This document shows, in pieces, positions 1 through 64,000 of a DNA stretch of 64,000 bases. The notes below the pieces were generated by a model that was not told the DNA's origin, searched no databases, and was given only the letters and a program-made list of their open reading frames with translations. Source of the DNA: Labilibaculum manganireducens. GTDB taxonomy: Bacteria > Bacteroidota > Bacteroidia > Bacteroidales > Marinifilaceae. Where the stretch lies: NCBI RefSeq assembly GCF_002843385.1, contig NZ_MVDE01000004.1, forward strand, positions 124,001 through 188,000, written 5' to 3'. The position numbers and the translations under genes are program-made. Each line of letters opens with the position of its first letter. Position 1 is the stretch's first letter.

Positions 1-55
1 ATTATTTCAGGAATCGTGGTAGAAATATTAACCGAACTCAAATATTATATTAATT

Positions 56-1933
56 ATGATACGCAAGGATATAATTACATATTTGAAAAAATATTCGGAC
101 AATTTAACAATGTCAAACAAGCTAATAGTTGGTGCTTATTTAAATTTTAATGATATAAAAGTTACTAACAATAAATTAATTTTAGATTGTATTAATGGTA
201 ATGACATTGATGTAATTAAAGAGTTTACTAACCTTGTTAAGGAAAAGAACGGAAAATTTAACCTTGAAGATGTTACAGAACTATTTGAAACTACAATTCC
301 ATCAAATGATGTTATTACGAATGGAGCTGTTTATACACCTTCTTTTATAAAAGAACATATTGTCGCAGAGGCTTTAAATTCATCTAAAAAAGAGGCTTTA
401 AGTAGCATTACATTGACTGATATTGCTTGTGGAACTGGAGCTTTTCTTCAAACTACAGCAGAGCAATTAAAAGAGCGAACAAACAAAACTTATTATAAAA
501 TATTTGCTGAAAATATTTTTGGACTTGATATTTCAGAATATACAATTGATAGAGCAAAAATTTTATTGACACTCCTGGCTATCTCGAAGGGCGAAGATGA
601 ATCTATTTTTAAATTCAATCTATATGTCGGTAATGCATTAGACTTTAATTGGAATGATACAATTAAAAACTTTGCGGGATTTGATGCTGTAATTGGAAAC
701 CCTCCCTATGTTCGTGCAAAGCATATTAGCAAAGAATCTAAGGAATTGATGAAAAATTGGGAAGTTACAAAATCAGGGAATCCTGATTTATATATTCCAT
801 TTTTTGAAATCGGTTTAAATTGCTTAAAAGAAGATGGTTATCTTGGTTTTATTACTGTAAATACTTTTAAACGGAGTGTAAATGCACGTAACTTAAGGGA
901 ATATTTCAAAAACAATAAACTTAATGTTTCAATTATTGATTTCGGAAGTCAACAAATTTTCGAGAATAAATCAACTTACACTTGTATAGTATCCATAAAT
1001 AAAAACAAATCTGATATAGTAAAGTATGTCAAAGCAAATGCAGAAGACATAAAGAATAATTCTCTTAAGTCTTTAACTGAAATTAAATACAAATTATTAA
1101 ATACAAATAAAGGTTGGCTACTTAATAAAACTGACATACTCCTAAATATTGAAAAACTTGAAAACAATGGAATTTCTTTAGGAAATAAATATTCTATTAA
1201 AAATGGACTTGCTACACTGAGTAATGATATTTTTATTTTTAAACCAGTGGATGAAGATGATAGATATTTTTATCATCAAAATGGAAAGCTCCATAAAATA
1301 GAAAAAGGTATCTGTCGAGATATTATTAAACCAAACAGGCTAAAAAGTGAAACTGAAATATCAACATTAAAAGAGCAGATAATATTTCCTTATCAAGCTA
1401 ATAGCATGCAATTGAATATGTTTGAAGGAGGCAAGGAAAAAGTAAGTGTATTTGAAGAGAGCTATTTTCAAGATACTTTCCCTAATGCTTTTGAATATTT
1501 AAAGTATAATCAGCAGCAACTATTTAATAGGGACAAAGGTAAACCTAAGAAATATAAATGGTTTGAATTTGGGCGTTCGCAAGCTATTAATGATTATGGC
1601 AAAAAGCTATTGTTCCCCTATATGTCAAGTCAACCATATTTTGTTTATACCAGTCAATCTGATTTGTTGTTATATGCAGGTTATGCAATATTTTGTGAAT
1701 CAGAACGAGAACTAAAAGTTGTAAAGCGAATACTAGAATCTGATGTATTTTGGTATTACATTAAAAACACCAGTAAACCCTATTCTGGCAACTTTTATGC
1801 TTTAGCTAAAAACTACGTTAAAGATTTTAGTATCTGTGAATTAACAGAAGATGAAGAGGATTTCTTATTAGATAATAACTCATTAAATGACCGCAATGTA
1901 TTTTTAAAAGATAAATATGGAGTATCAATATAG
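56..1933 (+). CDS. Eco57I/TaqI-type N6-adenine DNA methyltransferase
   Basis: A 625-residue class I SAM-dependent DNA methyltransferase, probably the modification half (or all) of a type II restriction system. The SAM-binding motif I reads TDIACGTGAF (residues 121-130), and the amino-methyltransferase motif IV reads NPPY (215-218), the form used for N6-adenine. An upstream segment, GAVYTP near residue 90, is typical of the Eco57I/TaqI group. The C-terminal 250 residues resemble a TaqI_C-like target-recognition domain. No nuclease motif is obvious, so the endonuclease may lie upstream of the window. The gene is very AT-rich and is followed by a cassette-like repeat, which suggests transfer. 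Catalytic class is secure from the motifs; DNA specificity cannot be read from the sequence. Confidence 0.85.
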   Translation: MIRKDIITYLKKYSDNLTMSNKLIVGAYLNFNDIKVTNNKLILDCINGNDIDVIKEFTNLVKEKNGKFNLEDVTELFETTIPSNDVITNGAVYTPSFIKEHIVAEALNSSKKEALSSITLTDIACGTGAFLQTTAEQLKERTNKTYYKIFAENIFGLDISEYTIDRAKILLTLLAISKGEDESIFKFNLYVGNALDFNWNDTIKNFAGFDAVIGNPPYVRAKHISKESKELMKNWEVTKSGNPDLYIPFFEIGLNCLKEDGYLGFITVNTFKRSVNARNLREYFKNNKLNVSIIDFGSQQIFENKSTYTCIVSINKNKSDIVKYVKANAEDIKNNSLKSLTEIKYKLLNTNKGWLLNKTDILLNIEKLENNGISLGNKYSIKNGLATLSNDIFIFKPVDEDDRYFYHQNGKLHKIEKGICRDIIKPNRLKSETEISTLKEQIIFPYQANSMQLNMFEGGKEKVSVFEESYFQDTFPNAFEYLKYNQQQLFNRDKGKPKKYKWFEFGRSQAINDYGKKLLFPYMSSQPYFVYTSQSDLLLYAGYAIFCESERELKVVKRILESDVFWYYIKNTSKPYSGNFYALAKNYVKDFSICELTEDEEDFLLDNNSLNDRNVFLKDKYGVSI

Positions 1934-2045
1934 CCTTCCCACACAGCCAAGCACAATTGCAATTCGCACAAGCCAACGCTCAACCAAAAATTGCAATAGA
2001 GCTTGTCTGTTTGCCAACGCTTTTTTGCCGACCCTAAAAACTATT
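1934..2045. repeat. Cassette-like repeat region after the methyltransferase
   Basis: Immediately after the methyltransferase stop lies a short repeat-rich stretch. It contains the palindrome AATTGCAATT (1955-1964), and two imperfect direct copies that begin ATTGCAAT and end GCCAACGCT (1956-1980 and 1990-2021). A sequence of this kind tight against the 3' end of a foreign-looking gene resembles the recombination-site tails of mobile gene cassettes. That reading is inference; only the repeats themselves are directly visible. Confidence 0.45.
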
Positions 2046-2133
2046 TTTTTCAGGAACAGCAGTGCTTCGATTGAGTGGATTTTGGATTGTAGTAAAATGA
2101 TAATAAACTGACAATGAATAAAGCCCAGCATAC

Positions 2134-2250
2134 AGTCAAGTAAGCCAGGGGAATTTGACTTCGTCGATTTTCAATTCACCCCTAACTACTCACAGAACCG
2201 TATCCCGAAAAAATCGGGACAGGCAGTGAATCTCTCAATTCATACGGCTC
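2134..2250 (-). pseudogene. Degenerate 3' end of a group II intron (domains V-VI)
   Basis: On the minus strand, GAGCCGTA (2243-2250) pairs with TACGGTTC (2195-2202). A second helix closes on a GAGA tetraloop (TGAATT-GAGA-GATTCA). This is the catalytic domain V fold of bacterial group II introns, including the AGC triad. About 23 nt containing a TCCCGA/TCGGGA hairpin interrupts the usual two-base bulge, which should abolish splicing. Downstream, AGTTAGGGG pairs with CCCCTGGCT as a domain VI-like stem, and the intron would end near CTTGACT (about 2134). No intact reverse transcriptase or 5' end is present, so this is a relic. Confidence 0.65.
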
Positions 2251-2356
2251 TTATTATGCCACGTATTTTAGGATGGAACACTACCTGAACCTGTTGCGCA
2301 GACCTTATTGATTTCTTTACAATCCAAATTAATCCCAAAACTCCCAAATACTTTTG

Positions 2357-2364
2357 TAAATTTG
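2357..2364 (+). promoter_or_regulatory. Bacteroidota -7 promoter box for mazG
   Basis: TAAATTTG matches the Bacteroidota sigma-ABfr -7 consensus TAnnTTTG exactly. It would start transcription about 20 nt before the mazG start codon. No convincing -33 TTG is seen at the usual distance. Confidence 0.5.
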
Positions 2365-2390
2365 ATCTTCGAATATAAAACGCAGAACAA

Positions 2391-3167
2391 ATGGATAGAA
2401 AACTAAAAGCCTTTGAGCGCTTATTAAATATTATGGATCAGCTTCGCGAAGGCTGTCCGTGGGATAAAAAGCAGACCTTTGAGAGTCTGCGAACGTTGAC
2501 CATCGAGGAAACCTATGAACTGGCCGATGCCATTTTAAAGGGTGAAAATCAGGAAATAAAGAAAGAATTGGGCGATATTCTGCTCCACATTGTGTTCTAT
2601 GCCAAAATAGGTTCTGAAACCAACGATTTCGACATTGCTGATGTTTGCGATGGCATCAGCGAAAAGCTGATCTATCGTCATCCTCATATTTTTAGCGATA
2701 CCAAAGTTGCCAATGCCAGGGAAGTGGAAGAAAACTGGGAACAACTGAAGCTAAAGGAAAAAGACGGTAACAAATCGGTTTTGGAAGGTGTTCCGCAAAG
2801 TCTGCCGGCTTTGGTAAAAGCCAACCGAATTCAGGATAAGGTACGGGGCGTAGGCTTCGACTGGGACGAAAAAGAGCAGGTTTGGGAGAAGGTGAAAGAA
2901 GAAATGATGGAATTGCAGGAAGAAATTATCAATGGCGATCAGAACAAAATGGAAGCCGAATTTGGCGACATGTTCTTTTCCTTGATTAACGCTGCACGTT
3001 TGTATGGCGTGAATCCTGAAAATGCACTGGAACGTACCAATCAAAAATTCACCAAACGATTCAATTATCTGGAAAGCAAAACCATAAAATTAGGACGAAA
3101 CCTAAAAGACATGAATCTGGATGAAATGGATGAAATTTGGGAAGAGGCCAAGCAGTTTGACCAATAA
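2391..3167 (+). CDS. mazG: Nucleoside triphosphate pyrophosphohydrolase MazG
   Basis: A 258-residue two-domain MazG that hydrolyses nucleoside triphosphates to the monophosphate and pyrophosphate, as housecleaning or alarmone control. The N-terminal domain has the signature GCPWDKKQTF (21-30) and the Mg-binding set IEETYEL (38-44) with KKELGDILL (57-65). The C-terminal domain repeats it with KEEMMELQEE and EAEFGDMFF. Length is typical for the full-length family. It is monocistronic here, between an intron relic and a repeat tract. Confidence 0.95.
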   Translation: MDRKLKAFERLLNIMDQLREGCPWDKKQTFESLRTLTIEETYELADAILKGENQEIKKELGDILLHIVFYAKIGSETNDFDIADVCDGISEKLIYRHPHIFSDTKVANAREVEENWEQLKLKEKDGNKSVLEGVPQSLPALVKANRIQDKVRGVGFDWDEKEQVWEKVKEEMMELQEEIINGDQNKMEAEFGDMFFSLINAARLYGVNPENALERTNQKFTKRFNYLESKTIKLGRNLKDMNLDEMDEIWEEAKQFDQ

Positions 3168-3300
3168 GGATGAAGCTTCAAGGAGAAAGGAGAAAGGAAC
3201 AAGGATTAAGGAACAAGGAGAAAGGAAAAAGGAACAAGTTTAAAGTAAAAAGGAACAAGTTTAAAGTAAAAAGGAGAAAGGAAAAAGGAGAAAGTAAAAA
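3168..3300 (+). repeat. Purine-rich degenerate tandem repeat
   Basis: Just downstream of mazG, variants of AAGGAGAAAGGAACAAGG alternate with a 21-nt unit (GGAACAAGTTTAAAGTAAAA) present twice in tandem near 3231-3270. The strand is almost pure purine. A 76-codon reading frame through it is lysine/arginine repeat only and is not a credible gene. Confidence 0.7.
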
Positions 3301-3328
3301 TCTCAAGATCAGACGGCGTTCCGACGAT

Positions 3329-3356
3329 TGTCATTCTGAGCGAAGCCGAAGAATCC
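3329..3356 (+). repeat. REP-like interspersed sequence
   Basis: TTGTCATTCTGAGCGAAGC and the following CGAAGAATC match, from memory, a REP-type sequence found in intergenic regions of many environmental bacteria. Only one copy is seen in this window, so its repeated nature rests on prior knowledge. Confidence 0.4.
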
Positions 3357-3462
3357 TTTCATTAATAGGAGATGTTTTGACAGTTCCGCATAACGTATAG
3401 ATATTGAATATTTCCTTTTTTGGACAGGCACTTTTTACTTTAATATTTTAACTTTAAGCTTT

Positions 3463-3625
3463 ATACCAATTTAATTTCAAAACAGACTTTAGTTAAAATG
3501 AATTAATTTTTAGCTGTATCGAGGCAAAAAAGTAAAGCATAGCCATGTTACGATGCATCTTTTTTAACGAAGATATAGCTGAAAAGAAACATTTTATAAG
3601 GCATGTTTTGATGTTAATTTGGTAT
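3463..3625. mobile_element. Palindromic MITE-like element
   Basis: A 163-bp stretch is one long imperfect palindrome. Its ends are ATACCAA (3463-3469) and TTGGTAT (3619-3625), with further pairing inward: TCAAAACA against TGTTTTGA, TTTTTAGCTGTATC against GATATAGCTGAAAA, and AAAAAAG against CTTTTTT. It centres near 3545 on GCAT/ATGC. It encodes nothing convincing. Terminal inverted repeats with a non-coding interior fit a miniature inverted-repeat transposable element. No clear target-site duplication is visible. Confidence 0.55.
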
Positions 3626-3649
3626 TACACACTTTCAACTTTCATTTCC

Positions 3650-4945
3650 ATGAACATTCTTCAAATCATACCCGGTTCGGGAGGCAGTTTTTACTGCGGC
3701 AATTGTTTGCGCGACGATAAATTTCATCTTGCCATGAAAAAGCAGGGACATGAGGTAACCAAATTGCCTATGTATCTCCCCTTGTTTTCGGATGAGCATG
3801 ACTTGAATGAGATTCCCGTTTTTTATGGAGCCATCAGCATTTATTTAAAACAGTTGTATCCTGTTTTCAGACATGCACCTGCCTGGATGGATCGTTTGCT
3901 GAACTCAGGCCCAATGTTAAAATTAGCCGCAGGCATGGCAGGATCAACCAATGCAAAAGGTCTGGAAGAAATGACCGTTTCGATGTTGATGGGAGAAGAA
4001 GGAAAACAGAAAGAGGAACTCAACCGCATGGTTAGCTGGATGGCAGAATATTTGAAACCCGATGTAATTCATTTGTCGAATGCGTTGCTTTTGGGGCTGG
4101 CTCCTAAATTAAAAAAGGAATTTCCGAATGCCATACTGGTTTGCTCTCTGCAAGATGAAGATGTTTGGGTTGATGCCATGAAAGACTCATTTAGAGATAA
4201 AATTTGGGCGCTGATGAGTACCAAAGCTGAATATTTGGATGCATTTATTGCTGTAAGTAATTTTTACGCGGAAGTTTCTCTGGAAAAAATGAACATTCCC
4301 AAAGAGAAAGTATTTATCAACCATTTGGGTGTTGATCCGAATGAATATACCTATGCAACTCCCCATACAAAAGACCGAAACATCGGTTACATTTCCCGAA
4401 TGTGCGAAGGAAATGGTTTCGATATTATCGTTGATGCCTTTATCGAACTGAAAAAAGATACTGCCTGCCAAGATGTGAAATTGATCGTAACCGGTGGCTC
4501 AACCGGTGACGACAAACCTTTACTAAAACAAGTCCGGCAAAAATTAAAAGAAGAAAGACTTTTGGAGCAGGTTGAATTTCATGAAGATTTTAACGGGGAA
4601 GGAAGGCACGAGTTCTTCAAAAAAGTGAAACTGATTTCGGTTCCTGTGCGGAATGGTGAAGCCTTTGGCTTGTATTTATTGGAAAGTATGGCTTCGGGCG
4701 TACCGGTTGTGCAACCCAATCTGGGCGCATTTGCCGAGATTATTGAAAAATCGAAAGGTGGGATCATCTACGAAAACAATACTTCAGAAGAACTTGCCTT
4801 GACTTTAAAAGAGTTATTAAACAATGAAAACAAAATTCAGGAGCTTGCTGCTTCAGGTCGAAAGGCTGTTGAAAAGGAGTTCAATATCTACACAAAAACA
4901 GATTATCTGATCAATATTTACGAACAATTACTTGCGAAGAATTAA
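3650..4945 (+). CDS. Glycosyltransferase family 4 protein
   Basis: A 431-residue GT-B fold glycosyltransferase. The N-terminus starts with MNILQIIPGSGGSFYCGN, a typical first Rossmann strand with a Gly-rich loop. The nucleotide-sugar site near the C-terminus reads EAFGLYLLESMASGVPVV, with the retaining-GT4 E-x7-E pattern. The frame is open back to 3545, but that extension lies inside the palindromic MITE-like element, so the ATG at 3650 is preferred. It is convergent with the cobalamin operon. Donor and acceptor cannot be assigned. Confidence 0.85.
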   Translation: MNILQIIPGSGGSFYCGNCLRDDKFHLAMKKQGHEVTKLPMYLPLFSDEHDLNEIPVFYGAISIYLKQLYPVFRHAPAWMDRLLNSGPMLKLAAGMAGSTNAKGLEEMTVSMLMGEEGKQKEELNRMVSWMAEYLKPDVIHLSNALLLGLAPKLKKEFPNAILVCSLQDEDVWVDAMKDSFRDKIWALMSTKAEYLDAFIAVSNFYAEVSLEKMNIPKEKVFINHLGVDPNEYTYATPHTKDRNIGYISRMCEGNGFDIIVDAFIELKKDTACQDVKLIVTGGSTGDDKPLLKQVRQKLKEERLLEQVEFHEDFNGEGRHEFFKKVKLISVPVRNGEAFGLYLLESMASGVPVVQPNLGAFAEIIEKSKGGIIYENNTSEELALTLKELLNNENKIQELAASGRKAVEKEFNIYTKTDYLINIYEQLLAKN

Positions 4946-4951
4946 TCAGTT

Positions 4952-6781
4952 CTAGAAAATGTCCCCTTTATTGCTAATCAAAAGAAGCTCAAAATCGTAG
5001 TCTTCAATTAACGACATACAAACATCAATGCATTTGCTTTTTAATGCCTTAAAAAAAGGCTCATCTTCCGAAAATGAAAACAGCTCTTCCAGTTCTCTTC
5101 CCATTTTTATCTCTCCTATTTTTTGGATCATATCATGAGAATATTCACAATCTTTGGCCAAATCCATCAAAAACTCATGGTCTAAAACAACCTTACCGCT
5201 GTGGGTATCTAAATTACCGGCAGCCAATTTCACCGCTTTGCCAGTCATAATTCCCATGCTTACTTTTTCGGCACCCGAAGCATTAATTGTTTGCAGCATT
5301 TCGCCAATAAAATTCCCGTATTGCAGAAAAGCCAAATCACCCAAATCAGGAAACTTCTCTTTCAGATACCGTTCGCTTCTTCCTCCGGAATTTACCACAA
5401 TGTGTTTGTTCCCGTTCAGCACAGCCAAGTTCAACTGTTTTTGAATGGTTTGCACATAAGCTTCCAAAGAGTAAGGCTTAATTCTTCCGGTAGTTCCGAT
5501 GATGGAAATGCCGTCAACAATTCCCAGCTTGGGATTAAAAGTCTTCGCTCCCAGTTTTTTACCTAGGGGCACAAATACCGAAACATCAATACCTCTATCA
5601 ATATCATACTCTTCCAGAATTTGTTTCAATTCGAATGCAATCATCTTTCGGGGAACAGGATTTACTGCCGGTTCGCCCATGGGAATTCCCAAACCATTTA
5701 AAGTAACCGTTCCTACCCCTTCTCCTTTCACAAAACGAATGCAGTTTGCATCATTCCATTTCAAACGAACACCAATCTCCGTTCCGTCGGTAATATCAGG
5801 ATCGTCACCCGAGTTTTTCACTACCGAGCACAAAGCAAAATCTTCCGCGAATCTGTTCTGATGCAATTGCATTTCACAAATTCCACCATCGGGCAAAGCA
5901 ATGCGCTCTTTTTGTTGTAAATCTTCTCCAAGCAACAGATTTAAGGCTGCTTTCGCAGATATTGCAGCACAAGTACCCGAAGTGAAACCATGCGCCAATT
6001 CTTTTCGCTCCAGTCCAAACCGATTCTTCAAATATTTCTGCAGCGTTTCCCGATTACTAATCGTTTCATCGTAGTTGGGTAAGTTGGGTCGGGCAATCAC
6101 GTACAATGGAATTTGATGTTTTACCGCCAAATCCATTTTCTGATCCAACAAACCCGAATAACCACTCTCCTTGGTAATCATGACTTCAATTCCCTCATCA
6201 ACCAACAAATCTTCAATGGATTCCATGCCTTCAAATGCATCCGAAACAATCACCTTTTCCATATCAACACCTGCCTTTTGGGCAATTTCCAGTGAAGAAG
6301 GAAAATCAAGAATCCGATACCAAATATTAGAATTTGGCACGATTTTATGAATCACCGGTAAGGCTTTTACACCAACCATGGAAAGTATTTTTGCATACTT
6401 TTGTGACTGTAAATCCGTTAAGACGGATACCAAACTGTGGTGATACTGTATCCATTTGCTGTCAATTCGGGGTACTGCATCGCGCTCCATTCTAATTACC
6501 GGCAAATCCGCTTGATTTGCAGCATCTGCAATACTATGATGCAAAACTTCTGCAAAAGGATGTGCTGCATCTATCAGTAAATCAATTTCATTTTCCGCAC
6601 AAAAGATGCAAACCTCTTCCACATTCATCGCGCCGCAAATTCGCTGTCCAAATCTGGATTCATAATTTCCCGAACTCGTTTTTGTTGAATAAAAATGCGA
6701 AATCTCCAAATCATCCAACCAGTTAGAAGTTGCTTTCCCCTCTGTTGTTCCCCCGAATAATAATACTTTCATCTCCCCCAA
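4952..6781 (-). CDS. cobK/cbiD: CobK/CbiJ-CbiD fusion: precorrin-6A reductase + cobalt-precorrin-5B C1-methyltransferase
   Basis: A 609-residue bifunctional corrin enzyme. Residues 1-250 are a CobK/CbiJ reductase (VLLFGGTTEGK at the start; AAHPFAEVLHHSI; ITKESGYSG). Residues 265-609 are CbiD, which methylates C1 of the ring after extrusion of the acetaldehyde unit (HGFTSGTCAAISAKAAL; NSGDDPDITDG; FVPLGKKLGAKTFNPKLG). CbiD marks the anaerobic, early-cobalt pathway. It is the last gene of the riboswitch operon, 10 nt after the CbiG-CobM fusion. An internal ATG three codons in is an equally good start. Confidence 0.9.
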   Translation of the reverse strand: MGEMKVLLFGGTTEGKATSNWLDDLEISHFYSTKTSSGNYESRFGQRICGAMNVEEVCIFCAENEIDLLIDAAHPFAEVLHHSIADAANQADLPVIRMERDAVPRIDSKWIQYHHSLVSVLTDLQSQKYAKILSMVGVKALPVIHKIVPNSNIWYRILDFPSSLEIAQKAGVDMEKVIVSDAFEGMESIEDLLVDEGIEVMITKESGYSGLLDQKMDLAVKHQIPLYVIARPNLPNYDETISNRETLQKYLKNRFGLERKELAHGFTSGTCAAISAKAALNLLLGEDLQQKERIALPDGGICEMQLHQNRFAEDFALCSVVKNSGDDPDITDGTEIGVRLKWNDANCIRFVKGEGVGTVTLNGLGIPMGEPAVNPVPRKMIAFELKQILEEYDIDRGIDVSVFVPLGKKLGAKTFNPKLGIVDGISIIGTTGRIKPYSLEAYVQTIQKQLNLAVLNGNKHIVVNSGGRSERYLKEKFPDLGDLAFLQYGNFIGEMLQTINASGAEKVSMGIMTGKAVKLAAGNLDTHSGKVVLDHEFLMDLAKDCEYSHDMIQKIGEIKMGRELEELFSFSEDEPFFKALKSKCIDVCMSLIEDYDFELLLISNKGDIF

Positions 6782-6791
6782 TTATTTATTG

Positions 6792-8621
6792 CTAATTATC
6801 AATTCCCTTTCTGCAGCCGTGTGTAAATTTAGGATCATATAATAATGATCTGTTTTTACGGTTTCCAATGGCTTCACCAACCACAATCATCACCGTTAAG
6901 GACAATTTGTTTTCCTTCACAATTTTTGCCAGATCTTTCAACTCACCTCTCCAAATCTTCTCCTCTTTCCAGGTCAGTTTGTGACAAATGGCCACCGGTG
7001 TGTTTTCCGGATATCCTTCCAGTAAATCAGCCTGCAGTTTATCCACCAAAGTCACACTTAAAAACAAACAGATCGTGCTCTGGAATTTTGCAAACTCAGC
7101 CAATTGTTCTCTAGGTGGCATCGGTGTTCGGCCTTCTCCGCGGGTCAGGATAATTGATTGAACCTTTTCCGGAATTGTAAATTGAGATTTTAAACGTGCA
7201 GCCGCAGCCTGAAAGGACGAAATACCCGGAACAATTTCATAATCCATTTCGTGCTGATCAAAAAAGTTCATTTGCTCCTGAATGGCACCGTAAATACACG
7301 GATCACCTGTATGCAAACGTACAACCAAACCTCCTCTGTCGTAATGTTCCTTCATCACATCAAACTGCTCTTCGAGAGTTAAATCTGCGGAGTTCCGTAT
7401 CACACAGGAAGCTTTTCCATAATCGGTTAATTCCCTTGGCACCAAACTTCCTGCATATAAAATCAAATCTGCTCTTTTTAAAAGGCTCTTGCCACGAACA
7501 GATATTAAATCGGGTGCCCCAGGCCCCGCGCCAACAATAAAAATCTCCCCTTTCCGCTCCTGTTTTACATCCATTGCCAGAGCCAAAGTAAAATGCTTTC
7601 CATTGGTATCAACATGCTTGCTTTTGGTTTGAATCAAGGCTTTCGCACCACTTGCAATTAGTGCCGATGCCTCGGATACATTTACAGCTCCTACCTCACG
7701 ATGCGCTGCCTCTGAATAAGAAACCTCACCTTCTTTTTCATTTAATTCTTCGGAAGAGTAAGTAATAAAGGATAAATTAGTTGTCTCGCTGAATTGTTTA
7801 TAAGCCTCTTCGTTGGCCTTTACTGTGATACTGTGAATGCTTTTTAAGGATGCAAAAGCCAAGTGGTTCGCCTCAAATCGGGCTCTTAATTCCTTTTCAA
7901 AAGCTTCCACTCCAATTCCTTTTTGTGCACCGGTACCAACCACAATGCATTTAGGGCGGAAAAACAAACTTGGAATATTTGTTTCGTACAAAGCGGGAGT
8001 CACAGCAATCAGCAGCTCAAAATCTTCCTGCTTAATCTGATCAAATTGATAGAAAACTTCCACAAAATCAGGACAGGAATCCTGCAGTATTTGCGTTCCT
8101 TCGTTTTTCACATCCAGAAGCAGTGCTGTTTTCTTTTGATTTACAAAGGCAGCAATCAAATCGTTCTCAGTGGCATTCTGATATTCATTCGCCCAGTCGT
8201 ATTTTTTGCCGAAGATATCCAATGCCCAAAGTTCCAATGTATCACTTGCTGTTGTAATTATCGCTGTTCCCTTGGTGATTTCAGCAATTTGCTGAGCATA
8301 CTCATTTGCACCGCCTTTGTGTCCCGACAAAACCGACTGCACATATTTTCCATGCAAATCCATATTGATTACTGCCGGATCTATCGCTTTATTCTGGATA
8401 AAAGGAGCAATACTTCTTATGCAAATGCCCATAGCTCCAATAAAAATCAGCAAATCGGCTACCTGAAAAGATTCTGAAAGAAAATCCGGTAAAGAAGAAA
8501 TTTTATCGCTGCCCGGATATCCGGCAACGGAAACAATCGTACTTCCTTCCATTTTTGCAGCAATGCGTTCGGCTGCTGCCATAGCAAAACTGTTGTTGAT
8601 AATGATGAATGTATTGCTCAT
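6792..8621 (-). CDS. cbiG/cobM: CbiG-CobM/CbiF fusion: cobalt-precorrin-5A hydrolase + precorrin-4 C11-methyltransferase
   Basis: A 609-residue fusion. The N-terminal 350 residues are CbiG, which opens the delta-lactone and releases acetaldehyde (LIFIGAMGICIRSIAPF; LSGHKGGANEYA; CIVVGTGAQKGI). The C-terminal 250 residues are the SAM-dependent C11-methyltransferase CobM/CbiF (IFIVGAGPGAPDLISVRG; LHTGDPCIYGAI; PGISSFQAAAARL). These act on consecutive intermediates, so the fusion suits substrate channelling. A loose 86-nt spacer with low-complexity repeats separates it from cbiET upstream. Confidence 0.92.
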   Translation of the reverse strand: MSNTFIIINNSFAMAAAERIAAKMEGSTIVSVAGYPGSDKISSLPDFLSESFQVADLLIFIGAMGICIRSIAPFIQNKAIDPAVINMDLHGKYVQSVLSGHKGGANEYAQQIAEITKGTAIITTASDTLELWALDIFGKKYDWANEYQNATENDLIAAFVNQKKTALLLDVKNEGTQILQDSCPDFVEVFYQFDQIKQEDFELLIAVTPALYETNIPSLFFRPKCIVVGTGAQKGIGVEAFEKELRARFEANHLAFASLKSIHSITVKANEEAYKQFSETTNLSFITYSSEELNEKEGEVSYSEAAHREVGAVNVSEASALIASGAKALIQTKSKHVDTNGKHFTLALAMDVKQERKGEIFIVGAGPGAPDLISVRGKSLLKRADLILYAGSLVPRELTDYGKASCVIRNSADLTLEEQFDVMKEHYDRGGLVVRLHTGDPCIYGAIQEQMNFFDQHEMDYEIVPGISSFQAAAARLKSQFTIPEKVQSIILTRGEGRTPMPPREQLAEFAKFQSTICLFLSVTLVDKLQADLLEGYPENTPVAICHKLTWKEEKIWRGELKDLAKIVKENKLSLTVMIVVGEAIGNRKNRSLLYDPKFTHGCRKGIDN

Positions 8622-8627
8622 GTATTT

Positions 8628-8705
8628 TTGCTTTTAGCTGTTAGCCTGTCGCCAATAGCTTTTTCTTAGTTATTTTACTTCGTGTTATCCTTCGTTTTCC
8701 TTTGT
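8628..8705. repeat. Degenerate AGC/CTTTG-type intergenic repeat
   Basis: The spacer between two cobalamin genes contains TTTTAGCTGTTAGCC then ACTTCGTG and CCTTTGTGGTTAA. The same low-complexity vocabulary recurs at 30492-30688 and 52445-52505. It looks like filler repeat rather than a gene or terminator. Confidence 0.4.
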
Positions 8706-8707
8706 GG

Positions 8708-9898
8708 TTAATTTCTTTTTTTAGCCTGAAATATTACAATCGGGTTGTGATTATCCTGCTGTATAATCATCTGATCGGTAATCTTCATTTGAAGTTCTTT
8801 TGCTGCCTGCAGAAAATCCTGCTTGGTTGCTTCACTAACGGCATTAAAAACAAGAATTCCATCATCATGCAAAACAGCATGTAAACGATGCATCATTTCG
8901 TTCAACTTTCCTCCGTGCCCGCCAATAAAAATCCGATCCGGACTTTTAATTGCAGACAAATCGACATTGAAAAAATCACCGTGAATGCCTTCTATTCCCG
9001 GCACGCAAAATTTTCGTTGATTCAATTTCAATAGCTCCTTGGATTCTTCTCTGCGTTCAAAAGCAGTCACCTGCAAATGCGGAGCAAACTGCTTGGCTTC
9101 AATGGAAACTGAACCCGTGCAATATCCAACATCCCAAAGGTGTTTTGCATCATTCAATTCTAAAAATGAAATGGAATTCAATCGGATGCTTCGCTTGGTT
9201 ATCATCTTTGGCCTGCCTTCCAGAATGTGAAAATCAGCCTCGTGAATGCCCAATGTCCGTTTGATCTCCCTCTCCTGAATCAGCACCAGACAATTTGGAT
9301 GAGCAAAGTCCTTCTCAACAACATCCTGCAATGAAATTTCTGTACAATACTGCTCTTCTCCTCCCAGTTTTGAACCTACAATCATCTTGTAATTGCCGAA
9401 ACCGGCATCCAGCATTCTTGCAGCAATTGTGGCCGGTGTTTTTCTCTTATCGGTAAGAACACCAATGCATTTTTTACCCCGAATCAATTCCTGATCCAAA
9501 TTCACCCAATCTCTTCCGGTCAGGGTGCAAATTGTCATTTCGCCATAAGCCAATTGAAACTCATGTGCCAGCAACTGCAAACTGTTGAAATAAGGGTACA
9601 CCTTTATTTTTGTATCCGGAAAACGGCACTTGATCGTGTTGCCGATACCAAAAAATAATGGATCTCCGGATGCAATCACCACAATGGGTTCATCAATCTG
9701 CTCGTAAACCAGAAAGGTTCCCTCCAATGGAATAACGACATCAATCCATTTGGCATTTTCAGGCAAATAAGAAGCAACCAAATTTCTGTGGCGCTTTCCT
9801 CCCGAGAAATAGTGATGATTTTGCAGCACCTGCTTCACCTCATCAGAGAGATTCACTTCCATTCGGTCGGGTATTCCAATGATGTAAAAATTAAACAT
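8708..9898 (-). CDS. cobL: CbiET/CobL: precorrin-6Y C5,15-methyltransferase (decarboxylating)
   Basis: A 396-residue fused CbiE-CbiT enzyme that methylates C5 and C15 and decarboxylates the acetate side chain at C12. The CbiE half (1-200) is a tetrapyrrole methylase with VVIASGDPLFFGIG. The CbiT half (210-396) is a Rossmann methyltransferase with LWDVGYCTGSVSIEA and DRIFIGGHGGKL. The start codon overlaps the upstream cobJ-cbiC stop by 8 nt, showing translational coupling. The motif YCTGS replaces the more common GxGTGS, a mild variation. Confidence 0.92.
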   Translation of the reverse strand: MFNFYIIGIPDRMEVNLSDEVKQVLQNHHYFSGGKRHRNLVASYLPENAKWIDVVIPLEGTFLVYEQIDEPIVVIASGDPLFFGIGNTIKCRFPDTKIKVYPYFNSLQLLAHEFQLAYGEMTICTLTGRDWVNLDQELIRGKKCIGVLTDKRKTPATIAARMLDAGFGNYKMIVGSKLGGEEQYCTEISLQDVVEKDFAHPNCLVLIQEREIKRTLGIHEADFHILEGRPKMITKRSIRLNSISFLELNDAKHLWDVGYCTGSVSIEAKQFAPHLQVTAFERREESKELLKLNQRKFCVPGIEGIHGDFFNVDLSAIKSPDRIFIGGHGGKLNEMMHRLHAVLHDDGILVFNAVSEATKQDFLQAAKELQMKITDQMIIQQDNHNPIVIFQAKKRN

Positions 9899-11294
9899 CT
9901 CTCCCGGGTTTTAAATCGTAAGCGTCTTCCAAGCTTAAAATGGCATTCACAATGGTTGCAGCCAATGTTGAACCACCTTTTCGTCCTTCAATAATAACAG
10001 CAGGTAAATCTGTAAAACTCTTCACTCTGTGTTTTGATTCCTTCACATTCACAAATCCAACCGGAGCAGCTATGATCCCGGCTGGTTGAATGTTTTTACT
10101 TCTCATTAAGTCAGTTAATTCGATCAAGGCTGTTGGCGCATTTCCAAACACATACAATGCATCCGGATGCTCCTCTGCTGCCAAACGAATTCCCGCCTGA
10201 GTACGGGTGATGCCATGTTTTTCGGACAATTCCATGGTGCGGAGATCGTGCAAATAACATTTGATCTCAACGCCCATTCTCTCGCAGGCTCTCTTGCGAA
10301 TTCCCGACTGAACCATGGTAACATCGGTAATAATTACACCTCCTTTTTGGAGGTATTCATTTAATTTTGGAGCTGCATTGTTCTGTACTTTCAAAATCTC
10401 AGCCAATTCAAAGTCTGCCGAAGTATGAATGCAATGCAAAAGAATCCATTTCGTTTCCAAGGGCAAATCCATTTCTTTCAATTCTGCAGCAATGGTTCGA
10501 AAGCTTTCCTGCATAATCAAAGGACCCGGTCTTCCCTCCTGCTCCTCTTTATTGTAGTATCCTCGTGGTGTAATAAACCGATCACCTGAAATATAACTTT
10601 GTGAATTCCCAACAATCACCAGTGAAAACATGTCTGCCATTTCAGGATCAAAATCGCGTAGGTTTGTCAAGGTAATTTGTTCCTCGGCGCGAGCCACCTG
10701 GCGTACAACAGCAACTGGTGTAGTATCTTCTCTCTCCTCTAAAAACAGTTCGCGTAAGCGATACAGTTGCCAATATCTTTTATTGCTTTTGGGATTGTAA
10801 ATTGCAGTTACGAAATCGCCCATAGCAGCTGCCTTTATTCTCTTCTCGATCAAAGCATAACTGGTGAGTAAATCCGACAAGGAAAGAATCACCAAATCGT
10901 GACTTAACGGTGCGCCCAATTTTGCAGCCGCAGCCTGAAAAGCAGAAATCCCAGGTATAACTTTTAGCTCTACTTTCGATTGTGTTTTCTCAGCCATCTC
11001 GAAAACAAGCGATGCCATTCCGTAAATGCCGGCATCGCCAGAGCTGATCACAACAACATCTTTCCCTGTTTCAGCCAATTCAAATGCCTTTTCGGCGCGC
11101 TGCACTTCCTGACGCATTCCCGTATCCATGCATTCTGTTCCTTCTTTCAGAAATGATTCTATGAACTGAAAATAATATTTGTATCCGATCACCACATCGG
11201 CTTCTCTTATTGCATCTATTGCCGGATTTAAAAACAGATCCGGACTTCCTGGTCCAAGGCCTGCAACGGTTATTTTTCCTAATCTATTTGGCAT
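9891..11294 (-). CDS. cobJ/cbiC: CobJ/CbiH-CbiC fusion: precorrin-3B C17-methyltransferase + precorrin-8X methylmutase
   Basis: A 467-residue bifunctional enzyme. Residues 1-245 form CobJ/CbiH, which contracts the ring while methylating C17 (VAGLGPGSPDLFL; VISSGDAGIYGMAS; PGISAFQAAAAKLG; AIYNPKSNKR). Residues 255-467 form the methylmutase CbiC/CobH, which moves the methyl from C11 to C12 to make hydrogenobyrinate/cobyrinate. Its catalytic His lies in LLHCIHTSADFE, with GNAPTAL and GRKGGSTLAATIVNA near the end. It lies 6 nt after cobI. Confidence 0.93.
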   Translation of the reverse strand: MPNRLGKITVAGLGPGSPDLFLNPAIDAIREADVVIGYKYYFQFIESFLKEGTECMDTGMRQEVQRAEKAFELAETGKDVVVISSGDAGIYGMASLVFEMAEKTQSKVELKVIPGISAFQAAAAKLGAPLSHDLVILSLSDLLTSYALIEKRIKAAAMGDFVTAIYNPKSNKRYWQLYRLRELFLEEREDTTPVAVVRQVARAEEQITLTNLRDFDPEMADMFSLVIVGNSQSYISGDRFITPRGYYNKEEQEGRPGPLIMQESFRTIAAELKEMDLPLETKWILLHCIHTSADFELAEILKVQNNAAPKLNEYLQKGGVIITDVTMVQSGIRKRACERMGVEIKCYLHDLRTMELSEKHGITRTQAGIRLAAEEHPDALYVFGNAPTALIELTDLMRSKNIQPAGIIAAPVGFVNVKESKHRVKSFTDLPAVIIEGRKGGSTLAATIVNAILSLEDAYDLKPGRDV

Positions 11295-11300
11295 GATATA

Positions 11301-12014
11301 TTATTTATTTCCGTAAAAAATTAAAATGGCGAAGTATGGAATCTTCCTGTCCTTCAAACTTTCCATATCGGTGCAGGTAAACTGCTTTTGAGTTCCTAAA
11401 TATTCGCCGTAAAAGAACTTCAGATCACTATTTTGAATGAACACTTTAATCCAGTCACGAACCATTGATAACTTCATCAAAACGACAGTTTGGTTCTGCT
11501 CCAGCAAAGATTTCAGTTCCTCTTCATTCTCTATGTCCGGAGCTATTAATAATTTATCGTTCTGAGTTGCCAATGCCAGTTTTCCTGCTGATCCTCCCAA
11601 AATAAAAGCCGGAACTCCCGGAATCATCTCAAAATCGACACTATTCTTCCTGAAATCTTCAAGTAAATAGGAAAATGTGCTGAAAAATGAAATATCTCCT
11701 TCGCTCACCACTGCTACCTGTTTGCCTTCCTTAACATCCTTCTGCACTTTCAGAAACAAATCTGCATATGCTTTTTCGGCCGCCGATCGATCCTTGCTCA
11801 TCGGCACTGTAATGGGCACAAACTTGTTCTCTTCTACATCCAGTTGTTTCAAAATCACCAATGAAAAACTATCCTGATTTCCTTTTGATGATTGCGTTGC
11901 CGGAAAGTAAATCTTCTCTGATTTCTTCAAACAGTTCAAAGCTTTCACCGTAATTAACTCAGGGTCTCCCGGACCTAAGGCCACTCCAAACACTTTACCT
12001 CTTTCACTTATCAT
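11301..12014 (-). CDS. cobI: CobI/CbiL: precorrin-2 C20-methyltransferase
   Basis: A 237-residue SAM-dependent tetrapyrrole methylase (VFGVALGPGDPELITVKA; VVSEGDISFFSTFSYL; MIPGVPAFILGGSAG). It catalyses the first committed methylation towards the corrin ring. It is the first recognised enzyme gene after the cobalamin riboswitch, and the next gene follows after only 6 nt. It is the only unfused enzyme of the operon. Confidence 0.93.
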   Translation of the reverse strand: MISERGKVFGVALGPGDPELITVKALNCLKKSEKIYFPATQSSKGNQDSFSLVILKQLDVEENKFVPITVPMSKDRSAAEKAYADLFLKVQKDVKEGKQVAVVSEGDISFFSTFSYLLEDFRKNSVDFEMIPGVPAFILGGSAGKLALATQNDKLLIAPDIENEEELKSLLEQNQTVVLMKLSMVRDWIKVFIQNSDLKFFYGEYLGTQKQFTCTDMESLKDRKIPYFAILIFYGNK

Positions 12015-12104
12015 GTTATCTTATTTTTAAAGCATTCAAACGGATGTTTGCCTTTAATTTATAGTACATCAATTCTAACCTGTTGCGAACAACAAGCTGA
12101 ATTA

Positions 12105-12335
12105 TTAAATTGTATTAATTGGGAATAGAAACTGACTCCAAAAATTATTTTTTTGCAAATGGCATTTTTCAACCATCACTTCTTTAATTGATTGGGAATT
12201 CAACCAGTTCGTTTTATCAAAAAACGAGATGAACAGAGAGCCATCTTGCACTGATTTAAAATTGGAAAATTGGTTCCGCAATAACGAACCACGCATAATA
12301 TGCCATGTAGGCACACATTTAGTAATTTTCTTCAT
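12105..12335 (-). CDS. Small hypothetical protein behind the cobalamin riboswitch
   Basis: A 76-codon frame starting about 45 nt after the aptamer and ending 90 nt before cobI. It would be the first translated frame on the riboswitch transcript. The predicted peptide is rich in Lys, Phe, Trp and Asn with two Cys and two His, has no signal peptide or membrane helix, and matches no family I know. It may be a real small protein or a chance frame in the leader. Confidence 0.35.
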   Translation of the reverse strand: MKKITKCVPTWHIMRGSLLRNQFSNFKSVQDGSLFISFFDKTNWLNSQSIKEVMVEKCHLQKNNFWSQFLFPINTI

Positions 12336-12379
12336 AATCTTACTTTTAGTCCCGAAAGTGTCGATTAAACAAAATTGCT

Positions 12380-12525
12380 TTTAGGCAGGTTTTCTGACTT
12401 TCTCCCTCTTGTTGCGCCTTCCCATATCTTCCATAAGATACAGTGGCATCATGCAACCGAGTTTGGTATAGAGATTACAGCTGCGGGTACAGTTCCGGAC
12501 TCAAACCGGATTCCCTCTTTAATAT
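12380..12525 (-). ncRNA. Cobalamin (B12) riboswitch
   Basis: Reading the minus strand, the conserved aptamer blocks occur in order: GAGGGAATCCGG, then AACTGTACCCGC, AGCTGTAAT, the B12 box GATGCCACTG (12441-12450), GGGAAGGCGC, and AGTCAGAAAACCTGCC at the 3' end. This is a complete adenosylcobalamin-type aptamer. It precedes the corrin operon, so high B12 should reduce its expression. No intrinsic terminator follows the aptamer, so control is more likely at translation of the downstream frame. Confidence 0.95.
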
Positions 12526-12560
12526 TACATCAAGTGATATGATATTGCCAAATCGCGAAA

Positions 12561-12568
12561 CAAATGTA
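12561..12568 (-). promoter_or_regulatory. -7 promoter box for the cobalamin operon
   Basis: The minus strand reads TACATTTG, an exact match to TAnnTTTG, about 40 nt upstream of the aptamer. A TTG lies roughly 23 nt further upstream as a possible -33 element. Confidence 0.55.
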
Positions 12569-12723
12569 TCAATATTAATTCAAGATACTAACAATCTATT
12601 TTATGAATGTAAAAAACCAAAGCAAATCATCCACCATTAAACACTGATTATCATCTAAATAACAATTACAGTAAGATCTTATTTCTGTCTAAAAACATAA
12701 AGAACAAGAAATTTTCAGATCAT

Positions 12724-12762
12724 AAAAAAACACCCCAAATGTTAGGTGTAACATTTGGGGTG
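12724..12762 (-). terminator. Rho-independent terminator after the acyl-CoA ligase
   Basis: CACCCCAAATGTTA pairs with TAACATTTGGGGTG around a 4-nt loop (12731-12762). On the minus strand a run of seven T follows, directly below the ligase stop codon. Confidence 0.9.
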
Positions 12763-12791
12763 AAATTTATTCTTAATAGTCTTTTTTGTTT

Positions 12792-14438
12792 CTAATGATA
12801 TAAAAACCGCTTTATTTTATGCGTTGCCGTTTTTTGAAATGGGTCAATTTGGGCGATCACTAACTGAACCTGCGAAAATTTATTTACACGTGAATTCACA
12901 TAAACCTGTAATTCCTGCATTAACTCATCAACAGTGTCGTCGACATAATTCCCCACCTCTTTTTTAAGATGTTGATATTGCTGTTCCAATTCCTCATAAT
13001 TAAAATGAACCATTGCAACCAATTTTCCTTTCTGTTCAATAACTACAGACTCTATTACATGTTTAAAGTTATTGATTACCGATTCTATTTCTTCCGGATA
13101 AATGTTTTCTCCGCTTGATCCAACAATCATATTTTTCAATCGACCTTCGATATATAAATAATTGTCTTTGTCCATTTTTGCCAAGTCGCCGGTTTTAAAC
13201 CAACCATCTTCTGTTAAAACCTCCTTGGTTTTTTCCGGCTCTTTATAGTAACCCATCATCACATTATCACCCTTTGCCCATACTTCTCCAATTTGAGTAA
13301 CAGGATCAGGATTATTGATTTTCAGCTCAACTCCGACTAAAGCAGGCCCTGTAGATTGAAATTTAGTAATTGCGGGACCACATCCTGCAATTAATGGTGC
13401 CGTTTCAGTTAATCCATAACCAATAGCATAGGGAAACTTTGCTTCACGCAAAAACAGTTCAACCTTAGAGTTCAACTTAGCTCCGCCGATACCAAAAAAA
13501 GTTAATTTACCACCAAAGGTTTCCATTAATTTTTTTCCGGCAATTGCGTTCAGCTTCTTGCGGAAAAACGGAATTTTATATAAATATTTGGTAACGGCTT
13601 TCCCATTAATCGACGGTAAAATTTTACTCCTGTAAATCTTCTCGATAATCAATGGAACCGAAAACATGATGGTTGGCCGCACTTCTTTAAATGCTGACAA
13701 TAACAATGAAGGCACGGGAGCTTTTCCTAAATAATAGATACAGGAACCGGCAATCATAGGAATCACATATCCCAAAGTATTTTCATAGGTGTGCGACAAA
13801 GGTAAAATTGAAAGAAAACGATCCGTTTCATCTATAGGATGGATTGTTTTTGACAGAATAGCATTGGAGCAGATATTTTTATGAGACAACATAACCCCCT
13901 TAGAGTTGCCTGTTGTTCCAGACGTATAAATAATTGCAGCCATATCATTCTCACAAACCTGATAATCCTGCTTTGGTTTTTCAGAAAGATCAAATTTCGG
14001 TGAAGATTCATTTGTATGAATTAAATTGAAATCTTCAATCGCAATAATCGATTGTAAGGTTTCAATTTTAAGGTTTTCAATTTTAGAGCGCAAACCTGTC
14101 GAAACAAAAACAGCTTTTGCTTCAGAATGGCTTAAAATATTTTCAATCTCAAACTGACTAAAATCAGGTAACATTGGAACAACAACTGCACCCATAAAAG
14201 TTGTTGCATAGTAGGCCATGCCCCAATTAGGCATGTTCGTACTCAACAGAGCAATTTTATCACCTGGTTTAATTCCCAACTTCTCAAAAAAAGCAAGCAG
14301 GGCTTGAATATTTGCATAAACCTCGTTATAAGTAAAGGGAGTTTGCCCAACAAGGGCCATTGCATTACAGTTGCCGAATTTCGCTGCCGTTTCCGAAAAA
14401 AGTGCAGGAAAAGTTAAACTTTTATACTGTTTCATCAT
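12792..14438 (-). CDS. AMP-dependent long-chain acyl-CoA synthetase family protein
   Basis: A 548-residue member of the ANL adenylating superfamily. The P-loop signature AAIIYTSGTTGNSKGVMLSH spans residues 167-186. The A8 hinge region reads GWFKTGDLAKMDKDNYLYIEGR, and the catalytic Lys lies in the final KTATHKIKRFLYH. It would activate a fatty or aryl acid as acyl-AMP and pass it to CoA. It lacks a signal peptide, so it is cytosolic or membrane-associated. It is monocistronic with its own terminator. The acyl substrate cannot be read from the sequence. Confidence 0.88.
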   Translation of the reverse strand: MMKQYKSLTFPALFSETAAKFGNCNAMALVGQTPFTYNEVYANIQALLAFFEKLGIKPGDKIALLSTNMPNWGMAYYATTFMGAVVVPMLPDFSQFEIENILSHSEAKAVFVSTGLRSKIENLKIETLQSIIAIEDFNLIHTNESSPKFDLSEKPKQDYQVCENDMAAIIYTSGTTGNSKGVMLSHKNICSNAILSKTIHPIDETDRFLSILPLSHTYENTLGYVIPMIAGSCIYYLGKAPVPSLLLSAFKEVRPTIMFSVPLIIEKIYRSKILPSINGKAVTKYLYKIPFFRKKLNAIAGKKLMETFGGKLTFFGIGGAKLNSKVELFLREAKFPYAIGYGLTETAPLIAGCGPAITKFQSTGPALVGVELKINNPDPVTQIGEVWAKGDNVMMGYYKEPEKTKEVLTEDGWFKTGDLAKMDKDNYLYIEGRLKNMIVGSSGENIYPEEIESVINNFKHVIESVVIEQKGKLVAMVHFNYEELEQQYQHLKKEVGNYVDDTVDELMQELQVYVNSRVNKFSQVQLVIAQIDPFQKTATHKIKRFLYH

Positions 14439-14713
14439 GGTTTTATTTGTCCGTTGCAGCTCAATATTAAGGTTGAATTAACACAAACTACATACGCAAG
14501 TTATAAAAAAAACAACATTGGTATTCAATTTTCACCAAATAGCTTAATCGATTGTATTTTCATCAAATAAATAACACCCCACCCAAACATCTACAAATAA
14601 GCTTATTGACCTATTTTATACTTCACTGCAACACTAAAAATAATTCCACTTCATAAATCCTGAAATAATTCTTTTTTTAATACATTAAAGCCCCCAAACC
14701 TTAACCTGTATCA

Positions 14714-14785
14714 ATGAAGCGCCGTCAGTTTCTCTCTTTATCTGCTCTTGGCGCAATTGGCTTACGAGTCTGCCGCAAAACATAG
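14714..14785 (+). pseudogene. Orphan Tat signal peptide, start of a lost gene
   Basis: A 23-codon frame begins MKRRQFLSLSALGAIGL, a textbook twin-arginine export signal (RRQFL plus hydrophobic core), then stops within seven codons. No continuation is found in other frames. It looks like the 5' end of a deleted gene for a Tat-exported protein. Confidence 0.4.
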
Positions 14786-14835
14786 AAAATCTCCTGAATT
14801 TTATTCTAATATCATGTTAAAATGATTCTTTCTGT

Positions 14836-16794
14836 TTAACCAGGAAACTCAATTTCGAAAGTACTTCCCTTTCCCAATTCGCTTTTCACTTTAATTGTTC
14901 CCTTGTGAATTCGAATTAATTCGGAACAAATACTTAATCCCAAACCTGTACCCTGTTCTTTGTGCAGACCTTGAGTACTATTTGTTGTTTTTGAATTATC
15001 AAACAATCCATCCATAATTTCCTGCGACATCCCGGTACCATTGTCTTTTATTTTAATATTAACATGAGATTTTGTTCTGGCCGCATCCAATCTAATCAAA
15101 CCTCCTTCATTTGTGTATTTAATGGCGTTTGAAATTAAATTATTTAAAATTGCTCGGAGAATATCTGGATCGGCCATAACCTCTTCTTCAATTAAATTGT
15201 GGAATTCAATCTTTATTTTATACTGTTGCAGCTCTGATTCAAAAAAACTGTTTAACTCTTCAAACAGCCGATCAAATGATATTGGTGTTGGGTAATACGA
15301 AATAGCCCCTGTTTGTGATCTCGACCAATCCAATAGATTGGTTAACAACTTCATTCCTTCCACTGATGACTGATGAATATAACCGGCAAACTTCTCCGTA
15401 TTTTGATAGTCACCTTCTCTACTATCTTCCAATAATAATTCACTAAATCCGATTAACGAATTAAAAGGATTTTTCAAGTCATGAGAAATTACTGAGAATA
15501 ATTTATCCTTTGTCTGATTAATTTCGGCTAACTGAAGATTTAATTTCCGCTGTGACTGATAGCGCCAATAAAGAACAACAGCAATTATCAGCATCAGAAT
15601 GATAATGATCACTAAATATGATTCTTGAAATTTTCGGGATTCCAATTCCTGCTCTGTTTCGGATAAAGCTTGCCGAATCGTAAATCTATTTTGCATCTCT
15701 TCAATAATCTCAAACTGCTGAATAGAAAGAATGGAATCATACGTTAATGAAAAATGATTATAACTTTCAATCGCTTTGGACTGATCATCAATAATTTGAT
15801 AGAGCTCAGCAAATGCTTTATGTGTTTTTAAGATTTTGGCATTTAATCCTAATTTATTGGCTATATTCAATGCCTTATGAAGAGCAGTTTCTGCTTTAGT
15901 CCGCTCCTTTTTATGAGCATAAATGAGAGCCAAACCAATATAATCATCAACCAAACCAAAATTATGCCTGCGCTCCTGATTTAATTTCAATGCTTTCTGA
16001 TAATATTCAAATGCTTTATCGTACTCCTTTTTCAGATACAATATATTAGCCATTCCAGACAGACAAAACGCAGCATATCTTACATTACTTGAACCCAGAC
16101 TTTTTTGATAAGACTGCTGATAATATTTCATTGCAACATCAAGATCTCCTTTTGCCTCGTAAGTCCGTGCAATTTCCAAGGTAACCGACCCCATCCCCAA
16201 TTCATTTCCTAACTCCTTCCACAATAATTTTGCCTTTTCAAAATATTCCAATGCCAAATCAAAATCTTTCTTCTCACGATGTACCAGACCCATATTCACG
16301 TAGGCATATGATTTTCCCGCAGAATGATTAAGAATATTGAATATCTGCAATGAATATTCGGAAAATTTTAAGGCCAACGGTATATTTCCAGTTAATAAAT
16401 ATAAATCCCCTAAATTGTTATACGAATAAGCCAGCTGCACTGAGTCTTTTTGCTGCAGACTATACTCCAAAGCCCGGTGTAAGTATGGAATTGATTCTTT
16501 CGTTTTGTATAAGTAGTGCAATTGAACAACTCCAATAAACCCGTAGAGTCTTGGCAATTCTTTTTTTATATCATATTGAATAGCTAATTGCAAAGCCTGC
16601 TGCCCAAGAATAATTGCAGAATCAGAATTAATTTCCCGCAAACTCCAGCATCTATCTCCCAGCAATCTTACCTTTTTCGAAATTTCTACCTCCGAGAAAA
16701 GTTCAGAAACCGTTTTACCTCCCGACTGGGCAAACATGACTGTGGTAGTAAATACAAATATGATAAAAATAAGAAAGCGCCGGAATCGTATCAT
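14836..16794 (-). CDS. TPR-repeat sensor histidine kinase
   Basis: A membrane-bound histidine kinase of about 652 residues with an N-terminal signal peptide (start at the ATG at 16794, MIRFRRFLIFIIFVFTTT). About eight tetratricopeptide repeats occupy the periplasmic half (for example ALEYFEKAKLLWKELGNE and AFEYYQKALKLNQERRHN). A single helix (YLVIIIILMLIIAVVLYW) follows, then HisKA with the phospho-accepting His in SVISHDLKNPFNSLIGF and HATPase with NNLISNAIKYT and GTGLGLSIC. It has no receiver domain, and no cognate regulator lies beside it. The frame is open up to 16836, but the later ATG gives a proper signal peptide. Confidence 0.88.
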   Translation of the reverse strand: MIRFRRFLIFIIFVFTTTVMFAQSGGKTVSELFSEVEISKKVRLLGDRCWSLREINSDSAIILGQQALQLAIQYDIKKELPRLYGFIGVVQLHYLYKTKESIPYLHRALEYSLQQKDSVQLAYSYNNLGDLYLLTGNIPLALKFSEYSLQIFNILNHSAGKSYAYVNMGLVHREKKDFDLALEYFEKAKLLWKELGNELGMGSVTLEIARTYEAKGDLDVAMKYYQQSYQKSLGSSNVRYAAFCLSGMANILYLKKEYDKAFEYYQKALKLNQERRHNFGLVDDYIGLALIYAHKKERTKAETALHKALNIANKLGLNAKILKTHKAFAELYQIIDDQSKAIESYNHFSLTYDSILSIQQFEIIEEMQNRFTIRQALSETEQELESRKFQESYLVIIIILMLIIAVVLYWRYQSQRKLNLQLAEINQTKDKLFSVISHDLKNPFNSLIGFSELLLEDSREGDYQNTEKFAGYIHQSSVEGMKLLTNLLDWSRSQTGAISYYPTPISFDRLFEELNSFFESELQQYKIKIEFHNLIEEEVMADPDILRAILNNLISNAIKYTNEGGLIRLDAARTKSHVNIKIKDNGTGMSQEIMDGLFDNSKTTNSTQGLHKEQGTGLGLSICSELIRIHKGTIKVKSELGKGSTFEIEFPG

Positions 16795-16853
16795 CAAGTG
16801 TCCAATTAAGAAAACTAAATATAAAACAAATTCCATGGAGAAAATTGATTTAC

Positions 16854-16861
16854 CAAAATTA
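16854..16861 (-). promoter_or_regulatory. -7 promoter box for the TPR histidine kinase
   Basis: The minus strand reads TAATTTTG, matching TAnnTTTG, about 60 nt upstream of the preferred start codon. Confidence 0.4.
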
Positions 16862-16906
16862 TGAATAACCTTTTTGAGTAAGGATATTTATATGAATGTA
16901 GAACAA

Positions 16907-17119
16907 CTAAAATAGTTGAGAACCTACAATAATTAACACAATTGCAATCACAATCAGATACGTATATGGATTTGCAAAATTAAAAGTCCACCCCAACATC
17001 GGATTGTATTTTGGAACAATTAATCGTGGATCTTTTCGGTTGCAATAAAATGGTCCATGCCAATTTCCCAGATTCTTACTCATTGAATCTAGTAAATGTT
17101 GATCAAGTTTTCTTCGCAT
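16907..17119 (-). CDS. Small DUF5808-like membrane protein
   Basis: A 70-residue protein. The middle (NWHGPFYCNRKDPRLIVPK) and GWTFNFANP match the pattern of the DUF5808 domain: a short motif that begins with a Trp-Gly-Pro-Phe-Tyr core and ends in an asparagine-rich turn. It is followed by one C-terminal transmembrane helix (TYLIVIAIVLIIVGSQLF). The function is unknown. Confidence 0.6.
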   Translation of the reverse strand: MRRKLDQHLLDSMSKNLGNWHGPFYCNRKDPRLIVPKYNPMLGWTFNFANPYTYLIVIAIVLIIVGSQLF

Positions 17120-17180
17120 GATTAAATATTTTTATTTCATGATTTAACCTTTCGTAAAGATAAATAAAACAAATACCAAC

Positions 17181-17218
17181 AAAAAAATGGCCTCAAATCA
17201 GAAAACTAATTTGAGGCC
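17181..17218 (-). terminator. Rho-independent terminator
   Basis: GGCCTCAAAT (17189-17198) pairs with ATTTGAGGCC (17209-17218). On the minus strand seven T follow shortly after. It would end transcription of the broken membrane gene upstream. Confidence 0.85.
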
Positions 17219-17364
17219 GCAATATTCTTTCGATCTTGAAATTCTTTAGCAAGACTTTTAAATTAATTCCCGTCATTAAAAGTACAGTGAATGAAAAGCA
17301 GATCCAAGGACACTTTACTTAAACAACAGCCATTAACAATATTACCTTGCTAAAACAATTTTAA

Positions 17365-18087
17365 TTAAGATACCGAAAGACTTTTTAATTTCTCAAAATA
17401 CATAGCAAACGAACGATATAAAAAATGTGTCCACTTCCCAAAAGGCACTATAATTACAGCCCACTGCACAAGAACCGTTAAATGAATTAAATACATCCAC
17501 ATATTAGTTTCCAAAATATCTAAATCGATAAATAAACGGACAACAAAAGCACTCAATCCCATTAGAAATAGCCAGATTACAAAAAACCAATCGCTTGGAT
17601 GTGAATTTTTACTCACCTGTGTTTTTTTGTTAAGGCGTCCAATCATGAAAATAAATGTTACTGAAAAAATAACTGCACTTTCAAGATAACCCAAAACCAG
17701 AATAAAACTGCTGTCAGTTGCAAACCAATCCAAAAACACCGTTGTAAAAAGCAATGATAAATAACCAATTACAAGAATTAAGTGCTGAAACCAGCGCGTC
17801 TGGCTATCGTCACAACCCAATGTTCTCTTTTGGGTGAACATGTGTACAAATTAGTTCGCTAAATGATTTTAAATAAGCAGAAAATGACACATTCACCTTT
17901 GGTTTTCGGATTACCATATTCCACATACGAATAAGATTCGGAAGTAAAATCAGTAGAAAAACACTACCAATTGCCGACATCTCAAAATAATGACCGTAAT
18001 GCAACAATAATTCAGGTTCGAAATTAAGACTTGATGCAAACCAAATTACTCCCACTACCAACAAAACAAATGCAATAACAGACTGCG
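17365..18087 (-). pseudogene. Truncated, frameshifted NarI/HdrE-like membrane subunit
   Basis: Two overlapping frames (18064-17810 and 17841-17365) together read as one polytopic membrane protein. The first ends ...SELICTHV, and the second continues FTQKRTLGCDDSQTRWFQHL, the natural next segment, so a single frameshift lies near 17830. At least five hydrophobic helices are visible. The style resembles cytochrome-b-like subunits of respiratory Fe-S complexes (NarI/HdrE type). No ATG is available upstream: the frame simply runs into the opposing crp remnant near 18087. Both the missing N-terminus and the frameshift indicate a dead gene; family assignment is tentative. Confidence 0.6.
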
Positions 18088-18674
18088 TAGATGTACAATT
18101 CCAAAAGGGTGACGTAATTTTCAGACAAAATGCTCTTTCTTCAAATATTATCTTTGTAAAAAGTGGATTGGTGAAAATACATATTACCGGTCCTGAGAGA
18201 GAACAAATTTTAAAGATTATTAAAGGCCCTATTTACCTTGGAATCCCTACTACCCTTGGTGATAAGGTGAATCATTATTCTGCCACAGCATTAATGGAAA
18301 CAAGAGTTTGCTTTATTGGTTTAGACTCTTTTAAAGATTTTATTGCATCAAACAGCGATTTTGCCTACGAAATAATCACCGAATTATGCAAGAATGAATT
18401 AGGGCATTTTGATCATTGTGTAAATCAAGTGCAAAAGCAAAGCCAGGGAAGAATTGCCGAAGCTCTTTGCTTTTTTGCTGAAGATATTTTTGACGAGCCA
18501 AATTTTTCACTACCTCTCTCCCGACAGGAATTTGGTGACTTAACCGGCAATTCAAGAGAAAGTGTTTCCCGGATACTTGCCAATTTAAATAGCGATGGTG
18601 TAATATCATTAAATGGGAAAAACATACATATTTTGGATATGGAACGCCTGAAAAACATCAGGAAAAATGGTTGA
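18088..18674 (+). pseudogene. 5'-truncated Crp/Fnr-family regulator
   Basis: The frame contains a recognisable cyclic-nucleotide-binding fold (VQFQKGDVIFRQNALSSN, then IFVKSGLVKIHITG) and a complete Crp-type helix-turn-helix (LSRQEFGDLTGNSRESVSRI). It is open from 18000, but family similarity begins only around residue VDVQF (near 18088), and no ATG precedes it. A TTG at 18168 would cut into the sensing domain. The first 30-40 residues normally present are replaced by sequence shared with the opposing membrane gene. It is most likely a remnant, though the DNA-binding half could still be expressed. Confidence 0.6.
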
Positions 18675-18821
18675 ATCTCTATAAAATACCATTCTTAAAT
18701 ATTCATCTACCTGCTCATACAATTCATTCAGATTATTTATTATAAAAGATAAATTCTCCTTACATCATTCTTTACGTCATTTAAATTCGATATCTGGCGA
18801 GCAAACAATTTTGATTTTAAT

Positions 18822-18829
18822 TACATTTG
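18822..18829 (+). promoter_or_regulatory. -7 promoter box for rarD
   Basis: TACATTTG matches TAnnTTTG and ends 28 nt before the rarD start codon. The -33 element is not clear. Confidence 0.45.
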
Positions 18830-18857
18830 CCCAACCAAAGCCACCACACACATATCT

Positions 18858-19760
18858 ATGGAAGATACAAAGAATGCCACAATGGGATATGTATATGCCC
18901 TTCAAGCCTTTTTAACCTGGGGAATACTGCCCATATTCTGGAAATTGCTTTCCAATGTTTCTGCCATAGAAATTTTAGCACATCGAATTTTTTGGTCGTT
19001 TGTATTTCTAATAGTTCTGTTACTGCTGACCCGGAAAAAAAATGTATGGAATTTATTACGGCAAAAGAAAACGCGCAAGAGTTTAATCATATCATCTCTG
19101 CTTATCGGTTTAAATTGGGGATTATTCATTTATGCCGTAAATGCAAAACAAATTGTTGAAGCTAGTCTGGGCTATTATATCAATCCTATTGTAAACGTAA
19201 TACTTGGAATGATTGTTCTTAACGAAAAATTGGATAAGCTGAAATACATTGCGGTATTAATAGCATCGACTGCAGTTATTTACCTAACAATTGATTACGG
19301 AAAATTCCCTTGGATCTCTATTGTTTTAGCCTGTTCTTTTGGTTTATATGGTCTTACAAAAAAGACTGCTGGAATTGAAGCAATATCTGCTCTGGCTGTT
19401 GAAACGCTAATTCTGGCACCATTTGCACTGGGATATATCCTATATAAAATGTGGATTGGAAACGGGGCTTTATTTACCGGCAGTATTTCAACCTCAGGCT
19501 ATTTAATGCTAACGGGAATTGTTACCACTCTGCCATTATATTGGTTTGCAAAAGGAGCACAACGAATTCCACTATCTGCTTTAGGATTTATGCAATACAT
19601 CGCGCCTACCCTAATGTTATTAATTGGCGTATTAATCTACAACGAACCATTTAAACACGAACAACTTATTGCCTTTGGTTTAATCTGGATTGCATTAGCT
19701 CTTTACACAACATCTATAATCAGAAATACAAGAAATAAAATTAAATCGGCAAAACCCTGA
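18858..19760 (+). CDS. rarD: RarD-family EamA transporter
   Basis: A 300-residue, ten-helix drug/metabolite superfamily permease. The opening GYVYALQAFLTWGILPIFWK and the segment QIVEASLGYYINPIVNV are characteristic of the RarD subfamily, with TTLPLYWFAKGAQRIPLSALGF (split here as TTLPLYWFAKGAQ and RIPLSALGF) in the second repeat. It would act in the inner membrane as a metabolite exporter; the substrate is unknown. Its 3' end abuts the convergent DUF4440 lipoprotein gene with a 2-nt gap. Confidence 0.85.
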   Translation: MEDTKNATMGYVYALQAFLTWGILPIFWKLLSNVSAIEILAHRIFWSFVFLIVLLLLTRKKNVWNLLRQKKTRKSLIISSLLIGLNWGLFIYAVNAKQIVEASLGYYINPIVNVILGMIVLNEKLDKLKYIAVLIASTAVIYLTIDYGKFPWISIVLACSFGLYGLTKKTAGIEAISALAVETLILAPFALGYILYKMWIGNGALFTGSISTSGYLMLTGIVTTLPLYWFAKGAQRIPLSALGFMQYIAPTLMLLIGVLIYNEPFKHEQLIAFGLIWIALALYTTSIIRNTRNKIKSAKP

Positions 19761-19762
19761 TC

Positions 19763-20218
19763 CTATTTTCCCAAGCCCTGATTTCCAGAATCAAGTACGT
19801 ATTTCCAATCACCATTTTCATCTTTTTTCCAAACTGAGACATAGGTTCCCTGATACAGGGAATCAACAGTCTGATAAGAATAAGTTCCGTAGGTGTAACC
19901 CAATTCTCCCGATTTTGAAACATCAGCATCCAATGGGCTCCATGTAAATGTAATTTGAGTATCATCTCCTGAAAATTGTTTCTTAATATTTTCTTTTCCT
20001 ACAAGCGGATAATTATTATCCTGAAGCATAACCGCCTCCTCCGACGCATATTTAAAAAAGGCTTTGTTCATTCCATTCTCCAAACAATAATCAGAAAAAG
20101 CCATATCGGTTTCAATTAGTAATTTTTGGTTTTCTTCGTATTCTTCAGATAAATGACAAGAGCTAAAAGTAAAAAGTAAAGCAATCACAATGAGCATACT
20201 ATTGTTGTAATTTTTCAT
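19763..20218 (-). CDS. DUF4440/SnoaL-like lipoprotein
   Basis: A 151-residue secreted lipoprotein. The leader ends at TFSSC with Cys21 as the lipid anchor. The rest fits the NTF2-like cone fold of DUF4440: an N-terminal helix (LIETDMAFSDYCLENGM), then KAFFKYASEEAVML and a final sheet ending YVSVWKKDENGDWKYVLD with its conserved Trp. Such domains bind small hydrophobic ligands or have unknown functions. It is monocistronic. Confidence 0.75.
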   Translation of the reverse strand: MKNYNNSMLIVIALLFTFSSCHLSEEYEENQKLLIETDMAFSDYCLENGMNKAFFKYASEEAVMLQDNNYPLVGKENIKKQFSGDDTQITFTWSPLDADVSKSGELGYTYGTYSYQTVDSLYQGTYVSVWKKDENGDWKYVLDSGNQGLGK

Positions 20219-20337
20219 ATTTTCCTTTTATTAAATACGTTCTAAAAATAAAAGATATCACAAAAAATTACCATTTCTAAAATTCAAAAGGACCAAATTT
20301 ATTCAAACGATAAATTTCAAGCCCTCTTGAATAGAGT

Positions 20338-20374
20338 AAAAAAGCTTGCTCAGAGATTCTGAACAAGCTTTTTT
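20338..20374. terminator. Bidirectional terminator
   Basis: AAAAAAGCTTG pairs with CAAGCTTTTTT around a 14-nt loop, with T runs on both strands. It lies just below the stop of the outer-membrane protein gene on the minus strand. Confidence 0.85.
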
Positions 20375-20400
20375 CTGAATTGATGTATGCAATACCTTTG

Positions 20401-21180
20401 TTAAGGCATTCTAATTGATAATCCTAAACTAATAAAAAAATCCGGAGAAACCTTACTTAATCCAATCCCAGTTGCAAAATCGAGTTGTAAATCATCATTT
20501 ACAGAGTAAGTCATTCCGGCATCCCAACGATGGTCATTTTTTCCTTCTTTAGGAAGAAAACCATATAATTCTGCGAAAGCTCCTAATTTTTCCGATAAAC
20601 TCATCCCTATTACAGCGGTATAAATTCCTACAGCAGTATTGCTTCCCTCAGCACCACTCCAAGCTACCCCTAAGTTACAACCCAACGACATTGCTTCATT
20701 CAGTGAATATTCTCCGTTAACACGAAAATCAGCACCTAAGTATTTATTTTCATAAACGCTTGCTCCGGTTTTTGGAAGCGTAAAAGTGGTCATAATGGCT
20801 AATTTTGGCAACCTTTCGCTTTCCTCCTGTAATTGAAATTTTGCACCAACAACTATTGGAGCAAAACCACTTTCATCAAAACTACCACCATCTAACGAAA
20901 CATTGGTTCCCAAATAAGCAAGTCCTAAACGAAGCTCTATTTTCTCTAAAAGACCATATCGAACCAATGTTGAATTGTACGTTGTGTTGTTGATTTCTGA
21001 ATTGTATTTTTCAAACGAAAAACCGGATTCTATTTGAAATCCTTTCAATGATACAATAGTCGCGGATTCAGTCTGGTCGGGACGATCTGTTACCATATCT
21101 GCCTTCTCCTGAGCAGTTAACCACCCAGAGAACAACACAGCAACAGCTAATAATGATATTTTTTTCATCATGTTTTTCAT
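20401..21180 (-). CDS. Putative outer-membrane beta-barrel protein (phenol-degradation MetA-like)
   Basis: A 259-residue exported protein with signal peptide MKNMMKKISLLAVAVLFSGW cleaved after LTAQ. The mature start MVTDRPDQTESATIV is a hallmark of the MetA-pathway-of-phenol-degradation/transporter family (PF13557), and alternating beta-strands run to the C-terminus. The frame continues open upstream to 21393, but that segment is an interspersed repeat also present near 43636, so the ATG at 21180 is preferred. Function is unknown. Confidence 0.7.
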   Translation of the reverse strand: MKNMMKKISLLAVAVLFSGWLTAQEKADMVTDRPDQTESATIVSLKGFQIESGFSFEKYNSEINNTTYNSTLVRYGLLEKIELRLGLAYLGTNVSLDGGSFDESGFAPIVVGAKFQLQEESERLPKLAIMTTFTLPKTGASVYENKYLGADFRVNGEYSLNEAMSLGCNLGVAWSGAEGSNTAVGIYTAVIGMSLSEKLGAFAELYGFLPKEGKNDHRWDAGMTYSVNDDLQLDFATGIGLSKVSPDFFISLGLSIRMP

Positions 21181-21300
21181 ATGATTATAATTTGTTTTCA
21201 TTTGCCATATAGCCTGTCCCGAACTTGTTTCGGGAGAACTTACCATGCTGAAATAATCATCTCCCTGTGTGTCAAAATCGATTTGGCATGGACGTTTCAT
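21181..21300 (-). repeat. Start-codon-proximal interspersed repeat, copy 1
   Basis: On the minus strand this stretch begins ATGAAACGTCCATGCCAAA, continues TTTTGACACACA and AGCATGGTAAGTTC, and ends AAATTATAATCATATGAAA at the start codon of the outer-membrane gene. It is about 85% identical to 43636-43732, which precedes susD. This copy carries an extra 24 nt (TCCCGAAACAAGTTCGGGA plus CAGGC), a hairpin also found inside the intron relic near 2201. The reading frame runs on into the downstream gene. Confidence 0.75.
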
Positions 21301-21307
21301 ATAATTA

Positions 21308-21535
21308 CTATTCTTTTTGCAATTCTTCAATACACATTCTTGCCTTTTCAGCATCCTCATCTGCAACCAATAATTCCACAGAATCGGGCACACCGCCTAT
21401 TCCAACAATGGTACCTGAACTAAAATCATCTTTCAATAAAGAAGCAATTCCAGCCTCCTCCAATCTTTCCTTATAATACTGCACGTCAATAATCGATCCT
21501 ATAAATACGCAGGTTAGTTCGCTTCCGTCTGTCAT
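21308..21535 (-). CDS. DUF2007 putative signal-transducing protein
   Basis: A 75-residue soluble protein that fits DUF2007: LTCVFIGSIIDVQYYKERLE at the start, the central glycine turn GTIVGIGGVPDSVELLV, and a final amphipathic helix (ADEDAEKARMCIEELQ). The family is related in fold to PII-type small regulators, but no biochemical role is established. A perfect 12-bp inverted repeat lies 57 nt upstream. Confidence 0.8.
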   Translation of the reverse strand: MTDGSELTCVFIGSIIDVQYYKERLEEAGIASLLKDDFSSGTIVGIGGVPDSVELLVADEDAEKARMCIEELQKE

Positions 21536-21591
21536 GATAAGTAATGTTTTAAAGATTTATGTTTCCTAAACCGAAGATATAGAAAACTTTC

Positions 21592-21623
21592 CATATTTCT
21601 AATTTCTATTTATTAGAAATATG
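21592..21623. promoter_or_regulatory. 12-bp perfect inverted repeat upstream of DUF2007
   Basis: CATATTTCTAAT (21592-21603) and ATTAGAAATATG (21612-21623) are exact inverted copies with an 8-nt spacer. There is no T tract, so an operator is more likely than a terminator. Confidence 0.4.
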
Positions 21624-22263
21624 CGACGCATCCATTCTCCATCATCCAGAATATTGATTTTATGAATCTTACAAAAGCAGCCTATTGCAGTGTACTTTTA
21701 CAATCGGGCTAAATAAAATTCATTCTTTGTAACAATTGGCCTGCTTTTCTATGGACATCCTACAATATTTTGTCTCAATTCATCCTAAATGATTGTAACC
21801 GCAGAAGGATAGAAATTAAAAGAAACAAAAAAACATTTAATTTTTGCTATTTTAATCATTTTGACGATTTCCATATTCAGACAAAAAATTCCATCGAATT
21901 GGTAAAAAAGAAGGAAGCACTAGTTCCTGAACCTATGATGGATTTAATCTGCTTCAGGAGTTCTCCGGCGTAATTTTACATGTATAAAGCATGCTCGGGT
22001 ATTTAATGGTTCCGACTCCACCTCTAAAACCGTATTTGGAGAAATAATTCATAATTGGGTTTTAATTAGGTAAATTGATGCTATTCAATTTTTGGTGACA
22101 AAAAGAAACTACTAAAAGAATTTTAATTTAAAACCAATACTTATAAAGCACAACAGATTAATTATCAATAAATTTAGAAACAGAACTAAATTATTAACAC
22201 AAAATTTATTCTTTTCTTTTTTCCTAAAATTAAAATTGATTTAGATAGTTCGAAAAGATACTT
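21624..22263. other. Gene-poor spacer
   Basis: No recognised gene. A 33-codon minus-strand frame (22052-21954) reads peptide-like (starts MNYFSKYGFRGGVGTIKYP), and a 67-codon plus-strand frame overlaps part of it. Neither has family support. The left half looks like decayed sequence, and the right half is an AT-rich promoter region for the receiver protein. Confidence 0.4.
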
Positions 22264-22271
22264 TACATTTG
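22264..22271 (+). promoter_or_regulatory. Promoter of the receiver-domain gene
   Basis: TACATTTG matches TAnnTTTG, with a TTG 25 nt further upstream (22236-22238). It ends 21 nt before the start codon. Confidence 0.5.
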
Positions 22272-22292
22272 ATATAATAAATAATTATCCAT

Positions 22293-22667
22293 ATGAATAA
22301 GGAACAAAATAAACTCATCCTGGTTGTTGAAGATGAAGAATTCAACAGAATATATTTTGAAGAATTACTAAATCAGATCAACTGTAACGTATTAGTTGCT
22401 AATAATGGCATTGAGGCTGTTGATATTTGCCAAAAAAACGATAAGATTGATTTAGTGCTTATGGATATTAAAATGCCATTAATGGATGGATATGAGGCGA
22501 CTAAAAAGATTAAAAAAATCAGACCCAACCTTCCGATTATAGCGCAAACCGCATTCGCTCTGCTTGGCGATAAAAAAAAATCATTGGAAAATGGCTGTGA
22601 CGATTACATTGCAAAGCCTGTAAAAAAGGATATTCTCATTCAATTAATAAGAAAGCACCTGACTTAA
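22293..22667 (+). CDS. Single-domain response regulator (REC only)
   Basis: A 124-residue CheY-like receiver domain with no output domain. The acidic pair is in VVEDEE (12-16), the phospho-acceptor is Asp58 (LVLMDIKMP), the switch Thr lies in AQTAF, and Lys108 (AKPVKK) completes the site. It is close in style to the receiver fused to the hybrid kinase at 59613. Genes of this type relay phosphate within multistep phosphorelays or signal by protein contact. No kinase is adjacent. Confidence 0.92.
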   Translation: MNKEQNKLILVVEDEEFNRIYFEELLNQINCNVLVANNGIEAVDICQKNDKIDLVLMDIKMPLMDGYEATKKIKKIRPNLPIIAQTAFALLGDKKKSLENGCDDYIAKPVKKDILIQLIRKHLT

Positions 22668-22852
22668 ACGAACTAATTCTTATTTTCTGGTTCATGATAT
22701 TTCATGAATTTAATATTGAATCCTTACTAAATTTCGCCCACCTCTCATTAAAATATCACCTTATAAATTAAGAATTTATAACATTTATACTCTTGCAATT
22801 CAGACTAAAAAGTATTTTATTACACCTCAATAGAATTTAAAGAATAAGGAAG

Positions 22853-23734
22853 ATGAGGAGAAGGATTAAAAAGCTGTTGTATGTTTCCGGATTTGCAATT
22901 TTATTACTGGTTACTATCGGATTTGTAATCTTTCAAAAATTCAAAGCTGAATTTGATGATCAGAAAATAATAAATGAATTTCATACTCAAAATATTTTTC
23001 CTCATAGTGAAATGATTCCTTACAAAGGAAATGAAATTCATACCATCTATATTGGTGATTTATCAAAACCTAAAGTTTTATTAATTCACGGTTCTCCCGG
23101 ATATTGGTTCGATTTCAAGTATATTTTTGCAGATAAAACACTTCAAAAAGAATATTGTATAATTTCCTATGATCGACCTGGTTATGGGAAAACCACTGTT
23201 CCTGCACAAAAACACCTTAGCGATCAGGCAAAAGTTGCTGCCGCTGTTCTTAACCATTATGGAAAATCAAATGAAAAATTTACAATAGTAGGACATTCTT
23301 ATGGTGGAGCCGTATTGGAACAAACAATTCTTGATTTTCAAACCAAAATAAGTCACGCCATATACGTTGCACCATGTTTATCTCCTGAATTCCAGAAAGC
23401 GAAATGGTACAATCTTATGATATTAGGTGGCTTAACGAATAAAATATTACCTCTCGAATTGAAAAACAGCAATCTGGAAATGATGGCTTTGGAAAATGAT
23501 TTATGCCTAAACGAAGGAAGATTACACGAAATTAATATCCCTACAAGCTATATACAAGGCAAAAAAGATATTTTAGTGCCTTACCAAACACAAGCCTACT
23601 ACCTTAAATTTCATAAAAATGCAGATCATAAATTGCTCGAAGATTTGAATCATTTTATTCCATGGTCGAATCCGGAACTTATTGTTCAGGCAATAAAAGA
23701 AGCAAATTCGCTGAATAAGTACAGTAAATTTTGA
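22853..23734 (+). CDS. Alpha/beta hydrolase
   Basis: A 293-residue hydrolase anchored by one N-terminal helix (LLYVSGFAILLLVTIGFVIF). The fold is shown by the oxyanion segment LLIHGSPGYW, strand SYDRPGYGKT, nucleophile elbow GHSYGG (Ser149), acid GKKDILVP and the final His in LNHFIPW. The substrate is unknown. msrB follows after 53 nt on the same strand and may be cotranscribed. Confidence 0.85.
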   Translation: MRRRIKKLLYVSGFAILLLVTIGFVIFQKFKAEFDDQKIINEFHTQNIFPHSEMIPYKGNEIHTIYIGDLSKPKVLLIHGSPGYWFDFKYIFADKTLQKEYCIISYDRPGYGKTTVPAQKHLSDQAKVAAAVLNHYGKSNEKFTIVGHSYGGAVLEQTILDFQTKISHAIYVAPCLSPEFQKAKWYNLMILGGLTNKILPLELKNSNLEMMALENDLCLNEGRLHEINIPTSYIQGKKDILVPYQTQAYYLKFHKNADHKLLEDLNHFIPWSNPELIVQAIKEANSLNKYSKF

Positions 23735-23787
23735 ACTGAATCGTTTTTCAATTAACTTTAGAATCATTAAAAATAAGGAGGCGAATT

Positions 23788-24243
23788 ATGAAGAGATATA
23801 TCATTTTACTTGGACTTATCCTTTTTGTTAGTAACAATCTATTAGCACAAAAAGCAATGACAAAAGATAAATACAACGCGCTTAGCGCAGATGAAAAAAG
23901 GGTAATTATTGATAAAGGAACCGAATATCCGGGAACCGGAAAGTATTTACACAATAAAGCAAAAGGTGTTTATACCTGCAAGCAATGCAATGCTGAACTT
24001 TATCGATCGGACAGTAAGTTCGAATCAAATTGTGGATGGCCCAGCTTCGATGATGAGATTGATGGTGCAGTGAAACACATTCCTGATGCAGATGGAAGAC
24101 GTATAGAAATTGTTTGCGCTAATTGCAATGGACACCTGGGTCATGTATTCACTGGAGAGGGATTTACAAAAAAAAATACGCGGCATTGCGTCAACAGCAT
24201 CTCCCTCAATTTCATACCATCGGAGGAGATTAAGAAGAAATAA
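23788..24243 (+). CDS. msrB: Peptide-methionine (R)-S-oxide reductase MsrB, exported
   Basis: A 151-residue MsrB with an N-terminal signal peptide (ILLGLILFVSNNLLA-Q), so it repairs methionine-R-sulfoxide in envelope proteins. Zinc ligands are Cys64-x2-Cys67 and Cys110-x2-Cys113. The signature SNCGWPSF is present, and the catalytic Cys134 lies in TRHCVNSISL, with His where most MsrB have Tyr. No recycling Cys is obvious in the usual place. A terminator follows. Confidence 0.93.
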   Translation: MKRYIILLGLILFVSNNLLAQKAMTKDKYNALSADEKRVIIDKGTEYPGTGKYLHNKAKGVYTCKQCNAELYRSDSKFESNCGWPSFDDEIDGAVKHIPDADGRRIEIVCANCNGHLGHVFTGEGFTKKNTRHCVNSISLNFIPSEEIKKK

Positions 24244-24260
24244 CAGAACATATAATTGTA

Positions 24261-24291
24261 AAAAAGACTTACCTGAGGTAAGTCTTTTTTT
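24261..24291. terminator. Rho-independent terminator after msrB
   Basis: AAAAAGACTTACC pairs with GGTAAGTCTTTTT around a 3-nt loop, 17 nt after the msrB stop. T runs on both strands make it potentially bidirectional. Confidence 0.92.
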
Positions 24292-24572
24292 GCATAAACT
24301 ACTAATACCTACTCTTCCTCCATAAAATATTTCAGCTAAGTTTAGAGGCAATTTCAAAAAAAGATATATCTTCGCGAAAGTTTAAAATTTTAACACGATT
24401 ATTGTTTTTCTGTTTTATTTTAAACATACATATCAGTTTTACAGTTATTTTTCACAACAATAGCTTACTAAAATTAGAAGTTAGAAAGCCTGAACTTACT
24501 CATTCGATTAAAAAATTTGTAAGTTTATCCGAGAATCAATAGCTACACTTACAAGTCCAAAATTTTATTGTC
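24292..24572. other. Intergenic region before the MarC gene
   Basis: AT-rich spacer with no gene seen. TAAGTTTA near 24519 is a one-mismatch -7 box that could serve the MarC-family gene. Confidence 0.4.
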
Positions 24573-25178
24573 ATGAATTTCAATTTTATTCAAATCATCA
24601 CCTCTTCAATGGTTCTTTTCGCAGTAATAGATATTATTGGATCCATTCCAATCATTGTAGATTTAAAGAAAAAAGGAGGTAAAATTGAAGCCCTTAAAGC
24701 AACTCTTGTTGCACTTATTGTACTAATAGTCTTTACTTTTCTAGGTCAGAAACTTCTTGGACTATTTGGAGTTGATATTTCAAGCTTTGCAATTGCAGGT
24801 TCATTTATTCTATTTATTATGGGTGTAGAAATGGCTTTGGGAATCGAGATTATTAAGTATGATGGTCCCAGTGGTGTTTCAATTGTTCCAATCGCCTTCC
24901 CGTTGGTAGCTGGTGCTGGTTCATTTACAACGGTTCTTGCATTGCGTGCCGAATATGCAATGGAAAACCTAATTGTTGCCATTGTGCTAAATATGATATT
25001 TGTTTACATCGTACTGCGGTCAACGAATCTTGTTGAGCGCATTCTTGGCGAAGGTGGAATTCATGTTTTGCGTAAAGTTTTTGGAATTATTTTGCTGGCC
25101 ATTTCGGTAAAGCTGTTTATGACTAACGTAGCAATTCAGATTTATTCCTTATTTCCTTTCTTAAGGGAGGTTCTATAA
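24573..25178 (+). CDS. MarC-family integral membrane protein
   Basis: A 201-residue, six-helix MarC/UPF0056 protein. Helix 1 contains FAVIDIIGSIPIIVDL, the centre reads SSFAIAGSFILFIMGVEMALG, and the loop GVSIVPIAFPLVAGAGSFTT is the family signature. MarC was once linked to multiple antibiotic resistance, but that link has not held up. Some archaeal members are proposed amino-acid transporters. It is located in the inner membrane and is monocistronic or loosely linked to tauE. Confidence 0.88.
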   Translation: MNFNFIQIITSSMVLFAVIDIIGSIPIIVDLKKKGGKIEALKATLVALIVLIVFTFLGQKLLGLFGVDISSFAIAGSFILFIMGVEMALGIEIIKYDGPSGVSIVPIAFPLVAGAGSFTTVLALRAEYAMENLIVAIVLNMIFVYIVLRSTNLVERILGEGGIHVLRKVFGIILLAISVKLFMTNVAIQIYSLFPFLREVL

Positions 25179-25235
25179 CATTTCTCAGAAAGGAATTTTA
25201 AGCATATTTAACGCTCAACATATTTTTGAATCCAC

Positions 25236-25243
25236 TAACTTTG
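25236..25243 (+). promoter_or_regulatory. -7 promoter box for the TauE-family gene
   Basis: TAACTTTG matches TAnnTTTG, 35 nt before the start codon. No -33 element is clear. Confidence 0.4.
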
Positions 25244-25278
25244 TATCATTCAAATACAAATTATTAATTGGTTTCCTA

Positions 25279-26019
25279 ATGCATGACATTACCATAATTC
25301 AGATCATTCTCTGCACTATCGTTATCCTTTCAGCAGCATTTATAAAAGGGATGACCGGTTTTGGATTTGCATTACTGGCAATCCCATTTCTTTCTTTTAT
25401 TTTCCCCATGCAGGTATTGGTTCCTGCCATGAGTTTATTCAATTTAATTACCAGTCTGGTGATTCTGTTTAAACTGCAGGAAAAAATAAGGGCATACTAT
25501 TTTATTCCCATGTTTATTGCTAGTTTAGGAGGAATTCCTTTAGGTATTTATGCTCTTGAATATGTTAGCAGCGATACTTTACGACTTATAACCGGAATTC
25601 TCATTATTCTGTTTTCGATACAAATGTTAGGCAAGGTGAAATTGGCCAAACGCTTTTTAAATTTGCCAATTGTTTTTGCTGGTTTCATAAGCGGTCTTTT
25701 GGGCAGCGCCATATCTGTGGGTGGTCCCCCATTGGTTATTGCAATGAATCGTAAAGGCTATTCAAAGGAAAGGTTCCGTGGTGTATTTGCCTGGTTCAGT
25801 ACTTTTTCAGCCTTTTTCACAACAGCAGCCTTTTTAATGAAAGGCATGATTGAAATGGAATCTGTAAATCTTGCTCTTTTCTGCCTGCCTATTCTATTTT
25901 TTGGATCGCATTTTGGAGCTAAGTTTTCCGGGAAAATTGAGCCTGAAAAATTCCGAAAAATAGTGATTGGGATTAACATCATTACAGGATCCTTCATTGT
26001 GATTTCGAGCCTTATTTAG
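25279..26019 (+). CDS. TauE/SafE-family sulfite/sulfonate exporter
   Basis: A 246-residue membrane protein with about eight helices. Two internal-repeat signatures are visible: KGMTGFGFALLAIPFLSFIFP near the N-terminus (shown as KGMTGFGFALLAIPF) and GFISGLLGSAISVGGPPLVI in the middle. The family exports small organosulfur or organic anions across the inner membrane. It is convergent with the TonB receptor and shares a terminator with it. Substrate not assigned. Confidence 0.87.
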   Translation: MHDITIIQIILCTIVILSAAFIKGMTGFGFALLAIPFLSFIFPMQVLVPAMSLFNLITSLVILFKLQEKIRAYYFIPMFIASLGGIPLGIYALEYVSSDTLRLITGILIILFSIQMLGKVKLAKRFLNLPIVFAGFISGLLGSAISVGGPPLVIAMNRKGYSKERFRGVFAWFSTFSAFFTTAAFLMKGMIEMESVNLALFCLPILFFGSHFGAKFSGKIEPEKFRKIVIGINIITGSFIVISSLI

Positions 26020-26042
26020 CCATCCAAAATTAAGAGCATAAA

Positions 26043-26068
26043 AAAGGATGTTCCTTAGAACACCCTTT
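26043..26068. terminator. Bidirectional terminator between convergent genes
   Basis: AAAGGATGTTC pairs with GAACACCCTTT around CTTA with one mismatch, flanked by A and T tracts. It sits between the TauE stop and the TonB receptor stop. Confidence 0.8.
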
Positions 26069-26095
26069 AAAATTAATTCGATATGGTTGTTGTTA

Positions 26096-28561
26096 TTACA
26101 TTTCAAATTCTTCTACATCAACCCCGCCTTCTGATCCTCTTTCACGCTTCATTTTATAGTTGTTAATTTTAAAACTTAATTTCAAATTGAAAGTCGGCGA
26201 TTTATGACTAAACCGGCTAAAGTTGTAAAAATTATCCCCTTCGTATAAGGTTTCATGTTTTGCTGTTCCAAAAATATCGCGAACCTGAAAAGTAGCAGAC
26301 AGCCTGCGTTTCATAAAATCGCGCTTTAAAGCTGCTGATGTTGTAAAGAACCCCTTGCGTTTCCCTTGAGCCCAGTTTGTTTCTGATTGATAGTTCGCAG
26401 TAAACTGAACCCGTGTTTTTGGATCAAAAATAATGGTTGAATTATTCCTAAGTCCCCAATTGTAACTTTTCGTTGAGAAATCCTTATAAATATCCTCATC
26501 AGATGAATTGGTTATCGTAAAATCACCTTCTTCTTTGTAGTGATAGAAATTACCTATTAAATCGTTCTTAAACCATTTGCCAAAAGATAAATTTATAGTC
26601 GCTTCCATTCCTAAAGAATAATCATTACCTACATTAACAGAAGTGCTCTTCATTACGTTTCCCTGCTCTTCCCAAGGATATCTAACACTTTCTATTTTAT
26701 TGTGAGTGACTTTATAATAAGTTTCAAAAGTCACTGACTGATCTCCAAAACGTTTCGAATAAGCCAACTCGTAAGAGTCAATATATTCAGGATTCAAATC
26801 AGGATTTCCTTGTCGCACATTGTAGGCATCTGTCCAGGTAACAAAAGGCTCCAACCAATAACCTCTCGGACGTTGAATTCGTCTGGTATAACTTGCCATT
26901 ATCTGATTGTCTGATCCCAAATCCATCTGTGTATGAATGGTTGGAAAGAAATCCCACCGTTTAATGGTGAAAACCTCAGATTCATCTTTAAAATCAATTT
27001 CCCGGTTTGTATATTCAGATCGGAAGCCCAGTTGATAGCCAAACTTTCCAATTTTTGAAGCATAAGTTGTATACAAACCATGCACCTGCTGATCGTAAGT
27101 TACATCATGACTGTATAATGGCTGAGGCTCATATTGTTTGCTTACAACATTATAATCCTCTTGCTTCGTATCTGCCTCACTGGAGCGAATCTGACCTTGA
27201 TATCCGAGTTCAAACTTTGCATCCTTTCCCAATGGTAAAGTATAATCGGAACGGATTTCCCATCTGGTTCCAGGCCCATCCTCAGTTGCAATTTTCCCGG
27301 ATGTTTGATTGCCACTAGCATCAAACAATTCGTTGGTTGACTGCTCATCACCACTTCCGCGATGCGAATAAGTAACCTGAGAAGCCAACTGATGACCTTT
27401 ACCACTAAATTTTCTGGTGTACGAAAAGTTTGAATTCACAAAAGTCATTTCTTTCTCCCAAAGATCTTCACTATCGTATAAAATTCTTTCCGGATCAGTA
27501 CTGTCAAACTCCTGATAATCCAAAACCGAACCCCGTTCCATGTCTCTGTTTCCGTATCGAAATCCAAACGAAATTGTATTTTTATCATTGATATCAAAAT
27601 CGAAACCAGTACGAATGCCATAACCCAAACGCTTCATTTTAGCTTCACCATCCGATAACACCGAACTTGTAACACCCTCATAAATGGTTCTGTTTTCGGT
27701 TTTAGTTGTCCCTTCAAACTGACGGTTGCTGTAATCCAATCCTAAATTCCAATTCCATTTCTTCTTGCGGTAATTAATTAAAATATCACCGCTTCGGTTT
27801 TCCTGGCTACCCATTGATAAGTTAGCCACTCCATTCAATCCCTTTTCGGAATTCTTTTTTGTGATAATATTAATAATTCCAGCCGTTCCTTCCGGATCGT
27901 ATTTCGCTGAAGGATTGGTAATAATTTCAATATTCTCGATTACACTTGCAGGCATTTGCTGCAAAATATCCGATGCATCCAAAATAGAAGGTTTTCCATC
28001 TACCAAAACGGTAAAATTTGAATTGCCCCGAAGACTTACATTCCCTTCAATATCAACACTTACAGATGGAACATTCTCCAAAACATCAACAGCAGTTCCA
28101 CTTGCTGCAGTAATTTGCCGGCTAACAGGAATTACCTTTTTATCAATTTGATACTGCACCGGAGCACGTTCAGAAGTTACAACAACTTCGTTTAATGCTT
28201 CGCTTGCCTGTCGTAAGTTCACAATCTTTAAATCAGCCAGATTTCTGTTTCTATCGATTGGAATATTTCTAACGATGGCTTTATTATAACCAATAAAAGT
28301 AATTTCAACGAAGTATTTTCCAGGCTTCATCTTTGCAAGCTCGAAAGCCCCTTTTTCATCAGTAATGGTTCCGTCAATAAGGCTTGAGTCGGCCATATTG
28401 TAAACAGAAACCGTTGCGTATTCAACAGGAATATCCATAGCATTGTCCATCACAATACCTTTTATTACTCCGCCTTTCATTTCCGGTTTTAAAACCGGTT
28501 CCTCTGCCTTAGCTGATATTACTATAAAGCTTAAGCAGATCAGAAGAATTAATCGATTCAT
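26096..28561 (-). CDS. TonB-dependent receptor family outer-membrane beta-barrel protein
   Basis: An 821-residue outer-membrane protein. Signal peptide ends ISAKAEE, then a CarboxypepD_reg-like beta-sandwich (about 30-110: GVIKGIVMDNAMDIPVEYAT). The plug domain (about 125-235) has DVLENVPSVSVDIEGNVSLRG and VLVDGKPSIL, and the rest is a 22-strand-type barrel. It is not a SusC: it is shorter and has no SusD neighbour. This subfamily is widespread in Bacteroidota, and its ligand is usually unknown. The C-terminus ends in acidic residues rather than the usual aromatic. Confidence 0.85.
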   Translation of the reverse strand: MNRLILLICLSFIVISAKAEEPVLKPEMKGGVIKGIVMDNAMDIPVEYATVSVYNMADSSLIDGTITDEKGAFELAKMKPGKYFVEITFIGYNKAIVRNIPIDRNRNLADLKIVNLRQASEALNEVVVTSERAPVQYQIDKKVIPVSRQITAASGTAVDVLENVPSVSVDIEGNVSLRGNSNFTVLVDGKPSILDASDILQQMPASVIENIEIITNPSAKYDPEGTAGIINIITKKNSEKGLNGVANLSMGSQENRSGDILINYRKKKWNWNLGLDYSNRQFEGTTKTENRTIYEGVTSSVLSDGEAKMKRLGYGIRTGFDFDINDKNTISFGFRYGNRDMERGSVLDYQEFDSTDPERILYDSEDLWEKEMTFVNSNFSYTRKFSGKGHQLASQVTYSHRGSGDEQSTNELFDASGNQTSGKIATEDGPGTRWEIRSDYTLPLGKDAKFELGYQGQIRSSEADTKQEDYNVVSKQYEPQPLYSHDVTYDQQVHGLYTTYASKIGKFGYQLGFRSEYTNREIDFKDESEVFTIKRWDFFPTIHTQMDLGSDNQIMASYTRRIQRPRGYWLEPFVTWTDAYNVRQGNPDLNPEYIDSYELAYSKRFGDQSVTFETYYKVTHNKIESVRYPWEEQGNVMKSTSVNVGNDYSLGMEATINLSFGKWFKNDLIGNFYHYKEEGDFTITNSSDEDIYKDFSTKSYNWGLRNNSTIIFDPKTRVQFTANYQSETNWAQGKRKGFFTTSAALKRDFMKRRLSATFQVRDIFGTAKHETLYEGDNFYNFSRFSHKSPTFNLKLSFKINNYKMKRERGSEGGVDVEEFEM

Positions 28562-28765
28562 TTAAATTGAATTATGAGTTTTATAAATTGTCCAGACAAA
28601 CTTACCATTCAAAAGCCAAAAACATCTACGAAATTTGATTTTTAGATTTTCGTTAACATTTGGGCGATCAAAAAGCCTATTCGCCAGACTATCATTCCTC
28701 TCTATAGACAATAAAAAAGGCAAAAGGTTTAAAAAGAAAATTATTTTTCCGATCGGAGGATCAAA

Positions 28766-29617
28766 TTACAGAAGATTCCATTTTTCGATTGCAATTCGCC
28801 CCATTTCCCGTCCCAGTTCGTAATCTGTTACCAGTGTGGCATAATCTTGAGTGAATCGCTTTGTTTTGAAACTTTCGGGAGGACAAATATCCAAAATCTG
28901 AATGTTTTGCGGTGGATTTTGAATAAAATCGATTGATGAATTGTAATTGTCCGGACGATTCAACAATGCTTTCACCAAACCCGGATGTTTTCGAAAGAGC
29001 AAACGTCCCAATTTCGATTCCATTCCTTTTTTCATCCGAAAAGAATTTGGACGGGAACGAATCACCATAATTTTAACAGCTCCCTTTTCCACTGCTCTTT
29101 GAATTGGAATGGGTGCAGAAACGCCTCCATCTGAAACTATTTGTCCGTCTATTTTCAAAAAATTGCGGTAAAAAAGAGGAACTGTACAGCTGGCCTTCAT
29201 CACATGACTAAGGCTTTCTGCATCAGGCTTGATAAAAACCGATCGGCCATCTGAATTCATGGTAACTCCAATTTCAAAATCAGGATTGTTGGCAAACAAC
29301 ACATCCAGATCAATAGGCAGTTCGCGGGTAGTGATATCCCATGACCAATCTAAATCCATTAAATGTCCACCGGCTAAAAACTTCTTCCAACTGATGTATT
29401 CAGGCCGTAAAGAATAATCTGTAAACATCTTGAAATTTCTCTTTCTCTGCCTGGAAAGATAAGTGGCCGCATTAACTGCTCCAGCGGAAACACCTAATAC
29501 AGAGTGAAAAGGATTGAATTCCATCTCTATAAACTGATCCAAAACACCCGCAGCAAAAATACCGCGCATTGCACCACCTTCCACTACCAATGCTGTTTTG
29601 TTGTTTTGGTTCATCAT
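28766..29617 (-). CDS. Patatin-like phospholipase
   Basis: A 283-residue patatin-fold esterase. The oxyanion segment GGAMRG (14-19), the nucleophile elbow GVSAG (Ser44) and the dyad Asp in SDGGVSAPIP form the catalytic set. It resembles the RssA/YjjU bacterial group, which hydrolyses acyl esters of phospholipids or related lipids. No signal peptide. It lies 18 nt downstream of the acyltransferase gene, so the two probably form a lipid-remodelling operon. Confidence 0.88.
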   Translation of the reverse strand: MMNQNNKTALVVEGGAMRGIFAAGVLDQFIEMEFNPFHSVLGVSAGAVNAATYLSRQRKRNFKMFTDYSLRPEYISWKKFLAGGHLMDLDWSWDITTRELPIDLDVLFANNPDFEIGVTMNSDGRSVFIKPDAESLSHVMKASCTVPLFYRNFLKIDGQIVSDGGVSAPIPIQRAVEKGAVKIMVIRSRPNSFRMKKGMESKLGRLLFRKHPGLVKALLNRPDNYNSSIDFIQNPPQNIQILDICPPESFKTKRFTQDYATLVTDYELGREMGRIAIEKWNLL

Positions 29618-29635
29618 TGAGCTTTTCCTTAGTAA

Positions 29636-30370
29636 TTATTGGTTCAATTCTTTCTTAATTAAAGCTTCAACCATTTCGGTTAGTTCAATTGCAGTGTAAG
29701 CTGCAGGCTCAATAGGTTCTAAAACTTTATATCTAACCTTAGCTCCCAAACACAAGGGGAACATTCCTTTTTCTTCAATTTTATAATTTCCATCGACCAC
29801 AAAAGGAACAATTAACGCATTTGGTGCGGCCTGAAGTAAAGCCTCTATTCCACCAGCTTTAAAAGGTTTCATCACTCCTGTTTTACTTCTGGTTCCCTCA
29901 GGAAAAATGCTGGCTGCATAATTGTTTTTTGCGATTAACTGACCCAGCTTATAAATTTCAGGTATTGCCTGAGCTCTGTTCTTTCTATCGATTAAAGCAG
30001 CTCCCGAATGGCGAAGATTATAAGACACGCTCGGAATGTTTTTAGCCAATTCCTTTTTTGAAATGAACTTTGGATGGTGTTTTCTGAAAATCCAGACAAT
30101 TGGCGGTATGTCGTATACTCCCTGATGATTGGAAACAATGATTAACGGCCTGTCGGTCGGCAAGTTAACTTTTGGCAAAGATGTAATACGAACGCCTAAA
30201 AACACAACCACACGCATTAAAAAAAAGTTTAAAACATCAACCGAATTCTTGTGAGCCTGATAGCCAAACAACTTGTGACAAATTACTTGTATTGGATGAA
30301 AAATCACCAATAAAAGCAAAAACAGGATGTAAAATATAAAGCTGAGAATATAAGACAGGATCTTGATCAT
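29636..30370 (-). CDS. 1-acyl-glycerol-3-phosphate acyltransferase (PlsC family)
   Basis: A 244-residue membrane acyltransferase. An N-terminal hydrophobic hairpin (YILSFIFYILFLLLLVIF) is followed by the catalytic block NHQGVYD (81-87) and the phosphate-binding block FPEGTRSKTG (154-163), the two defining LPLAT motifs. It transfers an acyl chain to lysophosphatidic acid at the inner membrane. It is the first gene of a pair with the patatin-like phospholipase. Confidence 0.88.
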   Translation of the reverse strand: MIKILSYILSFIFYILFLLLLVIFHPIQVICHKLFGYQAHKNSVDVLNFFLMRVVVFLGVRITSLPKVNLPTDRPLIIVSNHQGVYDIPPIVWIFRKHHPKFISKKELAKNIPSVSYNLRHSGAALIDRKNRAQAIPEIYKLGQLIAKNNYAASIFPEGTRSKTGVMKPFKAGGIEALLQAAPNALIVPFVVDGNYKIEEKGMFPLCLGAKVRYKVLEPIEPAAYTAIELTEMVEALIKKELNQ

Positions 30371-30491
30371 TTATTTTTCGATTTTGTATTTCTCCACAAA
30401 AGAACAAAAAAAACATTTATAGATAAAGTGTTGCGGGAAAAATTGACGAATTGCCACTAAAAATACCACTATTCCTGGGATAGCTGAAGTG

Positions 30492-30688
30492 AAAATTTAA
30501 TCACAAAGAACTCGAAGTACTGCACAAAGTATCACAAAGCGTCTGTTTCTTTTCTTTGGGTGACTTCGCGATAAGCTAATGGGTGACAACTTAAAAAACA
30601 CAGTAAAATTTAACCGCAAAGTGCTCGAAGTACTGCACAAAAGTATCACAAGGCGTCTGTTTCTTTCCTTTGTGTGACTTCGTGATAA
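30492..30688. repeat. Two tandem copies of an 84-bp intergenic repeat
   Basis: Copies at 30492-30574 and 30605-30688 share AAAATTTAA, CTCGAAGTACTGCACAAA, GTATCACAA and GCGTCTGTTTCTTT, with a 113-nt period. Within each copy, CGAAGTACTGCACAAAG is partly complementary to CTTTGTGTGACTTCG, so each could fold into a hairpin. No reading frame. Confidence 0.75.
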
Positions 30689-30727
30689 CTTTATTTTTCC
30701 TCGGTGGTAAATGCCTTTTCTGAAGCA

Positions 30728-30758
30728 TAAAAAAGATCCCTATTTTTATAGAGATCTT
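30728..30758 (-). terminator. Rho-independent terminator after the SIMPL gene
   Basis: AAGATCCCTAT pairs with ATAGAGATCTT around TTTT with one mismatch. Six T follow on the minus strand, 22 nt below the SIMPL stop. Confidence 0.85.
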
Positions 30759-30779
30759 CGTGTTTCTTTCCGGTTAATT

Positions 30780-31475
30780 CTATTCCAAAGCAAAGCTGAT
30801 CATCACGGAATATTCCAATTTAATTTTCTGAAAATCAAGATCAGGAACACCCATAGCCGATTCAAAGTTTTCACTTTTAACCCGCATCATAGTATTTACC
30901 ATTTGTCGGCCATAGGGCGAAGAAACTTCATTGATATAAATGGCTTTCCCCACTTTTTGTCCGATTGCCTCGGCCAGAGCTACAGCTTTTTCTTTACCTG
31001 CTATAACAGCATTTATTTTAACCTGCTTGCGATACTTCTCAATTTCGGAATGATCCACTCTCAAAATACTGATATTTGATATCTTGATTTTATCCAACTC
31101 AACAAACACCTTTCCGAGTGTTTTAGAATCGTGTACCAACAGCTCAAAATCTTTCGATTTCTTCATATCGGCACGTTGAAAAAAGTGATTCTGCAAATTA
31201 CTGGCAAAATCAGATACTGAAAGCTGCTCCTCCAAATTGATACCGGCCTTTTTTAAAGCCACAAACATTTGCTTTTCCAATACTTCAATGCTTTCCTTGT
31301 TCTTGGTGTCTTCCTCATCCAAATGAATGTTTAAATAAATTTCATCGGGAACGACCTCTAATTCTGCCAATCCTTTTACTTCAATGTAGTTTTGATCAAT
31401 AAAGTTTTTCTGAGCTTGTGCCATTGCACTCCAGCTAAGGAAAACAGCCAATAGTAGTATTACATTTCTTTTCAT
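30780..31475 (-). CDS. SIMPL (DUF541) domain protein, exported
   Basis: A 231-residue periplasmic protein. The signal peptide is MKRNVILLLAVFLSWSAMAQ. The mature region begins with YIEVKGLAELEVVPDEIYLN, the SIMPL/DUF541 signature, and later VNAVIAGKEKAVALAEAIGQ-like and VGKAIYINE segments fit the C-terminal half. Related proteins (for example E. coli YggE) protect against oxidative stress, but the mechanism is unsettled. It is monocistronic. Confidence 0.8.
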   Translation of the reverse strand: MKRNVILLLAVFLSWSAMAQAQKNFIDQNYIEVKGLAELEVVPDEIYLNIHLDEEDTKNKESIEVLEKQMFVALKKAGINLEEQLSVSDFASNLQNHFFQRADMKKSKDFELLVHDSKTLGKVFVELDKIKISNISILRVDHSEIEKYRKQVKINAVIAGKEKAVALAEAIGQKVGKAIYINEVSSPYGRQMVNTMMRVKSENFESAMGVPDLDFQKIKLEYSVMISFALE

Positions 31476-31626
31476 CTGTTTATAATTTTTGTATGAATGT
31501 TATTTTTTACAAGGTTTTAGTAAACAAATACCGTGCTAATCATTATTCTTTATTCAAAATAAGATGAATTGTATGCAATTTAGTTGCGTCAAACTTTACT
31601 AAAAAACAATATTCTAACAAATATCA

Positions 31627-31887
31627 CTACTTCTTCCATCTTTCCAAACGTCCCATACCTCGGGTAAACAACCAGGAAATAAGCTTCGAATGTCCGCCTT
31701 CCATCATCTTTTGTTTACAGAAATTCTGAAAATCGTGAAGCGTTCCTGTATAAAGAAACTCTCCGTTCGCGTAACAGTAGCTGCAGTATTTCAAATTTTT
31801 ACTTCCATCGGCATTGGTTCCTCCAGCCTGAGGGTCTTTTTTCATGGGCATTCCACAACTCTGACACATTTTATTTGCTTTATTCAT
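31627..31887 (-). CDS. Putative zinc-ribbon protein
   Basis: An 86-residue protein. Two Cys pairs, Cys-x2-Cys in MCQSCGMPM and Cys-x2-Cys in KYCSYCYANG, form a zinc ribbon of the zinc_ribbon_2 type. The intervening DPQAGGTNADGSKNLKYC is typical, as is the C-terminal helical part with FCKQKM and LFTRGMGRLERWKK. Role unknown. Confidence 0.75.
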   Translation of the reverse strand: MNKANKMCQSCGMPMKKDPQAGGTNADGSKNLKYCSYCYANGEFLYTGTLHDFQNFCKQKMMEGGHSKLISWLFTRGMGRLERWKK

Positions 31888-32076
31888 GCTGTTATCGTTT
31901 AAATGATGTATTTGGAATTATAATTTAGTTCGGTAATCTGATTGTGAGACTTACCATATCAATTGAAAAACGGAAACAAACTACAGCCTTGAATTTACGA
32001 AAAAAACAACAATTATCCCTACAGCCTATTGAAGGTAAATCGCACAATTACAAGGATTTATCAGCGATTATCAAAT

Positions 32077-32742
32077 TTAAATTTTGGAATTTATCCAATC
32101 GGTAAAATCACTGGTATTATAAAATAATTCTTCCGGATTCAACTCTGCAAGTTTCGCCGGTTCGGCTGAATTTGCCCATGCCGCTGCAGCTATTGGAATG
32201 CCGGCATTTTTACAGGCAACAATATCACTTGGAGCATCGCCAACATAAATTACTTCATTCTTGCTTACATCCTTAAAGTAATTTAAAACAGCAGTTATTC
32301 CTTCCGGCTTTCGTGGCCCAAATGAATGTCCGGTTTCAATTGTTTCAAATAAATGAGCAATACCAAATTTCTGTAATGAAATAATTGTACTGTATTTTCC
32401 TTTGCCGGTAACCATGGCAAGCCTGATTTTTCTATCTTTTAAATCGGCCAACAGGTTTGATATTCCATTAAAAGGCGTTGGACACATTTCGTGCAGTTGC
32501 TCATAATAACACAAGTAACGCGAAATGCCTTCCTCGTAATTGTTGGGAGCCAATGCCATTATTGTTCCTTCCTCCGAAGGGCCGAAGGTTGCAATTATTT
32601 CTTCATCGGAAATTGATCTGCCAATAAGCGGTTCTATTGATTTTTTGAAAGCTTTAATACACAATGGCAAAGTATCGCCAATGGTTCCGTCGAGGTCAAA
32701 AATTACAGCTTTAATCTTTTCCATGCGATCTGTTTTGCTCAT
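32077..32742 (-). CDS. HAD-superfamily phosphatase (phosphoglycolate phosphatase-like)
   Basis: A 221-residue HAD hydrolase. Motif I is FDLDGT (Asp16, Asp18), motif II lies in MVTGKGK, motif III is the Lys of GPRKPEG and motif IV is YVGDAPSDI. The cap domain is the C1 alpha-helical type of Gph/beta-phosphoglucomutase-like enzymes. Its start overlaps the acetyltransferase stop by 32 nt (or 14 nt if the Met at residue 7 is used), so the two are translationally coupled. Confidence 0.85.
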   Translation of the reverse strand: MSKTDRMEKIKAVIFDLDGTIGDTLPLCIKAFKKSIEPLIGRSISDEEIIATFGPSEEGTIMALAPNNYEEGISRYLCYYEQLHEMCPTPFNGISNLLADLKDRKIRLAMVTGKGKYSTIISLQKFGIAHLFETIETGHSFGPRKPEGITAVLNYFKDVSKNEVIYVGDAPSDIVACKNAGIPIAAAAWANSAEPAKLAELNPEELFYNTSDFTDWINSKI

Positions 32743-33328
32743 TTATTTTTCGGATTATTTTGCATGGATTACCAACCGCAACACAATTTTCAGGAATCGA
32801 TTTGGTTACAACACTTCCTGCTCCAATCACAGAATTCTTTCCGATTGTTACTCCTGGTAAGATAATCACACCTCCTCCAATCCACACATTGTCCTCAATT
32901 TTTACGGGCAGTGCATAGGTTCTAAAGAATGGAAGTTCTGTACCGGGATCCCAATCAGTTACCAAACGCTCGTTTACATCTGTTGAATGAGTTGCAGTAT
33001 AAATCTGCACATTTGAGGCGATCAACACATTGTTTCCAATTTCAATTTTATTACAATCAACAAAAGTGCAGTTGATATTGATAATTACGTTGCTGCCAAC
33101 AAAAATATGCTTGCCGTAATCGCAGTAAAAGGGCGTATCAATATTTACATTATCGCCTAGTTTCGCAAATAGCCCGCGCAAAATATCTTTTCGGTTTTCG
33201 GCATCGGTACTTTCTGTCGAATTATAGCTTTTTGTTAATTTCCGCGCCTTGTGTATCAGACTTTGATTTTCCTCGTTGGATGTATTAAAGACTTCCCCAT
33301 CCAAACATTTTTGCATTTCAGTTTTCAT
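32711..33328 (-). CDS. Maltose/galactoside O-acetyltransferase family protein
   Basis: A 205-residue left-handed beta-helix acetyltransferase. An N-terminal Mac domain (MQKCLDGEVFNTSNEE) precedes hexapeptide repeats, including YTATHSTDVNERL with its conserved catalytic His and DNVWIGGGVIILPGVTIG and KNSVIGAGSVVTKSIP, which bind acetyl-CoA. It would acetylate a sugar hydroxyl in the cytosol. It forms a two-gene unit with the HAD phosphatase. Confidence 0.9.
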   Translation of the reverse strand: MKTEMQKCLDGEVFNTSNEENQSLIHKARKLTKSYNSTESTDAENRKDILRGLFAKLGDNVNIDTPFYCDYGKHIFVGSNVIININCTFVDCNKIEIGNNVLIASNVQIYTATHSTDVNERLVTDWDPGTELPFFRTYALPVKIEDNVWIGGGVIILPGVTIGKNSVIGAGSVVTKSIPENCVAVGNPCKIIRKINEQNRSHGKD

Positions 33329-33393
33329 TTCATTCGTTTTTGAAATTCAAAAATAGAGAAGAACAGCCGATTATTTTTTCATCTATCTTAAAA

Positions 33394-33483
33394 TCATCCA
33401 TTCGCCCGTATGGTAATTAAATGTTGTTGGGTCATTCCCAAATAGGAAACAATATATCCTAAATTTACCCGGCTAAATATTTT
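33394..33483 (-). pseudogene. C-terminal fragment of a Crp/Fnr-family regulator
   Basis: Immediately after the ferritin-like gene, the minus strand reads RVNLGYIVSYLGMTQQHL then ITIRANG and a stop. This matches the recognition-helix end of Bacteroidota Crp regulators (pattern YIASYLGITPESLSRIR). It has no start or upstream sequence. The 3' end of the ferritin paralogue sits exactly where the rest of this gene should be, so it is a recombination remnant. Confidence 0.5.
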
Positions 33484-33489
33484 CTAATT

Positions 33490-33945
33490 TTAATTCTCTG
33501 TTAAAATATTATTATTGTATTCCACTTCAAAACAAAGTTTATGCTTTGCTTTTTCCTGAGCAAGCACAAGGAATAATTTTTTCGACGGTTCATCTAGGGC
33601 TGCAGAAGCTAGATCCTTATACAATCTAAAAGCGATTTTCTCCTTTTTCATGGCAATAATCAGTGCGTCCTGATAGGTAAAATCATTTCTGGTGTGATCT
33701 ACATCCTCAAGACTACCAGTAATTTTCATATCCTTAATTTCATCCAGGTTCAATTCCGGTTTCGCATCCTTCATCTTCTCCAGTCGAAGCATTCTGGCTG
33801 TTTTCTCTAAAGCAATATCCCCAAAAAGTCCTTTCACATGTTTCCTGTCCATTCGACTTGCAACCTCCGAGTAAAACTCAACTTCATCCATCTCCTTATC
33901 GATTGCATAATCAATAATTTCTTCAAATGTCCAACGTCTTTTCAC
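33490..33945 (-). CDS. Ferritin/rubrerythrin-like paralogue with lost iron ligands
   Basis: A 151-residue four-helix-bundle protein, paralogous to the gene at 47164. Helix A Glu18 and helix C KKEKIAFRLY are kept. The helix B pair Glu48-x2-His51 of the other copy is Lys48-x2-Arg51 here, and the helix D Glu133 equivalent is Lys132. Three of the expected di-iron ligands are therefore absent and iron oxidation is unlikely. The last 64 residues are 52/64 identical to the paralogue, while the first 85 are much more divergent. Confidence 0.7.
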   Translation of the reverse strand: MKRRWTFEEIIDYAIDKEMDEVEFYSEVASRMDRKHVKGLFGDIALEKTARMLRLEKMKDAKPELNLDEIKDMKITGSLEDVDHTRNDFTYQDALIIAMKKEKIAFRLYKDLASAALDEPSKKLFLVLAQEKAKHKLCFEVEYNNNILTEN

Positions 33946-34319
33946 ACCCTAAATTTAACTGTTTTAAATGTGAAATTTTACTCCGGTCGTTTTAGGGGCT
34001 AAACTAGGTGTGTTTTTCTTTTCAGCTGTAGTAACAATCAATACAAATGAATTTTTGTATATGAATTCTCAATTCTATCCATCCTCAAATTGAGAGAATC
34101 TATTAGTCATCAAAAAGCTAACTTAATATAATCACCAATTAAAAACACCATCATATTCAAGCAATAAACTTCTCATAAAATGATTCAAACATGTTTTAGA
34201 GCAATATATTGTACATCTGAAAAGAATAAATATCTCAAAATTGCATTTCTTCTATTATCGTACATATATTAGCACAATTATTATATCAACTTCAATACTT
34301 GGAACTCATCATCCAGATC
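33946..34319. other. Spacer before the hybrid sensor gene
   Basis: 374 nt of AT-rich divergent spacer between the ferritin-like gene and the hybrid two-component sensor. I see no gene, terminator or clear repeat; promoters for both flanking genes presumably lie here. Confidence 0.4.
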
Positions 34320-37300
34320 ATGAAACAATTAAGTTTACACCAAAAAAAATGGCGAATAAAACATATTCTTCTCATTATTATTATTTTTTTACACATCGCT
34401 ATCCCTTCAAATGCACAAAAAATAAAAACTCCACTCGAGTTTACTCATTATACAACTAAGGATGGATTGCAATCAGCATATATTAAAAGTATCGTTCAGG
34501 ACTCTGATGGTTTTATATGGGTTGCTGACAGAAATGATGTATTACGTTTTGATGGAGAAAATTTCAGCAAATTTCCTGCATATGATGCTTCGGGAAAACA
34601 AACAAAATTATATTGTCAAAAGCTATTCGTCACTTCAGACTCCATTTTGTTAGGAAGAACTAATCTAAAAGAATTTTACTATTTCGATAGTAAAACTGAA
34701 TGCTTTTTACCTTACAAATTATTAAATGACTTGAATCCTATTCAGGAAATTGCCACATCATCAAAAGGATTTTGGATAAAAAAATCAAACAAGATTTTTT
34801 TCCTTGACCCTAAAAACGGATATATTGAAAATATCCTGCACAAGCTGCAGATAAAACAAACTCCAGAGAATGCAAATCTTTATACAGTATCAGTAAATAA
34901 TAAATGGTTAGTTTTTAATTCTGAAAACCAATTGTACTGTTATAATCTAGAAAATGAAGAATTAATAACACATACCTTCTCCTCCGAAGAAAATTTAATT
35001 CAATATGAGTTATTGTTTCTCGATTCGAAGCAAAATATTTGGTTAAGTTCATTTTATTCAGGCATTTTAAAATTTAATTTAAAAAGTAAAAAATGTATCC
35101 ACTTTTCAAAATCCAAAAATGGTAACTGTCATCTACCCAGCAATTTTATACATTCTTTCTCTGAAGATCAATTAGGCCGAATCTGGATTGGGACTGAATA
35201 TGGATTGGCTGTTTACGATAATGAGTTGGAAAAGATGAGTATTTACAATCATCAATTTTCCAATCCTAAAGGACTAAATAGTGATCCAATATACGACACA
35301 TACTGTGACAAACATGGCAACATTTGGCTGGGAACCTATTTTGGAGGTATTAACTTGTGGAGTAATAATAAAACTTTCTTTCAAAAATGGACCCCTGGCC
35401 TGGGAGAAGGACAAATCAAAGGGGATGTTGTTAGATGCATAACCGAAGACAACACAGGCAACCTTTGGATTGGCTTAGAGGACAAAGGACTCAATAAGTA
35501 TTCCCGGCTAACCGGTAAAGTCACACACTTTACCGATAAATACAACAACCGACTATCATACAATAATTTGCACGACATTATATTTATTGATGATACTAAT
35601 GAGCTTTGGATCGCAACTTATACTGGAGGTATTAATGTTTTAAACGTCCAAACCAATAAGTTTCATTATTTCAACCGCGAAAACACCCCTGAATTATTTG
35701 TTAATGACATCTGCATGTTTGAAAAATATGGCGACTCTATTTACATTGCCACTTACAGTGGTATATTAATATATTCACTAAAAGATAAAACATTTCGAAA
35801 ATTAAAACCTAACCGCATTAATAATATTGTAGTCTCGAGTATATGCAAAACAAAAGATGCCTTATGGTTTTCTGCCCTTAACCTTATTTATAAATATGTA
35901 CCTGAATCTGATTCGTTAAGCATTTTCGATAAATTCCCTGAATTGCACGGGATTAACTTTGTTAAGACCGATTCCAAAAACAAAATTTGGGTAGGTGATT
36001 GTTACGACGGCTTATTCTGCTATAACAAAGAACAAGATAGTCTTTCACACTTTTACCTCGAAAATGGATTTCCCGCGAATTGGATTTATAGCATGGAAGA
36101 AGGAAGTGATGGCTGGATCTGGGTAGGAACAGACAAAGGATTGGTGAAATTTCTTCCGGATAGTGCTAAAAGTATTGTTTACGATAATAATTCCGGAATA
36201 CCTATTGAACAATTTAATTACAATACCTCTTTTACTGATAGCAAAGCAAATATTTATTTTGGAGGAAACGGTGGAATGATATCTTTTAATAAAGATGCTG
36301 ATCCACCAAAACTTCAGAAATTATCAATTGTATTTACCGGTGTTAAACTTTTTAATAAGTTGCTTAAACCTGGCGACTTAAAAAATTTCGATCAATCAAT
36401 TAACAAGCTCGAAAAACTGATACTCAAACATGACCAAAACATTATCACACTAGAATTTTCTGCATTAAGCTATGCATCAAATGAAAAATGCAAATATTCC
36501 TACTATCTGGATGGCTTTGAAAAAAATTGGAACGAAATCAGTAATCGTAATTCTGTTACATATACCAATCTAAATCCAGGAAAATATACATTTAAAGTAA
36601 AGGTCTTTAAAGATGATTATATTGTTGAATATGGAAAACGTGAATTACAAATTATTGTATTGCCCCCATTTTGGTTAACATGGTGGGCATACACAATATA
36701 TTTTGCTATTGGAGTTGTACTGATTTTCTCCATTTTTCGTGTTGGGAAAAACCTTGAGAAATCAAAATTCAGTGCAGAATTCGAACATCGTGAGAAATTA
36801 CATAACGAGGAAATACATAAGATAAAGATGAATTTTTTCACCAACATCTCTCATGAACTTAAAACACCATTAATGCTCATACTTGGACCAATCAATAAGA
36901 TCCTTGAAAAGCAGAAAATAAGTCCAGTGGTAAGAAGAGATCTAAATAATGTAGAACAAAATGCCGAACGCCTATATACTCTCACCAATCAATTGCTTGA
37001 ATTTCAGAAAATTGAAAATAGTAAGGAAATGTTACGGGTAAGTAATTGCGATCCAACACTATTTTTCAATGAAATATCAAGTTCTTTTGAATCATTAGCC
37101 GAATCTAGAAGTATTCTTTTCCAAACAGATTTCCCAAAAGAAGGAGAAAAAATATGGATTGACCTTGATAAAATTGACAAAATCATTTTTAATCTTTTAT
37201 CCAATGCATTTAAATTCACTCATGAAGGAGGAAAAATCACCCTTTCAATCCAACTAATTAAACGTTTTCCTTCTTTAAACAGCTGTTTTGATTTGCTGAT

Positions 37301-38381
37301 TACTGTAAAGGATTCAGGAAGAGGTATTCATCCTGAAGAGCTTGATAAAATATTCGAACGCTATTATCAGGCAAAAGAAAATTCTAACGGTTCAGGTATT
37401 GGGTTAGCTTATGTGAAAAGTCTGGTTACGATACACCGCGGAACAATTAATGTGGATAGTATTGTTAATACAGGAACTTCTTTTACTGTTAAAATTCCGA
37501 TAAATAAAACTGATTATACTGAAAATGAATTTAATACTGCACCCGATCAATTTATTCCTCATAAAGAAATCCCTATTCTGCAAATAAACAAAAGAAAAAG
37601 TAATTCGATAGATATGGATATCCTCTCGAAAAAACCTCATATTCTAATTGTAGAAGACAATATAGAATTGCTTGATTTTTTAAAAGAGGCACTCGAAGAG
37701 AACTTCAGAATTACAACTGCGATTCATGGAGTAGATGCCCTTGAAAAATTGGAGAAAATTACTCCTGAGCTAATTGTTAGCGATATTATGATGCCACAGA
37801 TGGATGGAATCCAATTAACTGTTCAACTAAAAACAAATTTGAAATACTCACATATTCCTATTATTCTACTGACATCAAGAAGCGGAACTAAAAATAAATT
37901 AGAAGGGTTACAAACTGGAGCCGACTTTTATATTGAGAAACCATTTTATCCTAAACTCCTTGAACAGAACATTAAAAACATTTTGAATACCAGAAAAAAT
38001 GTGATAAATAAATTCAAAACAGAGAACAATGTCGCCATTGAAGAAATGACAATTTCCGAACCGGATAAGATTTTTCTGGAAAGAATTATCGCTATAATTA
38101 GAAAAAATATCAGCAATCCTGAACTTGATGTAATGTTCTTAATTAAAGAAATGAGTATAAGCCGTACGCTGCTGCATACAAAACTAAAAAATATTGTTGG
38201 ATGTTCATCAACCGAATTTATAAGATCCATACGATTAAAAGAAGCCGTAAAACTAATATCTTCAAAAAAATGTAATATTTCGGAAGCAGCCTACGAAACA
38301 GGATTTTCCAGTCCTCAATATTTTTCAAAACGTTTTCGTGAGTATTTTGGTAAATCACCCAGAGAATATTTTGATATTTAG
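34320..38381 (+). CDS. Hybrid two-component system regulator (HTCS)
   Basis: A 1353-residue one-protein signalling system of the Bacteroidota type. The signal peptide and periplasmic part comprise about a dozen Reg_prop beta-propeller repeats (DSDGFIWVADRND; DQLGRIWIGTEYGLAVY; DGWIWVGTDKGLV) and a Y_Y_Y domain (TNLNPGKYTFKVKV). One helix follows at about 785-808. The cytoplasmic part is HisKA (NISHELKTPLMLILGP), HATPase (NLLSNAFKFT), receiver (LIVSDIMMPQMDG) and AraC-type HTH (ISEAAYETGFSSPQYFSKRF). It very probably senses a breakdown product and activates the SusCD operon downstream. The start at 34320 gives the better signal peptide. Confidence 0.93.
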   Translation: MKQLSLHQKKWRIKHILLIIIIFLHIAIPSNAQKIKTPLEFTHYTTKDGLQSAYIKSIVQDSDGFIWVADRNDVLRFDGENFSKFPAYDASGKQTKLYCQKLFVTSDSILLGRTNLKEFYYFDSKTECFLPYKLLNDLNPIQEIATSSKGFWIKKSNKIFFLDPKNGYIENILHKLQIKQTPENANLYTVSVNNKWLVFNSENQLYCYNLENEELITHTFSSEENLIQYELLFLDSKQNIWLSSFYSGILKFNLKSKKCIHFSKSKNGNCHLPSNFIHSFSEDQLGRIWIGTEYGLAVYDNELEKMSIYNHQFSNPKGLNSDPIYDTYCDKHGNIWLGTYFGGINLWSNNKTFFQKWTPGLGEGQIKGDVVRCITEDNTGNLWIGLEDKGLNKYSRLTGKVTHFTDKYNNRLSYNNLHDIIFIDDTNELWIATYTGGINVLNVQTNKFHYFNRENTPELFVNDICMFEKYGDSIYIATYSGILIYSLKDKTFRKLKPNRINNIVVSSICKTKDALWFSALNLIYKYVPESDSLSIFDKFPELHGINFVKTDSKNKIWVGDCYDGLFCYNKEQDSLSHFYLENGFPANWIYSMEEGSDGWIWVGTDKGLVKFLPDSAKSIVYDNNSGIPIEQFNYNTSFTDSKANIYFGGNGGMISFNKDADPPKLQKLSIVFTGVKLFNKLLKPGDLKNFDQSINKLEKLILKHDQNIITLEFSALSYASNEKCKYSYYLDGFEKNWNEISNRNSVTYTNLNPGKYTFKVKVFKDDYIVEYGKRELQIIVLPPFWLTWWAYTIYFAIGVVLIFSIFRVGKNLEKSKFSAEFEHREKLHNEEIHKIKMNFFTNISHELKTPLMLILGPINKILEKQKISPVVRRDLNNVEQNAERLYTLTNQLLEFQKIENSKEMLRVSNCDPTLFFNEISSSFESLAESRSILFQTDFPKEGEKIWIDLDKIDKIIFNLLSNAFKFTHEGGKITLSIQLIKRFPSLNSCFDLLITVKDSGRGIHPEELDKIFERYYQAKENSNGSGIGLAYVKSLVTIHRGTINVDSIVNTGTSFTVKIPINKTDYTENEFNTAPDQFIPHKEIPILQINKRKSNSIDMDILSKKPHILIVEDNIELLDFLKEALEENFRITTAIHGVDALEKLEKITPELIVSDIMMPQMDGIQLTVQLKTNLKYSHIPIILLTSRSGTKNKLEGLQTGADFYIEKPFYPKLLEQNIKNILNTRKNVINKFKTENNVAIEEMTISEPDKIFLERIIAIIRKNISNPELDVMFLIKEMSISRTLLHTKLKNIVGCSSTEFIRSIRLKEAVKLISSKKCNISEAAYETGFSSPQYFSKRFREYFGKSPREYFDI

Positions 38382-38468
38382 TAGTCCCATTTATAGTATA
38401 AGGAGGATACATATCACAAAAGATAACTAAGTCAAAATAATAATTTGAATTCAATTACAACTATAAAT

Positions 38469-38513
38469 AGTCTGTTGAGGAATGAATAATATTCTCTGAC
38501 AGACTTTTTTTTC
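38469..38513 (+). terminator. Terminator after the HTCS gene
   Basis: AGTCTGT pairs with ACAGACT with partial pairing inside, followed by eight T. It separates the regulator gene from the operon it likely controls. Confidence 0.75.
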
Positions 38514-38633
38514 AATGATTTTTTAACCCCAATTAAAAAATAACCATCCCAAAATCCTTATCTCTTCTGTACTCTACCGCAAACGTTTGATGAAGAACAT
38601 ATTAAACAAATTCAATCAAGCTTTTATTTGTGG

Positions 38634-38665
38634 TTTCTGAACATTGATTTAAGTTTTCTGAACAT
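38634..38665 (+). promoter_or_regulatory. Direct-repeat candidate operator for the SusCD operon
   Basis: TTTCTGAACAT occurs at 38634-38644 and again at 38655-38665, a 21-bp period (two helical turns), about 90-120 nt before the first gene of the operon. AraC-family proteins bind direct half-sites with this spacing (araI1/I2 being the known example). The HTCS at 34320 ends in an AraC-type HTH, so it is the natural candidate binder. Confidence 0.55.
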
Positions 38666-38754
38666 CTATAACCTTTCGTTTCAATTCTTTAAGCTTATTT
38701 GCATGCATAAGTAAATATAGTAGAATACCTAACCCTTAATCAATCTATTGTAAT

Positions 38755-40419
38755 ATGAAAATAAGAAAACTTTGCTATCCAATTTTAGCTATTTTCCTGT
38801 TAAGTGCATGCGGGGATGATTTAATGAATCCTGTCCCATTAATAGAAATCGATCCCGGATTTGCAACTTCAGGATTTTACAATGCAACTTCAGTTTCACA
38901 AAATGAATCTGAAAAATATACCATTGAATACAACAGAGTTCATGGAATATCCAGAGAACTAAGTATGAGTTTTATTATTGACGAAGCATCCCTTGAAAAG
39001 TACAACGAGGACAATGGAACCAGTTATCAACTCTTACCGTCCGAGTATTATTCGATAACAGAAGGTGTGAAATTTGACATTAAATCGAAAAAGACAAGTT
39101 TTGAAATGACCTTGTATTCAAAAAAACTCTATTTATACGCTGGTTCTGTTGAGGCTGCATCAAACTATCTATTACCAATTAATTCAGTTACTACTGAAAC
39201 TAAAGGTGTAGACATTTCTGAAAACAAAAATACACTTTTGGTTCATGTAAATATGAAATCCTCTGCCATTACTGTTTCTACATCTGCACCTACAAACCTT
39301 TATTTATCAAAAGACAGTGAAATAAAAGAAACAATTAGTGTAACCGGGGCTCTAAATTTTACGGGCATTGATCCTAACACTGTGTCAATGTTTGTAGATA
39401 CTCAGGCACCTTTATTAAGCACAGGAGAATATACTCTTTTACCTGAAGAAAATTATTCGTTTTCGGTAGATAATGTTAAAGGCTCCGGAAATATAACTGT
39501 GAAAGGAGAAATTAATGCGACGGGTTTAACTGAAGATAAAAAGTACCTGCTGCCATGTCGTTTACAATCATCCAATTCCGATTATCTTATAGTTCAGGAA
39601 GATCCGGTATATTATATTATTAATATTTCTGACCTTAAGGTATCCATAACAGAAGCAAGCGCATCGGAGACTGTTGAAACGGCATCCTGTTTAAATATTC
39701 TTAATAGTTCGGTGAATGTTACAACAAACACAATAGTATCAAGCGATTTATCAATTAATTTCAACTACGATCCATCTCTGATTTCTGCTTTTAACACTAA
39801 CTCAGGCACAAACTACCAAACTTTACCTGAAGGAACTGTAACAATTGAAAATGGCAAGGTAGCTATTGGAAGTAAAACCGCAAATATCCCTTACAGCATA
39901 GATCTTTCCGATATAGATCTCAGCAATGATGTTCATTATTTGGTTCCATTTGTTTTAAATGAAGGAAATTTGGAAACAGGAACAATATCCGGATCAAATA
40001 CAATTTATCTTGACATAATAAAATCGTTGGCCGGAACCTATAAATTAAACATTACTGATAATGCACGTTCTCGTAATATTGGGAATGTAGTATGGGATGC
40101 TTCTAAATGTCAACGTGCAGGCGATACAGCTTGGGATGCGGTTATTGCTGATGCTCAGTATGGTTTCAATGGAGATGGTGATTGGTATGTTGTATTATTC
40201 TCTGTTACAGATGAAGATATGACAGGCAAAGAAAATTGTAAAAAAATAAAGATCCACACTTTCCTTGAATTATTAGAAGAAAACGGAGGAACAAATAAGG
40301 TAACAGAAAACAAATCATATTTCAATACACTTACCGGCGAGGTTTATATCGACTGTTATGTTTATGAAAGCTGGTTTGAAAAATCATATAAAGAAACCTA
40401 TTCATTCACATTAGAATAA
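38755..40419 (+). CDS. DUF1735/DUF4361 surface lipoprotein
   Basis: A 554-residue lipoprotein (leader ends LLSACGDD; Cys19). Three BT_3987-N-like DUF1735 modules repeat in tandem; the first and third carry the same sentence, (Y/F)N.(N/D)(N/S)GT(S/N)YQ.LP followed by a short glycine strand. The final 130 residues, from AGTYKLNITDNARSRNIGNV, resemble DUF4361. Such proteins are surface substrate-binding or spacer components of Sus-like systems. It precedes susC, 37 nt apart, which is an unusual order since accessory binders normally follow susD. Confidence 0.8.
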   Translation: MKIRKLCYPILAIFLLSACGDDLMNPVPLIEIDPGFATSGFYNATSVSQNESEKYTIEYNRVHGISRELSMSFIIDEASLEKYNEDNGTSYQLLPSEYYSITEGVKFDIKSKKTSFEMTLYSKKLYLYAGSVEAASNYLLPINSVTTETKGVDISENKNTLLVHVNMKSSAITVSTSAPTNLYLSKDSEIKETISVTGALNFTGIDPNTVSMFVDTQAPLLSTGEYTLLPEENYSFSVDNVKGSGNITVKGEINATGLTEDKKYLLPCRLQSSNSDYLIVQEDPVYYIINISDLKVSITEASASETVETASCLNILNSSVNVTTNTIVSSDLSINFNYDPSLISAFNTNSGTNYQTLPEGTVTIENGKVAIGSKTANIPYSIDLSDIDLSNDVHYLVPFVLNEGNLETGTISGSNTIYLDIIKSLAGTYKLNITDNARSRNIGNVVWDASKCQRAGDTAWDAVIADAQYGFNGDGDWYVVLFSVTDEDMTGKENCKKIKIHTFLELLEENGGTNKVTENKSYFNTLTGEVYIDCYVYESWFEKSYKETYSFTLE

Positions 40420-40456
40420 AAATCTAAACCCAATAGAAATAATAAAATAAAAGAAT

Positions 40457-43400
40457 ATGAATGAAAATTTAAAATTCAATCCAATATTGCGTAAAATCAT
40501 ATTTTACACAATAGTATGCCTTTTACTCATTTCTTTCTTTCCCGCAAATGCGGCAATAACAAAGGGTGATATTGCTATCCTTCAAGGTGAAGTAATTGTA
40601 AAAGGGACTGTCAAAGACATAAATGGAGAACAATTAATAGGAGTCAACGTTATCGAAAAAGGAACAACAAATGGAACAATTTCTAATCTTAACGGAGATT
40701 TTTCGATAACTGTTTCTTCTGAGAATGCAACTCTTGTATTTAGCTATATCGGTTTTAACCAGCAGGAATTCGCTATTGGAAATAAAAGAGAATTTAATGT
40801 AGTCATGAAAGAAAATATGACAGGATTAGACGAAGTTGTTATTGTTGGTTATGGTTCCCAAAAGAAAGCAACTCTCACCGGTTCTATTTCGCAGGTAAGT
40901 GGTGATGATCTCAAGAAAGTTTCAGCAGCCAACCTTACCAATACTTTGGCAGGAAAAACTGCCGGTGTGATTGCTAATGTGAGATCCGGTGAGCCGGGAG
41001 AAGACAATGCAACAATTTTTATTAGGGGAAAAGGGACAACTGGAAATAACAGTCCGTTGATAATTGTAGATGGAATTGCCGGCCGGGGATTTTCCCGACT
41101 AAATCCGGAAGATATTGAATCAATCTCGGTACTAAAAGATGCTTCGGCGGCAATATACGGTGCCAGAGCTGCTAATGGTGTAATTCTTGTTACCACAAAA
41201 CGCGGAAAAAAAGGTGGCATTACAGTTAAATATAATGGTGACTACTCCATTTCGCAGCCAACACGCATCCCCGATATGCTAAATTCACTTCAGTATGCAA
41301 CATACGTGAACGAGTACGACAGAGGACACGGATTATCAGAAACTTATAGTGAAGATGCTCTGCAAAAACTGCAGGATGGTTCTGATCCCATTAATTATGC
41401 CAACACCGATTGGTGGAATTCCGCAGCAAAAAAGTGGGCTCCCAAAACACAGCATAACATCTCGGTAAGCGGAGGTAATGAGAAAGTGCAATTCTATACT
41501 TCAGCTCAATACATGTGGCAGGATGTCATCTATAAGAACAGTCCGCAGGACTATTCCCAGTATCAGTTTACAGCAAATTTAGATGCGGAACTTTCCAAGC
41601 GGATCCGTTTTGGTTTGGATGTTAATGGCCGTCAGGAGAGCCGGAAACGTGGAGTTTATGCTACTGATTATCTTTTCGGTTATTTCTTAACAACAAATCC
41701 GATGGCTGCTCCATACTACGAAAATGGTTTGCCTCGTGTTGGATTTGATGGGGTTACAAATAACGCAGCGGTAATGGTAACCGATCAGCCTGGCACCAGT
41801 GAAAAAAAGAATAATATTATCAACTTGAAACCATTTTTACATATTGACCTTGATTTTATTACAAAAGGTCTTTACACTGAAGGATATGCAGCACTTGACT
41901 ATTCATTTCAAAATGGGAAAGATATAAATCATCCTTATGATTTATATCAATACGATTCAGCAACCGATAAATATAACAGCAAGAGATCAGCAACCGGAGC
42001 TATTTCGTTAAATTCCTGGGCAGATAATTCAGATGCAATAACCATTAATGCTCGTTTGGGCTATCAAAATTCATTTGGCAATCACAAAATAGATGCTTTT
42101 GCTGCTTACGAGCAATACAAATACAATTATAATAATGTATCGGCATATCGAACCAACTATCTTTCTACATCCATAATGCAGATTTTTGCAGGCAGCAGTA
42201 ATCCTGAGGATCAAGGTACCGGAGGATATGCTGGTGTGAGTGCCCGCCAAAACTATTTTGGACGTATTAACTATAATTTCAACGATAAATATCTTGCAGA
42301 AATAAGCCTGCGTTATGATGGATCAATGAATTTTCCTGCTAATAAACGTTGGGGACTTTTCCCAGCTATATCATTAGGCTGGATTATGTCTGAAGAATCA
42401 TTTTTTAGTCCTTTAAAATCTGTTGTAAACTTCTTTAAACTAAAAGGCTCTTGGGGAATGATGGGGAACGATAACATCAATCCATTCCAGTTTTTGTCAA
42501 GTTATGGCTTTATTTCAACTGAAGATCACTCATCAGATGGAGTTTTGTTTGGTGATGCTGTGCAAAAAGGGCTTTTCGAGAAAGTTACAGCCAATCCTTA
42601 CATTACCTGGGAAACAGCTAAAACAACAAACTTAGGGACTTCAGCTCAATTCCTTGATGGAAAATTCAATCTTGACTTTGATTACTTTGTCTCTAAAAGA
42701 ACTGATATTTTACGCACAAGAAATGCCTCAATTCCTGACTATGCCGGTTTAGCTTTACCTGCTGAAAACATTGGCAAAGTAAAAAACAGCGGTATCGAGA
42801 TTGTTGCAGGTTATAACGGCAGCCATGGTGACTTTAAATGGAATGTCAGCGGTAATTTCACCTTCGCTGAAAATAAAATGGAATACATTGATGAAGCTGT
42901 ATCAACACCAGCTTGGCAACGTGCAACAGGACATCCGATTGATGCAATGGTTTTATACGATGCACTTGGAATTTACCAAACACAGGAAGAAGTTGACAAC
43001 TCAGTGCACATCGATGGAGCCAAGCCTGGAGATCTGATTTACAGAGATACAAATGATGATGGAAATATTACTTACGATGATGCCATCAGAGTTAACGAAT
43101 CAGCAACCCCAAAAATTGTTTATGGTTTAACATTAAACGGAAGTTGGAAAGGCCTTGATTTTAATGCCTTTTTCCAAGGACAGGCAAAAGCAAAAATGAT
43201 GGTACAGCCTACTATGAATATGATGACAGATTTTTATGAAGGTCGCTGGAGTGATGCAAATTCTGCAGAAAAAAATGCAAAAGCCCGCTGGCCAAGAGCC
43301 TTCATAAAACAAACTTATGGGGATGATTTCAACGGCAGAGCTTCTACTTGGTGGTTAAGGGATGCAAGGTTTTTGCGTTTAAAATCAGTGGAGTTAGGTT

Positions 43401-43603
43401 ATTCATTACCAAAATCAATATCTCACAAAATGGGAATAACAAACTTGAGGTTTTACGTAAATGGAAGCAATTTATTTACTATCGACAAAATCAAAGATTT
43501 TGATCCTGAAATATCTATTAATGCTGATAACTATCAAGCCAACGGACTTACTGCTTATCCTCTGCAAAGGACAATTACAACTGGGGTAAATCTATCTTTC
43601 TAA
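40457..43603 (+). CDS. SusC/RagA-family TonB-linked outer-membrane transporter
   Basis: A 1048-residue outer-membrane active transporter. A signal peptide (IISFFPANA region) is followed by the carboxypeptidase-like domain (VIVKGTVKDINGEQLIGVNV), the SusC TonB box region (GLDEVVIVGYGSQKKATLTG), the plug (AGKTAGVIANVRSGEPGED; LIIVDGIAGRGF; ESISVLKDASAAIYGARAAN) and a barrel ending LQRTITTGVNLSF. With SusD it imports oligomers into the periplasm using proton-motive force. The order and the small gap to the preceding lipoprotein gene indicate one operon. Confidence 0.95.
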   Translation: MNENLKFNPILRKIIFYTIVCLLLISFFPANAAITKGDIAILQGEVIVKGTVKDINGEQLIGVNVIEKGTTNGTISNLNGDFSITVSSENATLVFSYIGFNQQEFAIGNKREFNVVMKENMTGLDEVVIVGYGSQKKATLTGSISQVSGDDLKKVSAANLTNTLAGKTAGVIANVRSGEPGEDNATIFIRGKGTTGNNSPLIIVDGIAGRGFSRLNPEDIESISVLKDASAAIYGARAANGVILVTTKRGKKGGITVKYNGDYSISQPTRIPDMLNSLQYATYVNEYDRGHGLSETYSEDALQKLQDGSDPINYANTDWWNSAAKKWAPKTQHNISVSGGNEKVQFYTSAQYMWQDVIYKNSPQDYSQYQFTANLDAELSKRIRFGLDVNGRQESRKRGVYATDYLFGYFLTTNPMAAPYYENGLPRVGFDGVTNNAAVMVTDQPGTSEKKNNIINLKPFLHIDLDFITKGLYTEGYAALDYSFQNGKDINHPYDLYQYDSATDKYNSKRSATGAISLNSWADNSDAITINARLGYQNSFGNHKIDAFAAYEQYKYNYNNVSAYRTNYLSTSIMQIFAGSSNPEDQGTGGYAGVSARQNYFGRINYNFNDKYLAEISLRYDGSMNFPANKRWGLFPAISLGWIMSEESFFSPLKSVVNFFKLKGSWGMMGNDNINPFQFLSSYGFISTEDHSSDGVLFGDAVQKGLFEKVTANPYITWETAKTTNLGTSAQFLDGKFNLDFDYFVSKRTDILRTRNASIPDYAGLALPAENIGKVKNSGIEIVAGYNGSHGDFKWNVSGNFTFAENKMEYIDEAVSTPAWQRATGHPIDAMVLYDALGIYQTQEEVDNSVHIDGAKPGDLIYRDTNDDGNITYDDAIRVNESATPKIVYGLTLNGSWKGLDFNAFFQGQAKAKMMVQPTMNMMTDFYEGRWSDANSAEKNAKARWPRAFIKQTYGDDFNGRASTWWLRDARFLRLKSVELGYSLPKSISHKMGITNLRFYVNGSNLFTIDKIKDFDPEISINADNYQANGLTAYPLQRTITTGVNLSF

Positions 43604-43635
43604 TCAGGTAAAAATCAAAAAAAAATTATAATCAT

Positions 43636-43732
43636 ATGAAACGTCCATGCCAAAGTAATTTTGACACACAACGGGATGGTTATTCCAGCATGGTAAGTTC
43701 CATATGGCAAATCAAAAACAAATTATAATCAT
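43636..43732 (+). repeat. Start-codon-proximal interspersed repeat, copy 2
   Basis: The segment between susC and susD begins ATGAAACGTCCATGCCAAA and ends at the susD start codon. It is flanked by exact 19-mers AAATTATAATCATATGAAA (43623-43641 and 43720-43738). It aligns with the minus strand of 21181-21300 but lacks the 24-nt hairpin there. It contains a 30-codon frame (starts MKRPCQSNFDTQRDG) that ends 10 nt before susD. Most differences between copies change the peptide, so the DNA rather than the peptide seems to be the conserved unit. Confidence 0.75.
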
Positions 43733-45424
43733 ATGAAAAGATATATTATATACGTACTTGTATTATTCACGTCTTTATGCATAATTTCCTGCGACGACGA
43801 GATACTGGATGTCGATCCGGTAGATACATTCACCGATGCTGCAGTATGGAATGATTTAGCTTTGGCCGAATCTTACTTAAATACTTCATATACCAAAATA
43901 AAAGCAGAAGCAGAAAAGGGTTCAAGATTTGCAAGCCTTTCAGAAGAAATTTTTCAGATGCACACCTATGGTACAGAAAATGTTCGGCAAGGTTATCTCT
44001 CTTCTGATAATTCAAGCTTTGGTTGGGAAGACGACATGTGGAATCCTTGGGATTACTTCTATGGAGCTATAAAAGATGTAAATCTATTTCTCGAAAACAT
44101 AAAAGAAGTCCCAACTCCAAGTTCAGGAGATGATATCTGGAAAAATGATTTAATCGGACAAGGACATTTTTTAAGAGCTTATTTCTATTTCCAGCTTTAC
44201 AGTCTTTATGGAAGAGTTCCATTAATCAGTCAGGTATATCCGTTGGATACAAAAGAATTTACAGAAACCCGCGCATCACTGGAAGATGTAGCTAGCTTTA
44301 TTGTTACCGAGTGTGATTCCGCCGCGAACCTTTTACCTCTGGAATATAGTAACGCTAAAAATTTTGGAAGAGCTACAAAAGGTGCAGCTCTCATGCTAAA
44401 AGGCCGGACATTGCTCTTTGCTGCCAGCCCTTTATACGATAAAAATTATCCAGATCAGATAAAATGGCAAAAAGCTGCAGATGCAAATAAAGCTGTCCTC
44501 GATCTGCATAAGTACAGTTTACAATCCATCTCCAATTCTGATGAATATGCTTCTTTATTTTTAGATTCTAAGAATCCTGAAATTATTTTCGAAAAGTTGT
44601 ATGATAAAAAATATGTTGCGGGTTCTAATAATGTTTTCCTGCATCAGGCTCCTTGCGGAACAGGAAATGGGTTTCAGGGATGGGGAACCTTACAGCCAAC
44701 GCATAATGTTGTAAGTAAATTCCAAATGAGTGACGGTTCTAAATATATTCCCAATAAAAATACAGAAAAGCCTTGGGACAACAGGGATCTGCGCCTTCAT
44801 GCCACTATTTTTGTAGATGGAGACAACTGGGGATTCGGTGATGATAATCGTGAAATAGAATTTTTTGTTTCAGGAGAAGCTGAAGTCGATCCAGGAAAAG
44901 ACAGCCGGGAAGGGCCATCGTGGTGGAATGCCACTCAAACTGGCTATGGATTAAAAAAGTTCCTTGATCCGAACTATGATAATTTTGGCACTAATGCCAA
45001 CACAACGCCATGGATTTATATGCGGCTTGCTGAAGTGTATTTAAACTATGCTGAATGTTTAATTGAATTACACAAAAACCCAGAAGCGCTTATCTATATC
45101 AACCTTGTTCGTGAGCGCTCCTTACTGCCTCCCGCAGAAGGCGTAGATATACGTGCAGAATATGAATACGAACGCCAGATAGAACTATTGTTTGAAGGTC
45201 AGCGTTGGTTCGATATCCGAAGATGGAAACAAGCTGAAGAAATTTACAAAACACCAATTGAAGGAATAAACATCAAGAAATTTAAAGATGGAAGTAAAAC
45301 CTACGAGCTAAAATCAGAAGCAATTGAAACCCGTAACTTCTATGCTCCGAAAAACTATTGGATGCCAATTCCTCGCAGTGAGTTAAGAAAAGCACCACAA
45401 CTGGATGCTACTCCGTACGAATAA
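43733..45424 (+). CDS. SusD/RagB-family surface lipoprotein
   Basis: A 563-residue lipoprotein (leader ends CIISCDDE; Cys20). The fold is marked by LAESYLNTSYTKIKAEAE (SusD-like N-terminal), GQGHFLRAYFYFQLYSLYGRVPLI, AALMLKGRTLLFAASPLY and the late RQIELLFEGQRWFDIRRWK. It is the lid of the SusC transporter and captures the substrate at the cell surface. The gene follows susC after the inserted repeat. Confidence 0.95.
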   Translation: MKRYIIYVLVLFTSLCIISCDDEILDVDPVDTFTDAAVWNDLALAESYLNTSYTKIKAEAEKGSRFASLSEEIFQMHTYGTENVRQGYLSSDNSSFGWEDDMWNPWDYFYGAIKDVNLFLENIKEVPTPSSGDDIWKNDLIGQGHFLRAYFYFQLYSLYGRVPLISQVYPLDTKEFTETRASLEDVASFIVTECDSAANLLPLEYSNAKNFGRATKGAALMLKGRTLLFAASPLYDKNYPDQIKWQKAADANKAVLDLHKYSLQSISNSDEYASLFLDSKNPEIIFEKLYDKKYVAGSNNVFLHQAPCGTGNGFQGWGTLQPTHNVVSKFQMSDGSKYIPNKNTEKPWDNRDLRLHATIFVDGDNWGFGDDNREIEFFVSGEAEVDPGKDSREGPSWWNATQTGYGLKKFLDPNYDNFGTNANTTPWIYMRLAEVYLNYAECLIELHKNPEALIYINLVRERSLLPPAEGVDIRAEYEYERQIELLFEGQRWFDIRRWKQAEEIYKTPIEGINIKKFKDGSKTYELKSEAIETRNFYAPKNYWMPIPRSELRKAPQLDATPYE

Positions 45425-45509
45425 GTTTATAATAATTGACAATACAGAGCTTGAAGAAGGGAATTCTCTTCTTCGAACTCTTATTTATTCAACTTAAAAC
45501 GTTTTAAAA

Positions 45510-46907
45510 ATGATCAAAATACGACCCTACTTATTCTGCCTTATCTTTCAAGTGTTGTTTTTTTGCAGTTGCGGAGATTCTGATGATTCTCCTGATAATC
45601 CCATAGTTAAACCTGATCCTGAATTCCCCGAAGAAGAAAGTTCAAAAGAAACCTATTACCCAGCAAGTATCTGGAATGTGGAACAAGATAATGACTACCA
45701 AAATAGTGCAAGTCAGTTCTCTGTTGCGAGAATGAAGGAAACAGCAAATTTGGTTGCTTTTTGGGAATCTAAATTTGGAAATGATCCTTCAAAAACAGCA
45801 GATACAGAATATCGATTTCAATTGGACGATCTAATAGAAGAAAGTGAAAAAATGTACAAATTCTATCGTGACAGTCTCAAATTTGTAGAGAAGGGAAACT
45901 CCCTTACCGACAAATACCGAATGAACTTCTACATTTATTATAGCAACGAAGGAACCGTTTATGGAGGAGGTGCAGAAAATAAAATTGGAGCAATGTGGCT
46001 TACCCCCAACCGGATTAAAACCAAACCTTATGCAGCTATGGCTCATGAAATGGGACATGCTTTTCAATACATGGTATCATGCGATGGTAAATGGGGATTT
46101 ACATCCGGCAACAACGTGTCCATCTTCGAAATGACTTCGCAATATATGCTGTTTCAGTTTTATCCAAACTGGATGAAACTGGAGAATTACCACTTCGACA
46201 ATTTCATGCTGAATACACACAAGGCTTTCCTTCACGAGGATAATATGTATTGTTCTCCCTATATTTTGGAATATTGGTCAGACAAACACGGAATTGATTT
46301 TATTGGTAAACTTTGGAATAAAGCCATAAACGGGGAAGATCCTGTTATGACATACCAAAGAATAACTAAAATAGATCAAGCCGCCTTCAACAATGAAATA
46401 TTAGATGCTGCCCAAAAATTTATGACTTGGGATATGGATCGCATTCGTCCTTATGCAAAAAATTATGCAAATAAACATACCTGCGCTTTTAAATCAATAG
46501 GTGACGGCTGGTACCGCATTGCAGAAAACCGATGTCCTCAAAACTACGGTTACAATGGAATAAGATTGGAAGTTCCTGCGTCCGGAACGGAAATAAGACT
46601 TGATTTTGAAGGCATTGCCGGTGCTGACGGATACAATGCAGTGAATGTGGATAAAGCAGGTTGGGGCTATGCTTTTGTAGCTGTTAAAACCAATGGTGAA
46701 AGAGTGTACGGCACTCCCAATTTCAATTCAATTGGTAAGGCTTTATTTACAGTTCCCGAAAATACTTCTTACTTATGGTTAGTTGTTACAGGTGCTCCTT
46801 CCGAACATTGGATACACAATAATGACGGGTTTTCAGGCAACGATGAACAATGGCCCTACAAAATTAAACTTACAGGAACAACGTTACATAGTTCTGTAAA
46901 TAAGTAA
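45510..46907 (+). CDS. DUF6055-like lipoprotein with a HExxH metalloprotease motif
   Basis: A 465-residue lipoprotein (leader ends FFCSCGDS). The central domain carries HEMGHAFQY at about residue 178, a canonical HExxH zinc site, with a candidate third ligand Glu in IFEMTSQYM about 30 residues later. The C-terminal 110 residues form a beta-sandwich-like module beginning GDGWYRIAENRCPQNYGYNG. This fits the DUF6055 family, whose activity is unproven. It is the last gene of the SusCD locus, which has no carbohydrate-active enzyme, so peptide or glycoprotein cleavage at the cell surface is a reasonable hypothesis. Confidence 0.7.
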   Translation: MIKIRPYLFCLIFQVLFFCSCGDSDDSPDNPIVKPDPEFPEEESSKETYYPASIWNVEQDNDYQNSASQFSVARMKETANLVAFWESKFGNDPSKTADTEYRFQLDDLIEESEKMYKFYRDSLKFVEKGNSLTDKYRMNFYIYYSNEGTVYGGGAENKIGAMWLTPNRIKTKPYAAMAHEMGHAFQYMVSCDGKWGFTSGNNVSIFEMTSQYMLFQFYPNWMKLENYHFDNFMLNTHKAFLHEDNMYCSPYILEYWSDKHGIDFIGKLWNKAINGEDPVMTYQRITKIDQAAFNNEILDAAQKFMTWDMDRIRPYAKNYANKHTCAFKSIGDGWYRIAENRCPQNYGYNGIRLEVPASGTEIRLDFEGIAGADGYNAVNVDKAGWGYAFVAVKTNGERVYGTPNFNSIGKALFTVPENTSYLWLVVTGAPSEHWIHNNDGFSGNDEQWPYKIKLTGTTLHSSVNK

Positions 46908-46942
46908 AAGTTCCCTTTTCTCATACAGAGGTGAATTTTTGA

Positions 46943-46978
46943 GTCGGTTAATTCGTTTTAAGAATTGCCGGCTTTTTT
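46943..46978 (+). terminator. Terminator of the SusCD operon
   Basis: GTCGGTTAATTC pairs imperfectly with GAATTGCCGGC, followed by TTTTTT. It lies 36 nt after the last gene of the operon. Confidence 0.75.
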
Positions 46979-47109
46979 ATTACAACCTCCTAATTTAAAT
47001 CTTCTGTTCAGTTTGAGTCCAATTATCCATTCTTTACTTTAAAGAAGATCTTTTAATTTTTGACTCACGAACTAAAGACCTCCACTCTATATCTTTTAAA
47101 GCATAATAA

Positions 47110-47140
47110 TAAAAAAGAGCTGCAACCCAATGCTGCAGCT
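47110..47140 (-). terminator. Terminator of the ferritin-like/NfnAB-like operon
   Basis: AGCTGCA (47118-47124) pairs with TGCAGCT (47134-47140). Six T follow on the minus strand below the ferritin-like stop. Confidence 0.8.
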
Positions 47141-47163
47141 TTTCCATACAAAGTTTTTTAATT

Positions 47164-47622
47164 CTAATTCTCTGTTAGAATATTATTGTCGTATTCCACT
47201 TCAAAACGAAGTTTATGCTTTGCTTCTTCCTGAGCAAGCATAAGGAATAATTTTTTCGACGATTCATCTATGGCCGTAGAAGCTAGATCATTATACAATC
47301 TAAAAGCGATTTTCTCCTTTTTCATGGCAAGAATTAACGCTTCCTGATAAGTAATATTTGATTTATCAACATCTACATCCAGTAAATAATCCCCAATTTT
47401 CAAATCTGCAACTTTAGCTTCTGAAACCTGATACTTTTTACCATTCTTAATTGCCTCCAATTTGGCTCGGTGACCAAGTTCTTCCAAGGCATATTGCTCA
47501 AAAGTATCTTTCATCTCCTGATGTTTCATTTTACCAGCAAGTTCTGTATAAAAATCAGCAGCCATTTGTTCTTCATTAATGGCAAAATCTAAAATATCTT
47601 CAAGTGAATTAAACTCTTTCAT
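47164..47622 (-). CDS. Ferritin/rubrerythrin-like di-iron protein
   Basis: A 152-residue four-helix-bundle protein of the rubrerythrin domain type. Probable di-iron ligands are Glu18 (helix A), Glu48-x2-His51 (EELGH), Glu in KKEKIAFRLY, and Glu133-x2-His136 (EEAKH). The C-terminal rubredoxin domain of true rubrerythrin is absent. It would scavenge peroxide or store iron. It lies 12 nt downstream of an NfnL/GltA-like gene and may receive electrons from that complex. The gene at 33490 is a degenerate paralogue. Confidence 0.85.
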   Translation of the reverse strand: MKEFNSLEDILDFAINEEQMAADFYTELAGKMKHQEMKDTFEQYALEELGHRAKLEAIKNGKKYQVSEAKVADLKIGDYLLDVDVDKSNITYQEALILAMKKEKIAFRLYNDLASTAIDESSKKLFLMLAQEEAKHKLRFEVEYDNNILTEN

Positions 47623-47634
47623 TTTTTCTAATTT

Positions 47635-49137
47635 TTAGTGTTCCACTTTATTGGATAAATATTTTTCCTGCAAATAGATATTCATATTTTTAGCAGCTTT
47701 TCTACCATCTCCCATTGCAAGAATAACTGTAGCGCCACCGCGAACAATATCTCCACCCGCAAATACTTCAGGTATTGACGATTGCATTTTATCTTTTACA
47801 ACTTCAATCGTTCCCCATTTCGAAACCTCCAAGCCTTCTACAGAATTTGGAATCAATGGATTTGGAGAAACTCCTACTGCTACCACAACTACTGTTGCAT
47901 CAATAGTATATTCAGAACCTTCCATTGGAATTGGTCTTCTTCTGCCCGATGCGTCAGGTTCGCCTAATTCCATTTTCTGAACCTTAATTTGCTTTACACG
48001 ACTATTTTCATCAGCAATGTATTCAATTGGATTCGTTAAGGTAAGGAACTCTATTCCTTCCTGCTTTGCATGATGAACTTCCTCAACACGGGCAGGCATT
48101 TCTTCTTCAGAACGACGATAAACAATAATTGCTCTTTCAGCACCTAATCGTTTTGCAGTACGAACCGAATCCATAGCAGTATTACCACCGCCAACAACCA
48201 CAACATTTTTACCGCGTAATATTGGCGTATCCGATTCTTCCGAATCAGCTCCCATCAAATTCACACGGGTTAAATACTCATTTGATGACATAATTCCGTT
48301 CGAATTTTCACCCGGAATATTCATAAACCGAGGTAAACCAGCTCCACTACCTACATAGAATGCTTTATATCCTTCTTCTTTTAAATCATCTAAGCTTGCA
48401 GTTTGTCCTACAATGTAGTTGGTGATGAATTTCACACCCATTCGGCGTAAATTTTCAATTTCCACATCAACAACTGCATTTGGCAAACGGAATTCAGGAA
48501 TGCCATATTTCAACACTCCGCCAATTTCATGCAGAGCTTCGAAAACAGTTACATCGTAACCCAATTTAGCCATATCGCCGGCAAAAGACAAACCTGATGG
48601 TCCGGAACCGATAACTGCAACTTTAACACCATTTGATTCTGCCAATTCAGGAACAGAAATTACTCCGGATTCTCTTTCAAAATCTGCAGCAAAACGTTCC
48701 AAATGACCAATTGCTACAGAAGGCAGATTCAATTTCTCAACATAAAAACACCTTTGCTCACATTGTACTTCCTGAGGACAAACACGACCACAAACCGCTG
48801 GCAAAGCGCTGGTTTCTTTTAAAACAGATGCCGCTTCCAAAATATTGCCACGCTCAATATTTTTAATAAATTTAGGAATATTGATACTAACAGGGCATCC
48901 TTCCATACAGGTTGGATTTACACAATCCATACAACGCGTGGCTTCACGCATTGCTTCCTCTTTGGTTAAACCAACATTCACCTCAACACGCTGAGACTTA
49001 ATTCGTTCTTCAGGAGCCATTTCTGTCATCTCCACCCTTTCAACCGCCATACGATCTTTGGCTTTTGTCAGTTTTTGGAGTTCGACTCTCCACTCTTGTT
49101 TACGTTCGTTTTTTATATATTCTTCAGACCTTTCCAT
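47635..49137 (-). CDS. NfnB/GltA-like NADPH flavoprotein (large subunit of NfnAB/SudAB type)
   Basis: A 500-residue FAD/NAD-binding iron-sulfur flavoprotein. The N-terminal Cys-rich ferredoxin-like part reads CMDCVNPTCMEGCPVSI and AVCGRVCPQEVQCEQRC. The FAD fold is GSGPSGLSFAGDMAKLGYDV, and the NADPH fold is VVVGGGNTAMDSVRTAKRLG. By itself it could be a glutamate synthase small subunit, but the upstream partner is a 2Fe-2S FAD protein, which makes the electron-bifurcating NADH-dependent ferredoxin:NADP oxidoreductase (Nfn) or sulfide dehydrogenase (Sud) the better reading. 23 nt separate the two genes. Confidence 0.85.
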   Translation of the reverse strand: MERSEEYIKNERKQEWRVELQKLTKAKDRMAVERVEMTEMAPEERIKSQRVEVNVGLTKEEAMREATRCMDCVNPTCMEGCPVSINIPKFIKNIERGNILEAASVLKETSALPAVCGRVCPQEVQCEQRCFYVEKLNLPSVAIGHLERFAADFERESGVISVPELAESNGVKVAVIGSGPSGLSFAGDMAKLGYDVTVFEALHEIGGVLKYGIPEFRLPNAVVDVEIENLRRMGVKFITNYIVGQTASLDDLKEEGYKAFYVGSGAGLPRFMNIPGENSNGIMSSNEYLTRVNLMGADSEESDTPILRGKNVVVVGGGNTAMDSVRTAKRLGAERAIIVYRRSEEEMPARVEEVHHAKQEGIEFLTLTNPIEYIADENSRVKQIKVQKMELGEPDASGRRRPIPMEGSEYTIDATVVVVAVGVSPNPLIPNSVEGLEVSKWGTIEVVKDKMQSSIPEVFAGGDIVRGGATVILAMGDGRKAAKNMNIYLQEKYLSNKVEH

Positions 49138-49160
49138 TGTCCTGTTTTGTCTTTAATTGA

Positions 49161-49979
49161 TTAATTTTGAAAATGATCCATTTTGTCATTTTCTTCTTCC
49201 TTGTAACCGCCTAATCTTGACATCATTTCGTCAAAATCAATTTTATGAGCATCAAACTCAGGTCCATCTACGCAAGTAAATTTAGTTTTACCATCAACGG
49301 TAACCCTGCATGCTCCGCACATACCCGTTCCGTCAACCATAATACTATTCAAACTCGCCATGGTAGGAATTTCATATTTCTTGGTCAGCAAGGAACAGAA
49401 TTTCATCATAATGGCAGGCCCAATGGTGATGCACTCATCCACTTTTTCACGCTTAATAACCTCTTCCATACCTTCAGTAACCAAACCTTTTCTTCCATAT
49501 GAACCATCATCTGTCATCACGATAAGCTCATCGGAATGTTTGCGCATTTCATCTTCCAGAATCAAAAGCTCTTTTGATCTTGCTGCAATAACAGTAATAA
49601 CACGATTACCCGCTTTTTTATATCCTTCAACAATTGGAAGCAGTGGCGCAACACCAACACCACCACCGCAGCAAAGCACAGTGCCAACATTGTGAATTTC
49701 AGTTGGTTTTCCAAGCGGACCAACTAAATCTGTTACATATTCACCAACTTCAAGCTGACACAATTTAGTAGACGACACGCCCATTTTCTGAACGATAATG
49801 GTAATTGTTCCCTTTGCAATATCTGCACCGGCAATTGTTAAAGGGATACGTTCCCCTTTTTCGCCTACCCGTACAATTACGAAATTACCTGGTTTGCGAG
49901 CCTTAGCAATTAAAGGTGCCTCAACCACAATTTTTACTACTTTTTCTGAAAAATTCTCTTTTTCAACTATCTTGTTCAT
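49161..49979 (-). CDS. NfnA/SudB-like FAD/2Fe-2S electron-transfer subunit
   Basis: A 272-residue DHOD-K/PyrK-type reductase. FAD is held by the RIPLTIAGAD region, NAD(H) by CCGGGVGVAPLLPIVEGYK, and a 2Fe-2S cluster by the Cys pattern GTGMCGACRVTVDGKTKFTC. Together with the downstream large subunit it should interconvert NADH, NADPH and reduced ferredoxin in the cytosol. The frame is open to 50054, but the ATG at 49979 (MNKIVEKENFSEKVV) matches the family N-terminus. Confidence 0.88.
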   Translation of the reverse strand: MNKIVEKENFSEKVVKIVVEAPLIAKARKPGNFVIVRVGEKGERIPLTIAGADIAKGTITIIVQKMGVSSTKLCQLEVGEYVTDLVGPLGKPTEIHNVGTVLCCGGGVGVAPLLPIVEGYKKAGNRVITVIAARSKELLILEDEMRKHSDELIVMTDDGSYGRKGLVTEGMEEVIKREKVDECITIGPAIMMKFCSLLTKKYEIPTMASLNSIMVDGTGMCGACRVTVDGKTKFTCVDGPEFDAHKIDFDEMMSRLGGYKEEENDKMDHFQN

Positions 49980-50260
49980 TACTTTTCTTAAATAAATGAA
50001 TGAATAAAATGCTAAATAACTGGAATACCACAATTCAAACAATCTGATTCGCAATCGATTCCATTCTGATACTACAGCACATATTTACAATTCAAAAGTA
50101 TAAAGAAGTAAGATTCCAGCCTAGCCAAACACATATAAATTAGCCTGATAAAATACTTTAGGATGAATCTAAATAGACACCGAAATAATTCATTCACATC
50201 CAAACAGAAAGAACAAAATACTTTTTAATTTTACCTTGTTATTGATTTCAACAGTAATTT

Positions 50261-50596
50261 ATGCCTGAATTAAACAGAGTTCAAATCGAAATACTAATTA
50301 CCGATAGAATTTCAAAACTTGAAAATGAAATCGTAATGCTGAAAGATCTCACCCAACCTGTTTCGCCGGATTGTGCCATTGGCAGAGTTAGCCGAATGGA
50401 TGCAATAAACAACAAAAGTGTAAATGAGGCTGCTTTGCGTAAAAAGGAAATTCAACTATCGGCCTTGAAAGATGCTCTGAAGAATATTGATTCGGATGAT
50501 TTTGGAAAATGCATAAAATGCGGAATTCAAATTCCCATTGGAAGAATCATGATTATGCCTGAAAGCAAGAAATGTGTAAATTGTGCCAATCAATAA
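50261..50596 (+). CDS. DksA/TraR-family zinc-finger protein
   Basis: A 111-residue protein. A coiled-coil-forming N-terminal half (LEKEI- and KEIQLSALKDALKNIDSDDF) precedes a zinc finger CIKCG...CVNCA that ends the chain. The family binds the RNA polymerase secondary channel or regulates stringent-type transcription; in Bacteroidota this short form may serve only as a partial DksA analogue. Confidence 0.8.
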   Translation: MPELNRVQIEILITDRISKLENEIVMLKDLTQPVSPDCAIGRVSRMDAINNKSVNEAALRKKEIQLSALKDALKNIDSDDFGKCIKCGIQIPIGRIMIMPESKKCVNCANQ

Positions 50597-50641
50597 AGTA
50601 ACTAAATTGACGAACATCAAATCACAAATTTAAAACTTACG

Positions 50642-50845
50642 ATGATACTTTCAATCATATTTGACATTTGGCTGCTAAGCAAACTAATAGCAATATTACT
50701 TCCGGTAATTGCCATAATTGATATACTCCGTAGAGATTTACTAGGCATCAACAGATTAATCTGGATATTACTTGTTGTTTTTATCCCTTTTGTAGGCTCA
50801 ATCATCTATTTCTATGATCGGTTTACTTACAAAGCCAAATTTTAA
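50642..50845 (+). CDS. Small PLDc_N-like membrane protein
   Basis: A 67-residue protein with two transmembrane helices. The linking motif RDLLGINRLIWILLVVFIP and ending GSIIYFYDR fit the phospholipase D N-terminal domain (PLDc_N) found alone in many small proteins. Role unknown. It follows the DksA-like gene by 45 nt. Confidence 0.7.
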   Translation: MILSIIFDIWLLSKLIAILLPVIAIIDILRRDLLGINRLIWILLVVFIPFVGSIIYFYDRFTYKAKF

Positions 50846-50846
50846 A

Positions 50847-50854
50847 TATCTTTG
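50847..50854 (+). promoter_or_regulatory. -7 promoter box for the SUI1-like gene
   Basis: TATCTTTG matches TAnnTTTG, starting at the end of the previous gene and giving an untranslated leader of about 85 nt. Confidence 0.45.
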
Positions 50855-50946
50855 TACTGATAGTAATAAATAACTGGTGCTTCGTGGTAAAATATCCATT
50901 TTAGACTGGTTACTGTGTACTAATTACTAACATACAATTAAATAAA

Positions 50947-51282
50947 ATGGCAAAAAGTAAAAAAAATATCGTTTACTCAACGAACCCCGACTACAATTAC
51001 GAATACGATGATGAACCGGTAGAAGAAACCTTAGCTCCGAACAAACAAAAACTAAGAGTTTTACTGGACAAAAAACAGAGAAAAGGTAAAGTTGTTACTT
51101 TAATTGAAGGTTTCGTAGGTACTTCTGATGACCTAAAAGAATTAGGCAAAATATTAAAAAGCAAATGTGGCGGCGGAGGTTCTGCCAAAGATGGAGAAAT
51201 CTTAATTCAAGGCGATCACCGAGATAAAATCATGGATCTTTTAAAAGCAGAAGGATATCAGGTTAAACGAGTTGGAGGATGA
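50947..51282 (+). CDS. SUI1/YciH-family translation initiation protein
   Basis: A 111-residue eIF1/SUI1-like protein. The basic core reads DKKQRKGKVVTLIEGFVG, followed by CGGGGSAKDGEILIQGDHRD, the glycine-rich SUI1 signature, and it ends KAEGYQVKRVGG. Members bind the small ribosomal subunit and influence start-codon fidelity. The first 35 residues are acidic and probably unstructured. Confidence 0.9.
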   Translation: MAKSKKNIVYSTNPDYNYEYDDEPVEETLAPNKQKLRVLLDKKQRKGKVVTLIEGFVGTSDDLKELGKILKSKCGGGGSAKDGEILIQGDHRDKIMDLLKAEGYQVKRVGG

Positions 51283-51381
51283 TTCTAAAGATCTGAGAAA
51301 TTAGATTTCAGATATTAAGCGAATCAAATCTCAGCCTTTTATACGATTTTAGATACAAAATTACACAAATGATCTAATACA

Positions 51382-51412
51382 AAAACCGAAATCCATAATG
51401 GATTTCGGTTTT
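51382..51412. terminator. Bidirectional terminator between SUI1 and purC
   Basis: AAAACCGAAATCC pairs perfectly with GGATTTCGGTTTT around ATAAT, with a T-rich tail on either strand. It serves both convergent genes. Confidence 0.9.
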
Positions 51413-51456
51413 ATTTTTTCTTTCCTATTAGTCCACTTTAGGGGATTTATGGGTAA

Positions 51457-52407
51457 TTATTTTAAAGATTCCAAACAAGTTAAAATGTTCTTCTCTATTC
51501 TTGCATTTACACTTTTAGCATCTGCTTTCACGAACTTTTCACCAATAATTTGCTCGTACAACTCGATGTAACGCTCCGAAATCTGATTTACTTTTTCTTC
51601 AGTCATTTCAGGAACCTTCTGTCCGTCTTTACCTTGAAAACCATTCTCCATTAACCATTCGCGAACAAACTCTTTCGACAATTGTTTCTGCTGCTCATTC
51701 TTAGCCAAACGCTCAGCATATCCCTCCGAATAAAAGTAACGGGATGAATCTGGTGTATGAATCTCATCAATCAGGTAGATCACACCATCTTTTTTACCAA
51801 ATTCATATTTTGTATCAACCAAAATCAAACCTTTTTCGGCAGCAATTTCAGTTCCTCTGGCAAATAAAGCCTGAGTATATTTTTCAAGCATTTCGTAATC
51901 TTCTTTAGATACAATGCCTTGTTTCAATATTTCTTCTTTGGAAATATCTTCATCGTGACCTTCCATTGCCTTTGTTGTTGGCGTAATGATCGGTTTTTCA
52001 AATTTCTGATTTTCCTTCATTCCCTCAGGCATCGGCTCACCACAAAGTGCGCGTTTACCTGCTTTGTACTCTCTCCATGCATGACCGGTTAAATATCCTC
52101 TAATCACCATCTCAACCATAAACGGCTCAGCCAGATGACCAATTGTTACCATTGGATCAGGAGTTGCAATTTTCCAGTTTGGAACGATATCCGATGTTGC
52201 ATCTAAAAAGCGGGTTGCAATTTGATTCAATACCTGTCCCTTAAAAGGAATACCTTCAGGTAATACAACATCAAAAGCTGAAATGCGATCAGAAACAACC
52301 ATAGCAAGATACTCATCGTTAATATTATAAACGTCTCTTACCTTACCTACATATAGATTCTTTTGATTCGGGAAATTAAAATCTGTTTTAACAATTGCTT
52401 CATTCAT
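51457..52407 (-). CDS. purC: Phosphoribosylaminoimidazole-succinocarboxamide synthase PurC
   Basis: A 316-residue SAICAR synthetase, which joins CAIR and aspartate with ATP in purine synthesis. The phosphate-binding start reads [12 protein letters not shown], followed by [21 protein letters not shown] (in two parts [12 protein letters not shown] and LPEGIPFKG), [17 protein letters not shown] and [16 protein letters not shown]. It is the long eukaryotic/Bacteroidota-type variant rather than the 240-residue E. coli one. Confidence 0.95.
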
Positions 52408-52444
52408 TGCTCCAAAAATTCTAATAATTTATAAAAATGGTTTA

Positions 52445-52505
52445 AACTATAAGCCATTAGCTGTAAACTGCCAGGCATCAGCTGATATTTGCTGCATTCT
52501 GCTAC
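52445..52505. repeat. Short degenerate AGCTG/GCAG repeat
   Basis: The spacer above purC reads AACTATAAGCCATTAGCTGT, AAACTGCCAGGCATCAGCTG and ATATTTGCTGCATTCTGCT, a string of degenerate TAAGC/AGCTG/TGC words like those at 8628. No reading frame. Confidence 0.4.
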
Positions 52506-52642
52506 CAAAATAACAATAATGTAAAAATTCAGCTTTTAATTCAGTGCGAAGATATATAAAAGTAAAAAAGCAGAAAAGCTGTAACAGTTATTTATATCCA
52601 TCTTCACCATACTTTTTACAAAACTGTTTACCGGTAACTCTT

Positions 52643-53620
52643 TTACTGATCTTTGCTTTCTCTCTTTTTTTCCTGCCTATCCTCTTCAATTTCGTAGGCC
52701 GTCACAATCTCTTTCACCAGCCGGTGACGAATTATATCCGACTTATCGAATTCAACCATTGCAATTCCTTTTATATCCTTTAAAATCCGAAAGGCCTGAA
52801 TCAATCCTGATTGTTGCTTTCTGGGCAAATCAATTTGCGTAATATCGCCTGTAATCATAAACTTACCGCTGGTTCCCATGCGGGTTAAAAACATCTTCAG
52901 CTGCTTTGTTGTTGTGTTTTGCGCCTCATCTAAAATTACAAATGCCTCATTCAAAGTTCTTCCTCGCATATAAGCCAAAGGTGCAATCTGAATGATTTCG
53001 GCCTCCAGATAATCGGCTAGTTTACGAGGCGGAATCATATCCAGCAGGGCATCATACAGTGGTTGCAAATAAGGATCAATTTTCTCTTTTAAATCTCCGG
53101 GAAGGAAACCAAGATTCTCTCCTGCTTCAACTGCAGGACGACTCAAAATGATCTTTCTCACCTCAGAATTACGCAGGGCTTTAACAGCCAGGGCAATTGC
53201 CGTATAGGTTTTACCCGATCCGGCAGGACCAACTGCAAAAACCATATCGTTTTTTGCTGATTTTTCGACCAACTTTTTTTGGTTCGCTGTGCGGGCACGA
53301 ATAATTTTTCCATTATTACCAAAAAGAATAACACTTTTAGGATCATCTGGATTTTGTATATCCGGCGTGTTTTCCAATACAATCCGTTTTATGTTGGCCA
53401 GCGTAAGAACATTGTATTGATTGTAGTGCTGAATCAAAAGATTCACTTTCATTTCAAACAAGTCAAGAGTCTTTTCTTCACCGCTGGCAAATATTTCATT
53501 CCCTCTTCCAACAATCTTCAATTTTGGAAACATCTCCTTTAAGACTACCAATTTTGAATTATTAATTCCATAAAATTCAAGAGGATCAATTACCCCTAAA
53601 GATATGCTCTTTTCAATCAT
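52643..53620 (-). CDS. PhoH-like ATPase
   Basis: A 325-residue cytosolic P-loop protein. An N-terminal domain of about 110 residues precedes the ATPase core with Walker A GPAGSGKTYTAIALAVKA, Walker B FVILDEAQNTTTKQLKMFLT and the sensor segment MITGDITQIDLP. It is the bacterial PhoH1/PhoL type, implicated in RNA metabolism and ribosome assembly. Its stop lies 236 nt above the purC start, so it is probably a separate unit on the same strand. Confidence 0.92.
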   Translation of the reverse strand: MIEKSISLGVIDPLEFYGINNSKLVVLKEMFPKLKIVGRGNEIFASGEEKTLDLFEMKVNLLIQHYNQYNVLTLANIKRIVLENTPDIQNPDDPKSVILFGNNGKIIRARTANQKKLVEKSAKNDMVFAVGPAGSGKTYTAIALAVKALRNSEVRKIILSRPAVEAGENLGFLPGDLKEKIDPYLQPLYDALLDMIPPRKLADYLEAEIIQIAPLAYMRGRTLNEAFVILDEAQNTTTKQLKMFLTRMGTSGKFMITGDITQIDLPRKQQSGLIQAFRILKDIKGIAMVEFDKSDIIRHRLVKEIVTAYEIEEDRQEKKRESKDQ

Positions 53621-53757
53621 ATATTCCGTTCAATATTCATTACTTTTGAGCCTACAAATTAATTATTAATTCTGATTTGTTTAGCAGTACCAAAGAGAAA
53701 TCTGAATATATTTTCGTTTAAAATAATTCCTCTTTCTCTTTAAATTTAGATCCATTT

Positions 53758-54546
53758 ATGGCAATAATAAGTTTAACTACCGATTGGCAGCACCGCGATT
53801 ACTATCTGGGGGCACTCAAGGGGCGCCTCCTATCGATCTGTCCCGGAGCACAATTGGTAGATTTAAGTCACAATGTTGACAACTACAATATATCTCAGAC
53901 ATCTTTTATTATAAAAAATGCCTTTGTCCATTTTCCAAAAGGAAGTATTCATATTATTGGTGTTAAATCAGAAGAAACACCGGAACACCCGCACGTAGTT
54001 GTAAAGTATCAGGATCATTATTTTATTGGTGCCGACAATGGTATTTTCAGTCTGATAATGAAAGGCGATCCTGAAGAAATTGTACGCATTGAAAATATTG
54101 AAAAGGAAGATCACTTCCATACTTTTCCGGAACTGAATGTATTTGCCAAAGTGGCTTCTCACATTATTAAATACAACAATCTATCAGGACTGGGATCTAC
54201 CCAAAAAGAACTGTTCCGATTGGTTCCCATCCGCGCGTTAATTCAGAAAGGAACAATTACCGGACAGATTATTTACATTGATTCGTATGGGAATGTAACC
54301 ACAAATATTTCAAAAGACTTGTTTGAATCGGTGCGTCAGGAAAGAGAATTCGAAATTTTGGTGCAAAGCAATCATTACCGGATTTCCAAAATCAATCAGA
54401 ACTATCACGAAACTTCCGAAGGTGATTTTCTGGCACTCTTCAACTCATCAGGCTTACTGGAAATAGCCATAAACAAAGGCAATTTAGCCGAACTACTGCA
54501 ACTGGATATTAACTCAGATATTAGAATCAAACTTCATGATTATTAG
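53758..54546 (+). CDS. SAM hydroxide adenosyltransferase (DUF62)
   Basis: A 262-residue enzyme of the fluorinase/SAM hydroxide adenosyltransferase family, which converts SAM and hydroxide (water) to adenosine and methionine. The N-terminal block ISLTTDWQHRDYYLGALKG contains the conserved Asp, and FIGADNGIFSLI and the C-terminal DSYGNVTTNIS fit the two domains. Its last 11 nt overlap the next gene. Confidence 0.9.
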   Translation: MAIISLTTDWQHRDYYLGALKGRLLSICPGAQLVDLSHNVDNYNISQTSFIIKNAFVHFPKGSIHIIGVKSEETPEHPHVVVKYQDHYFIGADNGIFSLIMKGDPEEIVRIENIEKEDHFHTFPELNVFAKVASHIIKYNNLSGLGSTQKELFRLVPIRALIQKGTITGQIIYIDSYGNVTTNISKDLFESVRQEREFEILVQSNHYRISKINQNYHETSEGDFLALFNSSGLLEIAINKGNLAELLQLDINSDIRIKLHDY

Positions 54547-54826
54547 ATTTGTAAAGCTGGAAATACTTCCACAATATATTACCGATTTTAAAAATCTTAC
54601 TTCAGGCGAAAAAAAAGATATTATTACTTTCCCAGGTTGTTCTCATCTTGAAATTTTACAGGATGTATCAAATCCATCGGTATTTTTCACGGTGAGTCAC
54701 TGGTTTTCGGAGGACGATTTAAACCATTACCGAAACTGTGATTTTTTTCAGGGCAACTGGAAAAAGGTAAAACAATGGTTCGCAGCCAAACCTGAGGCAT
54801 GGAGCTTATTTAAAGCTGTAGAATAA
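54536..54826 (+). CDS. Antibiotic-biosynthesis-monooxygenase (ABM/YgiN)-like protein
   Basis: A 96-residue dimeric ferredoxin-like protein. The order of strands (IIRFVKLEILPQYITDFKNL ... FPGCSHLEILQDVSNPSVFF ... SHWFSEDDLNHYRNCDFF) matches the ABM fold, whose members include small quinol oxygenases and heme-degrading enzymes. It is coupled to the DUF62 gene by an 11-nt overlap. The reaction is unknown. Confidence 0.78.
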   Translation: MIIRFVKLEILPQYITDFKNLTSGEKKDIITFPGCSHLEILQDVSNPSVFFTVSHWFSEDDLNHYRNCDFFQGNWKKVKQWFAAKPEAWSLFKAVE

Positions 54827-54999
54827 ACCTGAAAAAGCAAATAGAATATCCAAAAAAAATTAACAAAATATTTACCCTAAAATAACAACCAAACAGTTCT
54901 TAACTTTTTTGACACAAAAATTCAATTATTTCTTAAATCTTATTTCATCTACTGGAATTATTTAAAATTCATATTTGTACTGAACTTCTATCAGTATAC

Positions 55000-55704
55000 A
55001 TGATGAAATTAAACAACCTGGATTCCAACGTTCGATATGCTGTTCAGCTATTTACAGGATTCGTAGTAATCGGTGCAATATTACTGTTCATTTTTTCAGA
55101 TATCGAATTCTCAATTCTCGTAAATAAATATTCCAATCCATTTCTTGATCCCTTTTTTAACGGAATTACCCAACTTGGATTGGGAGCACTTTTAGCCGTT
55201 TTAGCCGTTGTTCTTTTATTTATTCGCTACTACTATGCAATTCTTTGTGCTGGAATTCTTTTGGTTTCGGGCATCGTAACTTTTGTTTTTAAAAAGATAT
55301 TGTTTGCCGACGCTATGCGTCCACTCTTCTTCCTGTCTGGCAAACAATTAAGATTCCCCATTGGCATGGAAGAGCATTTCAAACATTCATTTCCAAGTGG
55401 ACACACAATGACGATTTTTGCTATTGCTTTTATTCTATTTTGGATCTATAAAAACTCCAGAGTTGCTACCATAAATTTTACTCTTGCTGTATTTGTCGGC
55501 ATTTCCAGAATCTATTTATTCCAACACTTTCTGATAGACGTATATTTTGGTGCTATCCTGGGAATTGCAGAATCGATATTTGTAGTTTGGCTTTTCGAAA
55601 ATAAATTCAGACTCCATCAAATAAAAATCCTCCGTAAATCAATACTTTCCAACAAAAGAATTCCTCAATGGGATTTCAATAAAGGAAAAATGGCTCCTCA
55701 ATAA
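55000..55704 (+). CDS. PAP2-family membrane phosphatase
   Basis: A 234-residue, six-helix phosphatidate/undecaprenyl-diphosphate phosphatase-like protein. The three catalytic motifs are visible: KKILFADAMRP (motif 1), PSGHT (motif 2) and SRIYLFQHFLIDV (motif 3). It begins a same-strand run with two glycosyltransferases and a flippase-like protein, so recycling of a lipid carrier used for sugar transfer is the likely job. Confidence 0.88.
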   Translation: MMKLNNLDSNVRYAVQLFTGFVVIGAILLFIFSDIEFSILVNKYSNPFLDPFFNGITQLGLGALLAVLAVVLLFIRYYYAILCAGILLVSGIVTFVFKKILFADAMRPLFFLSGKQLRFPIGMEEHFKHSFPSGHTMTIFAIAFILFWIYKNSRVATINFTLAVFVGISRIYLFQHFLIDVYFGAILGIAESIFVVWLFENKFRLHQIKILRKSILSNKRIPQWDFNKGKMAPQ

Positions 55705-55719
55705 TATCACTTCGATTTT

Positions 55720-57318
55720 ATGAATTTTTTATTTTCTCAGATGCAAATAAGAAACTGGATTCCGGCAATCATATTTTTCATATCCTTATTCTCTCTTTCT
55801 GTAGGTATAAACGGAGATATTTTTATTGTAGATGAAGCCAGAAATGCTGAATGTGCAAGGGAAATGCTTGAAAGAGGGGATTTAATAGTTCCTACATACA
55901 ATTATGAGCTTCGAACTGATAAGCCTCCTCTGCATTACTACTTTATGATGATTTCCTATTCCCTTTTTGGTGTTTCGGAATGGTCGGCCAGATTGTTTTC
56001 TGTTCTTTTTGGTTGTTTTACAATTTTAATAAGCTACCTGTTTGCAAAACGCTGGTTAGGTATTAAAACTGCTGTTTGGACTGTTGTTGTGTTGCTTTCG
56101 TCAATTCACTTTAGCGTACAATTTCATATGTCGGTTCCAGATCCATATTTAATTTTCTTTATCACATCAAGCTTGTTCTTATTTTTCGACTGCCTAAAAA
56201 ACAAAAGCAAAGCAAAAGCATATTTAATGTATTTGTGTCTGGGATTGGGAGCTTTAACTAAAGGACCAATTGCCATCGCCTTGCCAGGCTTAATTATGTT
56301 ATTGTATTTGATTTTCAGCAAGCAATTTTCATTAAATACCATCTTATTATTACGCCCTTTTGAAGGCTTACTTATTGTATTATTTACTGCATTACCATGG
56401 TATTTGGCTGTACACCAACAAACCGATGGAGCGTGGACCAAAGGTTTCTTCCTTGAACACAACTTAGAGCGATTTGCAAACACCAAAGAAGGTCATGGGG
56501 GAACTCTTTTCATGGCTCCTGTTTTTGTACTTGCAGGTATGCTTCCTTTCTCTGTCTTCTTTATCAGAGCGATAAAAAAAGTATTTGTCAGCAGGGAAAA
56601 ACCTTTACTCATATTCGCACTAACTGCAACTTTATGTATTGTTGGATTTTTTGCTGCATCATCAACCCGCTTGCCAAACTACACCGCTCCTGCATATCCA
56701 TTTTTTGCAATTGTACTGGCACATTATCTTTCTGATTTAAACACAAAAAAGCATCGGATAGAAATTATCTTTCTGATCATATTTTCTGCCCTTTTGATTC
56801 CTGCAGTCTATTTTGGACTTCATTCGGAACCCGAATTGCAATCACTGCAAAAGCTTGCAGTGCTATTTTTGCCAAGCTTTCTTGCCAGTATTGCAGCACT
56901 CTATTACTATCGCAAAAACAAAATACAAACATCGCTTGCTGTTTTAGCATCAGGCTTTTATATCTGCTCTCTGATGATTTCACAGCTCATGTTCTCGGAT
57001 GTGGCCGCCGAAAATCCAGTCAAAAAAACTCTCGCTCTTACAAATTGTGATACTCATATCGTGTACTTCAAAAAATTTAACGCTTCTTTTCCTTTTTATC
57101 TGAAGAGAAAAATAGAAACCCTTGAGACAAATATGGAGCTTGAAGATTTTTTCACTCAATACCCGCAAGGCATTGTTATTAGTCAAAAGAGAAAACTTAA
57201 CGAAATAAATTTTAGTGCTTATGCTCAAATTTGTTTTGAACAGAAGGACTTGTTTGAAGGAAGAACAACAACAGTTTTAAAAAGTCTCGGTAAAATTTCA
57301 AAAACAACAAATGATTAA
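55720..57318 (+). CDS. ArnT/GT39-like lipid-linked sugar transferase
   Basis: A 532-residue GT-C membrane glycosyltransferase. The first periplasmic loop carries DEARNAECAREMLERGD (catalytic Asp38-Glu39), followed by TDKPPLHYY and about eleven further helices. Such enzymes take a sugar from a polyprenyl phosphate donor and place it on lipid A, protein or other periplasmic acceptors. It precedes by 2 nt a polyprenol-phosphate glycosyltransferase, the natural donor maker. Confidence 0.85.
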   Translation: MNFLFSQMQIRNWIPAIIFFISLFSLSVGINGDIFIVDEARNAECAREMLERGDLIVPTYNYELRTDKPPLHYYFMMISYSLFGVSEWSARLFSVLFGCFTILISYLFAKRWLGIKTAVWTVVVLLSSIHFSVQFHMSVPDPYLIFFITSSLFLFFDCLKNKSKAKAYLMYLCLGLGALTKGPIAIALPGLIMLLYLIFSKQFSLNTILLLRPFEGLLIVLFTALPWYLAVHQQTDGAWTKGFFLEHNLERFANTKEGHGGTLFMAPVFVLAGMLPFSVFFIRAIKKVFVSREKPLLIFALTATLCIVGFFAASSTRLPNYTAPAYPFFAIVLAHYLSDLNTKKHRIEIIFLIIFSALLIPAVYFGLHSEPELQSLQKLAVLFLPSFLASIAALYYYRKNKIQTSLAVLASGFYICSLMISQLMFSDVAAENPVKKTLALTNCDTHIVYFKKFNASFPFYLKRKIETLETNMELEDFFTQYPQGIVISQKRKLNEINFSAYAQICFEQKDLFEGRTTTVLKSLGKISKTTND

Positions 57319-57320
57319 AT

Positions 57321-58286
57321 ATGAAAAAGTTAAGTCTGGTAATTTGTGTTTACAACGAAGAGGATAATATTATCCCCTTAAGTGAACAAATTGTAAGAAA
57401 CCTTGACAATTACGATTTTGAGGCGATTTTTGTTGATGATGGATCTACAGATGAAACAAGAAAACGAATTTTATCGATTCCCGATGAACGATTCGTAATG
57501 GTTCAGCTTAGAAAAAATTATGGACAAAGCTCAGCACTTGCTGCAGGAATTGGACAAGCGGAAGGAGAATATATTGTTACTCTTGACGGAGATTTACAAA
57601 ACGATCCTTCGGATATTCCTGCCATGTTAAAGTTAGCGGAAGATGAAGATTGGGATTTAGTAGCAGGAATTCGAGAAAAAAGGCAGGATGGCATGATGCT
57701 ACGATTAATCCCAAGTAAAATTGCGAACTACTTTATCCGCCAATCTACCGGAGTTCAAATAAAAGACTACGGATGCACTCTAAAGGTATACAAGCAGGAA
57801 ATTGCAAAAGACTTAGGCTTATACGGAGAACTTCACCGTTTTATTCCGGTATTAGCCAGTTTAGAAGGTGCAACAATTACACAAATACCAGTTAAGCATC
57901 ATGCCCGTCAATTTGGGAAATCGAAGTACAATTTGAATCGCACCTTTAAAGTAATCAGCGATTTAATACTAATGGTATTTCTGAAAAAATACATGCAGAA
58001 ACCAATGCACCTATTTGGTGGATACGGCATTGCAATGCTGATTGTTGGCAGTTCAATCAACATATATCTTTTAATTTTAAAGTTAATGGGGCAGGATATT
58101 TGGGGCAAGCCGATACTAATATTAGGCATGCTTCTTATGGTAGCAGGCATTCAAATAATCACCATCGGAATTGTCTCTGAAATACAGGTAAGAACCTACT
58201 ATGAATCACAAAACAAAACACCTTTCAAGGTTAGAAAAGTTGTTAAAACAAACAGTAAATCCGAAGTTACTAAAGGCGTTTGCTAA
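57321..58286 (+). CDS. Polyprenyl-phosphate glycosyltransferase (GT2, GtrB/ArnC-like)
   Basis: A 321-residue membrane-anchored GT2. The nucleotide-sugar site is LVICVYNEEDNI then FVDDGSTDETR and TLDGDLQNDP. The loop KHHARQFGKSKYNLNRTFKV is typical of GtrB/DPM1 enzymes, and two C-terminal helices anchor it. It would build the polyprenyl-phosphate-sugar donor for the neighbouring GT39. Its 3' end overlaps the next gene by 86 nt. Confidence 0.9.
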   Translation: MKKLSLVICVYNEEDNIIPLSEQIVRNLDNYDFEAIFVDDGSTDETRKRILSIPDERFVMVQLRKNYGQSSALAAGIGQAEGEYIVTLDGDLQNDPSDIPAMLKLAEDEDWDLVAGIREKRQDGMMLRLIPSKIANYFIRQSTGVQIKDYGCTLKVYKQEIAKDLGLYGELHRFIPVLASLEGATITQIPVKHHARQFGKSKYNLNRTFKVISDLILMVFLKKYMQKPMHLFGGYGIAMLIVGSSINIYLLILKLMGQDIWGKPILILGMLLMVAGIQIITIGIVSEIQVRTYYESQNKTPFKVRKVVKTNSKSEVTKGVC

Positions 58287-59154
58287 AATCTTTATTTCAG
58301 CACTGGCACTGTATTTTGTTTTTACGAAAATTCCGTTTAGAGATGTGTGGTTTCAAATCAAAGATGCTAATGTATTCCTTATGATTTCAGCCCTTGTCTT
58401 GTTTGTTCTGTCCAAGATCTTGGCTTCCTTTCGACTATTGCTCTATTTTAAAGCCATAGGTATTAAACTCGATTCCATAACAAATTTAAAGTTGTACTTA
58501 TTGGGTATGTTTTACAATCTTTTCCTTCCTGGTGGAATTGGTGGTGATGGGTATAAAATTTACCTGCTTAAAAAACAAGGATACAGCAATGTGAGACGAC
58601 TTTTGGGCAGTGTTTTGGTTGACAGGCTAAGCGGATTATATGCATTGTTTTGTTTGCTTATAATCACTTTTGTTTTTTGTTCGTTTTATATCTCATGCAA
58701 ACAAGCTGTTTTAATACTGATCCCAATCTCATATTTTGCTTATCAACACTTTATTAAATACATTTTTCCATATCTGAAAACCACAACAAAAGCCAGTACT
58801 TTATACTCTTTTATCGTGCAAGCGTTGCAAATGACTATGGCATTTTTTTTACTTCTGGCTTTGGGCCAAAATGCTAATATTCCAGGGTACTTATTCCTTT
58901 TTTTAGTTAGTTCGGTAGTGGCTGCATTACCTCTTACTATTGGTGGCGTAGGTGGCAGAGAAATAACTGCTCTTATTGGTGCCGATCTGCTTCACCTAAA
59001 CATTGATATTGCCATTGCACTTAGTCTCTGCTTTTACCTGATAACTGCCTTGGTTTCTCTTTCAGGAATTTACTATATGATCATTCCTTTCGAAACGCAA
59101 CTTTACGCAAATAAGCTTTCTTTGAATTGCACCAATTCCCATGAATCAGAATAA
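58201..59154 (+). CDS. Flippase-like UPF0104/AglD-type membrane protein
   Basis: A 317-residue, eight-helix protein of the LPG synthase-TM/AglD superfamily. Signatures are MFYNLFLPGGIGGDGYKIYL, a loop with DRLSGLYAL, and near the end ALPLTIGGVGGREITALIG. It may flip lipid-linked sugars in the inner membrane, completing the PAP2-GT39-GT2 set. It begins inside the GT2 gene, an 86-nt overlap that is unusually long; no good later start exists. A truncated relative lies at 61623. Confidence 0.8.
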   Translation: MNHKTKHLSRLEKLLKQTVNPKLLKAFAKIFISALALYFVFTKIPFRDVWFQIKDANVFLMISALVLFVLSKILASFRLLLYFKAIGIKLDSITNLKLYLLGMFYNLFLPGGIGGDGYKIYLLKKQGYSNVRRLLGSVLVDRLSGLYALFCLLIITFVFCSFYISCKQAVLILIPISYFAYQHFIKYIFPYLKTTTKASTLYSFIVQALQMTMAFFLLLALGQNANIPGYLFLFLVSSVVAALPLTIGGVGGREITALIGADLLHLNIDIAIALSLCFYLITALVSLSGIYYMIIPFETQLYANKLSLNCTNSHESE

Positions 59155-59580
59155 GTTACACGATACTAATACCGCATTGTGATCAACTATGCAATAAGAA
59201 ATACTGAATTAAAAATGAAGAAATTGTTACAGCATTAAAATAAGGCTCCTTTTTTTATGATGCTCTGTTTTAAAGGGCCAAAGCCAAACAAATTATTGAG
59301 ACTTTGTTCTCTCATTTCCTATCTCCAGATCAGTTCCATTTTCTGACTATTTTCTGCCCAGCCCATAATTCCACCCTTTACTTTGGAGGAATCGCTACAA
59401 CCCTATCCGCAGGTTTCCTGCCAATAACCAATATATTTTTAGCATAAATAAAACAACATTTAAATCTACACCACACCTAAGTACATAAGCTACTGTTATT
59501 TGGTTTGCAATCAAAATATTCATAACTTAATATAACACAGCACCTAAACCAATCAGTAAAATCGATTACTCTTGTTTAAA
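59155..59580. other. Spacer with weak remnant-like sequence
   Basis: 426 nt without a gene. Two short frames look protein-like (plus strand ending ATTLSAGFLPITNIFLA; minus strand starting MREQSLNNLFGFGPLKQS), but neither is supported by a family. It may be decayed sequence. No terminator is clear after the flippase-like gene. Confidence 0.35.
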
Positions 59581-59588
59581 TAAATTTG
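59581..59588 (+). promoter_or_regulatory. -7 promoter box for the heme-domain hybrid kinase
   Basis: TAAATTTG matches TAnnTTTG, 24 nt before the start codon. Confidence 0.45.
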
Positions 59589-59612
59589 ACTTGACAAGCC
59601 TAATATCTACAC

Positions 59613-61562
59613 ATGGGGAAAGAAATACGATATATCACCAACTTTTTTATTCTAATCATTGTTTGCATTGCCTTATTAATAGGTTGCTCTTTGGCTTGGG
59701 ATATTTATAAAGAAAATCAGACCTCATATGAATTAGCCAAAGGAGAAGCATTTGGAAGCTGTAATAAAGATCTGGTATTTCGCAAATGGGCATCTATGCA
59801 CGGTGGTATTTATGTTCCCATTTCAAACTCCATTCAACCCACCCCCTATTTAAATTTCTTAGATGAACAAAATGTAACAACTACTACAGGTAAAGAGTTA
59901 ACCTTGATAAATCCTTCTTATATGACTCGTTTGGTTTTTAAGCTTGGCGAGCAGCAATACGGTCAAAAAGGACATATCACCAGTTTAGATCCAATTAATT
60001 CTGAAAATAAAGCTGACGAATGGGAAACGAAAGCTTTAAAATTATTCGAAAAAGGAAAAACAGAATACTCCAGCATTGAAAATATAAATAACAAAGAGTA
60101 TTTGCGCTTAATGATACCAATGGTCGTTGAAAACAGTTGTTTAAAATGTCATTACAATCAAGGATACAAACTTGGTGATATCAGAGGAGGAATAAGCGTT
60201 TCGATACCCATGAAAAAATACAATTCTGTCGTGCAAACCAAAATTGAAAGCATGATATTCACTCATCTAATTTCATATATCGTTGTCCTTTTTTTTAGTG
60301 CTTTAGGTTATCGAAGAATACTAATTGAGATGAAAAAACGCAATATCGCTCAGAAAAAAACAATAAAAAATGAAGCACTCCTCCTTCAACAGAATAAAGA
60401 ATTGATTTTAACCAAAAGGAAAGCCGTTGAAAGTGATCGACTTAAAACAATCTTTCTTCAAAACATAAATCATGAAATTAGAACCCCAATGAATGCAATT
60501 ATGGGTTTCTCTTCATTACTTACCGAGCAATTTAACGACAAAGAGTGTATTGAGAAATACTCTAAAATTATTATGCAGCGATGCAATGATCTTCTTTCTA
60601 TTGTTAATGACATTATGGACATTTCGCAAATAGAAACAGAACAGATACATTTCAATATTGAAGAATGCAATTTGAACACAACCCTCGTTGAAATCCATGC
60701 ATTGTTTAGGGAAGAACAAGTGCGTCAGAAAAAACAAAATATCAATCTAATACTAACAAGTTCAACAACTAAAAACAAAACTTTTATCACCGATAAGGAA
60801 AAATTAAAGCAAATAGCAGCAAACCTAATTAGCAACGCCTTAAAATTTACCGATCATGGTGAAATTAATATAATCCTTAAAATAGATGATCACAAGAATA
60901 TAATTCTTCAAGTTTCGGATACCGGAATTGGTATTCCAACTTCGGAATTTAAAAATATTTTTGAACGCTTTACGCAGGTAGAACAAGATGAAAACCGTGT
61001 TTTTAGTGGTACTGGACTGGGTTTATCAATCGTTAAAGGACTAACAAACTCCTTGTCTGGTACTATCCATCTCGATTCTGAACTTGGTAAAGGAAGTACT
61101 TTTACGATTACATTACCCCAAAATTCAAATCACAACAACACGAATTCAAACTCTGGTTCTAAACAAACAAAACAAGTTTATAATTTTAGCGGGAAAAACA
61201 TTTTAATTGTAGAAGACGACGAACCAAATGCTCAATATTTGAAAGAAATTTTTAACAAGACATCTGCTAAAATTATACATACCGGCAAAGGAGAAGATGC
61301 TGTACAAATTGCATTATCGCACTGCATTGATGTGGTTTTAATGGATATTCGTCTGCCGGATATTAGTGGTTATCAAGCTACCCGACAGATTAGAAAAAAC
61401 GATAAAGATGTTCTAATTATTGCACAAACAGCTTATACTTCAAGCCAAGACAAAAAACAAGCTTTTGATTCGGGATGCAACGAATATCTCTGCAAACCAA
61501 TTAAGGCGAAAAAATTACTTGAATTAGTCAACAAGCATCTTAGCGAAGCGGTTGTAATATAA
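59613..61562 (+). CDS. Tll0287-like heme-sensor hybrid histidine kinase
   Basis: A 649-residue hybrid kinase. An N-terminal helix, a periplasmic Tll0287-like (DUF3365) domain containing the c-type heme motif Cys176-x2-Cys179-His180, and a second helix near 218-232 come first. HisKA follows with His287 (INHEIRTPMNAIMGF), then HATPase (NLISNALKFTDHGE, GTGLGLSIV) and a C-terminal receiver (VVLMDIRLPD). No output or Hpt domain, so it needs partners. A covalent periplasmic heme implies sensing of redox state, oxygen or nitric oxide. Its receiver resembles the stand-alone one at 22293. Confidence 0.9.
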   Translation: MGKEIRYITNFFILIIVCIALLIGCSLAWDIYKENQTSYELAKGEAFGSCNKDLVFRKWASMHGGIYVPISNSIQPTPYLNFLDEQNVTTTTGKELTLINPSYMTRLVFKLGEQQYGQKGHITSLDPINSENKADEWETKALKLFEKGKTEYSSIENINNKEYLRLMIPMVVENSCLKCHYNQGYKLGDIRGGISVSIPMKKYNSVVQTKIESMIFTHLISYIVVLFFSALGYRRILIEMKKRNIAQKKTIKNEALLLQQNKELILTKRKAVESDRLKTIFLQNINHEIRTPMNAIMGFSSLLTEQFNDKECIEKYSKIIMQRCNDLLSIVNDIMDISQIETEQIHFNIEECNLNTTLVEIHALFREEQVRQKKQNINLILTSSTTKNKTFITDKEKLKQIAANLISNALKFTDHGEINIILKIDDHKNIILQVSDTGIGIPTSEFKNIFERFTQVEQDENRVFSGTGLGLSIVKGLTNSLSGTIHLDSELGKGSTFTITLPQNSNHNNTNSNSGSKQTKQVYNFSGKNILIVEDDEPNAQYLKEIFNKTSAKIIHTGKGEDAVQIALSHCIDVVLMDIRLPDISGYQATRQIRKNDKDVLIIAQTAYTSSQDKKQAFDSGCNEYLCKPIKAKKLLELVNKHLSEAVVI

Positions 61563-61622
61563 AACAGAACAGTTTTTATTTCTCTAACTAAAGTGAAATT
61601 TTTACATTAAAAAGGTATCATA

Positions 61623-61718
61623 GACAGCAGTGAAATGAAGCCCCTTATTTGTGCCCGTCTATTTCATCAAGACATTACTATTGCACTTAGTCCCTACTTT
61701 TACCTGAATAGCGGATAA
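61623..61718 (+). pseudogene. Fragment of a flippase-like (UPF0104/AglD-type) gene
   Basis: This spacer reads DSSEMKPLICARLFHQ, then DITIALSPYFYL and a stop. It aligns with VGGREITALIGADLLHL and IDIAIALSLCFYL of the intact gene at 58201. DNA agreement is strong over about 85 nt (for example ATTGCACTTAGTCnCTnCTTTTACCTGA). No upstream part of the gene is present. It is a partial duplicate or the tail of a lost paralogue, with the heme-sensor kinase now lying between the two copies. Confidence 0.6.
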
Positions 61719-62162
61719 AACAACTTAACATTACCCCATACATGTATTTTTAAATCCCCCCTATTGCATTTAATGACCACAAATCCATCAAACATCCTTC
61801 ATCTAAAACAAACCGAAGCATCAATAAATAGTGACAAACAAACATTTTTCAATGCCAAATGAAATAATAATTCAAAAATAACCAACCATATAATAGTCAA
61901 ATTAAAATTTATTTTAATAAATTAGTCTTTGTTCAAAAAAAAATATAATTACAAATCACATTTCAAATACTCGTCAATTTATTTTAGTATTTACACAAAA
62001 ACCTTTTCAGTCAACTCGTCGGAAAGAGAAACAAGAAGATATAGAAAAAGAATAGTCATAATATTTTGTTTTAAGAAGACTTTCCCTAATTAGTCGTTCT
62101 ATAACACTTTTTATTAAGTCCTTTTTTAAATAACTAATTACTCAATAATTTACTTACCTCAA
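61719..62162. other. AT-rich spacer before the VKOR fusion gene
   Basis: 444 nt, very AT-rich. I see no gene, tRNA or clear terminator. It likely holds the promoter of the downstream peptide-maturation genes, but no exact TAnnTTTG box is found close to the start codon. Confidence 0.4.
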
Positions 62163-63761
62163 ATGGACGAAAACCTATTTTTCCTATTAAAAGAACTACT
62201 TACAAAAAATAGCATAAAAGTTAATAATGAAGAATTAAAGCTTCAATTATTTGGTCATCCTTCGTATCCAAGTTTACATTCTTTGACCGGAGTTTTGGAT
62301 CATTTTAACATCCCAAATCTTGCAATAGAAATTCCAAAAACAGAGGAAAACATTGCTCTTTTACCCGATTACTTCATAGCTCATATCGAAAACAACAGAG
62401 GTGATAATTTTGCATTAATCAGCAAGAAAGCGGATGCTATTCAAATTACACGTGAGGGAAAAAAATCGGAGCTTGTTTCTATTGACAGCTTTATTGATTT
62501 ATGGACCGGAATTGTCTTAGTTATCGAAACGGATGAAAATATAAAAACAGATATCTCTTCTATTTTCTCAAAAGGATTACTTGTAAGTATTCCAGTCGTA
62601 CTAATAATTTGTTTTTTATTCTTGAGTCAAAACCCATTTGAATCATTTCATTTTGTTTTTTCGATGATTGGACTAATGATATGTATCTTTATTCTTCAAC
62701 ACGAAATAGGAACTTCTTCTCAGGTTTTGAATAAAATTTGTACTGGTGTTAGTGATAAAGTTAGTTGCGATGATGTTATGCAATCGAAAGGATCCAATCT
62801 TTTTGGCTTTGTTAAATTAAGTGATCTTGGTATTATTTATTTTCTAACCTCAGTATTATCTTCCTTACTTTTTGTGATAAGTAAAAACAATTTCACACCA
62901 CTCTTCCTTGCTAGTCTTATGGCTCTGCCATTTACAATCTATTCCATCTACTATCAGTTCCAAATTGTAAAAAAATGGTGTCTCCTTTGTCTTGGTGTTA
63001 TTTTGGTTTTATGGATACAATCAGCTTTGGCAATTGCAAATATCAATTCAATCTCTGAGATAATATCAGAACCAAATTCTTACTTACTCTTTGCATTTGC
63101 GGCATACCTTACCACAGCTCTTTGGTTATTCATTGCTCCCAAAATAAGGCTAAAACCAGAATATTTTAAATTAAAAGTACAATTCAATAAATTCAAAAGA
63201 AACTTCGAAATATTCAACAATCTGCTTTCCAGATCGCAAGCAATAAACACCACAATTACAAACTGCAATGAAATAGTATTTGGCGCTAAAAATTCTGAAT
63301 TGGAAATCGTTATCATCACAAACCCCTTATGTGGCTTTTGCAAAAATGCTCACAAATTAATTCACATAGTATTAGATCAAGAAACCGAAGTAAAAATCAT
63401 TGTTCGTTTCAATGTATCTCAAAATACAAAAGCCATTGATAATAAAATTGCAGCAAAACTAGTTGAGATCTGCCATTTAAACGGGGAAGAGATATGTCTA
63501 ACAGCAATGAATGAAGCCTATTCCAGCAGAGATGCTGCCACTTGGCTAAATAAATGGGGAGAATCAGAAAATGAATACTATTCTCAAATTTTAATGGAAG
63601 AAAAGAATTGGTGCACAAACAACAATATTCCCTTTACACCTGAAATACTTCTTAATGGCAAATCCTATCCAAAAGAGTATGATTTTGAAGAATTGCAATA
63701 TTTTCTTGAAGATATTAACGAGTTCGAAGTTTCGACGCAAACAGAACTCATAACAGACTAA
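62163..63761 (+). CDS. C39-like/VKOR/thioredoxin fusion protein
   Basis: A 532-residue membrane oxidoreductase. Residues 1-120 resemble a C39 peptidase-like domain (HPSYPSLHSLTGVLDHFNI; YFIAHIENNRGDNFALI) but lack the catalytic Cys. Residues 135-325 form a vitamin K epoxide reductase domain, with five helices, loop cysteines Cys193 and Cys202, and the active-site Cys273-x2-Cys276. Residues 375-510 are a thioredoxin-like domain with Cys390-Gly-Phe-Cys393. Together they would form disulfides in exported substrates using a quinone as electron sink. The next gene encodes a double-glycine leader peptide with two cysteines, the likely client. Confidence 0.88.
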   Translation: MDENLFFLLKELLTKNSIKVNNEELKLQLFGHPSYPSLHSLTGVLDHFNIPNLAIEIPKTEENIALLPDYFIAHIENNRGDNFALISKKADAIQITREGKKSELVSIDSFIDLWTGIVLVIETDENIKTDISSIFSKGLLVSIPVVLIICFLFLSQNPFESFHFVFSMIGLMICIFILQHEIGTSSQVLNKICTGVSDKVSCDDVMQSKGSNLFGFVKLSDLGIIYFLTSVLSSLLFVISKNNFTPLFLASLMALPFTIYSIYYQFQIVKKWCLLCLGVILVLWIQSALAIANINSISEIISEPNSYLLFAFAAYLTTALWLFIAPKIRLKPEYFKLKVQFNKFKRNFEIFNNLLSRSQAINTTITNCNEIVFGAKNSELEIVIITNPLCGFCKNAHKLIHIVLDQETEVKIIVRFNVSQNTKAIDNKIAAKLVEICHLNGEEICLTAMNEAYSSRDAATWLNKWGESENEYYSQILMEEKNWCTNNNIPFTPEILLNGKSYPKEYDFEELQYFLEDINEFEVSTQTELITD

Positions 63762-63833
63762 AAATAATTATAAAACTGAAGCCTTGACGGTTTTAAAATG
63801 TTCAAGATACACACATTATTAAATTTTAATATT

Positions 63834-64000
63834 ATGAAAGATTTACAAAAATTAAACGGTGCTAAAATTCTAAGTAATAAAGAACAACAAAAAATAACAG
63901 GTGGTTGGAAGGGCTTGCCACTAGATCCATGCGGAGGTGGAGGTGAGGTTCTAACAAGATATACAACTCAAGAAGAATGTAATGGCCATGGAATTTGGTC
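63834..64000 (+). CDS. Double-glycine leader peptide precursor (partial)
   Basis: A frame starting at ATG 63834 and running off the window end. Residues 1-24 are a classical double-glycine leader (LNGAKILSNKEQQKITGG as residues 7-24, following the LSxxExxxIxGG rule). The core begins WKGLPLDPCGGGGEV and contains Cys33 and Cys49 in the part seen. Such peptides are cut after Gly-Gly by C39 peptidase-containing ABC exporters and secreted. The upstream VKOR fusion suggests a Cys33-Cys49 disulfide. Function (bacteriocin, signal or other) is unknown, and the C-terminus is beyond the window. Confidence 0.75.
   Translation, partial: MKDLQKLNGAKILSNKEQQKITGGWKGLPLDPCGGGGEVLTRYTTQEECNGHGIW

Follow-up and report, generated by a model that had tools for sequence, protein, structure and literature searches.

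The closest described systems are the bacteroidetocins, for which Coyne et al. 2019 (PMC6671954) reports loci of four genes, encoding a protein with five helices, a single peptide, a thiol oxidoreductase and the C39 transporter, and attenuation of the toxin when the gene of either the redox enzyme or the membrane protein is deleted. They share with the system described here their occurrence in Bacteroidota, a Gly-Gly leader, a core with four cysteines, a gene for a redox enzyme and a transporter of the C39 type, and differ from it in leader length (15 aa versus 24 aa here), in having one peptide per locus versus an array of five served by one fusion enzyme with a dead C39 domain, and in the placement of the transporter, which is adjacent in bacteroidetocin loci, absent at the present array on contig C4 and present at a second locus on contig C49. 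The present system would work in a similar manner, but with an enzyme of other architecture that serves arrays and seemingly acts on the other side of the membrane.

On the enzyme side, the fusion resembles the Synechococcus-type VKOR-thioredoxin fusions in its VKOR core with both cysteine pairs and its C-terminal thioredoxin domain, and differs from them in an added N-terminal C39-like domain, an extra helix and positive charges on the opposite side. The fold of the added domain is common to the C39 peptidase domains of PCATs and to the C39-like domain of HlyB, which is not known to have a peptidase role; in those proteins it is joined to an ABC transporter, whereas here it is joined to a redox enzyme. 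A 2017 study by Hibender and colleagues reportedly deals with an archaeal VKOR of cytoplasmic activity and, by its title, offers a precedent for a VKOR acting in two compartments; we know of no leader-docking domain or peptide substrates for the archaeal protein. A literature search that covers few subscription journals found no paper linking VKOR to RiPPs, to Gly-Gly leaders or to C39 domains. What is likely new here is that the extra helix brings the C39-like domain, the cysteines of the VKOR core and the thioredoxin domain to the same side of the membrane, which the charges indicate to be the cytoplasmic one.

The window analyzed is a stretch of 64,000 nt (C4:124001-188000) of the 5.3-Mb Labilibaculum manganireducens genome (97 contigs). 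The fusion gene lies at its right edge, and the precursor array beside it continues past that edge. The features are as follows, in window positions unless contig C4 is named:

62163..63761, + strand: C39-like / VKOR / thioredoxin fusion, 532 aa (open reading frame, Pfam, model, family hydropathy peaks)
62163..62528, + strand: C39-like domain (aa 1-122) without catalytic activity, a probable leader dock (model, PDB fold matches, cysteine count)
62562..62630, + strand: extra membrane helix A, about aa 134-156, before the VKOR core (hydropathy peak at aa 147, model)
62634..63149, + strand: VKOR core, about aa 158-329, with C193, C202, C273 and C276 (Pfam VKOR)
63267..63713, + strand: thioredoxin domain, aa 369-517, with CGFC (Pfam Thioredoxin_4)
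63770..63827, + strand: 58-nt repeated element before precursor 1
63834..64000, on to C4:188028, + strand: precursor 1, 64 aa, 24-aa Gly-Gly leader and four-cysteine core (reading past the window)
C4:188096-188254: precursor 2, 52 aa, Gly-Gly leader, four core cysteines
C4:188354-188512: precursor 3, 52 aa, Gly-Gly leader, four core cysteines
C4:188706-188861: precursor 4, 51 aa, Gly-Gly leader, four core cysteines
C4:189011-189181: precursor 5, 56 aa, Gly-Gly leader, four core cysteines
C4:189224-189262: terminator-like hairpin of 17 pairs after precursor 5

The reading frame and Pfam matches confirm the three-domain fusion of the original prediction, with its CLLC (aa 273-276) and CGFC (aa 390-393) motifs. 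All three domains score above the Pfam cut-offs, two of them by a narrow margin: Peptidase_C39 at aa 12-125 (22.9 bits, cut-off 22), VKOR at aa 164-290 (63.6 bits, cut-off 27.5) and Thioredoxin_4 at aa 369-517 (24.7 bits, cut-off 23.2). With its Pfam match and two cysteine pairs the protein belongs to the VKOR family; the VKOR matches from a PDB sequence search were all weak, with E values no better than 0.14. The whole-fusion model has a mean pLDDT of 51 and was used for helix positions only; this low-confidence model and the family hydropathy peaks predict six membrane helices (aa 134-154, 158-181, 219-239, 245-269, 274-294 and 305-329 in the model). The closest named relatives of the gene are found in Labilibaculum euxinus (96 percent), Labilibaculum sp. 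K2S (93 percent) and two Ancylomarina (68 and 63 percent).

For family-wide comparison 46 loci were taken in, 44 of them with an anchor (L101 and L102 being without). Forty-four fusion frames were reduced to 36 by dropping the split L084 and L089 (two pieces each), L097, and L099, L101 and L102, in which the full architecture is absent; five plasmid fusions brought the set to 41, a split Parabacteroides fusion (L106) being excluded. Six redox cysteines are invariant in all 41, namely C193, C202, C273 and C276 of the VKOR core and C390 and C393 of the thioredoxin domain.

A hybrid histidine kinase gene (window 59613-61562) lies on the same strand 600 nt upstream of the fusion; its product has a receiver and a sensor domain that is Tll0287-like and bears a heme-type motif, CLKCH. 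A kinase 56 percent identical to it occurs about 0.76 kb upstream of the fusion at one related locus (L096), and no match to it was found in the nine other relative loci searched.

The N-terminal domain of the fusion has the C39 fold. Modelled alone it reaches a pLDDT of 86, and its best PDB match is the peptidase domain of substrate-bound PCAT1 (Z 14.8, rmsd 2.9 over 123); it also matches 6mpz, a Gly-Gly protease with bound leader (Z 14.3), and 3zua, the C39-like domain of HlyB (Z 12.4). The catalytic residues are largely lost, Cys being present in 0/36, His in 1/36 and Asp in 9/36 fusions, versus 26/26 for each of the three in the neighboring C39 transporters, and a clade motif, HPx[YWF][PS], is found in 32/36. 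Since the fold is kept and the catalytic cysteine is missing, the domain should bind rather than cut. A leader-binding fold that is devoid of cutting residues and forms part of an oxidase would most plausibly be a leader dock. An active leader peptidase was rejected, the catalytic cysteine being absent in 36/36.

In a co-variation test of 32 loci (three near-duplicates excluded), leader similarity follows both the C39-like and the thioredoxin domain. The partial rank correlation of leader and C39-like domain, given the thioredoxin domain, is 0.172 (11/999 permutations as high), and that of leader and thioredoxin domain, given the C39-like domain, is 0.226 (0/999 permutations as high). Also, one locus (L099, at 8994) encodes a 405-aa VKOR-thioredoxin protein with the extra helix and without a C39-like domain, 209 nt downstream of a C39 transporter, indicating that the C39 part is not always needed.

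The fusion stop (ending at 63761) and the ATG of precursor 1 (63834) are separated by 72 nt, and a Gly-Gly leader and two core cysteines are visible inside the window, all as originally described. Precursor 1 ends 28 nt beyond the window and has four core cysteines in all, for which the expected mass shift of the core is -4 Da instead of the -2 Da that had been foreseen. Continuation of its frame into a large unrelated protein was rejected, given the stop after 64 aa. The further precursors anticipated to the right are indeed there, four in number, and all five peptides begin with a 24-aa leader that follows the pattern MKDLQKLxGAKILSKKEQQxVKGG, and carry four core cysteines (5/5). The absence of candidates from window positions 1-63700 under the same Gly-Gly filter, the presence of the leader in four more downstream peptides and the recurrence of the arrangement in related genomes argue that the pairing of fusion and precursor is not due to chance, and the array beside the fusion lends support to the earlier idea of a dedicated system for cysteine-rich Gly-Gly peptides.

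The 58-nt element occurs in four copies, ahead of precursors 1, 3, 4 and 5 and not ahead of precursor 2, and no further site in the genome matches its 17-nt core with fewer than two mismatches. A promoter scan of the array gave no signal (19 found versus 20.3 expected). Terminators in the array numbered 1 versus 2.2 expected, so that the hairpin stands out by its length of 17 pairs and its location rather than by statistics. A DEAD-box helicase gene and then a B12-type radical SAM gene lie 3' of this hairpin, and both are also found downstream in L. euxinus. About 9 kb downstream of the array, a radical SAM protein (L006 15133-16826) follows a small cysteine-containing peptide, in what is possibly another peptide-modification locus.

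Leaders are far better conserved than cores. Among the 30 precursors of the window clade, mean identity is 69 percent for leaders and 34 percent for cores, the leader is more similar than the core in 420/435 pairs, and a 5-5-4 spacing is present in 17/28 four-cysteine cores. Precursors 3 and 5 show a cassette-like pattern, their 60 upstream nt being identical, their leaders 99 percent and their cores 48 percent identical. The peptides fall below the curated cut-offs of Pfam Bacteroid_pep (PF14406; best 20.1 bits versus 25, leader part only) and of the Dickkopf_N cysteine-rich domain (PF04706; best 18.1 bits versus 25). The likeliest guess, made by analogy with the bacteroidetocins, is that they would be toxins directed against other Bacteroidota.

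Several related peptides occur elsewhere. A lone sixth precursor (L178 1456-1650, contig C3:240786-240935) has a leader of the same family and six core cysteines, and lies far from any fusion. Small Gly-Gly peptides with a different leader, MKNFEIVSQEELQNIKGG, and near-identical short cores are found at the ends of contigs C36 and C38 (L180 75-349 and L179 1498-1599). A peptide near precursor 3 in sequence (L093 11044-11199) has one Cys replaced by Phe, leaving three cysteines, and is perhaps decaying.

The export ABC transporter predicted just right of the window is not found on contig C4, where a whole-genome C39 search returned only the fusion itself. In the entire genome this search identified four places, two fusions and two full-length transporters, the latter lying on C38 and C49 in frames of 747 and 743 aa, respectively. 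The C49 locus has the order second fusion, four-cysteine Gly-Gly peptide, TlpA-like protein, DUF6734 protein, C39 ABC transporter and HlyD protein. No transporter was found beside the fusion in the six closest relatives, each of which has two or three strong C39 matches away from it; one such match, in G398, sits in a frame of only 160 aa. Since this genome and its six closest relatives have C39 proteins away from the fusion locus, the array peptides are likely exported in trans.

In ordinary VKORs the first helix runs directly into the cysteine loop. In the fusions helix A precedes the VKOR core, with a window-19 hydropathy of at least 1.6 in 38/41 and a weak one in 3/41, and as it brings the helices to six, hydropathy and model put the C39-like domain, the VKOR cysteine pairs and the thioredoxin on one membrane side. 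Density of K+R was compared in equal windows around the helix ends, on the active-site side and on the other side. It is 0.121 versus 0.033 in the fusions, with the active-site side higher in 40/41, the exception being a Hymenobacter plasmid protein (0.075 versus 0.079). The cyanobacterial VKOR-thioredoxin proteins are reversed in 6/6 (0.049 on the active-site side versus 0.133). Over the four shared VKOR helices only, the active-site side is the richer in 39/41 fusions, in 0/6 cyanobacterial proteins and in 1/27 phylum VKORs without a C39 part (0.031 versus 0.169), these 27 being the best-scoring loci returned and not a random draw (30 loci minus two fusions, L193 and L210, and minus one with unaligned cysteines). 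The sole exception among these controls, L203 (G452:C21), is a stand-alone VKOR; it has an additional helix at its N-terminus, and its charges likewise look reversed. A profile of the fusion N-domain is found in 41/41 fusions and in none of 28 phylum controls with E below 1. By the positive-inside rule, a K+R-rich active-site side suggests that the active sites of the fusions most likely lie on the cytoplasmic side, the reverse of ordinary VKORs and an orientation that the original prediction had not anticipated.

The same dedicated disulfide enzyme could instead face the periplasm, with the C39-like domain serving as a periplasmic chaperone or holder of exported peptides and oxidation following export. 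Disulfides are usually formed outside the cytoplasm, which is normally reducing. Also, clostridial VKORs complement E. coli periplasmic mutants, according to PMC12453122. The charges, however, are the reverse of those in 26/27 phylum VKORs without a C39 part and in 6/6 cyanobacterial proteins. Moreover, if the leader is already cut off by the transporter on the cytoplasmic side, none would reach a periplasmic leader-binding domain, and type I export bypasses the periplasm. A periplasm-facing enzyme is considered unlikely.

In a quite improbable alternative, the fusion would act as a reductase or isomerase, keeping or reshuffling the cysteines of the precursor instead of bonding them; TlpA-like, reductase-type proteins occur in some loci and the redox chemistry may be two-sided, but the VKOR core retains all four cysteines in 41/41, which is the layout of an oxidase.

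Fusion relatives (E 1e-10 or better) occur in 24/395 genomes of the class and 12/56 of the family. A same-strand Gly-Gly candidate lies within 8 kb in 39/44 fusion loci, one with at least two core cysteines in 38/44, and a candidate lies within 200 nt of the fusion in 26/44; in 6/44 the filter found no Gly-Gly peptide with at least two core cysteines. A C39 transporter is present within the fetched stretch in 30/44 loci, several of these stretches stopping at contig ends. Among annotated plasmids, those of Aureibacter, Emticicia, Spirosoma and Hymenobacter carry the same set together with the transporter and an HlyD adaptor, and a Parabacteroides plasmid carries fusion and transporter. A Parabacteroides distasonis plasmid record (L105) is a richer version of the system, in which the fusion adjoins a cysteine-rich peptide whose leader ends in AG, together with a LanC-like gene, a C39 transporter and glycosyl-transferases.

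The cores are predominantly even in cysteine number. Among 98 distinct cores, 94 have at least two cysteines and 87 of these are even (including 41 with four, 31 with six and 11 with eight); by clusters, 73/79 are even by majority (p 5e-16). Control peptides near C39 transporters without a fusion have fewer cysteines and are even in 11/15, so parity is not unique to the fusion family. That the fusion is a general oxidase for many envelope proteins with an incidental peptide neighborhood, as might be needed given that no match to DsbB was found in the genome searched, is very improbable in view of its patchy presence (24/395 class and 12/56 family genomes) and of the cysteine-rich Gly-Gly peptides adjoining it in most loci.

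We therefore favor, with moderate confidence, a dedicated disulfide synthase for the adjacent cysteine-rich Gly-Gly peptides, combining leader docking, cytoplasm-side oxidation and separate C39 export. The dead C39-like domain would dock the Gly-Gly leader of the precursor, and the CGFC pair of the tethered thioredoxin domain would take electrons from the core thiols, to be passed to C193/C202, then to C273/C276 and presumably to a membrane quinone. With all enzyme parts on one side, most likely the cytoplasmic one, the precursor would be oxidized while the leader is still attached. A separate C39 ABC transporter with its HlyD adaptor, encoded elsewhere in the genome, would then cut after the Gly-Gly and export the folded peptide, an order that fits type I export, given that this route bypasses the periplasm. 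Evenly poised is the fuller proposal of an inside-out VKOR that has gained a helix and recruits Gly-Gly precursors through its dead peptidase domain, so that disulfides are installed under direction of the enzyme, ahead of cleavage and type I export.

If such an inside-out synthase holds true, disulfide formation in Bacteroidota would be a true RiPP modification that depends on the leader and serves arrays of hypervariable peptides. Peptides exported by type I systems skip the periplasm, the usual site of disulfide enzymes, and a leader-docking oxidase facing the cytoplasm would explain how they acquire their bonds. Such an oxidase would add disulfide bonding to the known leader-directed modifications, and would be a portable tool for small disulfide-rich peptides with variable cores. 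The fusions would also allow the reversal of membrane orientation across an entire enzyme family to be tested directly.
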